A program made the translations under genes and the position numbers. Source: an uncultured Opitutia bacterium (GTDB taxonomy: Bacteria > Verrucomicrobiota > Verrucomicrobiia > Opitutales > Puniceicoccaceae). Taken from it: a stretch of DNA of 58,936 nucleotides. This document shows, in pieces, positions 1 to 58,936 of this stretch. Location: NCBI GenBank assembly GCA_913056175.1, contig CAJXLM010000013.1:1-58936 (forward strand), given 5' to 3'. Below the pieces are notes generated by a model. It did no database searches and was not told the DNA's origin. It saw nothing but the letters and a program-made list of their open reading frames with translations. The first letter of the stretch is position 1, and every line of letters begins with the position of its first letter.

Positions 1-154
1 CCAGCACCACCACCCCGCAGAACTCCGCCACCTTCCCCATCATCGCCAACAGCACACGGCAGTCCTCCTCCCCCAACGCCGGCAACCGGTCCACCAGCTC
101 ACTCCGCACGTAGTACACCCCGCTCCCCTCCACCTTGTAACGAGCCATCCGCAT
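1..154 (-). CDS. REP-associated/IS200-like (Y1) transposase, 5' end only
   Basis: The reverse strand opens a reading frame at the ATG ending at 154 (a second in-frame ATG ends at 148) that runs off the left edge. About 51 residues are visible, beginning MRMARYKVEG and containing VYYVRSELVDRLPAL and AEFCGVVVL. This matches my recollection of the N-terminus of the Y1 transposase-like proteins common in Opitutales, which start MARIKVxGxxAVYH and continue with CREKL...AAFCGVEVL before the HUH motif. The HUH motif and catalytic Tyr would lie outside the window, so activity cannot be judged. Such proteins nick single-stranded DNA at hairpins and are often domesticated near REP palindromes. The call rests on N-terminal resemblance alone. 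Confidence 0.5.
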   Translation of the reverse strand, partial: MRMARYKVEGSGVYYVRSELVDRLPALGEEDCRVLLAMMGKVAEFCGVVVL

Positions 155-664
155 CGTAACCCCACAAGAAAACATGTTTTCTCCCTTTGCAAGCTCAATG
201 TGGGGGACAGACCTGCAGAAACCAATGAGTTGCAGGGGAGGAGGGGGAGGGAGTGGTGATTTTTGCGAACCGGTGGGTTGGGGACGGGGGTGGTTGTTGT
301 GTGGGGTGTGGGGAGGGGGTGGTGCGGGGGAGTGGAGCCGTGCTTGGCGGGTCTTGGGGGTGGGTTGCGGCCGGGGTTTTTGGGGAAGGTGGAAGTGTCT
401 TGAGGGGGGTCCGGCAATTGCGACGGGGGTAGGGAGGTGGACGTGCGAAGGTAGGGAGGTGGACGTGCGAAGGTGGGGGAGGTGGACGCGCGAAGGTGGG
501 GGAGGTGGACGCGCGAAGGTGGGGGAGGGGGACGCCATCCGGGTGGGGCTTTCCTGGAGGCGGGTGGCTTTGTGGGGAGCCTGGGCGGGGGCCTTGTGGG
601 AGGGTGGTGGTACCCTGGGACCGGGAGGAGTGGTGGATTTTCCTGTGGCCGGTGTCCCCCGGGC
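155..664. other. G-rich non-coding stretch with minisatellite
   Basis: This 510-base gap holds no reading frame that resembles a protein on either strand. The top strand is strongly purine/G-biased from about 230 to 640, with repeated runs of three to five G (for example 233-252 and 295-330) that could form G-quadruplexes. It contains the tandem array at 428-536. The long open frames crossing it are low-complexity products of the base skew. Confidence 0.6.
428..536. repeat. 22-23 bp tandem repeat, about 4.8 copies
   Basis: Two copies of a 22-base unit (428-449, 450-471) reading GGTAGGGAGGTGGACGTGCG plus AA are followed by two copies of a 23-base variant (472-494, 495-517) in which TAGGGAGG becomes TGGGGGAGG and CGTGCG becomes CGCGCG. 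A diverged partial copy follows (518-536). The stepwise change along the array suggests slippage or unequal crossover. Confidence 0.85.
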
Positions 665-2665
665 TCAACGGAGAAGTCGTGCGGGAGTGGCGAGCCGTCG
701 GAGGAGATCGCGGAGGAGGGCGCCGAGGCGATAGGTCAGCGTGATCGGGGGCCGTTCGCCGCCGTAAAGGCAATCGAGGAGGGCGTCGTACTGGGCGGGC
801 TTCGTCTCGAGCAGGAGCGTGCAGTGGCCGGGCTGCCGGGGGTCCTCGGTGGCGATTGCGGCGAGATCGGGAAGGGTTTCACCGAGGTTGAGGAGGACCC
901 GGCCCTCCCCGGGAGGAGATTCGCACCGGACGCGGGCTTGGTGGAGGCTGAGCTCGACCAGTTCGGCCCCGAGGGTCGCGCCATCGTTTTGGGTGATCCA
1001 GACCCGTCGCGGCGTGCTCCAGGTGCGGGTGCGCAGGCGGGGCACCTCGATGGCGAGGAGCAGGGTCAGGCCGATGACGACCAGGTTGTAGATCGTCCAC
1101 CCAAGGACGATTTCCTTGCCCTCCCCGGCTTCGCGGAAACCGAGGACCGGGAAGACGAGGGAGTGGAGGAGGGCGGCGAGGTAGAGCCCGGCCACGACGA
1201 GAAGGGGGGCAACGATGCGCCATTGCACGACGACCCGGGAGCGATCCCCGCCCTTGGCGGTAACGCGGAAGGGTTGGGGGCGACGGCTGAAGAGACCGCG
1301 TCGGACCGCGGCGAGGACCGCGGGCGCGGCGACCAGTTGGCTGGCATCGGTGAGGAAAGGGAGGACCTTGCCGCGGGAGGCAAAGTGGATGGCCCCGAGG
1401 GTCCAGAGGTAGAAGACGCCGAAGGAAGAGACGGCTTCCGCGAGGGTGGCCCGGATCAGGGTGAGGTCGAACAGCCAGAAGAGGAGGGGCGCCCCGAGGG
1501 CGGCGAGGCGGAAGGAAAAAGTGCCGGTCCAGTACAGCATGGCATCGAGCACACTCCAGCGGTCGCGCCAGCGGAGCCCGTTGCGGTGGAAGGGTCCGAG
1601 GCGGCCTCGGGCGATCTGGAAGAGGCCGAGGCACCAGCGGGAGCGCTGGGTGAGGTACTCGCGGAGGCCTTCCGGGGCGAGTCCCTCGCTGAGGGGTTCG
1701 TTGAGGTAGGCGGTGTGGAATCCCTTTTCCTGCAGGGCGAGGGTGAGGAGGAAGTCTTCGGTAACACTTGCCGTGGGGAACCCCCCGATTCTGGCGAGAG
1801 TCTCCGAGCGGACGACGGAGGAGGTCCCGCAGCAGAAAGCGATGCCCCAGGCATCGCGTGCGGGCTGGAGGGTATCGAAGAAGAAGCGCTGCTCGTCCGG
1901 ATAGGATCGGCTCAAGCCGAGGTTGTGCTGGATGGGATCGGTGTTGAAGAAGTGCTGGGGAGTTTGGACGAGGCCGAGGGAGGGATCGCCGAAGAGCGGA
2001 AGGGTGCGTTGGAGGAAGTTGCGGTGGGGGACGAAGTCGGCATCGAAGACGGCGAGAAAGGCGGGTGGATGGGCTTCAGCGCGGAGCCGTCCCCAGGCGG
2101 CGTTGAGGTTCCCGGCCTTAGCGTCCCGCCGGTCCGTGCGGTGGAAGTAGCGGGCCCCGCGCTGCTCACAGAGCTCGCGCAGCCAGGGTCGTCCCCCGTC
2201 GTCGAGTACGCAGACCTCGAAGCAGGGGTAATCGAGGCGGAGGGCCCCGAGGAGGGTATGTTCGAGCTCGTCGGGGCCCTCGTTGTAGGTCGCGATGAGA
2301 ACGGCGACCCGGGGGGGCTCCGCTGCGAGGGGGCGGGCTGTGAGCTCGTCCACCTCCGCGCTGCGCTCGCGGGTCCGGCAGAGGAGGACAAAGGAGCTGA
2401 GCGAGCCGAGCGCGGCGGTGATCTCGAGGGCGAGAAATCCGGAGCTGGCGAGGAATTCGGCGGTCCACCCCGGGGGAGGGAGGGTGTGGGCAGCGCGCCA
2501 GTAGAGATAGCGGAGGGCGAGGAGGAGGGCCACTCCGAAGACAAGGGTGCGGTGGCGGTTGTGCCGGGGGGAGAGGAGGCTCGAGACCAGCAGCAGACCG
2601 CCCACGGCGAGCAGGATCCAGAGAAAGCTGGTCACGGCGGTGGTCGGGAGCAGCAGGAGATCCAT
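665..2665 (-). CDS. BcsA-like processive glycosyltransferase family 2, membrane bound
   Basis: A 666-residue polysaccharide synthase that would polymerise an NDP-sugar and extrude the chain through the inner membrane. Two N-terminal membrane spans (about 10-32 and 41-58) precede the GT2 domain, with the full D,D,D,QxxRW set: LDDGG near 154-158, FDAD at 207-210, TED at 302-304 and QRSRW at 340-344. Several more spans follow. The last ~110 residues look like a PilZ domain, but the [DN]xSxxG c-di-GMP motif is degenerate (ELSLHQ). The start is the ATG ending at 2665, one base past the TAG stop of the adaptor gene upstream, so the two are translationally coupled. The sugar cannot be read from sequence. 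Cellulose, curdlan or alginate-like polymers are all possible. Confidence 0.85.
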   Translation of the reverse strand: MDLLLLPTTAVTSFLWILLAVGGLLLVSSLLSPRHNRHRTLVFGVALLLALRYLYWRAAHTLPPPGWTAEFLASSGFLALEITAALGSLSSFVLLCRTRERSAEVDELTARPLAAEPPRVAVLIATYNEGPDELEHTLLGALRLDYPCFEVCVLDDGGRPWLRELCEQRGARYFHRTDRRDAKAGNLNAAWGRLRAEAHPPAFLAVFDADFVPHRNFLQRTLPLFGDPSLGLVQTPQHFFNTDPIQHNLGLSRSYPDEQRFFFDTLQPARDAWGIAFCCGTSSVVRSETLARIGGFPTASVTEDFLLTLALQEKGFHTAYLNEPLSEGLAPEGLREYLTQRSRWCLGLFQIARGRLGPFHRNGLRWRDRWSVLDAMLYWTGTFSFRLAALGAPLLFWLFDLTLIRATLAEAVSSFGVFYLWTLGAIHFASRGKVLPFLTDASQLVAAPAVLAAVRRGLFSRRPQPFRVTAKGGDRSRVVVQWRIVAPLLVVAGLYLAALLHSLVFPVLGFREAGEGKEIVLGWTIYNLVVIGLTLLLAIEVPRLRTRTWSTPRRVWITQNDGATLGAELVELSLHQARVRCESPPGEGRVLLNLGETLPDLAAIATEDPRQPGHCTLLLETKPAQYDALLDCLYGGERPPITLTYRLGALLRDLLRRLATPARLLR

Positions 2666-2666
2666 C

Positions 2667-3938
2667 CTAGGAAGGGAAGCGTTGCCGGAGGAAGTCGAGG
2701 GGTCGCCTCTCGAAATAGACCCGCCCGGATTTGCCCACGGCACAGGTGAGCGCGGGATGCTTGGAGAGTGCGGGCAGGTTGAGCGCAACGGTGTAGCGGT
2801 CCTCCGCCCGGCCCGGAATCGGGCTGATCAGTTCGGTGCGATGGAGGGAGCTCTCCAAGCCGGAGAGGCGGCTGACTCGGCCTTGCAGAGTGGGTCCACC
2901 GTCGAGGGCGAACCGGGCGGGATCGCCAATTTCCAGCCGTTGGTACACGGCGCGGCGGACCGTCAGAGTGACGAACATATCGGAGCAGTCGACCAGTTCG
3001 AAGATAGGATCCCCCGGCTGAACTCTTTCGCCATCGTCGGCGAGGATTCGCCAGAGCTGGCCGTCGACGGGGGAGAGCAGGTCGGCCCGTGCATCTCTCC
3101 GCACACTCCTCCGGGTGGTTTCCAGTTCCCGGTCGAGGGAGGCGATCCGGCGGAGGATGCCCCGCTCTTCCGAGTCGAGGGTCGCGAGGCGCTTTTCGAT
3201 CTGGAAAATCTCGGCGGCGGAGCCACCGAGATCGGCTCTTCCCGGGTCGAGGTTGAAGCCCGCGGCGACGGCCTCGCGCTCGGTCTGGATCTGGGCGACC
3301 TCGGCCTGCCGCTGCGCCAACCGCTGGCGGGCGGCCTCCTCGTCGGCCTGGGCCGTTTCCAGTCGGAGGCTTGTCTCGGCACCGTGGGCGGCGAGATTTT
3401 CGGCCCGCTGTCGCTCGGCCATCCGGAGCTGGAGAAGGGCGGCCGCCTGGGCTTCCTGCGCAACGCGAACATCCCGCCCCTCCCGGAGGTGCTTTGCCTT
3501 CAACGCAAGGAAACCGGCTTGCCGCTGGAGGAGGAATTCCCGCTGCCGCTGCAGGTTTGCCCGCTCCCGGAAGAGTTCCTCATGGTCTGCCTCGAGAAAC
3601 TCGCGACGGGTTTGCAATTGGTGGAGATACCGGTTTTCCGGGGAGGGATCGAGGGTGACCCCGAGAACCTCATTCCGGGTGATTTCTTGGTGCACCGTCC
3701 CGTGTTCCGTTTCGAGAATCCCCTCGATCGGAGTGCGCACGGTCACCTTGCGGGCGTTGAGAACCGCGGATTTGCTCCCCTCTGCAAGATGTTCTCCGAG
3801 GAGAAAGAAGGCGGCGAGGGCGATGAGCAGGAGCCCGAGAAGGAGGCGTCGAATTTTCACGGAAGTGGGTTTACGGACCGTTCCTTTCCGCCTTTTCTTT
3901 TCGCAAAGCAACTCTCTTTTTACGGATTTGTACGGCAA
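2667..3938 (-). CDS. HlyD/Alg44-type periplasmic adaptor (membrane fusion) protein
   Basis: A 423-residue single-pass protein: a basic N-terminus, one membrane span at about residues 30-48 (LLLGLLLIALAAFFLLG), a first half-lipoyl region around VRTPIEGILE, a long helical coiled coil (about 105-290, rich in E, R, Q, L), then the second lipoyl half (LLSPVDGQLWRI) and a beta-barrel domain. This is the architecture of HlyD and of the periplasmic part of Alg44. It directly precedes the GT2 synthase, so the pair probably couples polymer synthesis to passage across the periplasm. A GTG or later start near residue 27 is possible because the listed ATG is only 27 bases from the clpB terminator stem. 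No outer-membrane exporter is encoded beside it. Confidence 0.8.
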   Translation of the reverse strand: MPYKSVKRELLCEKKRRKGTVRKPTSVKIRRLLLGLLLIALAAFFLLGEHLAEGSKSAVLNARKVTVRTPIEGILETEHGTVHQEITRNEVLGVTLDPSPENRYLHQLQTRREFLEADHEELFRERANLQRQREFLLQRQAGFLALKAKHLREGRDVRVAQEAQAAALLQLRMAERQRAENLAAHGAETSLRLETAQADEEAARQRLAQRQAEVAQIQTEREAVAAGFNLDPGRADLGGSAAEIFQIEKRLATLDSEERGILRRIASLDRELETTRRSVRRDARADLLSPVDGQLWRILADDGERVQPGDPIFELVDCSDMFVTLTVRRAVYQRLEIGDPARFALDGGPTLQGRVSRLSGLESSLHRTELISPIPGRAEDRYTVALNLPALSKHPALTCAVGKSGRVYFERRPLDFLRQRFPS

Positions 3939-3964
3939 CCCGTTTGGGACCCAATGGCCGGTTC

Positions 3965-4001
3965 AAAAAAAGGGCCGCGTTCCCGTGAGGGAACGCGGCC
4001 C
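3965..4001 (-). terminator. Intrinsic terminator of clpB
   Basis: A perfect 13-bp stem (3972-3984 with 3989-4001, GGGCCGCGTTCCC arms) has a 4-base loop. Read leftward it is followed by seven T (3965-3971). It lies 41 bases past the clpB stop and just before the HlyD-like gene, separating the two transcription units. Confidence 0.9.
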
Positions 4002-4041
4002 GCGAGCCGTGTGATCGGGAATTCCGGTTGGGTTCCGCGGC

Positions 4042-6666
4042 TCAGGCGGCCTCTTCCTCGCTGGCCTTGCTGTATTCGCCGTCGGCGCGGAGGGTGATTT
4101 CGCCGTCGGTGGTGTCGGCGAGAACCCGCTGGCCCTCCTGAATCTCCCCGGCGATGAGGGCGCGGGCGAGCGGCGTCTCCACCCGGCGCTGGAGGAAGCG
4201 GCGGAGCGGCCGGGCCCCGTAGACCGGGTCGTAGCCCTCCTCGGCGACCCAGTCGAGGGCCCGCTCGGTGAGGGTGAGCTCGATGCGCTGGTCGGCGAGG
4301 CGGCGGTTGAGATCCTCCACCATCAGTCGGGTGATCGATCCGATCTCCGCCCGGGTGAGGGGCTTGAAGAGGACGGTATCGTCGATCCGGTTGAGGAACT
4401 CCGGCCGGAAGGCCTGGCGCAGCTCGGCCATGACCGACTCGTGGACCGCATCCGGGATGATGTCCCCGACGACTCCCTCCTGGAGGTGGCGGGAGCCAAG
4501 ATTCGAGGTGAGGATGATGATCGTGTTCTTGAAGTCCACCGTGCGTCCGTGGGAGTCGGTGATCCGGCCATCGTCCATGATCTGGAGGAGGATGTTGAAG
4601 ACATCCGGGTGGGCCTTCTCGATCTCGTCGAAGAGGAGCACGCTGTAGGGCTTCCGCCGGACGGCTTCGGTCAGCTGTCCCCCCTCCTCGAAGCCGACGT
4701 AGCCGGGGGGCGCCCCGATCAGCCGGGAGACGGCGTGCTTCTCCATGTACTCGGACATATCGATGCGGGTGAGATTCGCCTCCGTGTCGAAGAGGGTGCG
4801 CGCGAGGGTGCGGGCCAGCTCCGTCTTGCCCACCCCGGTCGGTCCGAGGAAGAGGAAGGAACCGATCGGGCGGTTGGGGTCCTTGATTCCGGAGCGGGCC
4901 CGGAGGATGGCCTCCGTCGTGCGGGAGACGGCCTCGTCCTGCCCGATGACCCTCTCGTGGAGGATGTCCTCGAGCCGGAGCAGCTTCTCCCGCTCGCCCT
5001 CGAGGAGGCGGGAGACCGGGATGCCGGTCCAGCGCGCGACAATCTCGGCGATCTCCTCGGCGGTGACCGCCTCCTTGAGGAGGTGGGTCTGCGAGCCGGC
5101 GTCCTCGAACTCCCGCAGCCGGGCTTCCAGCTGGGGGAGCTTACCGTGGCGGAGCTCCGCCACCTTGTTGAGGTCGTACTCTCGTTCGGCGGCTTCCATG
5201 GCGTGCCGGGTCTGCTCGATCTCCTCGCGGATCCTGCGGACCTCGTCGATGGAGCGTTTTTCGTTCTCCCACTCCGCCTTGAGCCCGTTGAAGCGCTCGC
5301 GCAGGTCGGCGAGCTCCTTGCGCAGGTTCTCGAGGCGGTGCTTGGAGGCCTCGTCGGACTCGTTCTGCAGGGCTGCCTCCTCGATTTCGAGCTGGAGGAT
5401 CCGGCGGTTCAGGTCGTCCATCTCCGCCGGCATGCTGTCCATTTCCGTCCGGATCATGGCGCAGGCCTCGTCGACGAGGTCGATGGCCTTGTCCGGGAGG
5501 AAGCGGTCGCTGATGTAGCGGTTGGAGAGGGTGGCCGCGGAGACGAGGGCACTGTCCTGGATGCGCACGCCGTGGTGGACCTCGAAGCGTTCGCGCAGGC
5601 CCCGCAGGATGGAGACGGTGTCCTCCACAGAGGGCTGGTCGACGAGGACCATCTGGAAACGGCGCTCAAGGGCCGCGTCCTTCTCGATGTTCTGCCGGTA
5701 CTCGTCGAGGGTGGTGGCCCCGATGCAGTGGAGCTCGCCGCGGGCGAGCATTGGCTTGAGCATGTTGCCCGCGTCCATGGCGCCCTCGCTCTTGCCCGCG
5801 CCCACGATGGTGTGGAGTTCGTCGATGAAGAGGAGGATGCGTCCGTCCGACTGCTTCACCTCCTGCAGGACCGCCTTGAGTCGCTCCTCGAACTCGCCCC
5901 GGTACTTGGCCCCGGCGATCAGCGAGCCGAGATCGAGGGAGAAGATCGTCTTGTCCTGGAGTCCTTCGGGAACATCCCCGCGCACGATGCGCTGGGCGAG
6001 CCCCTCGGCGATGGCCGTCTTCCCGACCCCGGGCTCCCCGATGAGGACCGGGTTGTTCTTCGTCTTCCGGGAGAGGATGCGGATGACCCGCCGGATCTCC
6101 TCGTCCCGTCCGATGACCGGGTCGAGCTTGTTGTCCCGCGCCTTCTCCACCAGATCCTCGCCGTACTTGGCGAGGGCCTCGAAGGAGGCCTCCGGGTTTT
6201 CCGTGGTGACCCGCTGGTCCCCCCGGGTCTCCCGGAGCGCCTCCTCGACCCGCTTCGAGTCGAGGTCAAAGCTCTCGAGGAGCGCTTTCAGGGCGGCCGG
6301 GCGGGCCACCGCGAGCAGACCGAGGAGCAGGTGCTCCGTGCTGATGTACTCGTCCTGTCGCCGGCGGGCGGCCTGCTCGGCCGCGGAGAGGGCCGCCTGC
6401 AGGTCCTGGCTGGCGGAGAGTTGTCCGCTCCCTCCGGACACCGAGGTGAGCTTGTCGATCTCCCGGTTGACGGCGAGGACGACCGCGGAGGGTGCGATCT
6501 GCAGGTGGTTGAGGAGCCCGGGGACGATCCCGTTCTCCTGGTGCGCGAGGGTGGCCAGCAGGTGGAGCGTATCGACCTGGGCGTTCTTCTTCTCCCGGGC
6601 CAGCGACTGCGCTTCCGCAATCGCTTCCCGGGACTTTTCGGTGAGTCGTTCAAAGTTGGCTTGCAT
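4042..6666 (-). CDS. clpB: ATP-dependent [12 protein letters not shown] ClpB (Hsp100)
   Basis: An 874-residue protein of normal ClpB length from the ATG ending at 6666 ([12 protein letters not shown]). It has an N-terminal Clp_N double repeat (about 1-150), NBD1 with Walker A GEPGVGKT at 210-217, the long coiled-coil middle domain that separates ClpB from ClpA/ClpC (about 410-520), and NBD2 with GPTGVGKT and [13 protein letters not shown]. The C-terminal D2-small domain contains [12 protein letters not shown]. ClpB extracts polypeptides from aggregates with DnaK and its co-chaperones, and dnaK lies elsewhere in this window. An in-frame upstream extension exists, but its residues do not fit the family. 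The 276-base gap upstream contains an AT-richer stretch (about 6750-6790) where a promoter probably lies, but no CIRCE element was seen. Confidence 0.96.
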
Positions 6667-6942
6667 GCCCCCCACTGTGCACGACGGATGCCGATTCCCG
6701 CGGGGCCCGTGGAGGCCTCCAAGGGCGGCCAAGGAAGGAAATCAGGATCTGCAAACAACTCCCAATCAACTGGTTATGAAACTTTAGGTCTGTCCCTCAG
6801 CCATTCCGGTGGCCGGGAGGGGTGGGCTGGTGGTGAGACGGGGAGTGGGCGGGGGAGGCTCGAGGTGAGACAGGATGGCGCACCCCGCGATGCGCGCTCG
6901 CTGGTTCCGTGCCGTTGCGGGAGGGCCGGTGGGGGCGCGGTT

Positions 6943-9720
6943 TCAGGGTGCCGAGGTGGGGGTCGGCGGGGTGCGGCGTTCGGCGAGGAGGCGGCGAACT
7001 CGTTTCTCGGCCTCGAGCAGGAGCAGGAGGACTGGTCCAGTGGTGAGGAGGAGAAGGCCGTGGAGGAAGCGGACCGGGCGGGTATCGAAGAGGGCCTCCA
7101 TGAACGGAGCGTAGGTGAAGAGGAGCTGGAGGAGGGTGACCGCGGAGATGGTGATGAGGATGGGCCTCGTGCCCGCGACGGCCTGGAGGGTGAGGGCATT
7201 GGTGCGGAGGAAGCGGACGGAGAAAAGGTAGAAGATCTCCATGACCACGAGGGTGTTCACGGCGACCGTGCGGGCTTCCTCGAGGCTGGCGCCCGTGCGG
7301 AGAGCGAGGGTGAACATTCCGAAGATACCGAGGGAGAAGAGGACGGAGACGAAGGCGACGCGCCAGAGAACGAAGCCGGAGAGGATCGGTTCTCCCGGGG
7401 AGCGTGGGGGCCTCCGCATGAGGTCGGCCTCGGGACCCTCAAAGGCGAGGGTCATGGCGAGGACGACGGAGCTGACCATGTTCACCCAGAGGATCTGGAC
7501 CGGGCTGATGGGGAGGGTGAGCCCGAGGAGGAGCGCGGCGATGAGGGCGAGGGCTTCGCCGCCGTTGACCGGAAGCAGGAAGGCAACCGCCTTCTTGAGG
7601 TTGTCGTAGACCGTCCTTCCCGCCTTCACGGCGGCGGCGATGGTGGCGAAGTTGTCGTCGGCGAGGACGATCTCGGCGGCCTCCTTGGCGGCCTCGGTCC
7701 CGTTGCGGCCCATGGCGATGCCAATGTCGGCCCGTTTGAGGGCGGGGGCGTCGTTGACGCCGTCGCCCGTCATGGCCACCGCCTGGCCACCGGCCTGGAG
7801 GGCCTCGACCAGGCGGAGCTTGTGGGCGGGGCTCGTGCGGGCGAAGACATCGACCCGCGAGGCCTGGGCCTGTAGTTCCTCCGGGGAGAGGGCGTCGATC
7901 TCGGTGCCGGTGAGGACCTTCTCGGTGTTGCCGAGGCCGAGGGCGCTGCCGATGGCGGCGGCGGTGCCGGCGTGGTCGCCGGTGATCATCTTGACATCGA
8001 TCCCGGCGGCGCGGCACTCAGCGACGGCGGCGATCGCTTCCTCGCGGGGCGGGTCGAGCAGGCCGACCAGGCCGAGGAGGGTGAGGTTTTCCCCGACCTC
8101 GCCGGCGGAGAGGAGACCGTCGGCGGCGGGGGCCGGGCGGGTGGCGAGCGCGAGGACCCGTTCTCCGCGGGCGGCGATCTCGCCGGCGCGGGAATGCCAG
8201 TAGGCGGTCTCGAGAGGACGGGTACCGTTCTCCGCCGTGCGCTGGGTGGTGCACATGGTGAGGATGCGTTCCGGGGCACCCTTCACGTGGAGTTCGTGCT
8301 CGCCCTCCGGCCTTTGGTGGAGGGTGGCCATGAAGCGGTGGGCGGAGTCGAAGGGGAGGGCGGCGGTGCGGGGGTAGGAGGCGCGGATTGCCCGCGGGTC
8401 GAGGCCGGCCTTGTGGGTGAAGGCGAGGAGTGCTCCCTCCATTGGGTCCCCGTTGACCGTCCAGTCCTCTCCGGATTGGGCCAGTTCGGCGTCGTTGCAG
8501 AGCAGGGCGCTTCTTGCGAGTGCGGCGAGGAGGGGGGCAGAATCCGGGGCGACCGGTTCGCCTCCCGAGAGGATTGCCCCCTCCGGTCCGTACCCCGTGC
8601 CCGAGACCGTGTAGAATTGCCTCGCGGTGGCCACGGAGGCGACGGTCATCTCGTTGCGGGTGAGGGTCCCCGTCTTGTCGGAGCAGATCACGGAGACCGA
8701 CCCGAGCGTCTCGATGGCGGGAAGCCGGCGGACGATGGCGTTGCGGCGGGCCATTGCCTGCACCCCGATGGCGAGAGTCACCGTGAGAATGGCCGGGAGC
8801 CCCTCGGGAATGGCGGCCACCGCGAGGCCGACCACGGCCATGAAGATTTCGGAGAAGGGGAGGTCGGCGAAGAGGAAGCCGAAGACGAGGATGAAGGCGG
8901 CAAGGGCGACGATGGCGAGGGTGATGGTACGGGCAAAGCGCTCCATTTGCCTGAGGAGGGGGGTGGTGACCCCTTCGACTTCCTGGAGCATGCCGCTGAT
9001 GCGGCCGATCTCGGTCGTGCTGCCCGTGGCCACGACCACCCCTTCGCCGGTACCGGCGGCCACCATGGACCCGCTGAAGGCCATGGAGGAACGGTCCCCG
9101 AGGGCGGCGTCCTCCGCGACCGCCACGGTGGTCTTGTCGACGGCCACGGATTCCCCGGTGAGGGCGGCCTCCTGGATGCGGAGCCCGTGGGCGGTGGTGA
9201 GGCGGAGGTCAGCGGGTACCTTGTCCCCGGCCTCGAGGAGGACCCGGTCTCCCGGGACCAGTTCCTCCGCGGGCAGGTTCACCCGGCGATCGTCGCGGAC
9301 GAGGCGGGCCCGGGGGGCGAGCATTCCGCGGATGGCGGAGAGGGCCTGTTCGGCGCGGCCCTCCTGGATGAAACCGATGGTCGCGTTGACCACGACCACC
9401 GCGAGGATGACGACCGTATCGACCCAGTGGCCGAGGAGGGCAGTGACCGCGGCGGCGGTGAGGAGGACGTAGATGAGGAGATTGGCGAACTGGCGGAGGA
9501 AGCGGGTGAGGACCCCGGCCCGGGGCGGTTCGGGCAGGCGGTTGGGTCCATGCCCGGCGAGGCGCCGGGAGGCTTCCTCGTCGCCGAGCCCGTTCGTGGG
9601 GGCTTCCAGCATCCTCCGGACTTCCTCCGTGCCGAGCGCGTGCCAGGCCGGACTCGTCTTCGGGGAGGGCTGCGGATCGCGGCGCTTGTCCGGCGGGTTT
9701 GTCGTGGTTGGCGAAGGCAT
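6943..9720 (-). CDS. P-type cation-transporting ATPase, IIA-like (CtpF type)
   Basis: A 925-residue P-type pump with all catalytic landmarks: actuator LTGES (187-191), PEGLP in M4 (305-309), phosphorylation motif DKTGT at 348-352 (Asp348), MITGD and GDGVNDAP. The N-terminal cation ATPase domain and four C-terminal spans place it with the Ca2+/Na+ group. M6 reads LWVNMVSSVVLAM: the Asp that co-ordinates Ca2+ in SERCA (NLVTDG) is replaced, and the following LAFEGPE resembles mycobacterial CtpF-like pumps. The ion is therefore uncertain. M5 keeps a Glu (VNGGEAL). It appears to be a single gene, with 266 bases between it and ackA and 276 bases to clpB. No tRNA or small ORF was seen in either gap. 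Confidence 0.88.
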   Translation of the reverse strand: MPSPTTTNPPDKRRDPQPSPKTSPAWHALGTEEVRRMLEAPTNGLGDEEASRRLAGHGPNRLPEPPRAGVLTRFLRQFANLLIYVLLTAAAVTALLGHWVDTVVILAVVVVNATIGFIQEGRAEQALSAIRGMLAPRARLVRDDRRVNLPAEELVPGDRVLLEAGDKVPADLRLTTAHGLRIQEAALTGESVAVDKTTVAVAEDAALGDRSSMAFSGSMVAAGTGEGVVVATGSTTEIGRISGMLQEVEGVTTPLLRQMERFARTITLAIVALAAFILVFGFLFADLPFSEIFMAVVGLAVAAIPEGLPAILTVTLAIGVQAMARRNAIVRRLPAIETLGSVSVICSDKTGTLTRNEMTVASVATARQFYTVSGTGYGPEGAILSGGEPVAPDSAPLLAALARSALLCNDAELAQSGEDWTVNGDPMEGALLAFTHKAGLDPRAIRASYPRTAALPFDSAHRFMATLHQRPEGEHELHVKGAPERILTMCTTQRTAENGTRPLETAYWHSRAGEIAARGERVLALATRPAPAADGLLSAGEVGENLTLLGLVGLLDPPREEAIAAVAECRAAGIDVKMITGDHAGTAAAIGSALGLGNTEKVLTGTEIDALSPEELQAQASRVDVFARTSPAHKLRLVEALQAGGQAVAMTGDGVNDAPALKRADIGIAMGRNGTEAAKEAAEIVLADDNFATIAAAVKAGRTVYDNLKKAVAFLLPVNGGEALALIAALLLGLTLPISPVQILWVNMVSSVVLAMTLAFEGPEADLMRRPPRSPGEPILSGFVLWRVAFVSVLFSLGIFGMFTLALRTGASLEEARTVAVNTLVVMEIFYLFSVRFLRTNALTLQAVAGTRPILITISAVTLLQLLFTYAPFMEALFDTRPVRFLHGLLLLTTGPVLLLLLEAEKRVRRLLAERRTPPTPTSAP

Positions 9721-9986
9721 GGAGGAGGGGGGTGCGAGGGCGGGAACGGGGACGGCGGGACCGTCGCGGAGTGCTGGCCAAGGGGAGCGTACCTTGCGCC
9801 CGGCTGGCCGCGCGCCGTTCCGTGCCGGCCCGGATCCGCAGGCTCAGAGCAAAGATTCGGGGGGCTTGGCGTCAACCGCATCCGGAATGCGGTTTGGTTT
9901 TCCAGACCGGGGTACGGGCGTGCGTCGCGGGCCCGGAGCACCCCACCCCGCGCCTCCCGGATCCCCCGGCGGGCCGATCGGGAGGG

Positions 9987-11087
9987 TCAGCTAGTGGCTT
10001 GGGAGAAGGCGGCGCGGGCGAGGACGTGGTCCTCGCGCACGGCGATCACGCGGGTATCCGGCCGGATTCCGAGGGCGGCGAGGCCGGCGAGGGCCGTGGC
10101 GCGGACTTTCGCGTCGTGCTCCCCGATCCCGCCGGAGAAGGCGACCGTGTCCACCCCCCCGAGGAGGGCGGCGTAGGCCCCCGCCTGGGCTTGCAGTCGG
10201 CGGGAGAAGACCGCGCGGGCGAGGCGGGCGTCCTCCGCTCCGGCGTCGGCCGCCTCCTCCAGTTCCCGCATGTCGCCGGAGAGGCCGGAGAGGCCGGCGA
10301 GGCCCGAGTGGCGGGAGAGAAGGTCCTCCAGTTCGTCCGTGGAGCGACCTTCGCGAAGCAGGTAGAAGAGCACGCCCGGGTCGAGGTCGCCGGACCGGGT
10401 GGCCATGGGCAGTCCACCATCCGGGGTGAGGCCCATCGTGGTGGCGATGGGCCGGCCCTCGCGCAGGGCGGCGAGGGAACAACCGCCCCCGAGGTGGGCG
10501 AGGAGGGTCCGCTGTCCGAGGTCCTCGCCGAGCTGGTGGACCACATCGGTGTAGGCGAGGCCGTGGAAGCCATAGCGCCGCACTCCCTGTCGCCGGCATG
10601 CCACCGGCAGGGGGAGGACCCGCTCCTCTTCGGGAAGGTCGGCGAAGAAGGCGGTGTCGAAACAGGCGGTCTGGGGCAGGTCGGGGAACACCGCGCGGCT
10701 CGCCTCGATGCCGGCGATCCCGGCCGGCTGGTGGAGGGGAGCCAGTGGCTCGAGGGCTTCCAGTTCGGTGAGCAGGTCCGCATCGACCCGGGCCGGCTCC
10801 CGGCGGTCTCCCCCATGGACAATGCGGTGGGCGAGGGCTTCGGGAGCGGGCAGGTGCTTGTGGAGCTCGCGGAGGAATCCCGGTAGAACTTCGGCCGGCC
10901 GGCTTCCCTCGAGGGGGAGGGCCCTCCGGGAGCCGTCCGCGTTCTCGAGGAAGGCGGAGGCGTGGCTGGAGCCGAGTCCGGAGGCCTCAGCGGAGGCCTC
11001 GGTCCGGGGGGTGGCGGTGGAATCCTCCACCGCGAGCAGGGCACACTTCAGGGAGGTGGACCCGGCGTTAAGGGTGAGGACGCGCAT
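9987..11087 (-). CDS. ackA: Acetate kinase
   Basis: A 366-residue ASKHA kinase that interconverts acetyl phosphate plus ADP with acetate plus ATP. The start MRVLTLNAGSTSLK is the classic phosphate-1 motif. HRIVHGG, the FDTAFF segment, RRYGFHG and HLGGGCS follow, with FSGGIGEH near the C-terminus. It is a little short for the family (about 400), having compact loops after residue 30. It lies 93 bases downstream of the phosphoketolase gene on the same strand, so it most likely harvests the acetyl phosphate made by that enzyme. No phosphotransacetylase gene is next to it. Confidence 0.93.
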   Translation of the reverse strand: MRVLTLNAGSTSLKCALLAVEDSTATPRTEASAEASGLGSSHASAFLENADGSRRALPLEGSRPAEVLPGFLRELHKHLPAPEALAHRIVHGGDRREPARVDADLLTELEALEPLAPLHQPAGIAGIEASRAVFPDLPQTACFDTAFFADLPEEERVLPLPVACRRQGVRRYGFHGLAYTDVVHQLGEDLGQRTLLAHLGGGCSLAALREGRPIATTMGLTPDGGLPMATRSGDLDPGVLFYLLREGRSTDELEDLLSRHSGLAGLSGLSGDMRELEEAADAGAEDARLARAVFSRRLQAQAGAYAALLGGVDTVAFSGGIGEHDAKVRATALAGLAALGIRPDTRVIAVREDHVLARAAFSQATS

Positions 11088-11117
11088 AGTGATTCCGGGG
11101 GAGGGTGGCGAGGGGAC

Positions 11118-11159
11118 GGGCCGGGACCGTGGCCGACACCCGGTCGGCGGTCCCGGCCC
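11118..11159 (-). promoter_or_regulatory. Intercistronic stem-loop between phosphoketolase and acetate kinase genes
   Basis: Arms 11118-11129 (GGGCCGGGACCG) and 11148-11159 pair perfectly over 12 bp, and the loop can form a short inner CCGA/TCGG helix. No T run follows in the leftward direction, so this is more likely an RNA processing or partial-termination element than a full terminator. Confidence 0.5.
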
Positions 11160-11180
11160 TACCCGAGGGCAGGTGCGGAC

Positions 11181-13589
11181 TCAGTCCTCCCGGGCCTCGA
11201 GAGGGGCTCCCCAGGTCCACGTGCGCACTTCCGGCATGTCCTCGAGGTGCTCGACCGAGTACTCCTCGTGGCGGGCGAGCTGTCGGCTGCACCACTCGTG
11301 CAGTGCGGCGCTGCCGGCCACTTTGCGCTCCGCGTGCTCGAGGGCATAGCGGACGAGGTGGTAGCGGTCGACGTTGTTGCGGACGACCATGTCGAAGGGG
11401 GTGGTGGTGGTGCCCCGTTCGAAGAAGCCGCGCACGTGGAAGCGTCCCTCCCTGGGACGACCGTGCACCGCGTGGTGGATCGCGCTGGCATAGCCGTGGA
11501 AGGCAAAGATGACGTGGCGCTCCCCCGTGAAGAGTTCCTCGAAGTAGAGCTCGTCCATCCCGTGGGGGTGGTCCTCGGGCCGGCTGAGGGCCATCAGGTC
11601 CATGACATTGACGAAGCGCACCTGGAGGTCCGGCACCCGCTCGCGGAGAATCTGGGCGGCGGCGAGGGCCTCCATCGTCGGCACGTCGCCACAGCCGGCG
11701 AGGATGATGTCGGGGTCGCGCCCACCCGTCTCCGTGCCCGCCCAATCCCAGATGGCAGCGCCCTTCTCCAACTGGGTGCGGGCGTCGGCGAGGCTGAGGT
11801 ACTGGAGGTGGGGCTGCTTGTCGATGACGAGCAGGTTCACGGTGTCCCGGTCTTGGAAGGTGCGTTCCGCGACCGCGAGCAGGCTGTTGGCGTCCGGGGG
11901 GAAGTAGATGCGGGAAACCGAGCCCCGCTTGTTCATGACGTTCTGGATGAGGTCGGGCCCCTGGTGGCTGAAGCCGTTGTGGTCGTTGCGCCAGCAGGTC
12001 GAGGTGAGGAGGATGTTCAGGGAGGGAACCGGGTGGCGCCAGGGCAGCTCCACCTGTTCCTCCAGCCACTTCATGTGCTGGAGGGTCATGGAGGCGGAAA
12101 CCATCGCGAAGGATTCGTAGGTGGCGAAGAGCCCGTGGCGACCGGTGAGGGTGTAGCCCGCCAGCCAGCCGTGGCAGTTGTGCTCGCTGAGGACTTCCAT
12201 GACCCGGCCCTGCGGGCCGATGGCGGTATCCTCGGGAGTGGTCGCCTCCATGAAGGTGCGGTCGGAGACCTCGAAGACGGCGCCGAGCCGGTTGGAGTTC
12301 GTCTCGTCCGGGCACATCAGGCGGAAGCTGTGGGCGTTGCGGGTGTAGAGGTCGCGCATCAGCTCGCCGAGGACGCGGGTATTCTCGTGGATGGTGACGC
12401 CCGGCCCCTGGAGGGAGAGGGCGTAGTCGGCGGGGTCGGGGAAGGCGAGCGGGGCGGGGTTCTTGCCGCCGTTGGCGTAGGGGGTGGCGGAGAGGCGGAG
12501 GTCGCCGTTAGGGGCGGCGGAGCGGACTTCCTCGACGGGCGCGCCGGACTCGTCAAAGAGTTCCTCCGGCCGGTAGGAGCGCATCCATTCCTCGAGTCGC
12601 CGGAGGTGGTCCGGGTTGTCGCGCACCCCGGAGAGGGGGACCTGATGGGCGCGCCAGGATCCACTCACGCGGACACCGTCGACTTCCGCGGGTCCCGTCC
12701 ACCCCTTCGGCGAGCGGAAGATGATCATCGGCCAGCGGGGCATCGGGTCGGCGGCCTCCCCGGCCCGGGCGGCCTCCTGGAGGGCCCGAATCTTTCCGTA
12801 GGCCTCGGCGAGGGTGGCGAAGAAGCGGTCGTGGGAGCCCGGCAAATCCTCCGCCTCGACCTCGAGCACCTCGTAGCCGTGCCCCTCGAGCATGCGGCGC
12901 AGGTCCTCGGGCCGTTTGCGCCCGGAGACTGTGGGCCCGGCGATCTTGTAGCCGTTGAGGTGGAGGATGGGGAGCACCGCGCCATCGGTGGCGGCGTTCA
13001 GGAAGGAGATGCCCTTCCAGGAGCCCTCCAGCGGACCGGTCTCCGCCTCGCCATCGCCGACAACGGCGAGGGCGAGGAGGTCGGGATTGTCGAAGACGGC
13101 CCCGAAGGCGTGGGTGAGCACGTAGCCGAGTTCGCCCCCCTCGTGGATGGAGCCGGGGGTGGTCACGGAGGCGTGGGAGGGAATGCCGCCGGGTGTGGAA
13201 AACTGGCGGAAGAGCCTCCGCAAGCCGTCCTCGTCCTGGGAGACCTCCGGATAAATCTCGGAGTAGGTGCCCTCGAGGTAGCCCGTCCCGACTACGGCCG
13301 GCCCCCCGTGGCCGGGACCGGCGAGGTAGATGGCCTCCTGCCCCGTGCGCTGGAGGAGGAGATTGGCGTGGGCGTAGAGGAAGGCGAGCCCGGGCGAGGT
13401 GCCCCAGTGGCCGAGGAGGCGGGGCTTGATGTCGTCCGCGGTGAGCGGGCGCTTCAGCAGCGGGTTGTCCCGGAGGTAGATCTGGCCGACCGTCAGGTAG
13501 TTGGCGGCCCGCCAAAAGGCGTCGATCCGGGAGCGCTCGTCGGCGCTGAGTTCGGGGGAGACGGAGGTCGAGGGAGTGGTGGCGGTCAT
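11181..13589 (-). CDS. xfp: Xylulose-5-phosphate/fructose-6-phosphate phosphoketolase
   Basis: An 802-residue ThDP enzyme that splits xylulose 5-phosphate (and often fructose 6-phosphate) with phosphate into acetyl phosphate plus glyceraldehyde 3-phosphate or erythrose 4-phosphate. The N-terminal ThDP domain shows RDNPLLKRPL, LGHWGTSPG, AGPGHGGPA and the cofactor motif GDGEAETGPLEGSW. The middle domain has CPDETNSNRL, and the C-terminal domain the usual transketolase-like end. The chosen ATG ends at 13589 and gives normal family length. A longer in-frame extension upstream lacks family residues. With ackA downstream and glycogen enzymes upstream it gives a carbon-saving route from hexose or pentose phosphate to acetate plus ATP. 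F6P versus X5P preference cannot be read here. Confidence 0.95.
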   Translation of the reverse strand: MTATTPSTSVSPELSADERSRIDAFWRAANYLTVGQIYLRDNPLLKRPLTADDIKPRLLGHWGTSPGLAFLYAHANLLLQRTGQEAIYLAGPGHGGPAVVGTGYLEGTYSEIYPEVSQDEDGLRRLFRQFSTPGGIPSHASVTTPGSIHEGGELGYVLTHAFGAVFDNPDLLALAVVGDGEAETGPLEGSWKGISFLNAATDGAVLPILHLNGYKIAGPTVSGRKRPEDLRRMLEGHGYEVLEVEAEDLPGSHDRFFATLAEAYGKIRALQEAARAGEAADPMPRWPMIIFRSPKGWTGPAEVDGVRVSGSWRAHQVPLSGVRDNPDHLRRLEEWMRSYRPEELFDESGAPVEEVRSAAPNGDLRLSATPYANGGKNPAPLAFPDPADYALSLQGPGVTIHENTRVLGELMRDLYTRNAHSFRLMCPDETNSNRLGAVFEVSDRTFMEATTPEDTAIGPQGRVMEVLSEHNCHGWLAGYTLTGRHGLFATYESFAMVSASMTLQHMKWLEEQVELPWRHPVPSLNILLTSTCWRNDHNGFSHQGPDLIQNVMNKRGSVSRIYFPPDANSLLAVAERTFQDRDTVNLLVIDKQPHLQYLSLADARTQLEKGAAIWDWAGTETGGRDPDIILAGCGDVPTMEALAAAQILRERVPDLQVRFVNVMDLMALSRPEDHPHGMDELYFEELFTGERHVIFAFHGYASAIHHAVHGRPREGRFHVRGFFERGTTTTPFDMVVRNNVDRYHLVRYALEHAERKVAGSAALHEWCSRQLARHEEYSVEHLEDMPEVRTWTWGAPLEARED

Positions 13590-13766
13590 GGCGAGGGATG
13601 GAACTGTGGAGCGAAGAAAGGAAGAAGGGGAAGACTCAACCGGAACCAGGGGGGAGGCCAAGGGAGAAATCGGGCAGGGTGGTTACAAGACTGTCACACG
13701 GTCGTGGGGAGAAAGGGCCGCCGTGTCGGGTCCCGGACCGAACACGCCGGCTTTCCCGCGGGAGGC

Positions 13767-15923
13767 TCAGGCCCGGCTGGCGAAGACCACGGCGGAGCGT
13801 GGGGCGGCCGTGTAGGACGCTTGGTGGAGGGTGGTGGCCTCCTCGCCGGAGACGATGTCCTCGGGTGCGGGGAGGGAGGTGTCGATCCGGCGGTGCCAGG
13901 TGAGGCCTTCGTAGACGGGGATCTCGAAGCGGAGCGGTTCCCAGAAGAAGTTGAGGAGCAGGTGCAGGTTCCGCCCTTCCCCGTTGGGCTCGTCGAGGTC
14001 TCCGAGGGTGAAGGCGAGGCAGCGGGCGTTCGGGTCGTCCCAGCCCGGGTCGTGGAGCCGAGTGCCGTGCCAGCTGATCTCGGGCACGCCGAAGCGGTTG
14101 ATCCCGCCGGTGAAGTAGCGACCGCGGAAATGGTCGAGAAATTCGTGGCGAAAGCGAATGAGGTGGGACCAGAAGCGGAAGAGATCGGCGTGTTCGGCGG
14201 CCCGCTCCCAGTCGAACCAGGACACCGGGGAGTCCTGGCAGTAGGCGTTGTTGTTGCCCTGCTGGGTACGGGCGACCTCATCGCCGGCGGTGATCATGGG
14301 GACGCCGAGAGAGAGCAGGAGCAGGCAAGCGAAGTTCTTCTGCTGCCGCTCGCGGAGGGCGAGGATGGCGGGGTCGGCGGTGGGGCCCTCCGTGCCGCAA
14401 TTCCAGCTGAGGTTGTCGTTGGCCCCGTCGCGGTCGTCCTCGCCGTTGGCCTCGTTGTGCTTGTCGTTGTAGGCAGTGAGGTCGTGCAGGGTGAAGCCGT
14501 CGTGGGCGGTGAGGAAATTCACGCTGTTGACCGGCTGGTGCTCCTCCCACTCGTAGAGGTCGGCGCTGCCGGCGAGGCGGCCGGCCAGCTCGCCGATGCG
14601 GCCCGGATCGCTCTTCACGGCGGAGCGGACCACGTCGCGGAAGCGGCCGTTCCACTCGGCCCAACGGCCCCCCGGGAAGTGCCCGACCTGGTAGAGCCCG
14701 GCGGCATCCCATGCCTCGGCGATGACCTTGCTGTCGGCGAGCGACTCGCTCAGCTCGACCGCCCAGACCACCGGAGGGTGGCGCAGGGGGGTGCCGTCCT
14801 CGCCCCGGGAGAGAATGCTGCCCTCGTCGAAGCGAAAGCCGTCCACATGCATCTCGCGCACCCAGAAGCGGAGGCAGTCGAGGATGAGCTTGGCCCCGAT
14901 CGGGTGGTTGCAGTTGAAGGTGTTCCCGCAGCCGGAGTAGTCCGCGTAACCCTCGAGGGAGCCCTCCGGACCCTCCAGGTAGTAGTAAGTCTGGTTGTCG
15001 AGACCCTTGAAGGAAAAGGTGGGCCCCTCCTCGTTGCCCTCGTCGGTATGATTGAAGACCACATCGAGAATGACCTCGATGCCGGCGCGGTGGAGGGCCT
15101 TGACCATGTCGCGGAACTCGTCGAGGGCCGTGGCGGCGTCCGGGCGGCTGGCGTAGTCCGGTTGCGGGGCGAACCAGCCGACCGGGCCGTATCCCCAGTA
15201 GTTGCGGAGCGGTTCGCCCTCCGGGTTGTGCCGGAGGGTGCTGCGGCCGTCGAAGGTGAAGACCGGGAGCAACTCCACGGCGGTGACCCCCAACTTTTGC
15301 AGGTACGGGATCTTCTCGATGACTCCGGCGTAGGTCCCCGGGGCGGCCGCGCCGGAGGTGGGACTCTTGGTGAAACCGCCCACGTGCATCTCGTAGATGA
15401 TGGTCTCCGCCATGGGCCGTCCGAGGGGCTGGTCGCCCTCCCAGTCGTAGGAATCGGTCTCGAGGATCACCCCGCGCAGGGAGGAGGAGAGATTGTCCCC
15501 CGGATGGCGGGCGGCCTCGCGGTCCCAACGGTCGAGGCAGACCCCGCGGGCGTAGGGGTCGAGGAGGACTTTCCGGGCATCGAAGCGGTGGCCCGCCCGG
15601 ATGTCCCAGGGCCCGTCCACCCGGTAGGCGTAGCCCGTGCCCGGCCGCAGCCCCTCCACGTAGCAATGCCAGAAGTGGAAGGCCTTGTGCTCGCGGGCGG
15701 GGAGATCGATCGTGATCGTGGGCGCGGGGTCTCCCGGTTTACGGAAGAGAAGCAGCTGTACCGCGGTGGCGTGGTGGCTGTAGAGAGTGAAGTGGACGCC
15801 GTCCGCATCCGGGGTGGCCCCGAGCGGGTGGGGCTTGCCGGTGAAAAGGCGGAGGCCGCCGGGAAGCTCGCGGATGAACTCCCCGCGGTCGTGGGCGGGG
15901 GACGAGTTGGTGGGTGAAGTCAT
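13767..15923 (-). CDS. glgX: Glycogen debranching enzyme, isoamylase/GlgX type (GH13)
   Basis: A 718-residue alpha-1,6-glucosidase that trims branches from glycogen or limit dextrin. An N-terminal CBM48-like domain (GATPDADGVHFTLYS) leads into the GH13 barrel. Visible conserved regions are DVVFNHT, the nucleophile segment VDGFRFDEGS, the acid/base segment VIAEAWDAAG and TAHDGFTLHD. GTEGPTADPAI and NNNAYCQDSPVSWFDW are hallmark isoamylase/GlgX stretches. The start ATG ends at 15923. It is followed on the same strand, after 177 bases, by the phosphoketolase gene and preceded by the GH63-type glucosidase, suggesting storage-glucan turnover that feeds the phosphoketolase route. Confidence 0.93.
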   Translation of the reverse strand: MTSPTNSSPAHDRGEFIRELPGGLRLFTGKPHPLGATPDADGVHFTLYSHHATAVQLLLFRKPGDPAPTITIDLPAREHKAFHFWHCYVEGLRPGTGYAYRVDGPWDIRAGHRFDARKVLLDPYARGVCLDRWDREAARHPGDNLSSSLRGVILETDSYDWEGDQPLGRPMAETIIYEMHVGGFTKSPTSGAAAPGTYAGVIEKIPYLQKLGVTAVELLPVFTFDGRSTLRHNPEGEPLRNYWGYGPVGWFAPQPDYASRPDAATALDEFRDMVKALHRAGIEVILDVVFNHTDEGNEEGPTFSFKGLDNQTYYYLEGPEGSLEGYADYSGCGNTFNCNHPIGAKLILDCLRFWVREMHVDGFRFDEGSILSRGEDGTPLRHPPVVWAVELSESLADSKVIAEAWDAAGLYQVGHFPGGRWAEWNGRFRDVVRSAVKSDPGRIGELAGRLAGSADLYEWEEHQPVNSVNFLTAHDGFTLHDLTAYNDKHNEANGEDDRDGANDNLSWNCGTEGPTADPAILALRERQQKNFACLLLLSLGVPMITAGDEVARTQQGNNNAYCQDSPVSWFDWERAAEHADLFRFWSHLIRFRHEFLDHFRGRYFTGGINRFGVPEISWHGTRLHDPGWDDPNARCLAFTLGDLDEPNGEGRNLHLLLNFFWEPLRFEIPVYEGLTWHRRIDTSLPAPEDIVSGEEATTLHQASYTAAPRSAVVFASRA

Positions 15924-16143
15924 GTTCGGTGGGCGGGGGGGAAGGGGAGAGGAGGGAAGACCGCGGTGGAGCACCCGCGAGTCCGCAACGGAACATTCGG
16001 CGCCGAAGGAATGCAAGCGGGCGTCGCTCAAGGGACGGGGACAGGGAAGCAGGAGGCTCCTCCTGGCGTGCCGGGCGGGACGCCTTGTCCGGCGGGCAGG
16101 GATCCCGGGTCGGCTGGGAAGCTTTCCCGAGTCCGGGCCGCCC

Positions 16144-18822
16144 CTACGGTCCCGCGCCCGTTTCCGGGGACCGCAGGGAATCGGCGTGATGGTGGATCAG
16201 CTCGGTGACGAGGGCCGTCCAACCCGTCTGGTTGGAGGCACCGAGGCCGGCGCCGTTGTCGCCGTGAAAGTACTCGTGAAAGTGGAGGTAGTCGCGCCAG
16301 TGGGGATCGGCCTGGAATTTCTCGAGCCCTCCGTAGACGGGGCGACGCCCGTCCGGACCGCGCCGGAAGATCCGGATGAGCCGGAGGGAGAGGTCACGAT
16401 TGACCTCGGCGAGCGAGGCGGTGCCGCCGTCGGCGGGGGGATAGGGGATGCGGAAGTCGGACCCGAGATGGTCCTCGTAGCGCCGGAGGGCGTCGAGGAA
16501 GAGGGCGTTGAGGGGGAACCAGACGGGTCCGCGCCAGTTCGAGTTGCCCCCGAAGAGGCGGGAGGTGGACTCAGCTGGCTCGTAATCGAGCTGGTAGGTG
16601 GTCCCGTCGATCTCGATCCGGTAGGGCTCGTCCGCGAGGCGGCGGGCGACCGAGCGGAGGCCGTACTCGCCGAGAAGCTCATCCGGATCGAGGAGCCGCC
16701 CGAGCAGGCGCTGCAGCTTGCCGGGACTGACCAGGCCGACGAGGTGGTGGTCGGACTCGTCCTCCTGGGGAAAGATCAGTTCGCCGAGAAGTTCGGGAAA
16801 GGTATGGGCGAAGGACTCCGCCCTTTCCTTGAAGGACGGGAACATCGTCCGCAGGTCGGGCACCCGGGAGGTGACCGCGAGGAGCGGGACGACCTCGACG
16901 AGGGAGGGGAGGTCGATCCGGTGGGTGGAGCCATCCGGGAGGTGGAGCAGGCTGAAGTAGGCTCCGCGTTCCTCGTCCCAAAGACCATCCTCCTGACCGG
17001 CGACATCGTTCATGGCGTCGGCGATGTAGACAAAGTGCTCGAAGTACTTCGTGGCCATGTCCTCGTAGGCCTCATCCTCCCGGGCCAGCTCGAGGGCGAT
17101 GCGGAGCAGGCCGAGCGCGTAGAAGGCGACCCAGCCGGAGCCGTCCACCTGCTCGAGGCGGGCCCCGGCGGGGAGCCTGTCGCGGTCGAAGGCCTGGATG
17201 TTGTCCATGCCGAGAAAGCCGCCCTCGAAGATGTTGCGGTCACCGCTGTCCTCCCGGTTGACCCACCAGGTGAAGTTGAGGGAGAGCTTGTGGAAGATGC
17301 GCTCGAGAAAGAGGCGGTCGAGCCGGCCCGTCTGCTTGCGGTCGATGTCCGCCACCCGGAAGGCGGCCCAGGCGTGCACCGGGGGATTCACATCGCCGAA
17401 GTTCCACTCGTAGGCGGGCATCTGCCCGTTCGGGTGGAGGAACCATTCCTGGCAGAGGAGGAGCAGCTGCTGCTTGGCGAAGTCCGGATCGATGCGGGCG
17501 AGGGGCACCGTGTGGAAGGCGAGGTCCCATGCGGCGAACCAGGGGTACTCCCACTTGTCGGGCATGGACATGACCTGGCGGGCGTTGAAGTGCTTCCAGC
17601 GGTCATTGCGGATGCTGGCGCGCTCGGGGGGCGGCTCGCGGGTGGCCGGTTCCCCGCGCAGCCAGCGGCGGATGTTGTAGTGGTAGACCTGCTTGTTCCA
17701 GAGCAGGCCGGAGTAGGCCTGGCGCTGGATGCGCTGGAGATCCTCGTCGAGGCCCGCGGGGGTGACCGCGGCGAAGAATGCGTCCGCCTCGGCGGACCGT
17801 TCCGCGCAGGTGCGGTCCACCCGACCGGCGATGTCGGCAGCCGTCACCGGTTCGCGGCCGAGGCGCAGCCGGATGGTCTTTTCCCCGCCGGCGGGGAGGG
17901 TCAGGCGGTGGAGGAAGGTGGCCTTGGTACCCCGCCCGTGCGGAGAGACCGCACCGCCGTCGCCCTCGGTAAGGAAGCGGTGGAAGCCGTCCTTGGTGAA
18001 CTCGGTCGCGTTCTCCCCGCCGAAGAGGCGGGCCGTGTTGGTCTCGTTCTCGGTGAAAAGGAGCTCGGAGCGGTCGGCCGCCTGGAGCACGTACTCGTCC
18101 TCGAGGAAAGGGTGCCTCGCCCGGACGGTTCGGCCGTGGCCGCGGTCGCGGTGGAGGACCGGTGTCCCACCCCCGGCCCCCACTCCCCGCCAGGTGTTGC
18201 GGCACCAGAGGGTGGGCAGGAGGTCGAGGGCGGCCTCCTCCGGGCCGCGGTTGGCGGCGGTGATGCGGACACACGTCGTCCACGGGTCCTCCTTGGCGTA
18301 CTCCACGAAGACATCGAAGTAGCGGTCCTCGGCGAAGACGCCCGTATCCAGCAACTCGTACTCGAAGTCGCCCTGGTCGCGGCGGCCGTTCTCGGCGCGG
18401 AGTTCCTCGTAGGGGAAGCGGGCCTGGGGGTACTTGTAGAGGTACTTCTGGTAGGCGTGGGTGGGGAGATTCTCGAGGTAGAAGGCGTACTCCTTGATGT
18501 CCTCCCCATGGTTGCCCTCCGCGTTGGAGAGGCCGAAGAGGCGCTCCTTGAGGATGGGGTCCCGGCCGTTCCAGAGGGCGAGGGCGAAGCAGAGGAGCTG
18601 GTTGTCGTCGGAGATCCCGGCGATGCCGTCCTCCCCCCACAGGTAGGCGCGCGCATGGGCGTGCTCATGGGGGAAGTAGGCCCAGGCGTCCCCATTGGCG
18701 GAGTAGTCCTCCCGCACGGTACCCCACTGTCGCTCGCTGAGATAGGGTCCCCAGAGTTTCCAGGGAGCGCTGTCTTCGCGGCACGCGGCGAGCCGGGCCC
18801 CTTCTGCGGTGGGTTCCGTCAT
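16144..18822 (-). CDS. GH63-like glucosidase (MGH1-type)
   Basis: An 892-residue cytosolic (alpha/alpha)6-barrel glycoside hydrolase related to bacterial GH63. Typical stretches are WKLWGPYLSERQWGTVREDYS near the N-terminus, WDLAFHTVPLARIDP, GFLGMDNI, the FGGNSNWRGPVWFPLN segment and WHEYFHGDNGAGLGASNQTG-like residues near the C-terminus. There is no signal peptide. The start was set at the ATG ending at 18822 (MTEPTAEGARL); the Pro-rich upstream extension looks non-coding. Family members hydrolyse alpha-glucosides such as glucosylglycerate or mannosylglycerate, or unknown oligosaccharides. Next to glgX, a role on released malto- or gluco-oligosaccharides or a compatible solute is plausible but unproven. 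Confidence 0.83.
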   Translation of the reverse strand: MTEPTAEGARLAACREDSAPWKLWGPYLSERQWGTVREDYSANGDAWAYFPHEHAHARAYLWGEDGIAGISDDNQLLCFALALWNGRDPILKERLFGLSNAEGNHGEDIKEYAFYLENLPTHAYQKYLYKYPQARFPYEELRAENGRRDQGDFEYELLDTGVFAEDRYFDVFVEYAKEDPWTTCVRITAANRGPEEAALDLLPTLWCRNTWRGVGAGGGTPVLHRDRGHGRTVRARHPFLEDEYVLQAADRSELLFTENETNTARLFGGENATEFTKDGFHRFLTEGDGGAVSPHGRGTKATFLHRLTLPAGGEKTIRLRLGREPVTAADIAGRVDRTCAERSAEADAFFAAVTPAGLDEDLQRIQRQAYSGLLWNKQVYHYNIRRWLRGEPATREPPPERASIRNDRWKHFNARQVMSMPDKWEYPWFAAWDLAFHTVPLARIDPDFAKQQLLLLCQEWFLHPNGQMPAYEWNFGDVNPPVHAWAAFRVADIDRKQTGRLDRLFLERIFHKLSLNFTWWVNREDSGDRNIFEGGFLGMDNIQAFDRDRLPAGARLEQVDGSGWVAFYALGLLRIALELAREDEAYEDMATKYFEHFVYIADAMNDVAGQEDGLWDEERGAYFSLLHLPDGSTHRIDLPSLVEVVPLLAVTSRVPDLRTMFPSFKERAESFAHTFPELLGELIFPQEDESDHHLVGLVSPGKLQRLLGRLLDPDELLGEYGLRSVARRLADEPYRIEIDGTTYQLDYEPAESTSRLFGGNSNWRGPVWFPLNALFLDALRRYEDHLGSDFRIPYPPADGGTASLAEVNRDLSLRLIRIFRRGPDGRRPVYGGLEKFQADPHWRDYLHFHEYFHGDNGAGLGASNQTGWTALVTELIHHHADSLRSPETGAGP

Positions 18823-19016
18823 GGCGGGGTCGGGAGGTCCCGGTGCCGCGGAGGAGGGGGGCACGGGGCTGGGGGATGGGTGGCGTAGAGTGGGAACAAG
18901 GCGGGGAGGGGAAGGGAGCGGTGGGAAGACGCGCCCCGGGAGAGCAGCGAGACGATCCTCTTTTGTCAAAGGAGAACACCGGGGGCGGGCCTCCGGGAAA
19001 GGGCCCGCGGTACCCC

Positions 19017-19814
19017 TCAACCCCGCGCGCGGAGGAGGCGGCCGGCGGCCGTGGCGAGGGCGAAGAGGAGAGCGGCCACCGCGACCATGGTGGGCCCGGC
19101 CGGTGTATCGAGGACGTAGGCGACCCGGAGCCCACCGAGGCTGGCGACCACCCCGAGCACCGCGGCCAGCCCCGCCATCCCCTCGGGCGTCCGGCTGAAG
19201 GGGCGGGCCGCGGCGGCGGGGATGATGAGCATGGCGGTGATGAGGAGGACGCCGACCACCTTGATGGCCACGGCCACGACAACGGCGAGGGCGAAGGTGA
19301 GGACCAACTGTTCGCGCCGGGGCTGGATGCCGCTGGCGTGGGCGAGGTCCTCGCTGAGGGTGGCCGTGAGCAGGGCGGACCAGCGGAAGAGGACCAGCCC
19401 GACGACGAGGGCGGAGCCCAGCCAGATCACCAGCAGGTCCTGTCGGCCCACCGAAAGGATATCCCCGAAGAGGTAGCCCTCGAGGTCGATGCGGATTCCG
19501 GGGAGGAAGGAGACGGCGACCAGCCCGAAGGCGAGGGCGGCGTGGGCGAGGACCCCGAGGAGCGTGTCCATGCTGTAGTGGCGTCCGCTCAGCGAAGAGA
19601 CGAGCAGGCCCATGAGCACGGAGACGAGAAGGGCGCCAGCGAAAATGGAGAGGGAGAAGGCCAGGGAGAGGGCGACCCCGAGGATGGCGGCCTGGGCGGT
19701 GGCATCGCCGAAGTAGGCCATCCGCCGCCAGACGACGAAGCAGCCGAGCACTCCCGAGGCGAGGGCGACCCCGACCCCGGCGAGGGCGGCGCGGACGAGA
19801 AAGTCGTCGAGCAT
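19017..19814 (-). CDS. znuB: Zinc ABC transporter permease ZnuB
   Basis: A 265-residue ABC-3 family integral membrane protein with about 8 hydrophobic spans. Family signatures include GVLGCFVVWRRMAYFGDATAQAAILG near residues 21-46 and VGVLLITAMLIIPAAAAR. It starts at the ATG ending at 19814, one base beyond the znuC stop region, so zur, znuC and znuB form one transcript. A homodimer would form the channel for Zn2+ delivered by the periplasmic ZnuA encoded divergently. A possible hairpin with 7-bp arms lies past its stop, between 19016 and 18960 on the leftward transcript, but its T run is distant. Confidence 0.92.
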   Translation of the reverse strand: MLDDFLVRAALAGVGVALASGVLGCFVVWRRMAYFGDATAQAAILGVALSLAFSLSIFAGALLVSVLMGLLVSSLSGRHYSMDTLLGVLAHAALAFGLVAVSFLPGIRIDLEGYLFGDILSVGRQDLLVIWLGSALVVGLVLFRWSALLTATLSEDLAHASGIQPRREQLVLTFALAVVVAVAIKVVGVLLITAMLIIPAAAARPFSRTPEGMAGLAAVLGVVASLGGLRVAYVLDTPAGPTMVAVAALLFALATAAGRLLRARG

Positions 19815-19815
19815 G

Positions 19816-20679
19816 TCAACGGCCGGATTCCCCGGGGAACGGGGAGGTCTCCTCCTCAACGGTGGCTTTGGCCGGTACCGGTTCCGGTGGCGGAGGGTCG
19901 TGGCGGCCCCCGTCTTCCCGGTCCCCCCTCCCGGGGCCGTGCCCGTGGGCGAGGTGGGGCATCCCGTCCTCGTGGTGGTGGTCGTGCTGGTGCCGGTACA
20001 GGGCGAGGGCCCCGCCGGTGCCCGAGCCGAAGAGGGCCCGGTACTCGGGCGCCGAGGAGACCGCCTCCGGTTCTCCCTGGCAGCAGATGTGCCCGTTCAG
20101 GCAGAGGACCCGGTCGGAGGCGCTCATGACCACATGCAGCTCGTGGCTGACCATGACCACCGCGCAACCCGAACGGTCGCGGACCTCCTCCAGCTGCCGG
20201 TAAAACGCGGCCGACCCCGGCTGGTCGAGGCCCTGGGTGGCTTCGTCGAGGAGGAGGAGGTTGGGCCGACCGCGCAGGGCCCGGGCGAGGAGGACCCGTT
20301 GCAGCTGGCCGCCGGAGAGGGAGACCAGCTGGCGGCCGGCGAGATGGGGCACGCCAGCCTCCTCGAGGGCCCGGGAACGCTCCGCAGCCGGGACGCGGTG
20401 GGGCAACTGCAGGAATCGATCCACGGTGAGCGGGAGCGTGGGGTCGACCTGCAACTTCTGCGGCACATAGCCGATCCGCAGGTCAGGGGAGGGCTGGATC
20501 CTCCCCTGGGCCAGGGGTACGGCTCCGATGAGGGCGCGCAGGAGGGTGGACTTGCCGGAGCCGTTCGGGCCGACCACCGTGACGATTTCCCCGGGTGACA
20601 GTTGCAGGTCCACTCCCTCCAGGGCCGTGTGCCCCCCGTAGCGGACCGTGAGGTCGCGGGCTTCGAGAAGGACGGTCAT
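19816..20679 (-). CDS. znuC: Zinc ABC transporter ATPase ZnuC with His-rich tail
   Basis: A 287-residue ATPase that energises zinc import. Walker A is GPNGSGKST (about 38-46), the signature LSGGQLQRV, and Walker B LLLLDEATQGLD with the switch His in VMVSHE. After about residue 228 the domain ends in an unusual His-rich tail (RHQHDHHHEDGMPHLAHGHG) followed by a Pro/Glu-rich end. ZnuC tails are usually short, so this may bind zinc on the cytosolic side. The ATG ends at 20679 and overlaps the zur stop as ATGA, showing translational coupling. Confidence 0.93.
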   Translation of the reverse strand: MTVLLEARDLTVRYGGHTALEGVDLQLSPGEIVTVVGPNGSGKSTLLRALIGAVPLAQGRIQPSPDLRIGYVPQKLQVDPTLPLTVDRFLQLPHRVPAAERSRALEEAGVPHLAGRQLVSLSGGQLQRVLLARALRGRPNLLLLDEATQGLDQPGSAAFYRQLEEVRDRSGCAVVMVSHELHVVMSASDRVLCLNGHICCQGEPEAVSSAPEYRALFGSGTGGALALYRHQHDHHHEDGMPHLAHGHGPGRGDREDGGRHDPPPPEPVPAKATVEEETSPFPGESGR

Positions 20680-21224
20680 CCGCAGGGGCCGTCGGTTTCC
20701 CCGTCTCCAGCGCAGGCCGGGCAGAGGCCCTCCACCTCCATGACGGACCGCTCCACCCGGAACCCACTCGCCCGGGCCCGGCGCCCGAGGGAGGACTGTG
20801 CCGGGGAGGTTTCCTCCTCCGCCACGGTTCCGCAGGAGCGACAGATGAGGAAGGCCGGGTGGTGGGGCTCCCCGGGGTGAGAGCAGGCAATGAAGGCATT
20901 GCGCGCCTCGATCCGGTGCACGAAGCCCTGCTCGGTGAGGAAGTCGAGGGCCCGGTAGGCGACCGGAGGCTGGGCGCTCCACCCCTCCGCCCTCAACCGG
21001 TCGAGCAGCTCGTAGGCACCCACCGCCGCGTGCGATTCGAGGAGCATCTCCAGCACCCGCCGGCGCACGGGCGTGAACCGGGCCGACCGCGCCGCACAGG
21101 CCTCCTCCGCGTGCCGCAGGCCCGCCTCCACGCAGGCGCGGTGGTCGTGCGGCCGGAATCCGGCGGAGGCTTCGCCCGGAGGAGAGGACCCCGCAGAGGC
21201 GGATCGGTCAGTGGGAGAATTCAT
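20676..21224 (-). CDS. zur: Zinc uptake regulator, Fur family (Zur)
   Basis: A 182-residue Fur-family repressor. The winged-helix part shows RFTPVRRRVLEMLLESHAAV, AYELLDRL and PPVAYRALDFLTEQGFVHRI; the dimerisation part has two structural-zinc pairs, CRSC and CPAC, plus HHPAF. This arrangement, with the linked znu genes, points to Zur rather than Fur. With zinc bound it should repress both itself with znuCB and the divergent znuA through the operator at 21229-21246. The operator sits only 4 bases from the listed ATG, so either the message is nearly leaderless or translation begins at the GTG codon at residue 32 (CVEAG). Confidence 0.88.
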   Translation of the reverse strand: MNSPTDRSASAGSSPPGEASAGFRPHDHRACVEAGLRHAEEACAARSARFTPVRRRVLEMLLESHAAVGAYELLDRLRAEGWSAQPPVAYRALDFLTEQGFVHRIEARNAFIACSHPGEPHHPAFLICRSCGTVAEEETSPAQSSLGRRARASGFRVERSVMEVEGLCPACAGDGETDGPCG

Positions 21225-21228
21225 GCTT

Positions 21229-21246
21229 GCTATGTTATTGCATAGC
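21229..21246. promoter_or_regulatory. Zur operator between zur-znuCB and znuA
   Basis: The palindrome GCTATGTTATTGCATAGC has perfect 6-bp arms (21229-21234, 21241-21246) around TTATTG and lies in an AT-rich island inside GC-rich DNA. It fills most of the 37-base gap between the divergent zur and znuA start codons. Its size, symmetry and central TGTTAT resemble Fur/Zur boxes. Direct binding is inferred from context. Confidence 0.72.
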
Positions 21247-21261
21247 GTTAGTCGGTGGGGG

Positions 21262-22767
21262 ATGCAGTGTCAAGGAATTCGCAAGTGGACAGCATGGGGA
21301 GCGGCCGGGCTGGTGTCGATGCTGGCAGCGGCACCGGCGGAGGCGGAGGTCCCGCGGGTGGCGGTGGATCTGCCCGCGGTGCATTCCCTCGTCTCGGCGG
21401 TGATGGGGGATCTCGGTGAGCCGGAGTTCCTCCTGCAGCCCGGGGCCTCTCCCCACAGCTACCAGATGCGGCCCTCGGAGGCGCGCACTCTGGAGAGGGC
21501 GGAGATCCTCTTCTGGGTGAGCGGCACCCTCAGCCCGTGGCTGGCGGAGGCGATCGCCACCCTGAATCCGGAGGCGGAGTCCGTGGAGTTGATGGAGGCG
21601 CCGGCCACCCGTCGGCTGGAGTTTCGGCAGACGGCGGTGTTCGGGGAGGGCGGTGCCGGCGGGCATGGGCACCACGGCCATTCGGACCATCATTCCCACG
21701 GGGAGTCTGGGCCGGGAGAACTGCATGCCGATTCTGCGGATCGGCATCGCGGATCCCACGGCCACGGCGCGCAGGAGGAGAAACACGAAAACCACCGGGA
21801 ACACCGGCCGCAGGAGGAAGAGTCTCCGAAATCCGAGGCGCACGCGGAACACGGAGAACACGGGCATCACGGGGACTCCTCCGGCCACGGACATCACGCG
21901 GAGCACGCGGTACACGGAGAGCACGGCGACCCCTCGGCTCACGGAGATGACCGGGAGCACGAGAGCCACGGATCCCACCGCGAGCACGAGGAGCCTCCCC
22001 ATGGTTCGGCGGAGAAGGATTCGCGGCACGGTCACGGTCTTCTGGCGGAGTTGCCCGAGGAGGGTGAACACGAGCACCACGGCGACGAACACGGACCGCA
22101 CGGGGACGGCGCTGGCGGGCACGGGGGACATGGCGCTGCGCACGCCCCGGCGGAGCCCGGGCACGCGGAGCCCGATCCCAAGAGTCATGGTCACGAGCAC
22201 GGCGGTCGCTCGCACAAAGTGGGAGGACACGAGTTGCTGCACGCCCACGAGGGGATCGATCCGCACGCCTGGTTGGATCCGGTCAACGGGATGGTCTGGC
22301 TGGGGGTGATTGCCGGAGTGCTGGCGGAGAGGGACCCTGCGCATGCGGCCGTGTACGAGGCGAATGCAGCGGCGGCCCGGGAGGAAATCGAGGTTTTGCT
22401 GGCGGAGCTGGAGGCCACCCTCCGGCCGATCCGCGGGCGGGGTTTCGTGGTCTTCCACGACAGTTTCCAGTACTTCGAGAATCGTTTCGGCTTGGAGGCG
22501 GTGGGGGCGATCTCCTTCGCGGACGCTTCCGCGCCGGGACCGCGCCGGCTGCAGGAAGTGCGGGAGGCGATCGCGGAGGCGGGGGTGCGCTGTGTGCTCG
22601 CCGAGCCGCAGTTTGATCCCGGCCTTGTGGAAACGGTGGCGGAGGGGCAGGGCGTGCGGGTGCGGGAGATCGACCCGCTCGGGGTCGGTCTGGAGCCCGG
22701 TCCGGGGCTCTACGCGGACTTGCTGGAGGGGGTGGCGGACACGCTGGCCATTTGCCTGCGGGAGTAG
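21262..22767 (+). CDS. znuA: Zinc ABC transporter substrate-binding protein ZnuA with very long His-rich loop
   Basis: A 501-residue periplasmic zinc-binding protein. A signal peptide (MQCQGIRKWTAWGAAGLVSM...AEA) precedes VPRVAVDLPAVHSLVSAVMG, and PGASPHSYQMRPSEAR supplies the first zinc-ligand His. A His/Glu/Gly-rich insertion then runs from about residue 130 to 335 and carries more than 40 His. The fold resumes at GIDPHAWLDPVN (second His), VVFHDSFQYFE (third His) and LAEPQFDP (C-terminal lobe). ZnuA loops are usually 20-80 residues, so this one is exceptional and is written in degenerate repeats of the codons for HGEHG-like units. The ATG at 21262 was preferred because an upstream in-frame ATG (21223) would lie across the operator and spoil the signal peptide. 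Confidence 0.92.
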   Translation: MQCQGIRKWTAWGAAGLVSMLAAAPAEAEVPRVAVDLPAVHSLVSAVMGDLGEPEFLLQPGASPHSYQMRPSEARTLERAEILFWVSGTLSPWLAEAIATLNPEAESVELMEAPATRRLEFRQTAVFGEGGAGGHGHHGHSDHHSHGESGPGELHADSADRHRGSHGHGAQEEKHENHREHRPQEEESPKSEAHAEHGEHGHHGDSSGHGHHAEHAVHGEHGDPSAHGDDREHESHGSHREHEEPPHGSAEKDSRHGHGLLAELPEEGEHEHHGDEHGPHGDGAGGHGGHGAAHAPAEPGHAEPDPKSHGHEHGGRSHKVGGHELLHAHEGIDPHAWLDPVNGMVWLGVIAGVLAERDPAHAAVYEANAAAAREEIEVLLAELEATLRPIRGRGFVVFHDSFQYFENRFGLEAVGAISFADASAPGPRRLQEVREAIAEAGVRCVLAEPQFDPGLVETVAEGQGVRVREIDPLGVGLEPGPGLYADLLEGVADTLAICLRE

Positions 22768-22857
22768 TCCCGCGGGCGGCCTTGGGGAAGGGGCGGTCGG
22801 GGGCGGTCGTCCCTTTCGGATGGAGTCCGGCTGCGGGAGAGGCTAGTCTCCGTTCCC

Positions 22858-24204
22858 ATGCAGGAAAATCCCCTCTCGTGGAGTCCCGGCCGGTGGACGG
22901 AATGGCTGGGGGAGCAGGGCATCCGGCGATTCTATTTCGCCTGGGACGCGGATGCCGGGCGGGTGCGCACCTCGCATGCGGCGCTGGAGCCCATCGCCGA
23001 GTTTCTCGGGGGAGACCGTCGGGACTTCCGGGCGCACGAGGGCCTCTTCTTCGAAGTCTCGCCCTCGACCGGCGAGCTCATGGGTGTCTTTATCCATGAC
23101 ACTCACCGGGGCCAGGCGCAGGGAGGAACGCGCTACTGGGAGTACGCCACGGTCGAGGACTACCTGCGGGACGGTCTCCGGCTGGCGATCGGGATGACCC
23201 AGAAGAACGCCCTCGCCGGTCTTTGGTGGGGAGGGGGCAAGGGAGTGATCGCGCGGAATCGCGGGGACTCTCCGGAGGACCCGGAGCGGAGGGCAGCGCT
23301 TTTCCGGGACTATGGGCGCCTCGTCTCCTCGCTCGGAGGTGCCTATGTCGCGGCCGAGGATGTCGGGACGACCCCGGCGGATCTCGCCCACATCTTTGAG
23401 GAAACCCGGTTCACCACCTGCATCCCTCCGCAGGTGGGCGGCAGTGGTAATCCCTCCGCGGCCACCGCGGCGGGGGTCGTGCGGGGGATGGAGGCCGCGC
23501 TCGGATTTCGCGGCGAGGGTGTCCTCGAGGGCAAGACCGTGGCGGTGCAGGGACTCGGGCACGTGGCCGAGGAACTGGTCCAGCTTCTCCTCGGGCGAGG
23601 GGTTCGGCGGGTGGTGGCCAGCGAGCTGCGGGAGAGTCGCCTCGAGGCGGTCGCCGGCCGGGTCCCCGATCCCCGGCTCGAGTTGCGGCGGGCCGCTCCC
23701 GGGGATGCCTCCCTCCTCGCTGAGGAGTGCGACATCCTCGCGCCCTGCGCTACCGGGGCGATTCTCGGCCCGGCGACGATCCCGCAACTGCGCTGCCGGA
23801 TCCTCTGCGGGGCCGCCAACAACCAGTTGGAGGATGCCGACCGGGACGACCGTGCCCTCTGGGAGCGGGGCCTCACTTATGTTCCCGATTTTCTCGTGAA
23901 CCGGATGGGGATCGTGAACTGCGCGAACGAGCAGTTCGGGGTGATGGCGGACGATCCGTGGATCCTCCGCCATCTCGGCGACGAGTGGGAGCACTCGATC
24001 TACCGGACTACTGCACGGGTCCTCCGCCTCGCCGCCGGGCGATCCCAGCCGCCCGGTGCGGTGGCGGTCGAGCTGGCGGAGGAACTCGCCCGGGAGCCCC
24101 ACCCGCTCTTCGGCCACCGCGGGCGCCAGATCATGGACCGCCTGCTGCGCGGAGGATGGGCGGGAGCCGGAACCCCGCGCAGGGAGACGGTGGCGGAGTC
24201 CTGA
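22858..24204 (+). CDS. Leucine/branched-chain amino acid dehydrogenase family protein
   Basis: A 448-residue Glu/Leu/Phe/Val dehydrogenase that would reversibly deaminate an amino acid with NAD+. The substrate domain has KNALAGLWWGGGKG with catalytic Lys128 and AEDVGT at 166-171 with the catalytic Asp, both typical of leucine dehydrogenase rather than glutamate dehydrogenase. The Rossmann segment is VAVQGLGHVAEELV, followed by CDILAPCATGAIL, ILCGAANNQL and YVPDFLVNRMGIVN. The protein is about 80 residues longer than Bacillus leucine dehydrogenase, mainly from an N-terminal extension and a longer C-terminus. It is transcribed alone, convergent with the DUF5069-like gene. Confidence 0.85.
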   Translation: MQENPLSWSPGRWTEWLGEQGIRRFYFAWDADAGRVRTSHAALEPIAEFLGGDRRDFRAHEGLFFEVSPSTGELMGVFIHDTHRGQAQGGTRYWEYATVEDYLRDGLRLAIGMTQKNALAGLWWGGGKGVIARNRGDSPEDPERRAALFRDYGRLVSSLGGAYVAAEDVGTTPADLAHIFEETRFTTCIPPQVGGSGNPSAATAAGVVRGMEAALGFRGEGVLEGKTVAVQGLGHVAEELVQLLLGRGVRRVVASELRESRLEAVAGRVPDPRLELRRAAPGDASLLAEECDILAPCATGAILGPATIPQLRCRILCGAANNQLEDADRDDRALWERGLTYVPDFLVNRMGIVNCANEQFGVMADDPWILRHLGDEWEHSIYRTTARVLRLAAGRSQPPGAVAVELAEELAREPHPLFGHRGRQIMDRLLRGGWAGAGTPRRETVAES

Positions 24205-24230
24205 GGGGGGCGCCGGGAAGCCGTCGACCG

Positions 24231-24263
24231 CCCGAGAGGCCCGCGTTCCGCGGGCCCCTCGGG
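24231..24263. terminator. Strong hairpin between convergent genes
   Basis: Arms 24231-24245 and 24249-24263 (CCCGAGAGGCCCGCG pairing with one mismatch) and a TTC loop form a 15-bp stem in the 66-base gap between the leucine-dehydrogenase-like gene and the DUF5069-like gene. There is no T run on either side, so it may act as a bidirectional block or a 3' end stabiliser. Confidence 0.5.
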
Positions 24264-24270
24264 TCGGGTC

Positions 24271-24711
24271 TCAGCCGGCGATTTCCTGGGCGTGGAAGAT
24301 CGTCCAGTCGTCGAGATTGTTCAGGTTGACGGCATCGCGGAAGGGGTAGGTCTCGTCGGTGAGGCCGGCGGCGGACAGAATTTCCGCGCGGGTGCCGTCG
24401 TCATGAATGTAGCCGGTGACCGCGGCGTTGTGCTTTTCGACCGCGCTTTCATCGAAGGAGCCGTGGGCCCGGACCCAGTCCTCGAAGGCGGGGTAGCTGG
24501 GTTTTTCCGCGGCGAGGAAGGCGAGGGTCGCCTCCTTGTCGAGCCCGAGGGCGTCGAGCGTCATCTGGTCGTAGCCGGGGCCGCAGGCGGGATACTCGTC
24601 GTGCAACTTGCCGACCGCGTCGAGGCAGGCCTTCTGCCAGAACCGGGGCAGGTGAAGGATGCCGAGGGGTCCGGCCACGCCGGAGGAGATGGTGGGGACA
24701 ATCTTGCTCAT
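24271..24711 (-). CDS. DUF5069-like protein
   Basis: A small acidic 146-residue soluble protein starting MSKIVPTISSGVAGPLGILH. The segment LHLPRFWQKACLDAVGKLHDEYPACGPGYD and the late VNLNNLDDWTIFH stretch match what I remember of DUF5069 proteins, which are common in Verrucomicrobiota and have no known function. There is no signal peptide, membrane span or metal motif. The ATG ends at 24711, and 138 non-coding bases separate it from the stop of the PTS fusion gene upstream on the same strand. Confidence 0.7.
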   Translation of the reverse strand: MSKIVPTISSGVAGPLGILHLPRFWQKACLDAVGKLHDEYPACGPGYDQMTLDALGLDKEATLAFLAAEKPSYPAFEDWVRAHGSFDESAVEKHNAAVTGYIHDDGTRAEILSAAGLTDETYPFRDAVNLNNLDDWTIFHAQEIAG

Positions 24712-24849
24712 GGGGTTGTTCCTTGGGTTGGGAGGTTGGGTTGGGAGGGTAGCAGGTTTGTGCGGGGAGGAAGCTGGGCCTCCGGGACCGGGAAGGCAAT
24801 GGTGGAGGTACGGGCACCGCGGGTTTCTCCGCCCGCCCGGGAGAGGGGA

Positions 24850-27417
24850 TCAGGTTCCGTTGCCGCTGAGGCGTTCCCCGACGGTGGCACGGTCGCGAGC
24901 GGCGAGGAGTTCCGGCAGTCGTTCGCGGCAAGTGGCGGGGTCCAGCTTTTGCAGGTGAAACTTGATCAGGGGGACGAGGGCGGGGCTGACGCTGAGGGAG
25001 TCGAAGCCGAGGCCCACGAGGAGGGGCAGGGCTTCCGGGCGGGAGGCGAGCTCGCCGCAGAGCCCGAGGGGAATGCCGGCCGCGCGCGCCGCTTCCGCGG
25101 TCCATTGGAGGGCCTGGAGGACGGCGGGCTGGAGGGGGTCGGCAAGGGCGGTCATGGCGGGATTCCCGCGCTCGGCGGCCATCACGTACTGGCTGAGGTC
25201 GTTGGTGCCGACGGAGAAGAAATCGGAGACGCGGGCGAGATCGGCCGCCCGGAGCACCGCCGCGGGGGTCTCCACCATGATCCCGAGAGGTGGGTCGGGG
25301 GGAGGCTCGCCGGTCGTGCGCTCGAGCTCGGTCCGCACGGTGGCGAGCAGGGAGCGGATCGCCTCGACCTCGGCGGCGTGGGTGACCATGGGAATCATCA
25401 GCCGGAGCCGCCGGCCCGCGCCGGCCCGGAGAATGGCCCGCAGGTGGCCGCGCAGCATTTCGGCATGATCGGGGTGCCGGAGGAGGCGGATCCCCCGGAG
25501 GCCGAGAAAGGGGTTCGCCTCGGGGGGGAGGTGGAGCGCGGGGAGTTCCTTGTCCCCCCCGATGTCGAGGAGCCGCAGGGTGACGAGCTGGTCCCCGAAG
25601 AGCTCGATCCGCTCGCGCAGCGCCTCGACCTGCTCGTCCTCGCGGGGGAGAGGGTCGCGGCCGAGGAAGAGGAACTCCGTGCGGAGCAGTCCGATCCCCT
25701 CGGCTCCGTTGTCGGCCGCGGTGCGGGCGTCGGCGAGGGTGGCCACATTCGCGAGGATCGGGAGGGGGCTGCCGTCGGCAAGGTGAGCGGGCTGCCGGGC
25801 GAGGGCCCGTAGCTCGGCCTCCCGCTCCCTGCGCTCCTCCCGCTCCCGGGCGACCTCGGCGAGGTTGGCCGGTTCGGGGTCGAGCTCGAGGAGGCCGGTG
25901 CTCCCGTCGACGATCGCCTCCCGACCGGGGAGCTCCCCCTCCCAGCCCGGGGAGAGGGGAACCGCCGCCACCATGGGGATCCCGAGTCCCCGCGCGAGGA
26001 TGGCGACATGGGAGTTCTCCGAGCCGTGCACGCTGACGAGGGCCCGGACTCGATCGGGCTCGAAGTGGAGGGCCTGGGAGGGCAGGAAGTCGTCGGCCAC
26101 GAGAATGGCGGGCTCCTCCGGCAGGGTGGGCTCGCGGACCAGGTCGGGGCGGAGCGTGGCGACCAGCCGCCGGGCGACATCCTCCACGTCGGCCGCCCGG
26201 TCCCGCAGGTAGGCGTCCTGCATGCGGCGGTACTCGGCGGCGATGCGCAGGCCGGCCTTCCAGAAGGCCTCGAGGGGGCCGACATCGCAGTCGCGGAGCA
26301 GTATCCGGCTGCTCTCGTGCCACTCGGGGTCGAGGAGGAGCGTCTCGTGGGCCTCGGCAATCTCGGCCGCGCTGATCCGCCCGGTCTGGCGGGCCTCGCG
26401 GGCCTGTCCGCGGTAGTCGAGGGCCAGCTCGCGGAGGGCGGGCTCCACAGTTCTCCACTGCTCGGCCACCTCGGGGGCGGACAGCGGCTCCGGGCGCGGC
26501 TCGGGCTCTCCCCGGGAAAAGGCGACCTCCGCCTCGTGGAGAACGATCACCTCGCCTTCGGCGCGGCCGGGGGAGGCGGGCAGCCCCTGGGCGGCCCGGC
26601 TGGGCAGGTCGGAGCGCGGCGGCACCGGGCCGGGAGAGGGGAGCGGCGCGCCGCCGGCCTTGGCGGAGGCATCCGCCGGCTTTGCCTCCTCCCCGAAGTG
26701 GGCGCGGACGAGCTTGCGGACGGCCGCGAGCAAGTCGCCCGCCTCGGGCCCGCGGGCGCGCACCTCCACGGAATCCCCACACCGTACCTGGAGGGTGGCG
26801 ATGCGATTGAGGCTCCGCCCATTCACCCAATGGCCGGGGTCCCCGACGCGGCGGACCTCGGCCTCCGCGTCGAAGCGGCCGATCGTCCGGACGAGTTCGG
26901 CGGCGGGTCGGGCGTGGATGCCGTGCTCCGTGTCCACCCGGTAGGTTTCCTGTTGGTAGGTGTCCGCCCCCGGGGCGGGGGGAGCGGTCGCGGGCAGGGT
27001 AGAGGCGGATGTCCCGAGTTGCTCCTGCTTGGGAGCGAGGGAGTCGAGGGCCTCGGCAACCACGGTCTCGAGATTCGCGCCGACGGCAATCTGGACGGCG
27101 GCGGAGAGGGCCCCCTCCACAAGAGGGGCGGGAACGAGGCGGACGGGACCGGCGAGGGTCCCCTCCACGAATTCGAGGGCGGTCTCCGCACTGAGGATGG
27201 CCGAGCCGAGATCCATGAGGACGAGGACGCCGTCGGCGTCGTCCACCTGCTGGATCGCCTCCATGATCTCGAGGGGGTCGGTGCCGAGTTCCCGCCGGTC
27301 TTCTCCGGCTCCCCCGGAGATGGCCACGGGGATGTCCGCGGTGGACATCCCCTGCACGAGCTGGGCGGCCCCCTCCACGAGGGCACGGCTGTGCGAGACG
27401 AGGACGAGGCCAACCAT
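24850..27417 (-). CDS. dhaM: DhaM EIIA - HPr - Enzyme I fusion, PEP phosphotransferase for dihydroxyacetone kinase
   Basis: A single 855-residue chain carries the whole PEP relay for DhaL. The EIIA-DhaM domain (about 1-130) has active His9 in VSHSRALVEG. A Pro/Ala linker leads to HPr (about 155-245) with His168 in HGIHARPAA. Enzyme I follows (about 285-850), with His470 in GSENSHVAILARGLGIP and a complete PEP-binding barrel (EGIGLLRTEFLFL, GIMVETPAA, FSVGTNDLSQY, LCGELASRP). E. coli DhaM stops after the Enzyme I N-terminal domain and depends on general Enzyme I, whereas this one should be self-sufficient. It lies 34 bases after dhaL in a dhaK-dhaL-dhaM operon. Longer in-frame upstream sequence overlaps dhaL and was not used. 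Confidence 0.93.
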   Translation of the reverse strand: MVGLVLVSHSRALVEGAAQLVQGMSTADIPVAISGGAGEDRRELGTDPLEIMEAIQQVDDADGVLVLMDLGSAILSAETALEFVEGTLAGPVRLVPAPLVEGALSAAVQIAVGANLETVVAEALDSLAPKQEQLGTSASTLPATAPPAPGADTYQQETYRVDTEHGIHARPAAELVRTIGRFDAEAEVRRVGDPGHWVNGRSLNRIATLQVRCGDSVEVRARGPEAGDLLAAVRKLVRAHFGEEAKPADASAKAGGAPLPSPGPVPPRSDLPSRAAQGLPASPGRAEGEVIVLHEAEVAFSRGEPEPRPEPLSAPEVAEQWRTVEPALRELALDYRGQAREARQTGRISAAEIAEAHETLLLDPEWHESSRILLRDCDVGPLEAFWKAGLRIAAEYRRMQDAYLRDRAADVEDVARRLVATLRPDLVREPTLPEEPAILVADDFLPSQALHFEPDRVRALVSVHGSENSHVAILARGLGIPMVAAVPLSPGWEGELPGREAIVDGSTGLLELDPEPANLAEVAREREERREREAELRALARQPAHLADGSPLPILANVATLADARTAADNGAEGIGLLRTEFLFLGRDPLPREDEQVEALRERIELFGDQLVTLRLLDIGGDKELPALHLPPEANPFLGLRGIRLLRHPDHAEMLRGHLRAILRAGAGRRLRLMIPMVTHAAEVEAIRSLLATVRTELERTTGEPPPDPPLGIMVETPAAVLRAADLARVSDFFSVGTNDLSQYVMAAERGNPAMTALADPLQPAVLQALQWTAEAARAAGIPLGLCGELASRPEALPLLVGLGFDSLSVSPALVPLIKFHLQKLDPATCRERLPELLAARDRATVGERLSGNGT

Positions 27418-27451
27418 GGAAGGGCGGGGAGGAGGGAAGGGGGAGGGGGCC

Positions 27452-28084
27452 TCAGGCGGCGAGGTGGTCCCGGGCGGCGGCGAGGAGCAGGGCGGTGGAG
27501 GTCGCCCCCGGATCGAGGTGGTCACGGCTGCGCTCGCCGAGGTAACTGGCCCGGCCCTTGCGGGCGACGAGGGGGTAGGTGCTGTCCCGGCCGGCCTCCG
27601 CCGCGGTGGCCGCGGCCGCCAGCATGGCCGCGGGTTCCTCCCCGGCCGTCCGGCTCTCGCGGAGGGCCTCGACCGCCGGGACCAGCGCATCGACCATGGT
27701 CTTGTCCCCGACCTCGGCCTTGCCCCGTTGCTGGACGCCCTCGGTCCCGGCAGCGAGGGCCTCGAGGAGCTGATCGCCGTTGAGCTCGTTCGCCTGGGGG
27801 CAAGTGGTGGCGGCCTTGAGGAAAAAGGTGCCGTAGAGAGGCCCGGAGGCCCCACCCACGGTTTTCATGAGCACCATGGCCACGCGCTTGAGGGCGGCGG
27901 CAGGAGTCTCGGGGGGATCCCCCTGGAGGTCGTCCCGGGCAGCGGCAAAGCCGCGGGCCATGTTCGAGCCGTGGTCGGCGTCGCCGATGGCCGCGTCGAG
28001 CTCGGTGAGATAGGATTGCTGCTCGCCGTAGGTGGAGGCGAGGGCCGCGATCCAGGAGACGATGTTCCCGGTGGTGACCGCCAT
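27452..28084 (-). CDS. dhaL: Dihydroxyacetone kinase ADP-binding subunit DhaL
   Basis: A 210-residue DAK2-domain protein that holds ADP as a prosthetic group and passes phosphate from DhaM to the dihydroxyacetone bound by DhaK. The Mg-binding Asp motif is AAIGDADHGSNM (about 33-44); GGASGPLYG and the C-terminal DPGATS stretch contact the nucleotide in known structures. The ATG at 28082-28084 overlaps the dhaK TGA as TGATG, and a GTG one codon earlier is an alternative. Confidence 0.93.
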   Translation of the reverse strand: MAVTTGNIVSWIAALASTYGEQQSYLTELDAAIGDADHGSNMARGFAAARDDLQGDPPETPAAALKRVAMVLMKTVGGASGPLYGTFFLKAATTCPQANELNGDQLLEALAAGTEGVQQRGKAEVGDKTMVDALVPAVEALRESRTAGEEPAAMLAAAATAAEAGRDSTYPLVARKGRASYLGERSRDHLDPGATSTALLLAAARDHLAA

Positions 28085-29085
28085 CACCCGCCCCAGCGCA
28101 GCCCGGGCGTGAGCACCGGGTCGTCCCAGAGTTCCACCATCGCATCGTCGACCCGCAGGAGGGTGAGCGAGAAGCCCTGCATCTCCAGCGAGGTAATGTA
28201 GTCGCCGACGAGATTCCGCTCCACGAGGAGACCACGGTCGGCGGCGAGCCGGGCGAACTCCCCGTAGAGGAGATAGAGCTCGAGGAGCGGTGTGCCCCCC
28301 ATGCCGTTGAGCATGGCGATGACGCGGTCGCCCTTCGCGAAGGGAAGATCGCCGAGGACGGTCTCTGCCATCTGCTCGACGAGCTCGCGGGCGGGCCGAT
28401 TCGTGGTGCGCTCCCGGCCGGGCTCCCCGTGGATGCCGATGCCCAACTCGATCTCGTCGGGGCCGAGGTCGAAGGTGGGCTTGCCGGCGGAGGGCACGGT
28501 GCAGCTGGTGAAGGCCATCCCGAAGGAACGGCCTTCCTCGTTCACCCGGCGGGCGAGGGATGCCACGGTGGCGAGGTCCTGTCCGCGCTCGGCGGCGGCC
28601 CCGGCGATCTTCTCGAGGAGGACCGTGGTGCCCACCCCGCGGCGGCCCGCGGTGAAGAGGCTGTCCTCGACGGCGACGTCGTCGTTGACGAGGACGGCTT
28701 CCACCTCGAGACCCTCCGCCCGGCAGAGGTCGGCGGCGGTCTCGAAGTTGAGCACGTCCCCGGTGTAGTTCTTGATGATGTGGAGGGCCCCCTGGCCCCC
28801 GTCCACCGCGCGGGTGGCGGCCTCCACCTGGTCGGGGGTCGGGCTGGTGAAGACTTCGCCGGGACAGGCGGCGTCGAGCATGCCCGGGCCCACGAAGCCG
28901 CCGTGCAGGGGCTCGTGCCCGGAGCCACCCCCGGAGACGAGGGCGACCTTGCCGCGGACGGGGGCATCGGCCCGGGTGATGAACTTCGGTTCGTAGGATA
29001 CGCGGAGGCGGTCGGGGTGGGCAGCCTCCATGCCCCGCAGGGCCTCGACGACCACATCCTCGGGTCGATTGATTGCTTTCTTCAT
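28084..29085 (-). CDS. dhaK: Dihydroxyacetone kinase substrate-binding subunit DhaK
   Basis: A 333-residue protein that binds dihydroxyacetone covalently. Active-site residues line up with E. coli DhaK: GGGSGHEP with His57, NYTGDVLNF with Asp110, and the hemiaminal His219 in GIGIHGEPG. It is the first gene of a leftward dhaK-dhaL-dhaM operon, coupled to dhaL by a one-base overlap. Product DHAP would feed the class I aldolase encoded downstream of the divergent ABC transporter. No DhaR or DhaS regulator is seen next to it, so control may lie in the 241-base divergent gap. Confidence 0.95.
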
Positions 29086-29326
29086 GGCTGAGAGGGGGAA
29101 CTGGGGTGAGGAGTCAGGGGGCGGGGGTTCCGGGGGAGCGAGGCTCCTCCGCAGGGGGGCGATGGGTGCCGGGTACAACCGCCGGCGGGCTCTCCCACCG
29201 AGCCCAAGTGCTGATCCCGACGCTGGCAAGGACGGACCCGGACGAGACGGCTTGGCACATGAATCTTTTCTATGGAGAACAAAAACAATGTAAATAGTTC
29301 TTGGCCGTAGCCTTTTTTTTCGTTGG
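29086..29326. promoter_or_regulatory. Divergent promoter region between dhaKLM and the ABC importer
   Basis: This 241-base gap contains a sharply AT-rich island (about 29258-29325) in otherwise GC-rich DNA, the expected place for rightward promoter elements (ATGTAAATAG near 29287-29296 resembles a -10 region). AGAAC (29276-29280) and GTTCT (29297-29301) form inverted arms 16 bases apart, a possible operator. A 12-codon ORF (29272-29310, [12 protein letters not shown]) could be a leader but is probably chance. No element is certain. Confidence 0.4.
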
Positions 29327-30673
29327 ATGGCTGATGCTATGTTACCCCCCAACCCAATCAAGATCGGAGCGGCCGCCCTCGGCGCGGCCCTCATCAGCCT
29401 CAGCCCGCTCGCTTCGTCGGAAGCGCAGGGAGAGGAGCTGACCCTCTGCTGGGCGGCGTGGGATCCGGCCAACGCTCTGCAGGAGCTCGGCAAGGATTTC
29501 ACGGCGCAGACCGGAATCGAGATGAACTACGAGTTCGTGCCCTGGACGAACTTCGCGGACCGCTTCCTCAACGAGTTGAACAGCCGCGGCCAGCTCTGCG
29601 ACCTCCTCATCGGGGACAGCCAGTGGCTCGGCCTTGGGGCGGAGTTCGGGCACTATGTGAAGTTGAACGAATTCTTCGAGGAAGAGGGCATCCGCATGGA
29701 GGAGTTCCTCCCGGCGGGTGTCTACAATTACGCGACCTGGCCGAAGGGCGAGCCGGAGTACTGGGCGCTGCCGGCCATGGGCGACGCGGTGGGCTATGTC
29801 TACCGGAAGGACTGGTTCGAGCGCCCGGAACTGCAGGCGGCCTTCGAGCGCGAGTTCGGGAGTGAACTGGCGGTGCCGGAAACCTGGGACGAGCTGCTGC
29901 AGGTGGCCAAGTTCTTCCAGGGCCGGAAGATCGACGGGCGGGAGCGCTACGGGATCGCGCTCTACACCGAGCGGGGCTCCGAGGGGATCACCATGGGGAT
30001 CACCAACGCCCTTTATTCCTGGGGCGTCGAGTACGCGGACCCGCAGAATCCCTACGAGATGGAGGGTTTCTTCGATTCACCGGAAGCGGTGGAGGCCCTC
30101 GAATTCTACAAGGAACTCTACGAGTGCTGCACGCCCCCGGGCCACTCGGATGCCTACATGGTGGCGAACCTCGACGCCTACCGTAGCGGGCAGGTGGCCA
30201 TGCAGATGAACTTCTTCGCGTTCTTCCCGGGGATCGCCAAGGACGAGGACGTCGGGGACGTCTCCGGCTTCTTCGTCAATCCCCGCCAGAACGTCGAGGC
30301 CAGCGTCCTCGGGGGCCAGGGGATTTCGGTGGTCTCCTACTCCGACAACCAGGAGGCCGCCCTCGAGTACATCAAGTGGTTTGCCCAGCCGGAGATCCAG
30401 CAGCGCTGGTGGGACCTCGGCGGGTACTCCGTGCACAATTCCGTGCTGGAGGCGGAAGGCTTCGAGGAGTCGACTCCCTTCGCCGGCCAGTTCCTCGAGG
30501 CGATGTCCAACGTACGCGACTTCTGGCAGGAGCCGGCCTACGCCGAGCTTCTCCAGGCCATGCAGCGCCGGGTCCACGACTACGTGGTAGCGGACGAGGG
30601 AACCGCCGAGGAGGCCCTCGACAAGTTGATCGAGGACTGGAACTTCACCTTCGAGATGGAGGGCAAGAAGTAG
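29327..30673 (+). CDS. ABC importer solute-binding protein, carbohydrate/polyol type
   Basis: A periplasmic binding protein of up to 448 residues, family 1 (MalE/UgpB-like). A Sec signal peptide is visible ([16 protein letters not shown]...ASSEAQG), cleaved before [16 protein letters not shown]. The mature part has [40 protein letters not shown], and late [23 protein letters not shown], the usual hinge and lobe pattern. Two in-frame ATGs are possible (29327 and 29339); GGATGG at 29325-29330 would serve the second. It heads an operon with two permeases, a small membrane protein and two ATPases, divergent from dhaKLM. The ligand is not evident from sequence; a small polyol or dihydroxyacetone is inferred from the neighbours. 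Confidence 0.88.
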
Positions 30674-30706
30674 GACCCGACCGCGGTTCCTCCGGATTTC
30701 CCCGCC

Positions 30707-30740
30707 ACCGGTCCGCCTGCGTTCCCGCAGGCGGACCGGT
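30707..30740 (+). promoter_or_regulatory. Intercistronic stem-loop after the binding-protein gene
   Basis: A perfect 15-bp stem (30707-30721 with 30726-30740, ACCGGTCCGCCTGCG arm) has a 4-base loop and is followed after three bases by TTTT (30744-30747). It lies between the binding-protein gene and the first permease gene. As in malE-malF-type operons, it would stabilise the upstream message and let only part of transcription through. Confidence 0.65.
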
Positions 30741-30827
30741 CCGTTTTCCGGGGAAATGGCGTGGCGAGGCCGGACGCCTCGCAACCCCGGCCGCGGTTCC
30801 CTTCCTTCCGCCCCCCGTGACCCGAGC

Positions 30828-31745
30828 GTGAGCACCCCGAAACCCCAGGCACCCCGTCCCCGCCGGCGCGGTTTTTCCGACCGTTCCCTGGCGTGGTTCT
30901 TCGTGGGCCCGAGCGTCCTCCTGCTCCTCGCGATCAACATCTTCCCGCTCGTCTGGAACATCTACCTCAGCTTCACGAACTATGCGGCGAACCGGCCGGG
31001 GACCCCCGTGCGGGGGATGGGCACCCGCAACTACGAACGCCTGCTCTCCCAGGAGGACGTCTGGGAATCCCTCCAGCACACCGCCCATTTCGTGACCTGG
31101 AGCATCGCCCTGCAGGTGCTCCTCGGGTTTGGGCTGGCCTGGCTCCTCAGCCGGAAATTCCGCGGGAGCGGGCTCTGGACCACCCTGATCGTCCTGCCCA
31201 TGATGCTTTCGCCGGCGGTGGTCGGCACCTTCTGGACCTACCTCTTCCAGCCGCAGATCGGCATTTTCAACGCGATCGTCGGGCTGTTCACGGGGACGAC
31301 CGAGTTCTCCATGATTGCCAACCCGAACCTCGCCCCCTGGGCGATCGTGCTGGTGGACACCTGGATGTGGACGCCCTTCATCATGCTGATCTGCCTGGCT
31401 GGGCTGAACTCCGTGCCCCGCGACCTCTACGAGGCGGCCGAGATCGACGGGGCCAGCAGCTGGCGCCAATTCTGGACGGTGACCCTGCCGATGGTGCTCC
31501 CCTTCCTCATGCTGGCGGTGCTCTTCCGGGGCATCGAGAACTTCAAGATGTTCGACATGGTCAACGAGTTGACCTCGGGCGGCCCGGGCTCCGTGACGGA
31601 GCTGGCCAACATCTACCTGAAGCGGGAGGCCTTTGAGAAGTGGCGGACGGGGTACGCGGCGGCGCTCGCCGTCATCCTCTTCGTCACCGTCTTCGGCTTC
31701 GCCAATATCTACGTGAAGGTGTGGAACGCCGTGAAGCAGCGATGA
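30828..31745 (+). CDS. ABC importer permease 1 (MalF-like)
   Basis: A 305-residue inner-membrane permease with six hydrophobic spans, starting at GTG 30828 (MSTPKPQAPRPRRRG); no in-frame ATG lies nearby except an unlikely one at 30756. The EAA loop that docks on the ATPase is EAAEIDGASSWRQFW. The first span WFFVGPSVLLLLAINIFPLVWNIYLSF is typical of sugar permeases. Its stop overlaps the next permease start as ATGA. Confidence 0.88.
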   Translation: MSTPKPQAPRPRRRGFSDRSLAWFFVGPSVLLLLAINIFPLVWNIYLSFTNYAANRPGTPVRGMGTRNYERLLSQEDVWESLQHTAHFVTWSIALQVLLGFGLAWLLSRKFRGSGLWTTLIVLPMMLSPAVVGTFWTYLFQPQIGIFNAIVGLFTGTTEFSMIANPNLAPWAIVLVDTWMWTPFIMLICLAGLNSVPRDLYEAAEIDGASSWRQFWTVTLPMVLPFLMLAVLFRGIENFKMFDMVNELTSGGPGSVTELANIYLKREAFEKWRTGYAAALAVILFVTVFGFANIYVKVWNAVKQR

Positions 31746-32686
31746 GCGACACCGCCCGATCGATCGTCGAGCCCGGCAAGCGGGCCAAGCGGGTGGCCGG
31801 CCTGGTCGTGGCGGCCTATGCTCTCGTCACCCTCATCCCGATTCTCTGGATCGTGGGTACGAGCTTCAAGTCGCCCAACGACGCCATCGCCTACCCGCCC
31901 AAGGTCTTCTTCGAGCCGACCCTCGAGGGCTATGTGAACGTCTTCACCACCCGGTCCCGGCAGTCCCCGGAGTACATGGAGAGCCTGCCCCCGCCGGAGA
32001 CCTGGTACGATAAGCTCGTCCGCCAGCGGAACATGGTGATCACCGGGCCCTCCCGCTTCGGGGACCGCTACCTGAACTCCCTGATCATCGGCTTCGGGTC
32101 GACCTTCCTCACCGTGGTGCTCGGGGTGCTCGCCGCCTACGCCTTCTCGCGGTTTCGCGTGCCCCTGCGGGACGACCTCATGTTCTTCATCCTCTCCACC
32201 CGGATGTTCCCGCCGGTGGCGGTGGCCATCCCGCTCTTCCTCATGTACCGGGAGCTCGGCCTGTCAGACACCCACCTCGGGATGATCATCCTCTACACGG
32301 CCGTGAACCTGAGCCTGGCAGTCTGGCTGCTGAAGGGCTTCATCGACGAGATTCCCCGCGAATACGAGGAGGCCGCCATGGTGGACGGGTACACGCGCTT
32401 CCAGGCCTTCCGCAAGGTCGTCCTCCCCCAGGCCAAGGCCGGCATCGCAGCCACGGCGATCTTCAGCCTGATCTTCTCCTGGAACGAGTACAACTTCGCC
32501 GTCCTGCTCACCTCCGGGAACGCGCAGACCGCACCTCCCTTCATCCCCCTGATCATCGGGGAGGGCGGGCTGGATTGGCCGGCGGTGGCCGCCGCGACCA
32601 CGCTCTTCATCCTCCCGGTCCTCCTCTTCACCGTCCTCCTGCGGAAATACCTGCTGGCGGGCATCACCTTCGGGGCTGTGCGATGA
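31742..32686 (+). CDS. ABC importer permease 2 (MalG-like)
   Basis: A 314-residue permease with six spans. A long periplasmic segment between spans 1 and 2 (about residues 55-118, FTTRSRQSPEYME and YDKLVRQRNMVITGPS) is larger than in MalG. The EAA loop reads YEEAAMVDGYTRFQAFRKV, and the C-terminus is RKYLLAGITFGAVR. It forms the heterodimeric channel with permease 1 and overlaps the next small gene by four bases. Confidence 0.9.
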   Translation: MSDTARSIVEPGKRAKRVAGLVVAAYALVTLIPILWIVGTSFKSPNDAIAYPPKVFFEPTLEGYVNVFTTRSRQSPEYMESLPPPETWYDKLVRQRNMVITGPSRFGDRYLNSLIIGFGSTFLTVVLGVLAAYAFSRFRVPLRDDLMFFILSTRMFPPVAVAIPLFLMYRELGLSDTHLGMIILYTAVNLSLAVWLLKGFIDEIPREYEEAAMVDGYTRFQAFRKVVLPQAKAGIAATAIFSLIFSWNEYNFAVLLTSGNAQTAPPFIPLIIGEGGLDWPAVAAATTLFILPVLLFTVLLRKYLLAGITFGAVR

Positions 32687-32955
32687 GCGCCCCGGATCCC
32701 GGCCCCCCTCCCCGCGAGGACCGCCACGGTCACCGCACCCCCCCGGCGGAAGGCATTCCCGCCCGCCCCGGTGCCGGCCGTCGCTGGCCGCGCTGGCTCG
32801 CCCGCGGGCCCCTCGAGAACCTCTCCATGGCCCTGATCGGGGCGGGGGTCGTCATGATGACCCAGACCTTCTCGGAAAGCCTCTACGGTTGGTCCTTCCT
32901 CGTGGTGCTGGCCGGGACGCTCAGTTTTATGGTGTTCAGTCACTTCCCCGAGTGA
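32683..32955 (+). CDS. Small membrane protein of the ABC importer operon
   Basis: A 90-residue protein starting in ATGA overlap with the permease stop. The first ~45 residues are Pro/Arg-rich and probably cytosolic. Two hydrophobic segments follow (LENLSMALIGAGVVMMTQ and WSFLVVLAGTLSFMVFSHF). I do not recognise a named family. Position is conserved in spirit: glycerol-type importers (GlpSTPQV of rhizobia) also carry a small DUF2160 membrane protein beside two ATPases. The tight overlap and 20-base gap to the ATPase gene make it a real gene. Confidence 0.72.
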   Translation: MSAPDPGPPPREDRHGHRTPPAEGIPARPGAGRRWPRWLARGPLENLSMALIGAGVVMMTQTFSESLYGWSFLVVLAGTLSFMVFSHFPE

Positions 32956-32974
32956 AGGGAACAACTGCGGAACG

Positions 32975-34102
32975 ATGGCGGAGATCGAGCTGACCCACCT
33001 GCACAAGGCCTTCGATGAGTTCGTGGCCGTGCGGGACACGAACCTCACCATCCACGAGGGAGAGTTCTTCGCCCTGCTCGGGCCGTCGGGCTGTGGGAAG
33101 ACGACCACCCTGCGGATGATCGCCGGCCTCGAACAGCCCACCTCCGGAAGCATCCGTCTCGACGGGGAGGAGGTCGCGAGGATCCGCCCCGCCCGGCGGG
33201 ACATCGCCTTCGTCTTCCAGCTCTTCGCGCTCTACCCGCATCTCAACGTGCAGGACAATATCGCCTACCCGCTCCGTTCGCGCGGCGTGCCCGCGGGCGA
33301 GCGGAGGGAACAGGTCGCCGAAGTGGCCCGGATCCTCCGCATCGAGCACCTGCTCCGCTCCCGCATCTCCCAACTGGCCGGGGGCGACCGCCAGCGGGTC
33401 GCCCTCGCCCGGGCGATGGTGCGCCGGCCGCGCGCCTTTCTCATGGACGAACCGCTCGGCACCCTCGACGCGGAAATGCGGGCGGCCATGCGGGACGAAC
33501 TCCGCGGGCTGCACGACCGGATCCGGGCGACCACCGTTTACGTCACCCATGACCAGATGGAGGCCATGAGCATGGCCGACCGCATCGCGGTGATGAACGG
33601 GGGCGACGTGCTGCAGGCGGCTCCGCCCATGGAGTTGTACCTCAATCCGGCCACGCTCTTCGTGGCCGGCTTTGTCGGATCGCCCCCCATGAACCTATTG
33701 GAGGCGGAGGGTCACCGGGAGGCCGGTGGGGACGTCCTGCGGCTGCGTGCGGAGGGCACTCCGGCAGTGGCGGCGCCCTCCCTCCCGGGCGGGCTTCCGG
33801 CCGGACCCCTCGTCCTCGGCGTGCGGCCGGAACACTTGCGCGTGGGGCCCGAGGCGTCCCTCCCCGCCACGGTGTACGGGGCGGAGTACCTCGGCTCCCA
33901 CCGGATCCTCACCCTCGACTCGCCCGCCGGGCGCCTCCGGGCACGGGTCTCCAAGGATCACCCCGCGCAGGCGGGGGACCGTACGGGGATCGGCGTGGAT
34001 CCCCGGCAGGCTATCCTTTTCGATCCCTCCACGGGATCCGCCCTCAACCGGATGGCCGGAGCACCGCCCCTCCCCGACGCGGAAGGAGGTCCCCATGGCT
34101 GA
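32975..34102 (+). CDS. ABC importer ATPase 1 (UgpC/MalK-like)
   Basis: A 375-residue ATPase with Walker A GPSGCGKT (36-43), Q-loop FVFQLFALYPHL, Walker B AFLMDEPLGTLD and switch His in YVTHDQMEAM. The signature is LAGGDRQRV rather than LSGGQ, a mild deviation. A C-terminal MalK-like OB (TOBE) domain follows (about 240-355, GVRPEHLRVG). A second ATPase gene overlaps its 3' end, so the transporter probably uses an ATPase heterodimer, as in rhizobial GlpS/GlpT. Confidence 0.9.
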   Translation: MAEIELTHLHKAFDEFVAVRDTNLTIHEGEFFALLGPSGCGKTTTLRMIAGLEQPTSGSIRLDGEEVARIRPARRDIAFVFQLFALYPHLNVQDNIAYPLRSRGVPAGERREQVAEVARILRIEHLLRSRISQLAGGDRQRVALARAMVRRPRAFLMDEPLGTLDAEMRAAMRDELRGLHDRIRATTVYVTHDQMEAMSMADRIAVMNGGDVLQAAPPMELYLNPATLFVAGFVGSPPMNLLEAEGHREAGGDVLRLRAEGTPAVAAPSLPGGLPAGPLVLGVRPEHLRVGPEASLPATVYGAEYLGSHRILTLDSPAGRLRARVSKDHPAQAGDRTGIGVDPRQAILFDPSTGSALNRMAGAPPLPDAEGGPHG

Positions 34103-35204
34103 GGTGCGCCTCGAGAACATCACCAAGGACTTTGGCCGGGTGCGGGCCCTCGAGGGCCTGTCCTTCCACATCGAGGATGGCGAGTTCTTCGTGCTGCTCG
34201 GACCCACGGGTGCCGGGAAGACCACCACCCTCCGCACGGTGGCCGGGCTGGAAAGGCCGGCGGCCGGCCGGGTGCTTCTCGGCGGGGAGGACGCCACCGG
34301 ATGGTCGCCGGCCCAACGGGATGTCGCCTTTGTCTTCCAGCAGTACTCCCTCTACCCGCACCTCACGGTCTTCGAGAATCTCGCTTTCCCCCTGCGGGCC
34401 CCGGGCAAGAAGCTCGGTGCGCGGGAGATCCGGCGGAGGGTCGAGGAGGTGGCCGCCAAGCTGCGGATCGAATCCAAGCTGGACAACAAGGCGACCGCCC
34501 TCTCCGGCGGGGAGATGCAGCGGGTCTCCCTCGGGCGCGCCCTCGTCCGCGAGCCCGCCTGCTTCCTCATGGATGAGCCGTTGTCTTCCCTCGATGCCAA
34601 GCTGAGGGAGGGCCTGCGGGTCGAGCTGAAGCACCTGCAGGTGGAGCTGGGGGCGACCATTCTCTACGTCACCCACGACCAGGTGGAGGCCATGACCCTC
34701 GCCGATCGTGTGGGCGTCCTCGTCGGGGGCCACTTGCAGCAAGTCGGCCCCCCCGAGGAGGTCTACGAATACCCGGACAACCTCGAGGTCGCCCAGCAGA
34801 TGGGCCACCTGCCCCTGAACCTCTTTCCGGTCGAGGAGGAGGCCGTGCGCGCCCGCGGGATCGACCGGATCGGGGTGCGAGCGGAGCACCTCCGGGTCCT
34901 GCCGGAAGAGCAGGCCGGCCCGGACGACCTTCGCGCGGAGGTTCTCCGCGTGGAGCGGCTCGGCGCCGAGGAGGTGGCCTTCCTCCGCGTGGGCAACCGC
35001 CGCCTCTACGCGATGGGCGAGGAGCACGGGCGCTTCCCGGACGCGGGCGAGGTCGCCGTGCGGGTGGAGACCGACGATTCCCTCGCTTTCGACCCGAGCG
35101 GTCGTCGGCTCGACCGTGATCCGGGCGGCAGGGGAGAGGCCCCGCCGGGAGGCGAGTCCCCGGCCGATGCGGCCCGGCGTATGGCCCGGGGCCTCCGGGA
35201 CTGA
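34095..35204 (+). CDS. ABC importer ATPase 2 (UgpC/MalK-like)
   Basis: A 369-residue ATPase with Walker A GPTGAGKT (36-43), signature LSGGEMQRVSLGRA, Walker B CFLMDEPLSSLD and YVTHDQVEAMTLAD. A TOBE domain (GVRAEHLRVLPEE) and a variable, Gly/Pro-rich tail follow. The start ATG at 34095 overlaps the previous stop by eight bases and has a full AAGGAGGT ribosome site at 34083-34090 inside the previous gene. It is the last gene of the importer before fbaB. Confidence 0.92.
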   Translation: MAEVRLENITKDFGRVRALEGLSFHIEDGEFFVLLGPTGAGKTTTLRTVAGLERPAAGRVLLGGEDATGWSPAQRDVAFVFQQYSLYPHLTVFENLAFPLRAPGKKLGAREIRRRVEEVAAKLRIESKLDNKATALSGGEMQRVSLGRALVREPACFLMDEPLSSLDAKLREGLRVELKHLQVELGATILYVTHDQVEAMTLADRVGVLVGGHLQQVGPPEEVYEYPDNLEVAQQMGHLPLNLFPVEEEAVRARGIDRIGVRAEHLRVLPEEQAGPDDLRAEVLRVERLGAEEVAFLRVGNRRLYAMGEEHGRFPDAGEVAVRVETDDSLAFDPSGRRLDRDPGGRGEAPPGGESPADAARRMARGLRD

Positions 35205-35319
35205 GGGAAACCCGGGCCCGGGATGCCCACCCCGCGAGGGGGCCGGGGACGGGAAAATTCCCGTGGGCGGCCTCCTTTCCGGTTGAACCGTGCACCGCGC
35301 GTTCCTAGCCTCCCGGCCC

Positions 35320-36375
35320 ATGAACGAGCATGTAGCGCAATTTCTCGAAAGCGATCAAGAGGGTCTCCTCGACCACCAGTGCGAGGGGATTCCCCGCGAG
35401 CGCCTCCACCTTCCGGGTCCGGACTTCGTCGACCGCTCCTTCATCAATTCCGACCGCAACACCCAGGTGCTGGTCAATCTCCAGCGCATGTACAACACCG
35501 GTCGGCTCGCCGGGACCGGCTACCTCTCGCTCTTCCCGGTCGACCAGGGGATCGAGCACTCGGCCGCCGCCAGCTTTTCGAAGAATCCGGACTACTTCGA
35601 CTCCCGCGAGATCATCGCCATGGCCTACGAGGCCGGGTGCAACGGGGTCGCCTCCACCGCCGGCGTCCTCGGGATGCACGCCCGCGAGTTCGCCCACAAG
35701 ATCCCCTTCATCGTGAAGCTCAACCACAACGAGCTGCTCACCTACCCGAACACCTTCGACCAGATCATGTTCACGGATGTCGACCGGGCCGTCGACATGG
35801 GGGCGGCCGCGGTGGGAGCGACGATCTACTTCGGGTCGGAGGAATCCGACCGGCAGATCCAGGAGGTCGCCGAGGCCTTTGCCCGCGCCCACGAGAATGG
35901 CCTCTTCACCGTCCTCTGGTGCTACCTCCGCAACGAGGGCTTCCACCACCCCGATGGGAACGACGAGACGGCCGCCGACCTCACCGGGCAGGCCAACCAC
36001 CTCGGCGTCACCATGCAGTCCGATCTCATCAAGCAGAAGCAGCCCACCCACAACGGGGGCTTCAACCACCTCGAGAATTTCGGGAAGACCGACAAGCTGG
36101 TCTACGACAAGCTGACCACCGACCATCCGATCGATCTCTGCCGTTGGCAGGTCGTCAACTGCTACATGGGCCGCCTCGGGCTGATCAACTCCGGCGGAGG
36201 ATCCGGGCAGCACGACATGGCCGAGGCCATCCGGACCGCCGTCATCAACAAGCGCGCCGGGGGCTGTGGCCTCATCTCCGGTCGCAAGGTCTTCCAAAAG
36301 CCCCGCGAGGAGGGCACCGCCATCCTGAACGCCATTCAGGACGTCTACCTCGAGGATTCGATCACCGTCGCCTGA
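35320..36375 (+). CDS. fbaB: Class I fructose-bisphosphate aldolase (FbaB/DhnA type)
   Basis: A 351-residue Schiff-base aldolase that joins DHAP and glyceraldehyde 3-phosphate to fructose 1,6-bisphosphate or the reverse. Family stretches are [57 protein letters not shown] and [11 protein letters not shown] near the C-terminus, as in bacterial DhnA/FbaB and unlike class II enzymes. I did not assign the Schiff-base Lys. It lies 115 bases after the second ATPase gene and is followed by a terminator, so it could share the importer transcript. With dhaKLM this gives DHA to DHAP to fructose bisphosphate. Confidence 0.93.
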
Positions 36376-36414
36376 GGCGGTGCTCTCCGGCTCCTTTTTG
36401 GACCTCCAATCCAC

Positions 36415-36448
36415 GAAAGGGCGCGCCCGTACCGGGCGCGCCCTTTTC
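36415..36448 (+). terminator. Intrinsic terminator of fbaB
   Basis: A GC core stem GGGCGCGCCCG (36419-36429) pairs with 36433-36443, extended by AAA/TTT, with a 3-base loop and TTTT (36444-36447). It lies 40 bases after the aldolase stop and ends the rightward unit. Confidence 0.85.
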
Positions 36449-36694
36449 GTGCGGTGCTCCCCCGGGGGAGGGCAGTATACTTCCGCCGGGAGGCGTCGCT
36501 TCCGCGCTCCTTGCGCCGCCCGCGGACCGGCCGGCGGGCGAGCCCGCCGCACCTGACCGCGGCAGGAGGGGAGTGGAGCGACTCGGTATCTTCGGCCGAG
36601 AGGTGGAGCCGGGGATGGGGAGTGTTGCCCCTGCCGTGGACAGCGCAAAGGCAAGGGAAGGGAGGGAGGGGCGGGAGGCCGGCCTCCTGCGCGT
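36449..36694. other. Gene-free gap between fbaB terminator and DASS transporter
   Basis: This is the rest of the 319-base gap after fbaB. No plausible gene was seen. A perfect 8-bp stem with two-base loop (36532-36539 with 36542-36549, CGGCGGGC) lies inside. The part nearest the transporter stop is purine-rich on the top strand, and no T-ended terminator for the leftward gene was found. Confidence 0.5.
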
Positions 36695-38191
36695 TCAGGG
36701 GAGCCAGGGCGGGAGTTGGCGGAGTTGGATGTCGAAAGCCCAGGGGATGAGGGTGAGGCCGGTGAGCACGAGGAGGCCGAGGAAGAGGGCATGGAGGAGG
36801 AGACCAGCCCGGGTCATGTCGGGGATGCGGATCCGGCCGGCACCGTAAACAATGGCGTTGGGGGGAGTGGCCACGGGGAGCATGAAGGCGCAGGAGGCGG
36901 CGAGGGCGGCGGGGGCGGCGAGGAGGAGGGGGTTCTCGCCGATACCGATGGCGAGGGAGGCGAGGATGGGGAGGAAGGCGGCGGTGGAGGCGGTGTTGGA
37001 GGTGACTTCGGTGAGGAAGACCATGAGGGTGACCACGGCGAGGAGGAGCAGGGCGGTGGGGAGGGCACCGAGGGCGGCGAGGGAATCGCCGAGTGCGTCG
37101 GCGAGTCCGGTTTCGTTGATGGAACCAGCCATGCTGAGTCCCCCGCCGAAGAGGAGGAGAACTCCCCAGGGAACCCGGGCGGTATCCTCCCAGGAAAGAA
37201 TCTGGGGGTGGTCGGGGTTGCCGGAGGGGACGAGGAAGAGGAGGACCCCGGAGGCGATGGCGATGCCCGCATCGGAGAGGAGGGGGAGCACGGGAACAAC
37301 GGCCGGGCGGAGGATCCAGGCGAGGGCGGTGAGGACAAAGAGGGCGGCCACCCGTTTCTCCTGGGGAGAGAGGGGACCGAGGCGGTCCAGTTCCCGCTGG
37401 AGGTAGTCGCGTCCGCCGGGCAACTCCCGGATGCGAATGGGGTAGAGGACGCGGGTGAGAGCGAGGTACATCAGGGGGAGGGTGACGGCGACGAAGGGAA
37501 TGCCGACCGTCATCCATTGGAAGAAGGAGATCTCGTAGCCGTAGGACTCCTGCATGAACCCGGCGAGGAGGGCGTTCGGCGGGGTGCCGATGAGGGTGCC
37601 AATCCCGCCGAGGTTGCAGGCGTAGGCGATGCCGAGGAGGAGGACCCGTTCGAAATTGCGGCGGCGCTCGGGGGGCTCCGACGCGACGAATTCGAGGAGG
37701 GAGAGGGCGATGGGGAGCATGAGGATCGCGGTGGCGGTGTTGCTGACCCACATGCTGAGGAAGCCGGCGGCAAGAAGGATCCCGAGGACGATGGAGTTGG
37801 GCCCGACCCCGGTGAAGCGGACGATCCAGAGGGCGATGCGCCGGTGGAGGTTCCACCGCTGGATGGCGACCGCGAGGAGGAAACCACCGAGAAAGAGGAA
37901 GATGATCGGGTTGGCGTAGGGGGCGGTGGCCTCGGTGATCCCGCGCACGCCGAGGAGGGGGAAGAGGACGATGGGGAGCAGGGCGGTCCCGTAGATGGGA
38001 ATGGCCTCGGTGATCCACCAGGTGGCCATGAGGGCGGTGATCGCGGCGGTTTTCCATGCTTCGGGAGAGAGTCCGTCGGGCGTGGGGAGGGAGAGCAGTC
38101 CCAGCAGGAGGAGGAGGCCCAGCCCTCTCCCGATGGCGGGAGTGGAGAGGCGCTTGCGGCGAGGGAGAGGAAATTCGTGGTCGTGCGTCAT
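36695..38191 (-). CDS. DASS/SLC13 family sodium-coupled anion symporter
   Basis: A 498-residue membrane protein with about 11-12 spans, taking up di- or tricarboxylates, phosphate or sulfate with Na+. Both substrate/Na+ SNT motifs of the DASS fold are present: MWVSNTATAILMLPIA and EVTSNTASTAAFLPI. The repeat-end motifs GTPPNALLAG and PVATPPNAIVYGAG also match. A span ATWWITEAIPIYGTALLPIVLFP near residue 60 is typical of CitT/SdcS-like carriers. The start is the ATG ending at 38191 (MTHDHEFPLPRRKRL). It is separated from its neighbours by more than 160 bases on both sides, so it appears monocistronic. Substrate is unknown. Confidence 0.92.
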   Translation of the reverse strand: MTHDHEFPLPRRKRLSTPAIGRGLGLLLLLGLLSLPTPDGLSPEAWKTAAITALMATWWITEAIPIYGTALLPIVLFPLLGVRGITEATAPYANPIIFLFLGGFLLAVAIQRWNLHRRIALWIVRFTGVGPNSIVLGILLAAGFLSMWVSNTATAILMLPIALSLLEFVASEPPERRRNFERVLLLGIAYACNLGGIGTLIGTPPNALLAGFMQESYGYEISFFQWMTVGIPFVAVTLPLMYLALTRVLYPIRIRELPGGRDYLQRELDRLGPLSPQEKRVAALFVLTALAWILRPAVVPVLPLLSDAGIAIASGVLLFLVPSGNPDHPQILSWEDTARVPWGVLLLFGGGLSMAGSINETGLADALGDSLAALGALPTALLLLAVVTLMVFLTEVTSNTASTAAFLPILASLAIGIGENPLLLAAPAALAASCAFMLPVATPPNAIVYGAGRIRIPDMTRAGLLLHALFLGLLVLTGLTLIPWAFDIQLRQLPPWLP

Positions 38192-38358
38192 CAACAGGTG
38201 AGGGGGAGAAGCGCTTGCGGAACAAAGGTTACGGGAGTTCCGGCCGTGGGACCGGCCACGGAAAATCCGGCCGGTGCCCCGGAACGGCGAAGCGAATCGC
38301 GTGCCGATCCGGGTTCGTGGGCGAGGAAAGGTTCGCGGAGGAGCCTCGTCGAGCCACC

Positions 38359-39390
38359 TCAGTTGCCCGGGACCACTTCGTCGACGGCCCGGGCCACGGC
38401 CTCGGGGGTGAGGGAGCGAAAGCAGCGCGCCCAACGGTGGCGGCGGGTCTCGCCGGGCCGGGCGGGGAGATCGGCGATGAGCGTCCGGGTCTGTGCCCCG
38501 AGGGGTTGCCAGCGTTTCGGGGAATGCACCCCGTCGCACTGCCCCATCAGGCAGACCAGCGGGGATCCGAGGGCGGCGGCGAGGTGGGCCGGGCCGCTAT
38601 CCCGGGAGATGACCACGGTGGCGGCGGCGAGCAGGCGGGCGGTGGTGTCGAGGGCATCCTTCCCGCCGCGGTCCTCCCAGGCGGAAGCGGGGAGGCGGTC
38701 GATGAGTTGCGCGGTTACCGCCTCGTGGGGACGCTCTCCCACGAGGACAATCCGCCACCCCCGGTCGGTGTGCAGATGGCTTGCGAGCTTGGCGAACGAC
38801 TCCGGTGGCCAGGTCGGCTTATCCCCGTGCGCGGTGGTGTGGAGGACGGCAAAGGATTCCGGCGGGACCGGGGCCTGCGCACCACCACGAGTTTCCCGGG
38901 CGAGGTGGATGCGGGGCTGAGGCTGCGGGGGGGGCTCGACCCCGAGGGGTACGAGGGGATCGAAGGCGGCCCGTGCCTCGTGGAGGGTGCCTTCCTCCCG
39001 GCGGGAGGGCACCCGTTCAGTGAGGAACCAGCCCCGCCGAGGGCCACGATAGCCGATCCGGCGGGGAATGCCGACGGTGGCGGCGGCGGCCTGGAGGTCG
39101 AGGTCGGGCTGGAGGAAGACCGCGGCGTGGCAGCCGAGCGGCCGGAGGCGGCGGCGCAGCCGGAGAAAGCGATGCGGCCGCAGGCGGCGGTGGGCTTGGG
39201 GCGCGGTGGGGACAGCGAGGGGCGTGGCGACGGGATCGGCGGCGAGCAGGGAAGCCTGGGCGGGTCCGGTCGCGAGGAGCACCGCCGTGTCCGGGAAGGT
39301 CTCGCGCAGGGGGTCGAGGACCGCGGTGGAGAGGACGACATCCCCGATGCGGTCGGTCCGGGCGAGGAGGAGGGGGCCGGGGCTCCTCAT
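38359..39390 (-). CDS. Glycosyltransferase family 9 (heptosyltransferase-like)
   Basis: A 343-residue GT9 enzyme (ADP-heptose:LPS heptosyltransferase fold). The N-terminal lobe reads LLLARTDRIGDVVLSTAVL, the family's opening; the C-terminal lobe has VVISRDSGPAHLAAALGSPLVCLMG, the sugar-nucleotide loop. It would add heptose or a related sugar to lipid A core or another surface glycan at the inner membrane face. The ATG overlaps the TGA of the upstream GT4 gene as ATGA, so the two are co-translated. Confidence 0.9.
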   Translation of the reverse strand: MRSPGPLLLARTDRIGDVVLSTAVLDPLRETFPDTAVLLATGPAQASLLAADPVATPLAVPTAPQAHRRLRPHRFLRLRRRLRPLGCHAAVFLQPDLDLQAAAATVGIPRRIGYRGPRRGWFLTERVPSRREEGTLHEARAAFDPLVPLGVEPPPQPQPRIHLARETRGGAQAPVPPESFAVLHTTAHGDKPTWPPESFAKLASHLHTDRGWRIVLVGERPHEAVTAQLIDRLPASAWEDRGGKDALDTTARLLAAATVVISRDSGPAHLAAALGSPLVCLMGQCDGVHSPKRWQPLGAQTRTLIADLPARPGETRRHRWARCFRSLTPEAVARAVDEVVPGN

Positions 39391-40637
39391 GGGTCGAGGC
39401 CGGCGGAGGCCCGCAGCCGGGTGGCCAGCGCGCGCGTGTTCTCCTCCGTCCGGAAGTGGTCGAGCACCCATTGGCGGGCGTTGCGGCCGAGGCGCTCGCG
39501 CTCCCGCGGATCGTTGCGGAGGGCGAGGATGCGGTCGGCCCACGCCCCCACCTCAAGGGTGGGCAGGAGGATGCCGGTCTCCCCGTCGCGAACGGCCTCT
39601 GCGACTCCCGGGAGGGAGTGGGCGAGTACGGGTACGTTGGCAGCCATCGCCTCGGCCACAGCATTGGGCAGGCCGTCCCGGTTGCCGTCAGCGGCGATGA
39701 CGCCGGTGAAGAGGAAGAGGTCGGCCCTGGCGAGGGCGCGAAAGACCTCCGCGTTGGGGGCCGCACCGAGGAAAGTGACCCGATCGGCAATCCCGTGGGC
39801 GCGGGCGCGGGCGGCGAGCCGGGACCGCTCCGGGCCGTCCCCGAGGATCGTGGCGTGGAACTGGATCCCGCGGCGGGCGAGAGCGGCGTAGATTTCCAGT
39901 TGCCGGAAAAAGCCCTTCTTGGGAACGAGTCGGCCCACGGAAAGCAGCTGGAACTCCCGCGGTGACCGGGGCGGGCTTGCGGCGGGGCTCTCCGGGGAAC
40001 GTTCCGGCGGCAGGGCGGGAAGTCCGCGGCGTACGAGGAGGACGCGCTCCGGCCGGGCCCCGCGCTCGAGCAATTCCCGCCGGGCGGCCATCGTGGAGGT
40101 GCGGACCCAGTCGGCGGTGGCGATTTTCTCGGCGAGGAGGGGATCGCCGCCGTCCTGGAAGAGATCGTAGGCATGTGCCTCAAAGGAGTAGGGCCAGCCG
40201 TGGATGCGGTGGAGGACCCAGGCGGCGGTGGCGGGAGCCGCTGCCCAAGAGGCGTGGACCCAGGCGGGCGGCGTCCGCCCGTTTTGGCCGGCGAGGAGGA
40301 CGCCCGCGCCGAGGCCGAGGAGAAGCTCCTGCCACTGGAGGAAGGAGCGGGGGGGATGGCGGCTGGCGGTGGCCACGACTTCCCGCCATCGGTCGGGTGT
40401 GCGGCTCAGGTGGGTGAGAAGGGAGGGGAGGAGGGCGGCGAACTTTTCGGGGAGGAGGGAGGTCGCCGGGGGTCGGTCTGCTTGTCCGCCTCTCCACAGC
40501 GAGATGAGCTCGAGGGGGAGCAGGCGTTCGAGGTGGGCCACTTCCCGCTGCAGGAAGGTTTCCGAGAGGCGGGGGAAGGTGGTCGCGAGGTAGAGGATCC
40601 GGGCGGGATCGGCTTCCGGGAGGGACCGCCTCGCCAT
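39387..40637 (-). CDS. Glycosyltransferase family 4 (colanic-acid WcaL-like)
   Basis: A 416-residue GT-B glycosyltransferase. It begins ILYLATTFPRLSETFLQREV, the opening of the WcaL/AmsK-like group, and the C-terminal lobe carries SVGRLVPKKGF, ILGDGP and the donor motif DGLPNAVAEAMAANVPV. It transfers a sugar during surface polysaccharide or LPS synthesis. It lies 38 bases after the ACP-FabZ gene and overlaps the GT9 gene, forming a three-gene leftward unit. Confidence 0.9.
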   Translation of the reverse strand: MARRSLPEADPARILYLATTFPRLSETFLQREVAHLERLLPLELISLWRGGQADRPPATSLLPEKFAALLPSLLTHLSRTPDRWREVVATASRHPPRSFLQWQELLLGLGAGVLLAGQNGRTPPAWVHASWAAAPATAAWVLHRIHGWPYSFEAHAYDLFQDGGDPLLAEKIATADWVRTSTMAARRELLERGARPERVLLVRRGLPALPPERSPESPAASPPRSPREFQLLSVGRLVPKKGFFRQLEIYAALARRGIQFHATILGDGPERSRLAARARAHGIADRVTFLGAAPNAEVFRALARADLFLFTGVIAADGNRDGLPNAVAEAMAANVPVLAHSLPGVAEAVRDGETGILLPTLEVGAWADRILALRNDPRERERLGRNARQWVLDHFRTEENTRALATRLRASAGLDP

Positions 40638-40675
40638 GTGCGTTCGGCCGTCGCGGCCGGGAGCCCGGGGCCGGG

Positions 40676-41590
40676 TCAGGAAATCCCGTGATGCGAACCG
40701 TTCAGGCTCGCCGGGGCAGTCTCGCTGGTGGCCTCGGTGGAACGGGCGGGCTTCGGGTTCGTCGTGTCGAAGGCGAGGGTGATTTCCTCAGCGTAAGCGG
40801 CCTTCTCTCCGTTCACGGTGATGGTGCCCTCAAAAACGGCAAGCGGGCGGCGGATCCGCTTCACCTCCACGCGCATCCGGAAGATCTCCCCCGGTCGGCA
40901 GACGCGGTGGCAGCGCACGCCGTCGCAGCTCTTGAAAAAGACGGTCGTGGGATCGACGGCCGTGTCCGCCCCGAGGGCATTCCCCTTCAGCAAATAGAGG
41001 ACCCCGAGTTGGCCGAGTGCCTCCAGCATCACCGAGGCCGGAAAGACGGGGTTGTTCTTGAAGTGACCCTCGAGAAAGAATTCCTCCCCGGTGATCCGGT
41101 ACTCGCCGGTGGCGAATTCGCTCTCCACGGTGGCTCCGTTCAGGAAGAGGAACGGGGGCTGCTGGGGGAGGGCTGCGAGGATCTCCTGGTAGGAGAGTCC
41201 CCGGGTCGGCGCTTCCCGCGCCGAGCTCCCGCCGCCGGCCTTCTCGTCCATGTAGGTGCGGATGTCGGCGAGGGTCCGCAGCTCCCGGAGCTCGTTGTTG
41301 TCGAAGGAGATGTTCAGGGTCTCTTCCACGAGAATGACGATCTCCATCATGGTGAGGGAATCGACTCCGAGATCCTCGAACAAGCGCAGCTCCTCATTGC
41401 CGGAGTGGAGCAGGGGCTTCGCTTGGGGTTCGAGGAAGCGCTCGATGATCCCGTTGACGATTTCGGGAATCCACGTGGCGTCGCCACCCTCACGGTAGGC
41501 CACGGCGGCCTCGAAAGTGCCGTCCGGGCAGCGTTTCAAGGATTCCTTTAACTTCTTGGTGTCTTCCGGAGACAGCGTTAGGTTAGCCAT
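40676..41590 (-). CDS. Acyl carrier protein - FabZ-like dehydratase fusion
   Basis: A 304-residue two-domain protein. Residues about 40-118 form an acyl carrier domain with phosphopantetheine Ser78 in LGVDSLTMMEIVI. Residues about 130-275 form a hot-dog 3-hydroxyacyl-ACP dehydratase with catalytic His176 in EGHFKNNPVFPASVMLEALGQLG and Glu190. The usual FabZ PG turn is PA here. A ~35-residue N-terminus of unknown fold precedes them. Free-standing ACP and FabZ are the norm, so the fusion suggests a dedicated acyl chain, perhaps for lipid A or an envelope lipid given the two downstream glycosyltransferases. The start ATG ends at 41590; the upstream in-frame extension crosses the promoter region. 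Confidence 0.85.
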   Translation of the reverse strand: MANLTLSPEDTKKLKESLKRCPDGTFEAAVAYREGGDATWIPEIVNGIIERFLEPQAKPLLHSGNEELRLFEDLGVDSLTMMEIVILVEETLNISFDNNELRELRTLADIRTYMDEKAGGGSSAREAPTRGLSYQEILAALPQQPPFLFLNGATVESEFATGEYRITGEEFFLEGHFKNNPVFPASVMLEALGQLGVLYLLKGNALGADTAVDPTTVFFKSCDGVRCHRVCRPGEIFRMRVEVKRIRRPLAVFEGTITVNGEKAAYAEEITLAFDTTNPKPARSTEATSETAPASLNGSHHGIS

Positions 41591-41662
41591 GGCAGGGAAT
41601 AGTTGCGACGAGAGCCTCTCCCGAGTCCCGAGTGCATCGCCCGGGGATATGGTACATAGGTG
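41591..41662 (-). promoter_or_regulatory. Divergent promoter region, ACP-FabZ unit and trpS
   Basis: On the leftward strand TATGTA (read from plus TACATA, about 41654-41659) could be a -10 box. A TTATTG element 17 bases farther upstream (about 41677-41682) matches the -35 only weakly. An AT-rich GATATGGTACATA stretch would also serve the rightward trpS unit. These are weak matches supported mainly by position. Confidence 0.3.
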
Positions 41663-41785
41663 ATGGCTGAGGCGGCAATAAGTGCGGAGGTTGAAGGATT
41701 TTTGGCGTTGCGCAACAGAATTCTCAAGGCGATGGCTGGTGGGGTGTCTCCTTCTCGACGGGCCGTGCAAGCCCTCCCGCACTGA
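41663..41785 (+). CDS. Possible small ORF translationally coupled to trpS
   Basis: A 40-codon frame from ATG 41663 encodes MAEAAISAEVEGFLALRNRI and continues to ALPH. Its TGA overlaps the trpS ATG as TGATG, the same coupling used by several gene pairs in this window. Composition is protein-like, with an amphipathic helix from about 5 to 25. It contains no Trp codon, so it is not a Trp attenuator peptide. The only upstream ribosome-site-like run, AGGTG, abuts the ATG. It may be a small protein, a coupling leader, or chance. Confidence 0.35.
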   Translation: MAEAAISAEVEGFLALRNRILKAMAGGVSPSRRAVQALPH

Positions 41786-42876
41786 TGACCTCTGAGCCGA
41801 CCGAATCCAACGATCCACGCCCCGTGGTTCTCACCTGTGCCCAACCGAGCGGAACCCTGACCCTCGGCAATTACCTCGGGGCCCTGCGCAACTGGGCCCG
41901 GCTGCTGGACGAGGCGGAGAGCTACTTCGGGATCGTCGACCTCCATACCCTGACAGCCCGGACCGTGCCGGCAGAGCTCCGGCGCCACACCCTTTCCTGC
42001 CTCGCCCAGTACATTGCCTCGGGGATGGACCCGGCCCGGTGTTCGCTCTTTGTGCAGTCGCACGTCATCGGGCACACCGAGTTGGCCTGGATCCTCGGTT
42101 GCCTTACCCCGATCGGGGAGCTGCAGCGGATGACCCAGTTCAAGGAGAAGGCGCAGCGGCTCGGGTTCCGGGCGGGCGGGGAGGACGACGAACTCCGCTT
42201 CACCCACGAGGGAGCACCGGCCCAGGCGACGGTGAACAGTGGCCTGCTCTACTACCCCGTCCTCATGGCCGCGGACATTCTCCTCTACAACGCCGACCGG
42301 GTCCCCGTCGGGGAAGACCAACGACAGCACCTTGAGCTGACCCGCGAGCTCGCCCGTCGTTTCAACCATCGCTATTCGGAGACCTTTGCGGTGCCGGAGG
42401 CGGACATTCCCGCCGAGACGGCGAAGATCCGCTCCCTGCAGGATCCCACGCGCAAGATGTCGAAGTCCGACGAGGACCCGCAGGCGACGCTTTTCCTCCT
42501 CGATCCGCCGGACCGGATCCGCCGGAAGATCGGAAGTGCGGTGACGGATTCCGGAGCGGAGATCCTGCACCGTGAGGACAAGCCCGGGGTGTCCAACCTT
42601 CTCGAGATTCTCGCGGCGACGACCGGGGAACGGGTGGCCGTGTGGGAGGATCGCCTCGCCGGGAAGGGGTACGCGGAGCTGAAGCGAACCACGACGGAGG
42701 CGGTGGTAGCGGTCCTCGACCCCGTCCGGAAGCGCTACGAGGAACTCATGGCGGACCGTGGCTACCTCGAGGAAGTGCTGCGGACCGGGGCGGAGGCGGC
42801 CCAGCGACGGGCCGACCGGGTGCTGCGGAAAGTGTACCGCAAGGTGGGCCTCTACCCGCGGCCCCGCCCCTCCTGA
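41785..42876 (+). CDS. trpS: Tryptophanyl-tRNA synthetase
   Basis: A 363-residue class I synthetase that charges tRNA-Trp. The HIGH-equivalent is SGTLTLGNYLGAL (bacterial enzymes of the E. coli type have TIGN here). SHVIGHTELAWILGCLTPIGELQRMTQFKEK, YPVLMAADILLY, VPVGEDQRQHLELTRE and the KMSKS loop (RKMSKSDEDP) are all present. Length is normal. The first ATG (41785) was used, in TGATG overlap with a possible small upstream ORF. Confidence 0.96.
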   Translation: MTSEPTESNDPRPVVLTCAQPSGTLTLGNYLGALRNWARLLDEAESYFGIVDLHTLTARTVPAELRRHTLSCLAQYIASGMDPARCSLFVQSHVIGHTELAWILGCLTPIGELQRMTQFKEKAQRLGFRAGGEDDELRFTHEGAPAQATVNSGLLYYPVLMAADILLYNADRVPVGEDQRQHLELTRELARRFNHRYSETFAVPEADIPAETAKIRSLQDPTRKMSKSDEDPQATLFLLDPPDRIRRKIGSAVTDSGAEILHREDKPGVSNLLEILAATTGERVAVWEDRLAGKGYAELKRTTTEAVVAVLDPVRKRYEELMADRGYLEEVLRTGAEAAQRRADRVLRKVYRKVGLYPRPRPS

Positions 42877-42949
42877 GCACGGCCTTCCGCCCGCCGCCGT
42901 CCGATCCGGCTCCCGCTCCTCCTCCCCGCTGGCCCGCCGCCCTACGCCT

Positions 42950-44128
42950 ATGCGCCGCCTCCGCCTCGCCCTCGTCACCGAGACCTACCCTCCCGAGGTC
43001 AACGGGGTCGCCATGACCAACGATCGCCTGCGGCGCGGGTTGGAGGCACGGGGCCACCGGGTTCTCCTCCTGCGGCCGCGGCGGGCCGACCGGCCGCGCG
43101 GGGAGGCCGGTGTTCTCGAGGTCCCTTCCGTGCCCCTGCCGGGCTATCCGGGCCTGCGCATGGGGCTGCCCCCCTTCCTGCGGATGCACCGGGCGTTGCA
43201 GGCCTTCCAGCCCGACCTCCTGCACATCGCCACGGAGGGACCGCTCGGCTGGGGCGGCCTTGCCTGGGCGCGGCGCCTCCGCGTACCCGTATCTTCCACC
43301 TTCCACACCAATTTCCACCGCTACTGCGGAGACTACGGGGCCTCCTTCCTCCGGGGAACCGCCCTCGGCTACCTGCGCGCCTTCCACAACCGCTGCCAGC
43401 TCACGACCGTGCCCGACGAGCGGTTGCGCGGGGAATTGGAGCGAGCCGGCTTTGCGAGAACGGCCTTGCTCGGGCGGGGCGTGGACATCGGGCTCTTTTC
43501 GCCGGCCCGGCGGGACGAGAACCTCCGCCGCGCGTGGGGCGCTCGCCCGGGCGATCGCGTCGTCCTCTTCGTGGGCCGGATTGCCGCGGAGAAGAACCTG
43601 CCTCTCTTCCTCGAGGCGGTCCATCGGGCGCGCCGCGAAGACGCCCGGATCCGGGCGGTGGTGGTGGGCGACGGGCCTCTCCGGCAGCGGTTGGAGCGGG
43701 AGTGGCCCGGGGTGGTCTTCGCCGGCATGCGTCACGGCGAGGACCTCGGCCGGCACTACGCCTCGGGGGATGCCTTCTGGTTTGGCAGCCTCTCGGAGAC
43801 CTACGGCAATGTGGTGGCCGAGGCCATGAGCAGTGGGCTGGACGTGCTGACCTTCGATTACGCGGCCGGGCGCCAGCTCATCCGCGACGGGGTGAACGGG
43901 CGGCTTGTGCCGGAGGGAGAGGAGGGGGATTTCCTCGAGGCGGCCCGCGCGTGGGCACGGGAGCCGGGGGATGTCTCCGGGCGGCAGCGGGAGGCCCGGG
44001 CGACTGCCGAGTCGATGCCGTGGAGCCGGATGCTCGATCGTTTCGAGGGCCTCGTCCAACCGCTCCTCCCCGAGCCCGAACCGCAGTTTCCCCCGCGTCC
44101 CGCATGGGGCGATCACCCGGCGGCATGA
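42950..44128 (+). CDS. Glycosyltransferase family 4 (glycolipid/mannosyl type)
   Basis: A 392-residue GT-B enzyme. The N-terminal lobe begins LRLALVTETYPPEVNGVAMT and has HIATEGPLGWGGLAWARR and STFHTNFHRYC; the donor lobe has FVGRIAAEKNLPLFLEAV, VVGDGP and GSLSETYGNVVAEAMSSGL. This pattern belongs to the GT4 group that includes glycolipid and phosphatidylinositol mannosyltransferases. It starts at ATG 42950, 73 bases after trpS, and overlaps the next gene as ATGA. Confidence 0.88.
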   Translation: MRRLRLALVTETYPPEVNGVAMTNDRLRRGLEARGHRVLLLRPRRADRPRGEAGVLEVPSVPLPGYPGLRMGLPPFLRMHRALQAFQPDLLHIATEGPLGWGGLAWARRLRVPVSSTFHTNFHRYCGDYGASFLRGTALGYLRAFHNRCQLTTVPDERLRGELERAGFARTALLGRGVDIGLFSPARRDENLRRAWGARPGDRVVLFVGRIAAEKNLPLFLEAVHRARREDARIRAVVVGDGPLRQRLEREWPGVVFAGMRHGEDLGRHYASGDAFWFGSLSETYGNVVAEAMSSGLDVLTFDYAAGRQLIRDGVNGRLVPEGEEGDFLEAARAWAREPGDVSGRQREARATAESMPWSRMLDRFEGLVQPLLPEPEPQFPPRPAWGDHPAA

Positions 44129-45024
44129 GGGTCCTGGTGCTCGGTGCCTCCGGACTGGTCGGTGCTGCCGTCGCCACAGCGGCCCGCGACCGCGGGCACA
44201 CGGTGAGCGCCTGGGGCGGGGCCACGCCCGACGCGCTCCCCCCGGGCTGCGACCGGGCGGTGGATCTGGGAAGCGGGGAAGGACTCGAGGCTCTCGTCGC
44301 CGGGGAGGCACCCGATGCGCTCGTCAATGCGGCCGCAGTCAGCCATCCCGCCGGCGTCGAGGCGGATCCGGAGGGGAGCTGGCGGTTGAATGTGGACCTG
44401 CCCGGCCAACTCGCCGATGGGGCGCGGCGTTGGGGAATTCCCTTGGTGCAGTTCTCCTCGGACATGGTCTTTCCCGGCGGCGGGCAGGACTTCTCCCCGT
44501 CCGACCCGCCGGCCCCGCTCCACCCCTACGGCGAGCAGAAACGGGCCGCCGAGCAGCGGGTGGCCGAGCTGCACCCCGGCGGCTCCCTCGTCCTGCGGAT
44601 CACTCTCGTCAACGGCAACAGCCCGCGCGGCCGACGCAGTGTGCACGAGAAACTCCTCGCGGCGATTGCCGCAGGCGAGCGACCCCGGCTCTTCCGGGAC
44701 GAGATTCGTCAGCCCTGCGCGGCCGGCCGGGTGGGGGAGGTCGTGGCCCGGCTTCTCGAAACCGGGGCAGCCTCGGGGATCTACCACTGGGGCGGTGCCG
44801 AGACGATCAGCCGGTACGAACTCGGGAGACGCATCCTCGCTCGCTTTGGACTGTCGCTGGATCGGGTGGAGCCGGCGGAACTCCCTCCCGGTCGACCCGG
44901 AAGGCTTGTTCTCGGGGACGGGGGGCTCGGTCTCCGCTTGGGCTTGGGAGCGAGTACGGTCGAGGAACAGTTGGCGGTGCTTCGCCAGCCCCCCCGGCTC
45001 TGGGAAGGGGGAGAGGCCAGGTAG
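44125..45024 (+). CDS. Extended SDR, dTDP-4-dehydrorhamnose reductase (RmlD)-like
   Basis: A 299-residue NAD(P)-dependent reductase. The cofactor motif is VLGASGLVG (about 5-13), the catalytic triad is suggested by SSDMVF and YGEQKRAAE (Tyr-x3-Lys), and VNAAAVSHPAGVEADP matches the RmlD/SDR_a35 group. It may make a deoxysugar donor for the neighbouring glycosyltransferases, though some relatives have other sugar substrates. Its stop is 20 bases from the T run of the leftward terminator at 45044-45080. Confidence 0.8.
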   Translation: MRVLVLGASGLVGAAVATAARDRGHTVSAWGGATPDALPPGCDRAVDLGSGEGLEALVAGEAPDALVNAAAVSHPAGVEADPEGSWRLNVDLPGQLADGARRWGIPLVQFSSDMVFPGGGQDFSPSDPPAPLHPYGEQKRAAEQRVAELHPGGSLVLRITLVNGNSPRGRRSVHEKLLAAIAAGERPRLFRDEIRQPCAAGRVGEVVARLLETGAASGIYHWGGAETISRYELGRRILARFGLSLDRVEPAELPPGRPGRLVLGDGGLGLRLGLGASTVEEQLAVLRQPPRLWEGGEAR

Positions 45025-45043
45025 GGGCGCCCCAACGGGAAAC

Positions 45044-45080
45044 AAAAAAAGGGGCGCGGCCTACCCCTAAGCCGCGCCCC
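45044..45080 (-). terminator. Leftward intrinsic terminator with no known gene upstream of it
   Basis: Arms 45051-45060 (GGGGCGCGGC) and 45071-45080 pair perfectly over 10 bp. Read leftward the stem is followed by seven T (45044-45050). The rightward side has only a scattered T-rich tail, so the geometry points to a leftward transcript arriving from 45081-45350. It may additionally act on the rightward reductase gene. Confidence 0.75.
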
Positions 45081-45262
45081 TAGTTGCTTTCTGCTTTGTT
45101 GTTACCCCAATCTCCCTATGGGAGAAAGTCGTTATGCCGAGGAATGTGCGCCCCTCAGCGCGGTTTCGCAAGCGAAAATCGCCAAATCCCCCCAAATTTT
45201 TTCCGGGAGCGTTCCCGTGCCTTTTTTTGGCTAGGAGCCCTGACCCCGGGCTGAGGGTGCGT
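45051..45262 (-). ncRNA. Candidate structured non-coding RNA
   Basis: Read leftward, the gene-free gap 45025-45353 folds into a regular pattern. An 11-bp helix (CGC, bulged A, CCCTCAGC at about 45262-45251, pairing with GCTGAGGGGCG at about 45158-45148) closes a domain. That domain holds a CGGGA/TCCCG hairpin (45204-45217) and a TTTCGC/GCGAAA hairpin (about 45163-45177) extended by GCG/CGC. Outside lies a TCTCCC-ATA-GGGAGA hairpin (45111-45125), then the terminator. No ribosome site or protein frame fits. I see no tmRNA, RNase P, SRP or 6S signature. The 5' end is unknown and the opposite strand could fold similarly. Confidence 0.4.
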
Positions 45263-45353
45263 TGACAGCCTACCTGGTTTCCGCAGGCTGGTCGAGTGGT
45301 AGGAGGTGGTTTTCCCGCCGACTTTGCAGCCTTTTTCCTCGTTCCCGCGTCTC

Positions 45354-45839
45354 ATGGAATCACCGGAGTCACCCGATCCCCGCCCCGCGAAGGTTTTCCT
45401 CACCAAGGTGATTGGCGGCAAAGCATTCCATGCGGAGATGGCCAAGGCGGAAACGTCCCCGGAGCTTCTGGAGGGCGAGGGCTACGCGCTGCTCGAGGAG
45501 GGTGAGGATCTCGGCCGGGTACGGCGCCGGATCACGGTGGAGTGCCCGGTGTGCGGGTGCAGCCAAGAGCGTTTCGAGCAATCGGGCCGCTTCGGGTGTC
45601 CCCAGTGCTACCACTCGTTCGGTGGACTCGTGCAGGGGATTCTCCAACGCATGCACAGCGGGCTGCAACATGTCGGGAAGATCCCCGCCGGCCAGAAGAC
45701 GGAGGAGGTCGCGGCAGCCCGGCGGACCCACCTCGAGGAGGAACTCGAGCAGGCCATTGAGCGCGAGGACTACGAGGAAGCGGCGCGCCTGCGGGACGAA
45801 ATCCGGCTCTGGACGGCTTCGCCCGAAAGTGGCCCGTGA
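45354..45839 (+). CDS. McsA-like zinc-finger and UVR-domain protein
   Basis: A 161-residue soluble protein. Two CxxC pairs (CPVC 64-67 and CPQC 82-85) form a zinc finger, followed by CYHSFGGLVQGILQRMHSG, HVGKIPAG and a C-terminal UVR coiled segment (about 127-155, LEEELEQAIEREDYEEAARL). This is the layout of McsA, the activator of the McsB arginine kinase that marks proteins for ClpC. No mcsB, ctsR or clpC is next to it. The ATG at 45354 was chosen so that the family-like LTKVIGGKAF region is near the start. Its TGA overlaps the next gene's GTG. Confidence 0.85.
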   Translation: MESPESPDPRPAKVFLTKVIGGKAFHAEMAKAETSPELLEGEGYALLEEGEDLGRVRRRITVECPVCGCSQERFEQSGRFGCPQCYHSFGGLVQGILQRMHSGLQHVGKIPAGQKTEEVAAARRTHLEEELEQAIEREDYEEAARLRDEIRLWTASPESGP

Positions 45840-46531
45840 AGGCCGCCGCCCGGGGTTTGCGGCCGTCCATTTACTTACCCGTGGCCGCGGGAGTGGCCTT
45901 TCTGGGTCTCCTTGGGGTCATCGCGTTCGGACCGGGGCGGGTGGCTGCGCTCCCCGCGGCAGGCGTGGATCACCTGTTGGCATGGGCCGACGGCCAGCTT
46001 CCCTTTCTTTACCTGATGCTCTTCATGGCGCCCTTCCTGCCGCTGCCGGTGACCCCCTTTCTGGTCGCGGCCGGGGTGGCCTTCACCGCTCGATTCGGGG
46101 AATGGGGCGGTAGTGGCCTCGCCGCGAGTGCGGTCGCTCTCAATCTCGCCCTTGTCTATTTCCCAGTGGCGGGACCGCTCCGCCGGGTGGTGCACCGCTT
46201 TCTCGAGCGTACCCGCTTCGAGATGCCCGCCGGAGAGTCGATCGGTGGAGGCCGCCTTTGCTGGGTGGTGCGGTTGACTCCGGTACTGCCCCTCTTCGCG
46301 CAAAGTTATCTACTCGGGATCCTCCGGGTGCCCTATCGTTCCTACCTGCTGGCCAGCTGGATGATCCAGGTGCCCCTCGCCTTTGTGGTCGCGATGAGTG
46401 CCGGGGCCGTCCTTGAGGGCAACTGGACGCTCGTCCTGGGTGCCCTCGCGGCCCTCGCCGGCTTGCTCTGGCTCCGCCGCCTGGGACGGGCACGCGTCGC
46501 CCGTGCCGGGCCGGAGGGAACGCAGTCATGA
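45836..46531 (+). CDS. VTT-domain (TVP38/DedA-like) membrane protein 1
   Basis: A 231-residue inner-membrane protein starting at GTG 45836, overlapping the previous stop. Five to six hydrophobic segments are visible. The VTT core includes PFLPLPVTPFLVAAGVAFTARFG and LTPVLPLFAQSYLLGILRVPY. Family members are proposed lipid scramblases or transporters with two re-entrant loops; exact function is unknown. A paralogue follows after 178 bases and shares the motif PVLPxFAQSYLLxxLRxP. Confidence 0.8.
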   Translation: MKAAARGLRPSIYLPVAAGVAFLGLLGVIAFGPGRVAALPAAGVDHLLAWADGQLPFLYLMLFMAPFLPLPVTPFLVAAGVAFTARFGEWGGSGLAASAVALNLALVYFPVAGPLRRVVHRFLERTRFEMPAGESIGGGRLCWVVRLTPVLPLFAQSYLLGILRVPYRSYLLASWMIQVPLAFVVAMSAGAVLEGNWTLVLGALAALAGLLWLRRLGRARVARAGPEGTQS

Positions 46532-46709
46532 GCCCGCGCGCGAGGGCCGCCGTCCCCCCGGCCTGGCCCGGGGCGGCAGGGGCGATCCGCCGGGAGTTGC
46601 CGGAAGGAGTTGACGCGGCCACCCCCTTCACCCGTAGGTGCTCCTTCCGGGAACCACTCTGTAGTCTCCTCCGGATCGCCGCCTCTTCACCCACCCTTTC
46701 CTCTCCCGT

Positions 46710-47504
46710 ATGAACCCGCTCTCCGCCCGCGTACGCCCCGGTCGCCGGAACTGGCTCGCCGTGGGGCTTCTCCTTCTTCCGGCTGGCCTGATCATGGCTT
46801 TCCTCATTGTCGAGGCAGGGGGGTGGAGCGGGGTGCGCGGGCTGCTCGCGCAGGCACTTCCCTGGGCCGGCGAGCATCCGGTCCTCCTCTACTTTCTTCT
46901 CCTCATCACGGCACTCTTTCCCGTGCCGCAGCTCCCCGTGCTCATCCTCGCCGGGATGGTCTTCGTCCAACGGTACGGGGAGATCCCGGGCGCTGCCCTC
47001 GCGGTGAGTGCGGTCGCCCTCAACAACGTGCTCTGCTACGTGCTGGTCTCCGGCCCCCTCCGCGCGGTGATCTTCCGGTTTCTCGAGCGCCACGGTTTCG
47101 CCCGGGAGGGACCCCTGCGGCGGCATCCTTGGAAGTTTGCCTTCCTCATCCGGATGATTCCGGTGCTCCCGGTGTTTGCCCAGAGCTATCTCCTCAGTGC
47201 CCTGCGCATCCCCTTTCCCGCCTACTTGGTGGCCAGCTGGAGCGTTCGCCTGCCGCTCGCCTTCACCATGGTCCTGACCGCCGGGGCCATCCTCAAGGGG
47301 AAGACGAGCCTCTTCGTCGTCACCGGCATCGTGCTGCTGCTCCTCTGGGGAATGAAGAACTTCCTGGGCCGCCGCCTGCAGCAGGAGGCGGAAGAGGAAG
47401 CGGGCCGGGGGAACCTGCCGGCCCGGCCGGATCCGGATTTTCCGAAGAGCTCCGACCAGGCAGAGGCGAACACCGCCTGGACTCGAGGGAAGGGGACGCC
47501 GTGA
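46710..47504 (+). CDS. VTT-domain (TVP38/DedA-like) membrane protein 2
   Basis: A 264-residue paralogue of the preceding protein, with the same span pattern and the shared segment MIPVLPVFAQSYLLSALRIPF. It adds a charged C-terminal tail of about 45 residues (EEEAGRGNLPARPDPDFPKS). The gap before it (46532-46709) contains no gene. The tandem pair could form a heteromer. Its TGA overlaps the GTG start of xseA. Confidence 0.82.
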   Translation: MNPLSARVRPGRRNWLAVGLLLLPAGLIMAFLIVEAGGWSGVRGLLAQALPWAGEHPVLLYFLLLITALFPVPQLPVLILAGMVFVQRYGEIPGAALAVSAVALNNVLCYVLVSGPLRAVIFRFLERHGFAREGPLRRHPWKFAFLIRMIPVLPVFAQSYLLSALRIPFPAYLVASWSVRLPLAFTMVLTAGAILKGKTSLFVVTGIVLLLLWGMKNFLGRRLQQEAEEEAGRGNLPARPDPDFPKSSDQAEANTAWTRGKGTP

Positions 47505-48859
47505 GGACGACGGTACCCAGCGAGGCGATGACCGTGGGCGAGCTGACGCGCGCCCTCAAGGACCTGATCGAGGGCACCTACCCGCGGGTCTGGGTGCGCG
47601 GGGAGATCTCGAACTTGCGGCGCCAGCCAAGCGGGCACACCTACTTCTCCCTGAAGGATGAGGACAGCCAGCTCCCGGCGGTCCTTTTCCGGGGAAACGC
47701 CGCCCGGATCGGCATGGAGCCGACCAACGGCCAGCAGGTGCTCGCGGCCGGCGAACTGTCGGTGTACGAGCCGCGGGGCAACTACCAGCTGATCGTGCGG
47801 GACCTTGTCGAGGACGGGGTGGGCCGCCTGCAGCGGGAGCTGGAGGCGACCAAGGAGCGTCTTCGCGCTGAGGGCCTCCTCGACCCCGCGCGCAGGAAGC
47901 CCCTTCCCTCCCTCCCGCTGAACATCGGGGTCATCACCTCACCCGCCGGAGCAGCCCTCCGGGATTTCCTCAGCGTCCTCCGCCGACGGCACTGGAGGGG
48001 CCGGGTGGTGCTCCTCCCCGCGCTCGTCCAGGGCTCCGCGGCGGCCGGGGAGGTGGCCGCCCGGGTCGAACAGGCGGCCCGCTTTCCCGGGCTCGACTTG
48101 CTCGTGCTCACCCGCGGCGGGGGAAGCCTCGAGGATCTCTGGTCCTTCAATGACGAAAACCTTGCCCGCACGGTGGCGGCGTGCCCGGTGCCCACCCTTT
48201 CCGCGATCGGCCACGAGACCGACACGGTCCTCACCGATTTCGTGGCCGACCTCCGCAAGGAGACGCCGACGGGGGCGGCCGAGTGGATCAGCAGCCTGGC
48301 CGTCGAGGCCCGCGAGCGGCTCGCCGCCCTCGGTCGCGAGCTACAGCGCTCGGCCCGCGATCGAATCGCCGCGGCGAGCGAGGCAACGGATTCCCTCGCC
48401 GAGCGAATCCGGCCGCGGACGCTCCGCCGCTTCCTCGAGGGTCAGCAGCAGCGGGTCGACGAGTGGACGGTCCGGTTGGACCGCGCCGCCCTGCGGGGAT
48501 TCGGCGGTCGGCGAGAGCGCCTCTCCCTGCTGCAGGGGCGGCTCGCCCGCGTGAGCCCGCGGCGTCAGCTCAGCCAGTCCGCGGGGGAGCTCCGCCGGTT
48601 GCACCGCCTCCTCGACCGGGAAACCGATCGGGCTCTCGAACGGAAGCGCGGCGCGGTCGAGTCTCTCTTGCGGACGCTGCGCACGGGAGGACTGGAGGGC
48701 ACCCTGCGGCGCGGATTCGCCGTAGTCCGGGATGAGCGGGACCGACCCCTTGCAAGGGCCGCCGAGGTGACCCCGGGAGCCCGGCTGCAAGTCCAGTTCG
48801 CCGACGGCCGGATTGCGGTGCGGGTGGATGGCACCGCCGGAAAGGGGGTGGATGCCTGA
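47501..48859 (+). CDS. xseA: Exodeoxyribonuclease VII large subunit
   Basis: A 452-residue subunit of the bidirectional single-strand exonuclease. It has the N-terminal OB fold ([22 protein letters not shown]), catalytic-domain blocks [30 protein letters not shown] and [15 protein letters not shown], then a long coiled-coil region (about 270-400) that binds small subunits and a short C-terminal beta segment. The start is GTG 47501. The small subunit gene xseB, often nearby, is not visible in the window. The stop overlaps the next ATG as TGATG. Confidence 0.95.
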
Positions 48860-50310
48860 TGGCCCTCGACCGACTCAAGGGCCTGCGGGACGAGTACGAC
48901 GTGATCGTCATCGGCAGTGGCCTCGGGGGGCTCACCGCGGCGAACACCCTCGCCCGGGCGGGGCACACGGTGCTCGTCCTCGAGCACCACTACCAGTTCG
49001 GCGGGCTCGCCACCTGGTTCAAGCGGCCCCGCGGCCACATTTTCGACATTTCCCTGCACGGCTTCCCGGTGGGCATGATCAAATCCTGCCGCAAGTACTG
49101 GACCCGGGAAATCGCCGACTCGATCGTCCCCCTGCGGGATGTGCGCTTCCGCAACCCCGAGTTCTCCCTGCAGACGACCTTCGACCGGGCGGACTTCACC
49201 CGGATCCTTACCGAGGACTTCCGCGTACCCGCAGAGCGCGTGGAGGCCTTCTTTGCCCACCTCGGGGCGATGAACTACTACGACGACGATGGCCGGACCA
49301 CCCGGGAACTCTTCGAGGAATTCTTTCCCGGCCGGCCCGATGTGAAGCGCCTGCTCCTCGAGCCGATCGCCTATGCCAACGGCTCCTCCGAGGACGACCC
49401 GGCAATCACCTTCGGCATCGTCTTCTCGAACTTCATGAGCAAGGGCATCTACACCTTCCGGGGCGGGACGGATGTCCTCATCGGCAAGATGGTGGACGAG
49501 TTGCGGGCCAACGGGGTGGACCTGCGCAAGAAGGTCCTCGTGGAAGGCGTGGAGACCGAGAGCGTGAACGGGCGGGAGGAGGTCCGCGGCGTGCGCGCGG
49601 ACGGCCGCTTCCTGCCGGCGCGCGCTGTCGTCTCGAACGCCAACGTGGTGGGCACGGCCCTCCACCTCCTCGGAGAGGAAAAGCTTCCCCCCGCCTTCGC
49701 CGACAGGGTGAGGAAGGTGCGGGTCAATACGAGCTCCTGCCAGGTCTACCTTGGTCTGCGCAAGGGGGAGGAACTCGCCCCGAACGGGGACCTCTTCTTC
49801 CTCTCCTCGGCCCCCCGCTTCTCCAGCCGGGAGCTGACCGATCGGCACACGACGAGCCGTACCTTTTCCTTCTACTACCCGGAGATGCGCCCGCACCTCG
49901 ACCCGGTGCGCTCGGCGGCGGTGGCCTCCCTGAACAGCCGCTGGTCGGAGTGGCAGGATCTCGGCGAGGAAGGGTACGAGGAAGAAAAGGACCGCCTCGT
50001 GCAGGAATCCCTCGCCGCCCTCGAGGAATTGCAGCCGGGTGTGGCGGACAAGATTGACCACGCCGAGGCGGCCACTCCGCGCACGGTGAATCGCTACACC
50101 CGCCACCCAGGGGGCACCTCCTTCGGCACGAAGTTCGAGGGGCTGCCCGTCTCCGCCGAGCTCCCCGAGCAGGTGCCCGGCCTCTTCCATGCCGGTAGCG
50201 TTGGCATCATCATGTCCGGCTGGCTCGGCACCATCAACTACGGTGTCATTGTCGCCGGGAAGGTGGATGCCTTCCTGCGCGCGCCCTCCACGGCCGGTCG
50301 CGGGGCCTGA
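48859..50310 (+). CDS. FAD-dependent oxidoreductase, CrtI/RetSat-like
   Basis: A 483-residue flavoprotein. The dinucleotide fold is [16 protein letters not shown] (Gly19-x-Gly21-x2-Gly24) with an acidic end of beta-2 (LVLEHH). It continues with GGLATWFKR and [11 protein letters not shown], a middle [17 protein letters not shown] block typical of phytoene desaturases and carotenoid isomerases, and a late [24 protein letters not shown] loop. Substrate could be a carotenoid, retinoid or other polyene lipid. No other carotenoid gene is nearby. It ends the tight 45354-50310 gene run. Confidence 0.83.
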
Positions 50311-50396
50311 GCGGGAAAACGCTGCTCCCGGGAGTGAGACGCCTGCGCCGCACAACTGGGACACGACTGTGTCACGATGGCGCGAAAGGGCGCGCG

Positions 50397-50425
50397 TTGA
50401 CGGGTCTTCGCCGATTCGTTTGAAT
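50397..50425 (+). promoter_or_regulatory. Candidate promoter of dnaK-groES-groEL
   Basis: TTGACG (50397-50402) and TTGAAT (50420-50425) are spaced 17 bases apart and lie about 75 bases before the dnaK ATG, in DNA that becomes AT-rich. A GACAC-GACT-GTGTC inverted repeat (50360-50373) sits just upstream. No CIRCE-type TTAGCACTC repeat is present, so HrcA control is not apparent. Confidence 0.4.
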
Positions 50426-50498
50426 CCATAAATTACTACAGAAGAAAGAGATAGAAAAATCTATCGCAGATGGCACCGATCCGGCATCACTGCGGAGT

Positions 50499-52448
50499 AT
50501 GAGTAAAGTAATTGGTATCGACCTTGGGACGACGAACTCCTGCGTCGCCGTCATGGAAGGCGGCGAGCCGAAGGTAATTGAGAATGCGGAGGGTGCCCGG
50601 ACGACTCCCTCCGTGGTCGCTTTCTCCAAGAATGGTGAGCGGCTGGTCGGCCAGGCTGCCAAGCGCCAGGCCATCACCAACCCGTCCAACACGATCTTTT
50701 CCGCCAAGCGCCTCATCGGACGCAAGTACTCCGAGGTGAAGGACGAGGCGAAGAACCTCCCCTACGAGATCACCGAGGGCAAGAATGGGGACGCCTACAT
50801 CAAGTGCCAGGTGGGCGACAAAACCGAGGAGTTTGCCCCCGAGCAAATCTCCTCGATGGTCCTCGCGAAGCTGAAGGCCGACGCGGAGGCCTACCTCGGG
50901 GAAACGGCGAACAAGGCGGTCATCACCGTCCCGGCCTACTTCAACGACGCCCAGCGGCAGGCCACCAAGGACGCCGGCACGATCGCCGGCCTCGAGGTGG
51001 AGCGGATCATTAACGAGCCTACCGCCGCTTCCCTCGCCTATGGCCTCGACAAGAAGGACGACCACACCATTGCGGTCTTTGACCTCGGTGGGGGCACCTT
51101 CGACGTCTCGGTGCTGGAGATCGGGGACGGTGTCTTCGAGGTGAAGGCGACCAATGGTGACACGCACCTCGGCGGGGACAACTGGGACACCGCCCTCATC
51201 GAGTGGCTGGCCAGTGATTTCCAGAAGGAGAACGGCATCGATCTCCTCCAGGATCCCATGGCCAAGCAGCGGCTCAAGGAGGAGGCGGAAAAGGCGAAGA
51301 TCGCCCTTTCCTCCACCCAGTCCACCGACATCAACCTCCCCTTCATCACCGCGGACGCCTCTGGACCCAAGCACCTGAACGTGCAGCTGACCCGCTCGAA
51401 GCTCGAGCAAATCACCGAGTCCCTTTACAACCGGATCCGCGGCCCCTTCTCCTCCTGCCTGAAGGACGCCGGCCTCTCCTCCAGTGAGGTCAACGATCTT
51501 GTGCTCGTCGGCGGGATGACCCGGAACCCGAAGGTGATCGAGCTCGCCGGGGAACTCGCCGGCAAGGATCCCCACAAGGGGGTGAACCCGGATGAAGTCG
51601 TCGCCATCGGCGCCGCCATCCAGGGTGCTGTCCTCCAGGGGGATGTGCGCGACGTGCTCCTCCTCGATGTGACCCCGCTGACTCTCGGGATCGAGACGGC
51701 CGGCGGCGTGTCCACCCCGATGATCGAGCGGAACACCACGATCCCCAGCAAGAAGAGCCAGACCTTCTCGACCTACGCGGACAACCAGACCGCGGTCGAT
51801 GTGAAGGTGCTCCAGGGCGAGCGGCCCATGGCCGAGGACAACAAGATGCTCGGCAACTTCCGCCTCGAGGGGATCCCTTCCGCTCCCCGCGGGGTTCCCC
51901 AGATCGAGGTGATCTTCGACATCGACGCCAACGGCATCCTCCACGTCACCGCCAAGGATCAGGGCACCGGCAAGGACCAGAAGATCACGATCTCCGGCTC
52001 CTCCGGCCTGGACCAGGACGAGGTGGAGCGCCTCAAGAAGGAGGCCGAGGCCCACGCCGAGGAGGACCGCAAGCGCAAGGAGGCCGTGGAGGCCCGCAAC
52101 GAGCTCGACAACCTCTGCTACCAGGCCGAAAAGCAGAAGGAGGAGCTCGCCGACAAGCTCTCCGAAGACCAGAAGAGTGCGCTCGATGTGGCCATCGGCG
52201 AGGGCCGGAAGGTCCTCGGGAACGAGGCCGCCAGTGCCGAGGAACTCAGTTCCGCCCGCGACAAGATCACCGGCGTGCTCAACCAGGTGGCCCAGTCCGT
52301 CTACGCACAGGCCGGGGCCGAAGCCGCGGGCTCCGCGGACGCCGCCGCCGGGGCTCAGCCCGAGGGTTCCTCCTCCTCCGAGGGACCGAACGACGACGTG
52401 GTCGACGCCGACTTCGAGGTCGTCGACGACGAGGACAAGCAGAAGTGA
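50499..52448 (+). CDS. dnaK: Molecular chaperone DnaK (Hsp70)
   Basis: A 649-residue Hsp70. The ATPase domain opens [19 protein letters not shown] and has [36 protein letters not shown] and [10 protein letters not shown]. The substrate-binding domain has [14 protein letters not shown] and [21 protein letters not shown]. The lid ends in an acidic tail [19 protein letters not shown]-like segment. It heads a run with groES 39 bases on; grpE and dnaJ are absent from the window. It works with ClpB, also encoded here. Confidence 0.98.
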
Positions 52449-52487
52449 ATCTCCCCCTAATCTAACGCGAACAACCAACAGAAACGC

Positions 52488-52781
52488 ATGAAACCGAAAA
52501 TCCAACCACTGGGCGAGCGTGTGCTCGTCAAGCACGTTGAAGAACAGGAGCAGGTGCGCGAAGGCATCATTATCCCCGACTCGGCGAAGGAAAAGCCGCA
52601 GGAAGCGGAGGTGATCGCCCTCGGTACGGGCAAGACCGGCGACGACGGCAAGAAGTCGACCTTCGAAGTGAAGGTGGGCGACCGCGTCCTCGTCAGCAAG
52701 TACGGCGGCACCGAGGTCAAGCTCGACGGAAAGTCCTACACCCTGATGCGGGAAGACGACATCCTCGGAATCCTCTCTTAA
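52488..52781 (+). CDS. groES: Co-chaperonin GroES
   Basis: A 97-residue Hsp10 of normal length. It shows [14 protein letters not shown] at the start, a mobile loop [20 protein letters not shown] that docks on GroEL, and [19 protein letters not shown] near the end. It is placed between dnaK (39 bases) and groEL (27 bases), so the three genes probably share a message. Confidence 0.97.
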
Positions 52782-52808
52782 CCAGCAAACGAATCCGGAG
52801 ACAGAAAC

Positions 52809-54452
<1,644 letters not shown>

Positions 54453-54497
54453 GCGGCCCACCGCGCGACCCCACCAGGTATCTCAACCAATGTGCAA

Positions 54498-54528
54498 GGC
54501 CGCTCCCCGGCAGGGGAGCGGCCTTTTT
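54498..54528 (+). terminator. Intrinsic terminator of groEL
   Basis: A perfect 11-bp stem (GGCCGCTCCCC at 54498-54508 with 54513-54523) has a GGCA loop and is followed by five T (54524-54528), 46 bases after the groEL stop. Confidence 0.93.
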
Positions 54529-54661
54529 CGTAGAACCGTCTAGCAGGGCCGCGAAGGCGTCGGTGCGCCCGTTGGACCGTTCTCCGCCAAGGCGGTGCCC
54601 CGCCCCGGAAAGCGCCGATCCGCGCTTGCGGAGGACCGCCGCGGGCACCCAGATTGCTGGC

Positions 54662-56617
54662 ATGACAAGGCCCCCGACCGAACTGTGGGAGGATGGTACC
54701 GGCGTGGAGAGTGCGCCGGCCGGTTGGACGGTGGAAGACACCCGCGAGCTGTATCGAGTGCGGGAGTGGAGTGCGGGCTACTTCGATGTTTCCCCGGAGG
54801 GGGCCATGGTGGTGCGGCCGCGGGCCGACCACGGAGGCCCCGCCCTTTCCCTGCCCCGCATCGTCGAGGGCCTGCGCAAGCGGGGGATTTCCATGCCGGT
54901 CCTTCTCCGTTTTCCGGAGATCCTCAACCACCAGATCGGCTCGCTCCACCGGGAGTTCGCCGCGGCCATCGCCGAGTACGGCTACCGCGGCGAGTACCGC
55001 GGGGTCTACCCGATCAAGGTCAACCAGCAGGAACAGGTCCTCGAAGAGGTGACCAGCTACGGGGCCGAGTTCCGCCACGGGCTCGAGGCCGGGAGCAAAG
55101 CGGAGCTGATCGCGGCGATGGCCTATCTCAAGAATCCGGACGATCTCCTCATCTGCAATGGGTACAAGGATGAGCGCTTCATCGAGCTGGGCCTCTACGC
55201 CCGCCGCATCGGGATCGACTGCGTCTTCGTGGTGGAGACCCCGCTCGAGGTCGACCTGATCCTGCGCACCTCCACCCGGCTGGGCATCCGGCCACGAGTC
55301 GGCTTCCGCGTACGACTCTCCTCCTGCGGGAGCGGCCACTGGCAGGACTCCGGGGGCGATCGCAGCGTCTTCGGGCTCAATACGGCCCAGCTCATGGATA
55401 GCGTCGACCGCTTCCGCGCGGCCGGCTACCTCGACTGCCTGAACCTTCTCCACTTCCACCTGGGCTCGCAGATCCCGAACATCCGGGACATCCGCACGTC
55501 CCTCACGGAGGCGTGCCGCGTGTACGCTGGGCTGGTCGAGGAAGGGGTGCCCATGTCCCTCCTCGATATCGGCGGGGGCCTTGCCATCGACTACGAGGGT
55601 GCCCAGAGCGCGAGCAGTGGCTCCCGCAACTACAGCATCCGCGAGTACTGCCGGGATGTCGTCGAGGTCCTCAAGGGAGAATTCGACCGGGCTGGAGTGG
55701 AGCCTCCGGTGCTCATCTCGGAGTCGGGCCGGGCCACGGTTGCCTACTACTCCGTCCTCCTCGTCGAAGTGCTCGACGTGAACCGCTTCCATTCGGGCTG
55801 CCAGCCCGCCGAGGTGGGCCCGGAGAGCCATTACCTTCTGCGTCACTCCCTCGCGGTCTCCGCCGAGCTCGGACCGGACAACCTCCAGGAGTGCTACAAC
55901 GACGCCTTCTACTACCGCGATGAGATCCGCAGCCTTTTCCAGGCGGGCGCCCTCAGCCTGCGGGAGCGTTCCCTCGGGGAACGGATCTTCTGGCAGAATC
56001 TCGGCCGGATTTGGGAACACTGCCGGGAGCTGGACGAGGTGCCCGAGTCGCTGCGCGGGCTCGAGTCCTTTCTCGCCGACATCTACTACGGCAACTTCAG
56101 CCTGTTTCAGAGCCTGCCGGACGCCTGGGCGATCGACCAGGTCTTCCCGGTTGCCCCGATTGACCGTCTCCAGGAAGAGCCGACCCGGCGGGCGGTCCTC
56201 TCCGACATCACCTGCGACTGCGACGGCCGGCTCGACCGCTTCGGCGAACGAGGCCGGGTCCGGCGGACCCTCGCCGTGCACGAGATGCGCCCGGGGGAGC
56301 CCTACCTGTTGGGGGTTTTCCTCGTTGGCGCCTACCAGGAGACCCTCGGTGACCTCCACAATTTGCTCGGGGATACCCACGTGGTCAGCATCCGGGTAGG
56401 GGACGACGGGGATTTCGCGGTGGAGCGCGAGATCGAGGGGGACAGTGTCGCCGATGTCCTCTCCGTGGTGGAGTACGACCCGAAGCAGGTCTCCGCCCGC
56501 TTCCGGGCGTCCGTCGAGCGCGCGGTTCGCAAGGGTGAGATCGACGCCCAGGAACGACGGGCCATGGTCCGCGCCTACGAGGATACTCTCCGCGGATACA
56601 CCTACTTCGAAACCTGA
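54662..56617 (+). CDS. speA: Biosynthetic arginine decarboxylase
   Basis: A 651-residue fold-III PLP enzyme that makes agmatine for polyamine synthesis. The PLP Lys is Lys119 in RGVYPIKVNQQEQVLEE. HGLEAGSKAELIAAM, FHLGSQIPNIRDI, SLLDIGGGLAIDYEG (PLP phosphate loop), LISESGRATVAYYS and the C-terminal SDITCDCDGRLDRF with HEMRPGEPYLLGVFLVGAYQE are all typical. The ATG at 54662 gives normal SpeA length. The 33-residue in-frame upstream extension overlaps the region after the groEL terminator and looks non-coding. Confidence 0.96.
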   Translation: MTRPPTELWEDGTGVESAPAGWTVEDTRELYRVREWSAGYFDVSPEGAMVVRPRADHGGPALSLPRIVEGLRKRGISMPVLLRFPEILNHQIGSLHREFAAAIAEYGYRGEYRGVYPIKVNQQEQVLEEVTSYGAEFRHGLEAGSKAELIAAMAYLKNPDDLLICNGYKDERFIELGLYARRIGIDCVFVVETPLEVDLILRTSTRLGIRPRVGFRVRLSSCGSGHWQDSGGDRSVFGLNTAQLMDSVDRFRAAGYLDCLNLLHFHLGSQIPNIRDIRTSLTEACRVYAGLVEEGVPMSLLDIGGGLAIDYEGAQSASSGSRNYSIREYCRDVVEVLKGEFDRAGVEPPVLISESGRATVAYYSVLLVEVLDVNRFHSGCQPAEVGPESHYLLRHSLAVSAELGPDNLQECYNDAFYYRDEIRSLFQAGALSLRERSLGERIFWQNLGRIWEHCRELDEVPESLRGLESFLADIYYGNFSLFQSLPDAWAIDQVFPVAPIDRLQEEPTRRAVLSDITCDCDGRLDRFGERGRVRRTLAVHEMRPGEPYLLGVFLVGAYQETLGDLHNLLGDTHVVSIRVGDDGDFAVEREIEGDSVADVLSVVEYDPKQVSARFRASVERAVRKGEIDAQERRAMVRAYEDTLRGYTYFET

Positions 56618-56703
56618 GGCAGGCGGGGAAGGCGCCCGCCGACGCGCCCGCCCGCGGGCCCGCCGACGGGACGAGTGCGTCGCTTGAGTGGTGCAGCCGG
56701 GCC

Positions 56704-57969
56704 CTAGAAGGAATAGAGGAGCCGCGCTCCCCCCACGTGGTAGTCCCCGCTGCTCAGGGCCGCCTGGTCGTCGAACTGCACGATCACAAAGTAGCCGTCG
56801 ATCTTCACTCGCTCGGTCATCTGGTAGGTCGCGAAAAGGTCGAGTTCGTACGAGTCGGTGTCATTGCCAGTCCCATCGGAGTTGCGCCCGATCCCAAAGT
56901 TCGCCCGCAGGGTCAGGTCGCTCAGCCGGTAGGTGGTCTTCGTGTAGAAGAGATGGGCGTCGTTCCGGGCATTGGCCGGATAGAGGTCGTCCTCCTTCAA
57001 GGGACCGAAGTGGTTGAAGGCGCCAGGGGCAAGGGCGAGCGTGTTGTCGGAGAGGCCGTAGTAGCCGAAACCGATTTGGCCCTGCTCTCCCTCCAGTCCC
57101 GTGAAGATCAGGTAACTCCACGCGTGGTTGTCGAAGTCGTTGGCGGCGGTCACCGACGGGATCGCTTCGTTTTTATGGTAGGCACCGATCCCCTTGGTCC
57201 TCCACTTGACTCCCTCGCCGAGGCCCTCCAGCGGGAGCGCGAAGTCCGCCGTGGTCCCGTAGGTGGCAAGGACATGCTGCTGGTAGGCCACCGCGGGGGT
57301 CACCGTGAGGAGGGAGCCGAGCGGTACCTCGAGGTTGGCATTGAGAAAGACCTCACCGGCATCGGGGTAGATGTCCTTCAGCTGTTCGGTTTCCGTGATC
57401 CCGTTCGCATCATAGCTGGAAGTGAGGTCGTCAATCCATCGACTGATCGCAGTGCCGGTCAACCGGACGGGCAGGGGGCCCTGCAGGGAGAAGGTCATGC
57501 CGTCGCCGGCGGCTCCGGTCGTGAGAGGCGAATCAGCCAGCCCGACCCGGCCGCCGGTGATGTAAGTCTCCTTCCAATCCGGGAGATCGTAGCGGAGGTA
57601 GAGACGGCGGACCTTGGCGGGTGTGCTGAAGGAGCTGTCGTAGTCACCGTCGTTGTCCTCCCAGATTTGCGGCGCGAAGAGGAAACCGCCACCGAGGGAA
57701 AAGCCTTCCCAGGCGGCGGTCTGGTAGTCCCCCTGCACGATGCCAAAGGCGATGCCCTTGTCGGGGGTGTCGTTGTTGTCACGGTAGTAGACGGTCGCCC
57801 CGGTTTGCAGGGAGCCCTTTCCATCGCGAAACGCTTTTTCAAGGGGTTGCAAGGTCCGTGTCGCTTCGAGCTGGGCGCTGGCCTGAGGGAGGCCAGTGCC
57901 CACTCCGAAAGCGAGAATGGCACTGAGGGTGATCGTGGGGAGGGAGTGGGGTAGTACTGGGAGTTTCAT
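56704..57969 (-). CDS. Outer-membrane porin-like beta-barrel protein
   Basis: A 421-residue protein with a Sec signal peptide (MKLPVLPHSLPTITLSAILA...ASA) and alternating aromatic/hydrophobic strands ending in YHVGGARLLYSF, the C-terminal Phe recognised by the Bam machinery. Early segments LQTGATVYYRDNNDT and RRLYLRYDLPDWKETYITGGRVGL resemble OprD/OprB-like porins or Opr-type transporters, but I cannot assign a family or substrate. It is transcribed leftward, convergent with speA. An 8-bp hairpin (58039-58059) lies in its upstream region, about 70 bases before the ATG. Confidence 0.75.
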   Translation of the reverse strand: MKLPVLPHSLPTITLSAILAFGVGTGLPQASAQLEATRTLQPLEKAFRDGKGSLQTGATVYYRDNNDTPDKGIAFGIVQGDYQTAAWEGFSLGGGFLFAPQIWEDNDGDYDSSFSTPAKVRRLYLRYDLPDWKETYITGGRVGLADSPLTTGAAGDGMTFSLQGPLPVRLTGTAISRWIDDLTSSYDANGITETEQLKDIYPDAGEVFLNANLEVPLGSLLTVTPAVAYQQHVLATYGTTADFALPLEGLGEGVKWRTKGIGAYHKNEAIPSVTAANDFDNHAWSYLIFTGLEGEQGQIGFGYYGLSDNTLALAPGAFNHFGPLKEDDLYPANARNDAHLFYTKTTYRLSDLTLRANFGIGRNSDGTGNDTDSYELDLFATYQMTERVKIDGYFVIVQFDDQAALSSGDYHVGGARLLYSF

Positions 57970-58038
57970 GGATACGTTGTGGAAAGAACCCTGACACTCT
58001 GCGAGGTCTGCGGCGCCCGACAATTCCAAATCCTTGTC

Positions 58039-58059
58039 GCATCGGCGGTTGGCCGATGC
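58039..58059 (-). promoter_or_regulatory. Hairpin upstream of porin-like gene
   Basis: GCATCGGC (58039-58046) pairs perfectly with 58052-58059 around a 5-base loop. A TTGACA sequence lies just upstream on the leftward strand (58073-58068), but no convincing -10 box follows at normal spacing. It could be a 5' leader structure or an operator. Confidence 0.35.
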
Positions 58060-58177
58060 TTTGTCACTGTCAACGCGCTGCCGCACATACTCTTCTCTTG
58101 GAGAAATTCCCTCCACGATCGGCCCCAAGAGGGGAGGGTCGGAGAAATCGGAGTCCCGTTCCCGAATACTGCGTTCC

Positions 58178-58936
58178 CTAAACCGCAATCACAGGCCGAT
58201 TTTTTCCCCTTCCCGGACGCAAGCGCACCCCGGTACGGACGCCTTGTCCGAACTTCCTCCCCTCCTGCCCCCGGCAGGCGCAGTGAATCTCCGGTAAGCT
58301 CCGGCGGGCAAAAAGGAAGGCCGGCCGCGTCCCGAACCCACCGGGAAAACAAAACTCCTCGACCCATTCCACCCTGTTCACAGCGGCGGGTGGGCGGTGT
58401 CCCGGATCCGAGTCCGCCACACCATTATCCGGGGCCCGATCGAATCGGGGTAGAATTTTCGAAGAACGCGTTCCCGAAACCGCCATTGCAGGCCGATCCC
58501 CCCCCTTCCCGGACGCAAGCGCACCCCGCTGCCGACGCCTTGCCCGACCTTCCTCCCCTCCTGCCCCGGGCAGGCGCAGTGAATCTCCAGTAAGCTCCGG
58601 CGGGCAAAAAGGAAGGCCGGCCGCGTCCCGAACCCACCGAGAAAACAACACCCCTCGACCCATTCCACCCTGGTCACAGCGGCGGGTGGGCTTGCGGTGT
58701 CCCGGATCCGAGTACGCCACACCATTATCCGGGGCCCGATCGAATCGGGGTAGAATTTTCGAAGAACGCGTTCCCGAAACCGCAATCGCAGGCCGATTTT
58801 TTCCCCTTCCCGGACGCAAGCGCACCCCGGTACGGACGCCTTGCCCGACCTTCCTCCCTTCCTGCCCCGGGCAGGCGCAGTGAATCTCCAGTAAGCTCCG
58901 GCGGGCAAAAAGGAAGGCCGGCCGCGTCCCGAACCC
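58178..58936. repeat. Tandem repeat, about 297-300 bp unit, 2.5 copies to window edge
   Basis: Near-identical units begin at about 58181, 58478 and 58778 (each at AACCGC(A/C)AT...GCAGGCCGAT or close variant), giving periods of 297 and 300. The first full unit differs by a handful of substitutions; a 3-base insertion separates the second from the third (GGGCGGTG versus GGGCTTGCGGTG). Each unit contains two palindromes: CCTGCCCCGGGCAGG (58560-58574, 58861-58875, one change at 58264-58278) and CCCGATCGAATCGGG (58435-58449, 58735-58749). The array continues beyond the right edge. Open frames across it exist only because the period is a multiple of three. Confidence 0.88.

Follow-up and report, generated by a model that had tools for sequence, protein, structure and literature searches.

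A small non-coding RNA, independently transcribed from the minus strand and equipped with its own promoter and terminator, very probably lies in the gap between an RmlD-like and an McsA-like gene of the window (the whole stretch of 58,936 nucleotides analysed here), as judged from homology, fold and promoter signals (Table 1). Based on covariance and Rfam searches, it is a new RNA family, outside Rfam 15, that is found across the order Opitutales. We propose that this order-wide small RNA would pair in trans, independently of Hfq, through a duplicated GGGGUA motif, and put the probability of this statement as a whole at about 0.5.

The RNA gene and its fold

The preliminary description of this locus had noted a gene-free gap with rightward genes on both sides, and indeed no convincing gene was found from the RmlD-like stop codon (45024) to the mcsA-like ATG (45354). 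A covariance model matched the minus strand at 45132-45041 with an E value of 5.7e-16. The start of the RNA was set from the promoter spacing, and the resulting 93-nt RNA folds with −42.1 kcal/mol (z = −6.0); none of 200 shuffled sequences was equally stable. It ends as intrinsic terminators do, with a GC-rich hairpin followed by a T-tract, and this ending is kept in homologues. The leftward terminator ending in seven T had been noted correctly from the outset (stem 45081-45050, 14 pairs, 4-base loop), and the broader claim of a new structured RNA that carries such a terminator is upheld by homologues, compensatory change, a positioned promoter signal and the lack of an Rfam match. A rightward RNA was rejected: there is no T-tract on that side, and the terminator of the homologues is on the leftward strand.

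Table 1 Features of the RNA locus (positions in the window)
Feature	Position	Strand	Basis or remark
RmlD-like gene	stop at 45024	+	PF04321
Small RNA gene, predicted transcript of ~93 nt	45136..45044	-	covariance match, fold, promoter spacing
Terminator T-tract, seven T	45044..45050	-	read from sequence
Terminator hairpin, 14 pairs, GGGG tetraloop	45050..45081	-	compensatory changes across 110 distinct homologous rows
Loop motif UUAGGGGUAG (second GGGGUA)	45061..45070	-	GGGG in 105/105 copies
A-rich linker with AAAGCAGAAA	45082..45100	-	kept across the order
Unpaired motif UUGGGGUAAC (first GGGGUA; motif 1)	45101..45110	-	conserved
5' hairpin UCUCCC-AUA-GGGAGA	45111..45125	-	fold and covariation
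Predicted -10 element CACATT (weak)	45143..45148	-	inferred from 17-nt spacing to -35
Predicted -35 element TTGCGA	45166..45171	-	CTTGC kept in four same-family genomes
TTGACA, likely -35 of the divergent mcsA-like gene, outside the RNA	45262..45267	+	kept in four same-family genomes
McsA-like gene (UvrB/UvrC motif protein), divergent from the RNA	45354..45839	+	PF02151; ATG at 45354

The RNA gene is smaller and differently built than first proposed. Its far end lies near 45136 and not at 45275, and an 11-bp long-range helix, said to close a domain of hairpins, was rejected as a structure. The letters of this helix are present (45148-45159 with 45250-45261, where a bulge separates 8 pairs from 3), but no stem in this stretch runs for more than 8 pairs without interruption, a length that 115 of 200 shuffles also reached, and the arms have no conserved counterpart in the three same-family genomes. 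The left arm is inside the promoter spacer of the RNA, upstream of its predicted start, and the right arm is beside the -35 element of mcsA. The architecture of a closed domain is therefore not supported.

Distribution and covariation of the RNA family

A DNA search with the 330-base gap in 87 genomes, the window's own and those of relatives, gave significant matches to its left third only, with 70-86% identity over ~50-95 bases in some 20 genomes; read on the minus strand, these matches form one family. A first covariance model (R1), built from 19 copies (alignment A1), matched 111 of 177 Opitutales genomes in 59 of 76 genera. Each of these genomes has 1 to 6 copies, and that of the window has a single one. 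Outside the order, R1 gave no match above chance among 236 genomes sampled from the class and 289 from the phylum, and within the order it did not find the RNA in the families of ~1-Mb genomes. With a second model (R2), built from 105 copies, 71 of the ~74 same-order genomes in the class sample were positive, and outside the order there were three weak matches among ~310 genomes, whose E values of 0.004-0.01 equal the chance expectation. Low-score antisense matches were also seen, which is due to the palindromic nature of the terminator. Copies occur in tandem as well, and in some of these the linker that joins motif 1 to the terminator holds an additional hairpin (L010:1272-1383, L015:1705-1815, L133, L141:1298-1380 and L150:1741-1830).

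The absence of compensatory changes in homologues had been named beforehand as the finding that would speak against the RNA; strong changes are present. In an alignment of 110 distinct rows, which was fitted to the terminator helix, standard pairs make up 98.7% of the cells of the terminator stem, and 286 two-sided changes are spread such that 11 of the 13 pairs changed on both sides. When the partner was slid by 1-3 columns as a control, pairing fell to 31-45%. The same pattern (9 of 13 pairs) was seen in the first alignment, A1, which had not been fitted. While the stem changes freely, the GGGG in its loop is invariant in all 105 parsed copies, and such a combination is an unusual signature. 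At motif 1, 91 of the 101 parsed copies have GGGGUA. For the 5' hairpin, 58 distinct stems were counted that differ in length and register, so that a one-register alignment across all copies fails. In a sub-alignment with a single register, 6 of 7 pairs have two-sided changes; since its sequences were picked for register, this covariation is supporting and not independent evidence.

An Rfam 15 search of the window gave no family at or above the curated gathering score; the best match below it was CssrB, whose 22.9 bits fall short of its cut-off of 76, and the loci of 20 relatives yielded a neighbouring tRNA only. Known Rfam families (tmRNA, RNase P, SRP, 6S, 6C and others) were rejected accordingly, in line with the first impression from the sequence that tmRNA, RNase P, SRP and 6S do not fit. 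Full-text searches, limited to open-licence papers, retrieved no report of this RNA and no described small RNA in Opitutales.

Predicted promoters of the RNA and its paralogues

A consensus promoter scan of the window did not report the -10 element CACATT. Comparison of the four same-family genomes shows that CTTGC and the start region are conserved and that the spacer varies freely. A general sigma-70 consensus scan of the copies was barely distinct from shuffles, but a positional test does separate the two: 68 of 105 copies have CTTGC, TTGAC or CTTGA at 50-100 nt ahead of motif 1, compared with 12.9 in shuffles. The distance of this -35-like word to motif 1 is mostly 60-80 nt, and A- and T-runs accumulate just upstream.

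It is suggestive that some paralogues are under predicted sigma-54-like or ECF-like promoters. TTGGCAC-type, sigma-54-like boxes with at most two mismatches precede 6 copies (0.3 expected), and ECF-type boxes (GGAAC/GAAAC-N15/16-CGTC) with at most one mismatch precede 9 copies (0.8 expected); the copies are related, so both counts overstate independence. RpoN is present in 70 of 79 genomes. The copy in the window has no TTGGCAC-N-TTGCA box of the sigma-54 type. The ECF-type box lies upstream of a subset of copies that adjoin PhoH (L025, L106, L114, L119, L124 and L127), suggesting that these may be under stress control. Within one family of genomes (L010, L015, L138, L140, L141, L150 and L133), tandem siblings differ in the sequence upstream: TTGGCAC-N-TGTTATA or a similar sigma-54-like box precedes one of them, a sigma-70-like -35 element the other.

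Proposed mode of action, alternatives and related systems

According to the proposed mechanism, transcription would begin at the minus-strand promoter near 45136 and stop at the intrinsic terminator of the RNA. The RNA would then act in trans by base pairing, offering its two copies of GGGGUA, one unpaired and one in the terminator loop, to C-rich sites (UACCCC) in several mRNAs. Paralogues controlled by different sigma factors would respond to distinct signals. We consider the odds of the GGGGUA base-pairing mechanism to be about even. Hfq was found in none of 35 Opitutales genomes (controls were positive); any pairing must therefore be independent of Hfq, and an Hfq-dependent small RNA was rejected. 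CsrA was not found in the family of the window (G000-G003) and is present in 9 of 31 genomes of the order. Given the lack of Hfq in all genomes examined and the patchy presence of CsrA, this order must rely on other proteins for post-transcriptional control.

A first, simple search for targets gave no signal: UACCCC is not enriched near ~530 predicted start codons in two 400-kb samples from two member genomes. Whole-genome 10-mer counts of the seed complement were also tried and are confounded, since the pattern contains stop codons. A GGGG tetraloop is short for a seed, which counts against pairing, and a protein-binding RNA, too, could have duplicated, invariant motifs of this kind. In the sample from one genome (G023; L175-L194), CC is often found before predicted starts, with CCATG at 64 of 278, and CCCCAT occurs near starts 7 times compared with 2.4 expected, the predicted starts being crude. 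This may point to an uncommon mode of translation initiation, or the RNA may have its target sites there.

Two explanations do without an RNA that acts in trans, and both are highly improbable. The stem could be a bidirectional or stray terminator of the neighbouring genes that yields no RNA product; it does stand directly after the RmlD-like gene, but the T-tract is solely on the leftward side, conservation extends over ~55 nt upstream of the stem and to the promoter-like element, and termination would not require the invariant loop. Alternatively, the element could be a cis-regulatory leader or a mobile repeat of mcsA or another neighbour. An McsA-like gene is indeed the divergent neighbour in 13 loci, but the RNA is on the strand opposite to mcsA with its terminator pointing away from it, and a single copy in the genome of the window is unlike a mobile repeat. 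Moreover, the neighbours differ by clade, which speaks against both explanations and fits an independent, trans-acting RNA gene: a GcvT/YgfZ-like gene is divergent from the RNA in 14 loci, 10 of which also have DAHP synthase downstream, and DciA is found in 10 and PhoH in 6. The genome of the window has two McsA-like paralogues, the one in the window and another at G000:C32:24630-25061; the former, next to the RNA, has diverged further, and it is also the paralogue found in relatives that share the synteny. A scan of named genomes with the McsA protein returned two planctomycete loci only and was of no help.

If the RNA gene is accepted, its partner may be something other than an mRNA. The two GGGGUA could be sites of an RNA-binding protein that is sequestered in the manner of CsrB or RsmZ. 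A 6-base motif shown twice beside hairpins and nearly invariant across the order, the tandem and multiple copies per genome and the negative target-site test all speak for such titration, but the motif is not GGA-based, CsrA is ruled out as the partner for the genome of the window, and we know of no candidate protein for GGGGUA. Titration is the main alternative to pairing, with the chances rather against it; a CsrB-like decoy of CsrA itself was rejected, as CsrA was not found in the family of the window. It is improbable that the RNA acts on a general machine, either the anti-Shine-Dalgarno end of the ribosome or, like 6S RNA, the RNA polymerase. Its near-ubiquity in the order would fit, and ACCUC at the 3' end of 16S rRNA offers GGGGU a partner if one G-U wobble is allowed (letters read by eye), but this pairing would be weak, and GGAGG near the predicted starts of the G023 sample is no commoner than in shuffles. 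The fold, moreover, has no long bulged hairpin as in 6S, and no Rfam match to 6S was found.

Comparison with known systems places the RNA near several of them without identity to any. 6C RNA and the cuckoo-type RNAs are clade-wide and have two copies of a short homopolymer motif in C-rich loops; the Opitutales RNA, too, is a clade-wide family with a doubled motif, but its motif is G-rich. With CsrB and RsmZ it shares a repeated short motif at hairpins and thus a possible way of working, but the motif is GGGGUA instead of a GGA core. Qrr are sigma-54-dependent small RNA siblings, and in Opitutales, too, there are several sibling copies per genome, some with predicted TTGGCAC-type promoter boxes; unlike the Qrr case, no Hfq was found in Opitutales, and the two have no sequence relation. 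The RNA sX13 of Xanthomonas exposes CCCC loops to G-rich sites and works without Hfq (PMC3771888). Like sX13 and other Hfq-independent RNAs with C-rich loops, the Opitutales RNA has short, stable hairpins and a 4-base homopolymer motif; Hfq is not needed by sX13 and was not found in Opitutales. The GGGG of the Opitutales RNA and the CCCC of sX13 are complementary letters, with no sequence relation shown, and unlike sX13 it has one motif unpaired and one in the terminator loop. By analogy, base pairing through GGGGUA would mirror the mechanism of the sX13-type, Hfq-independent C-loop RNAs.

Tentatively, and with somewhat less confidence than in the mechanism itself, we suggest that the family may be an order-wide, Hfq-independent G-seed regulator, with paralogues brought separately under housekeeping, ECF and sigma-54 promoters, or, just as well, a decoy of an undescribed GGGG-binding protein in Verrucomicrobiota. 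In the former case, one G-rich seed would sit in the tetraloop of the terminator, and G-rich would replace C-rich. This conserved, order-wide RNA is a concrete handle on the control of mRNAs in bacteria in which no Hfq was found.
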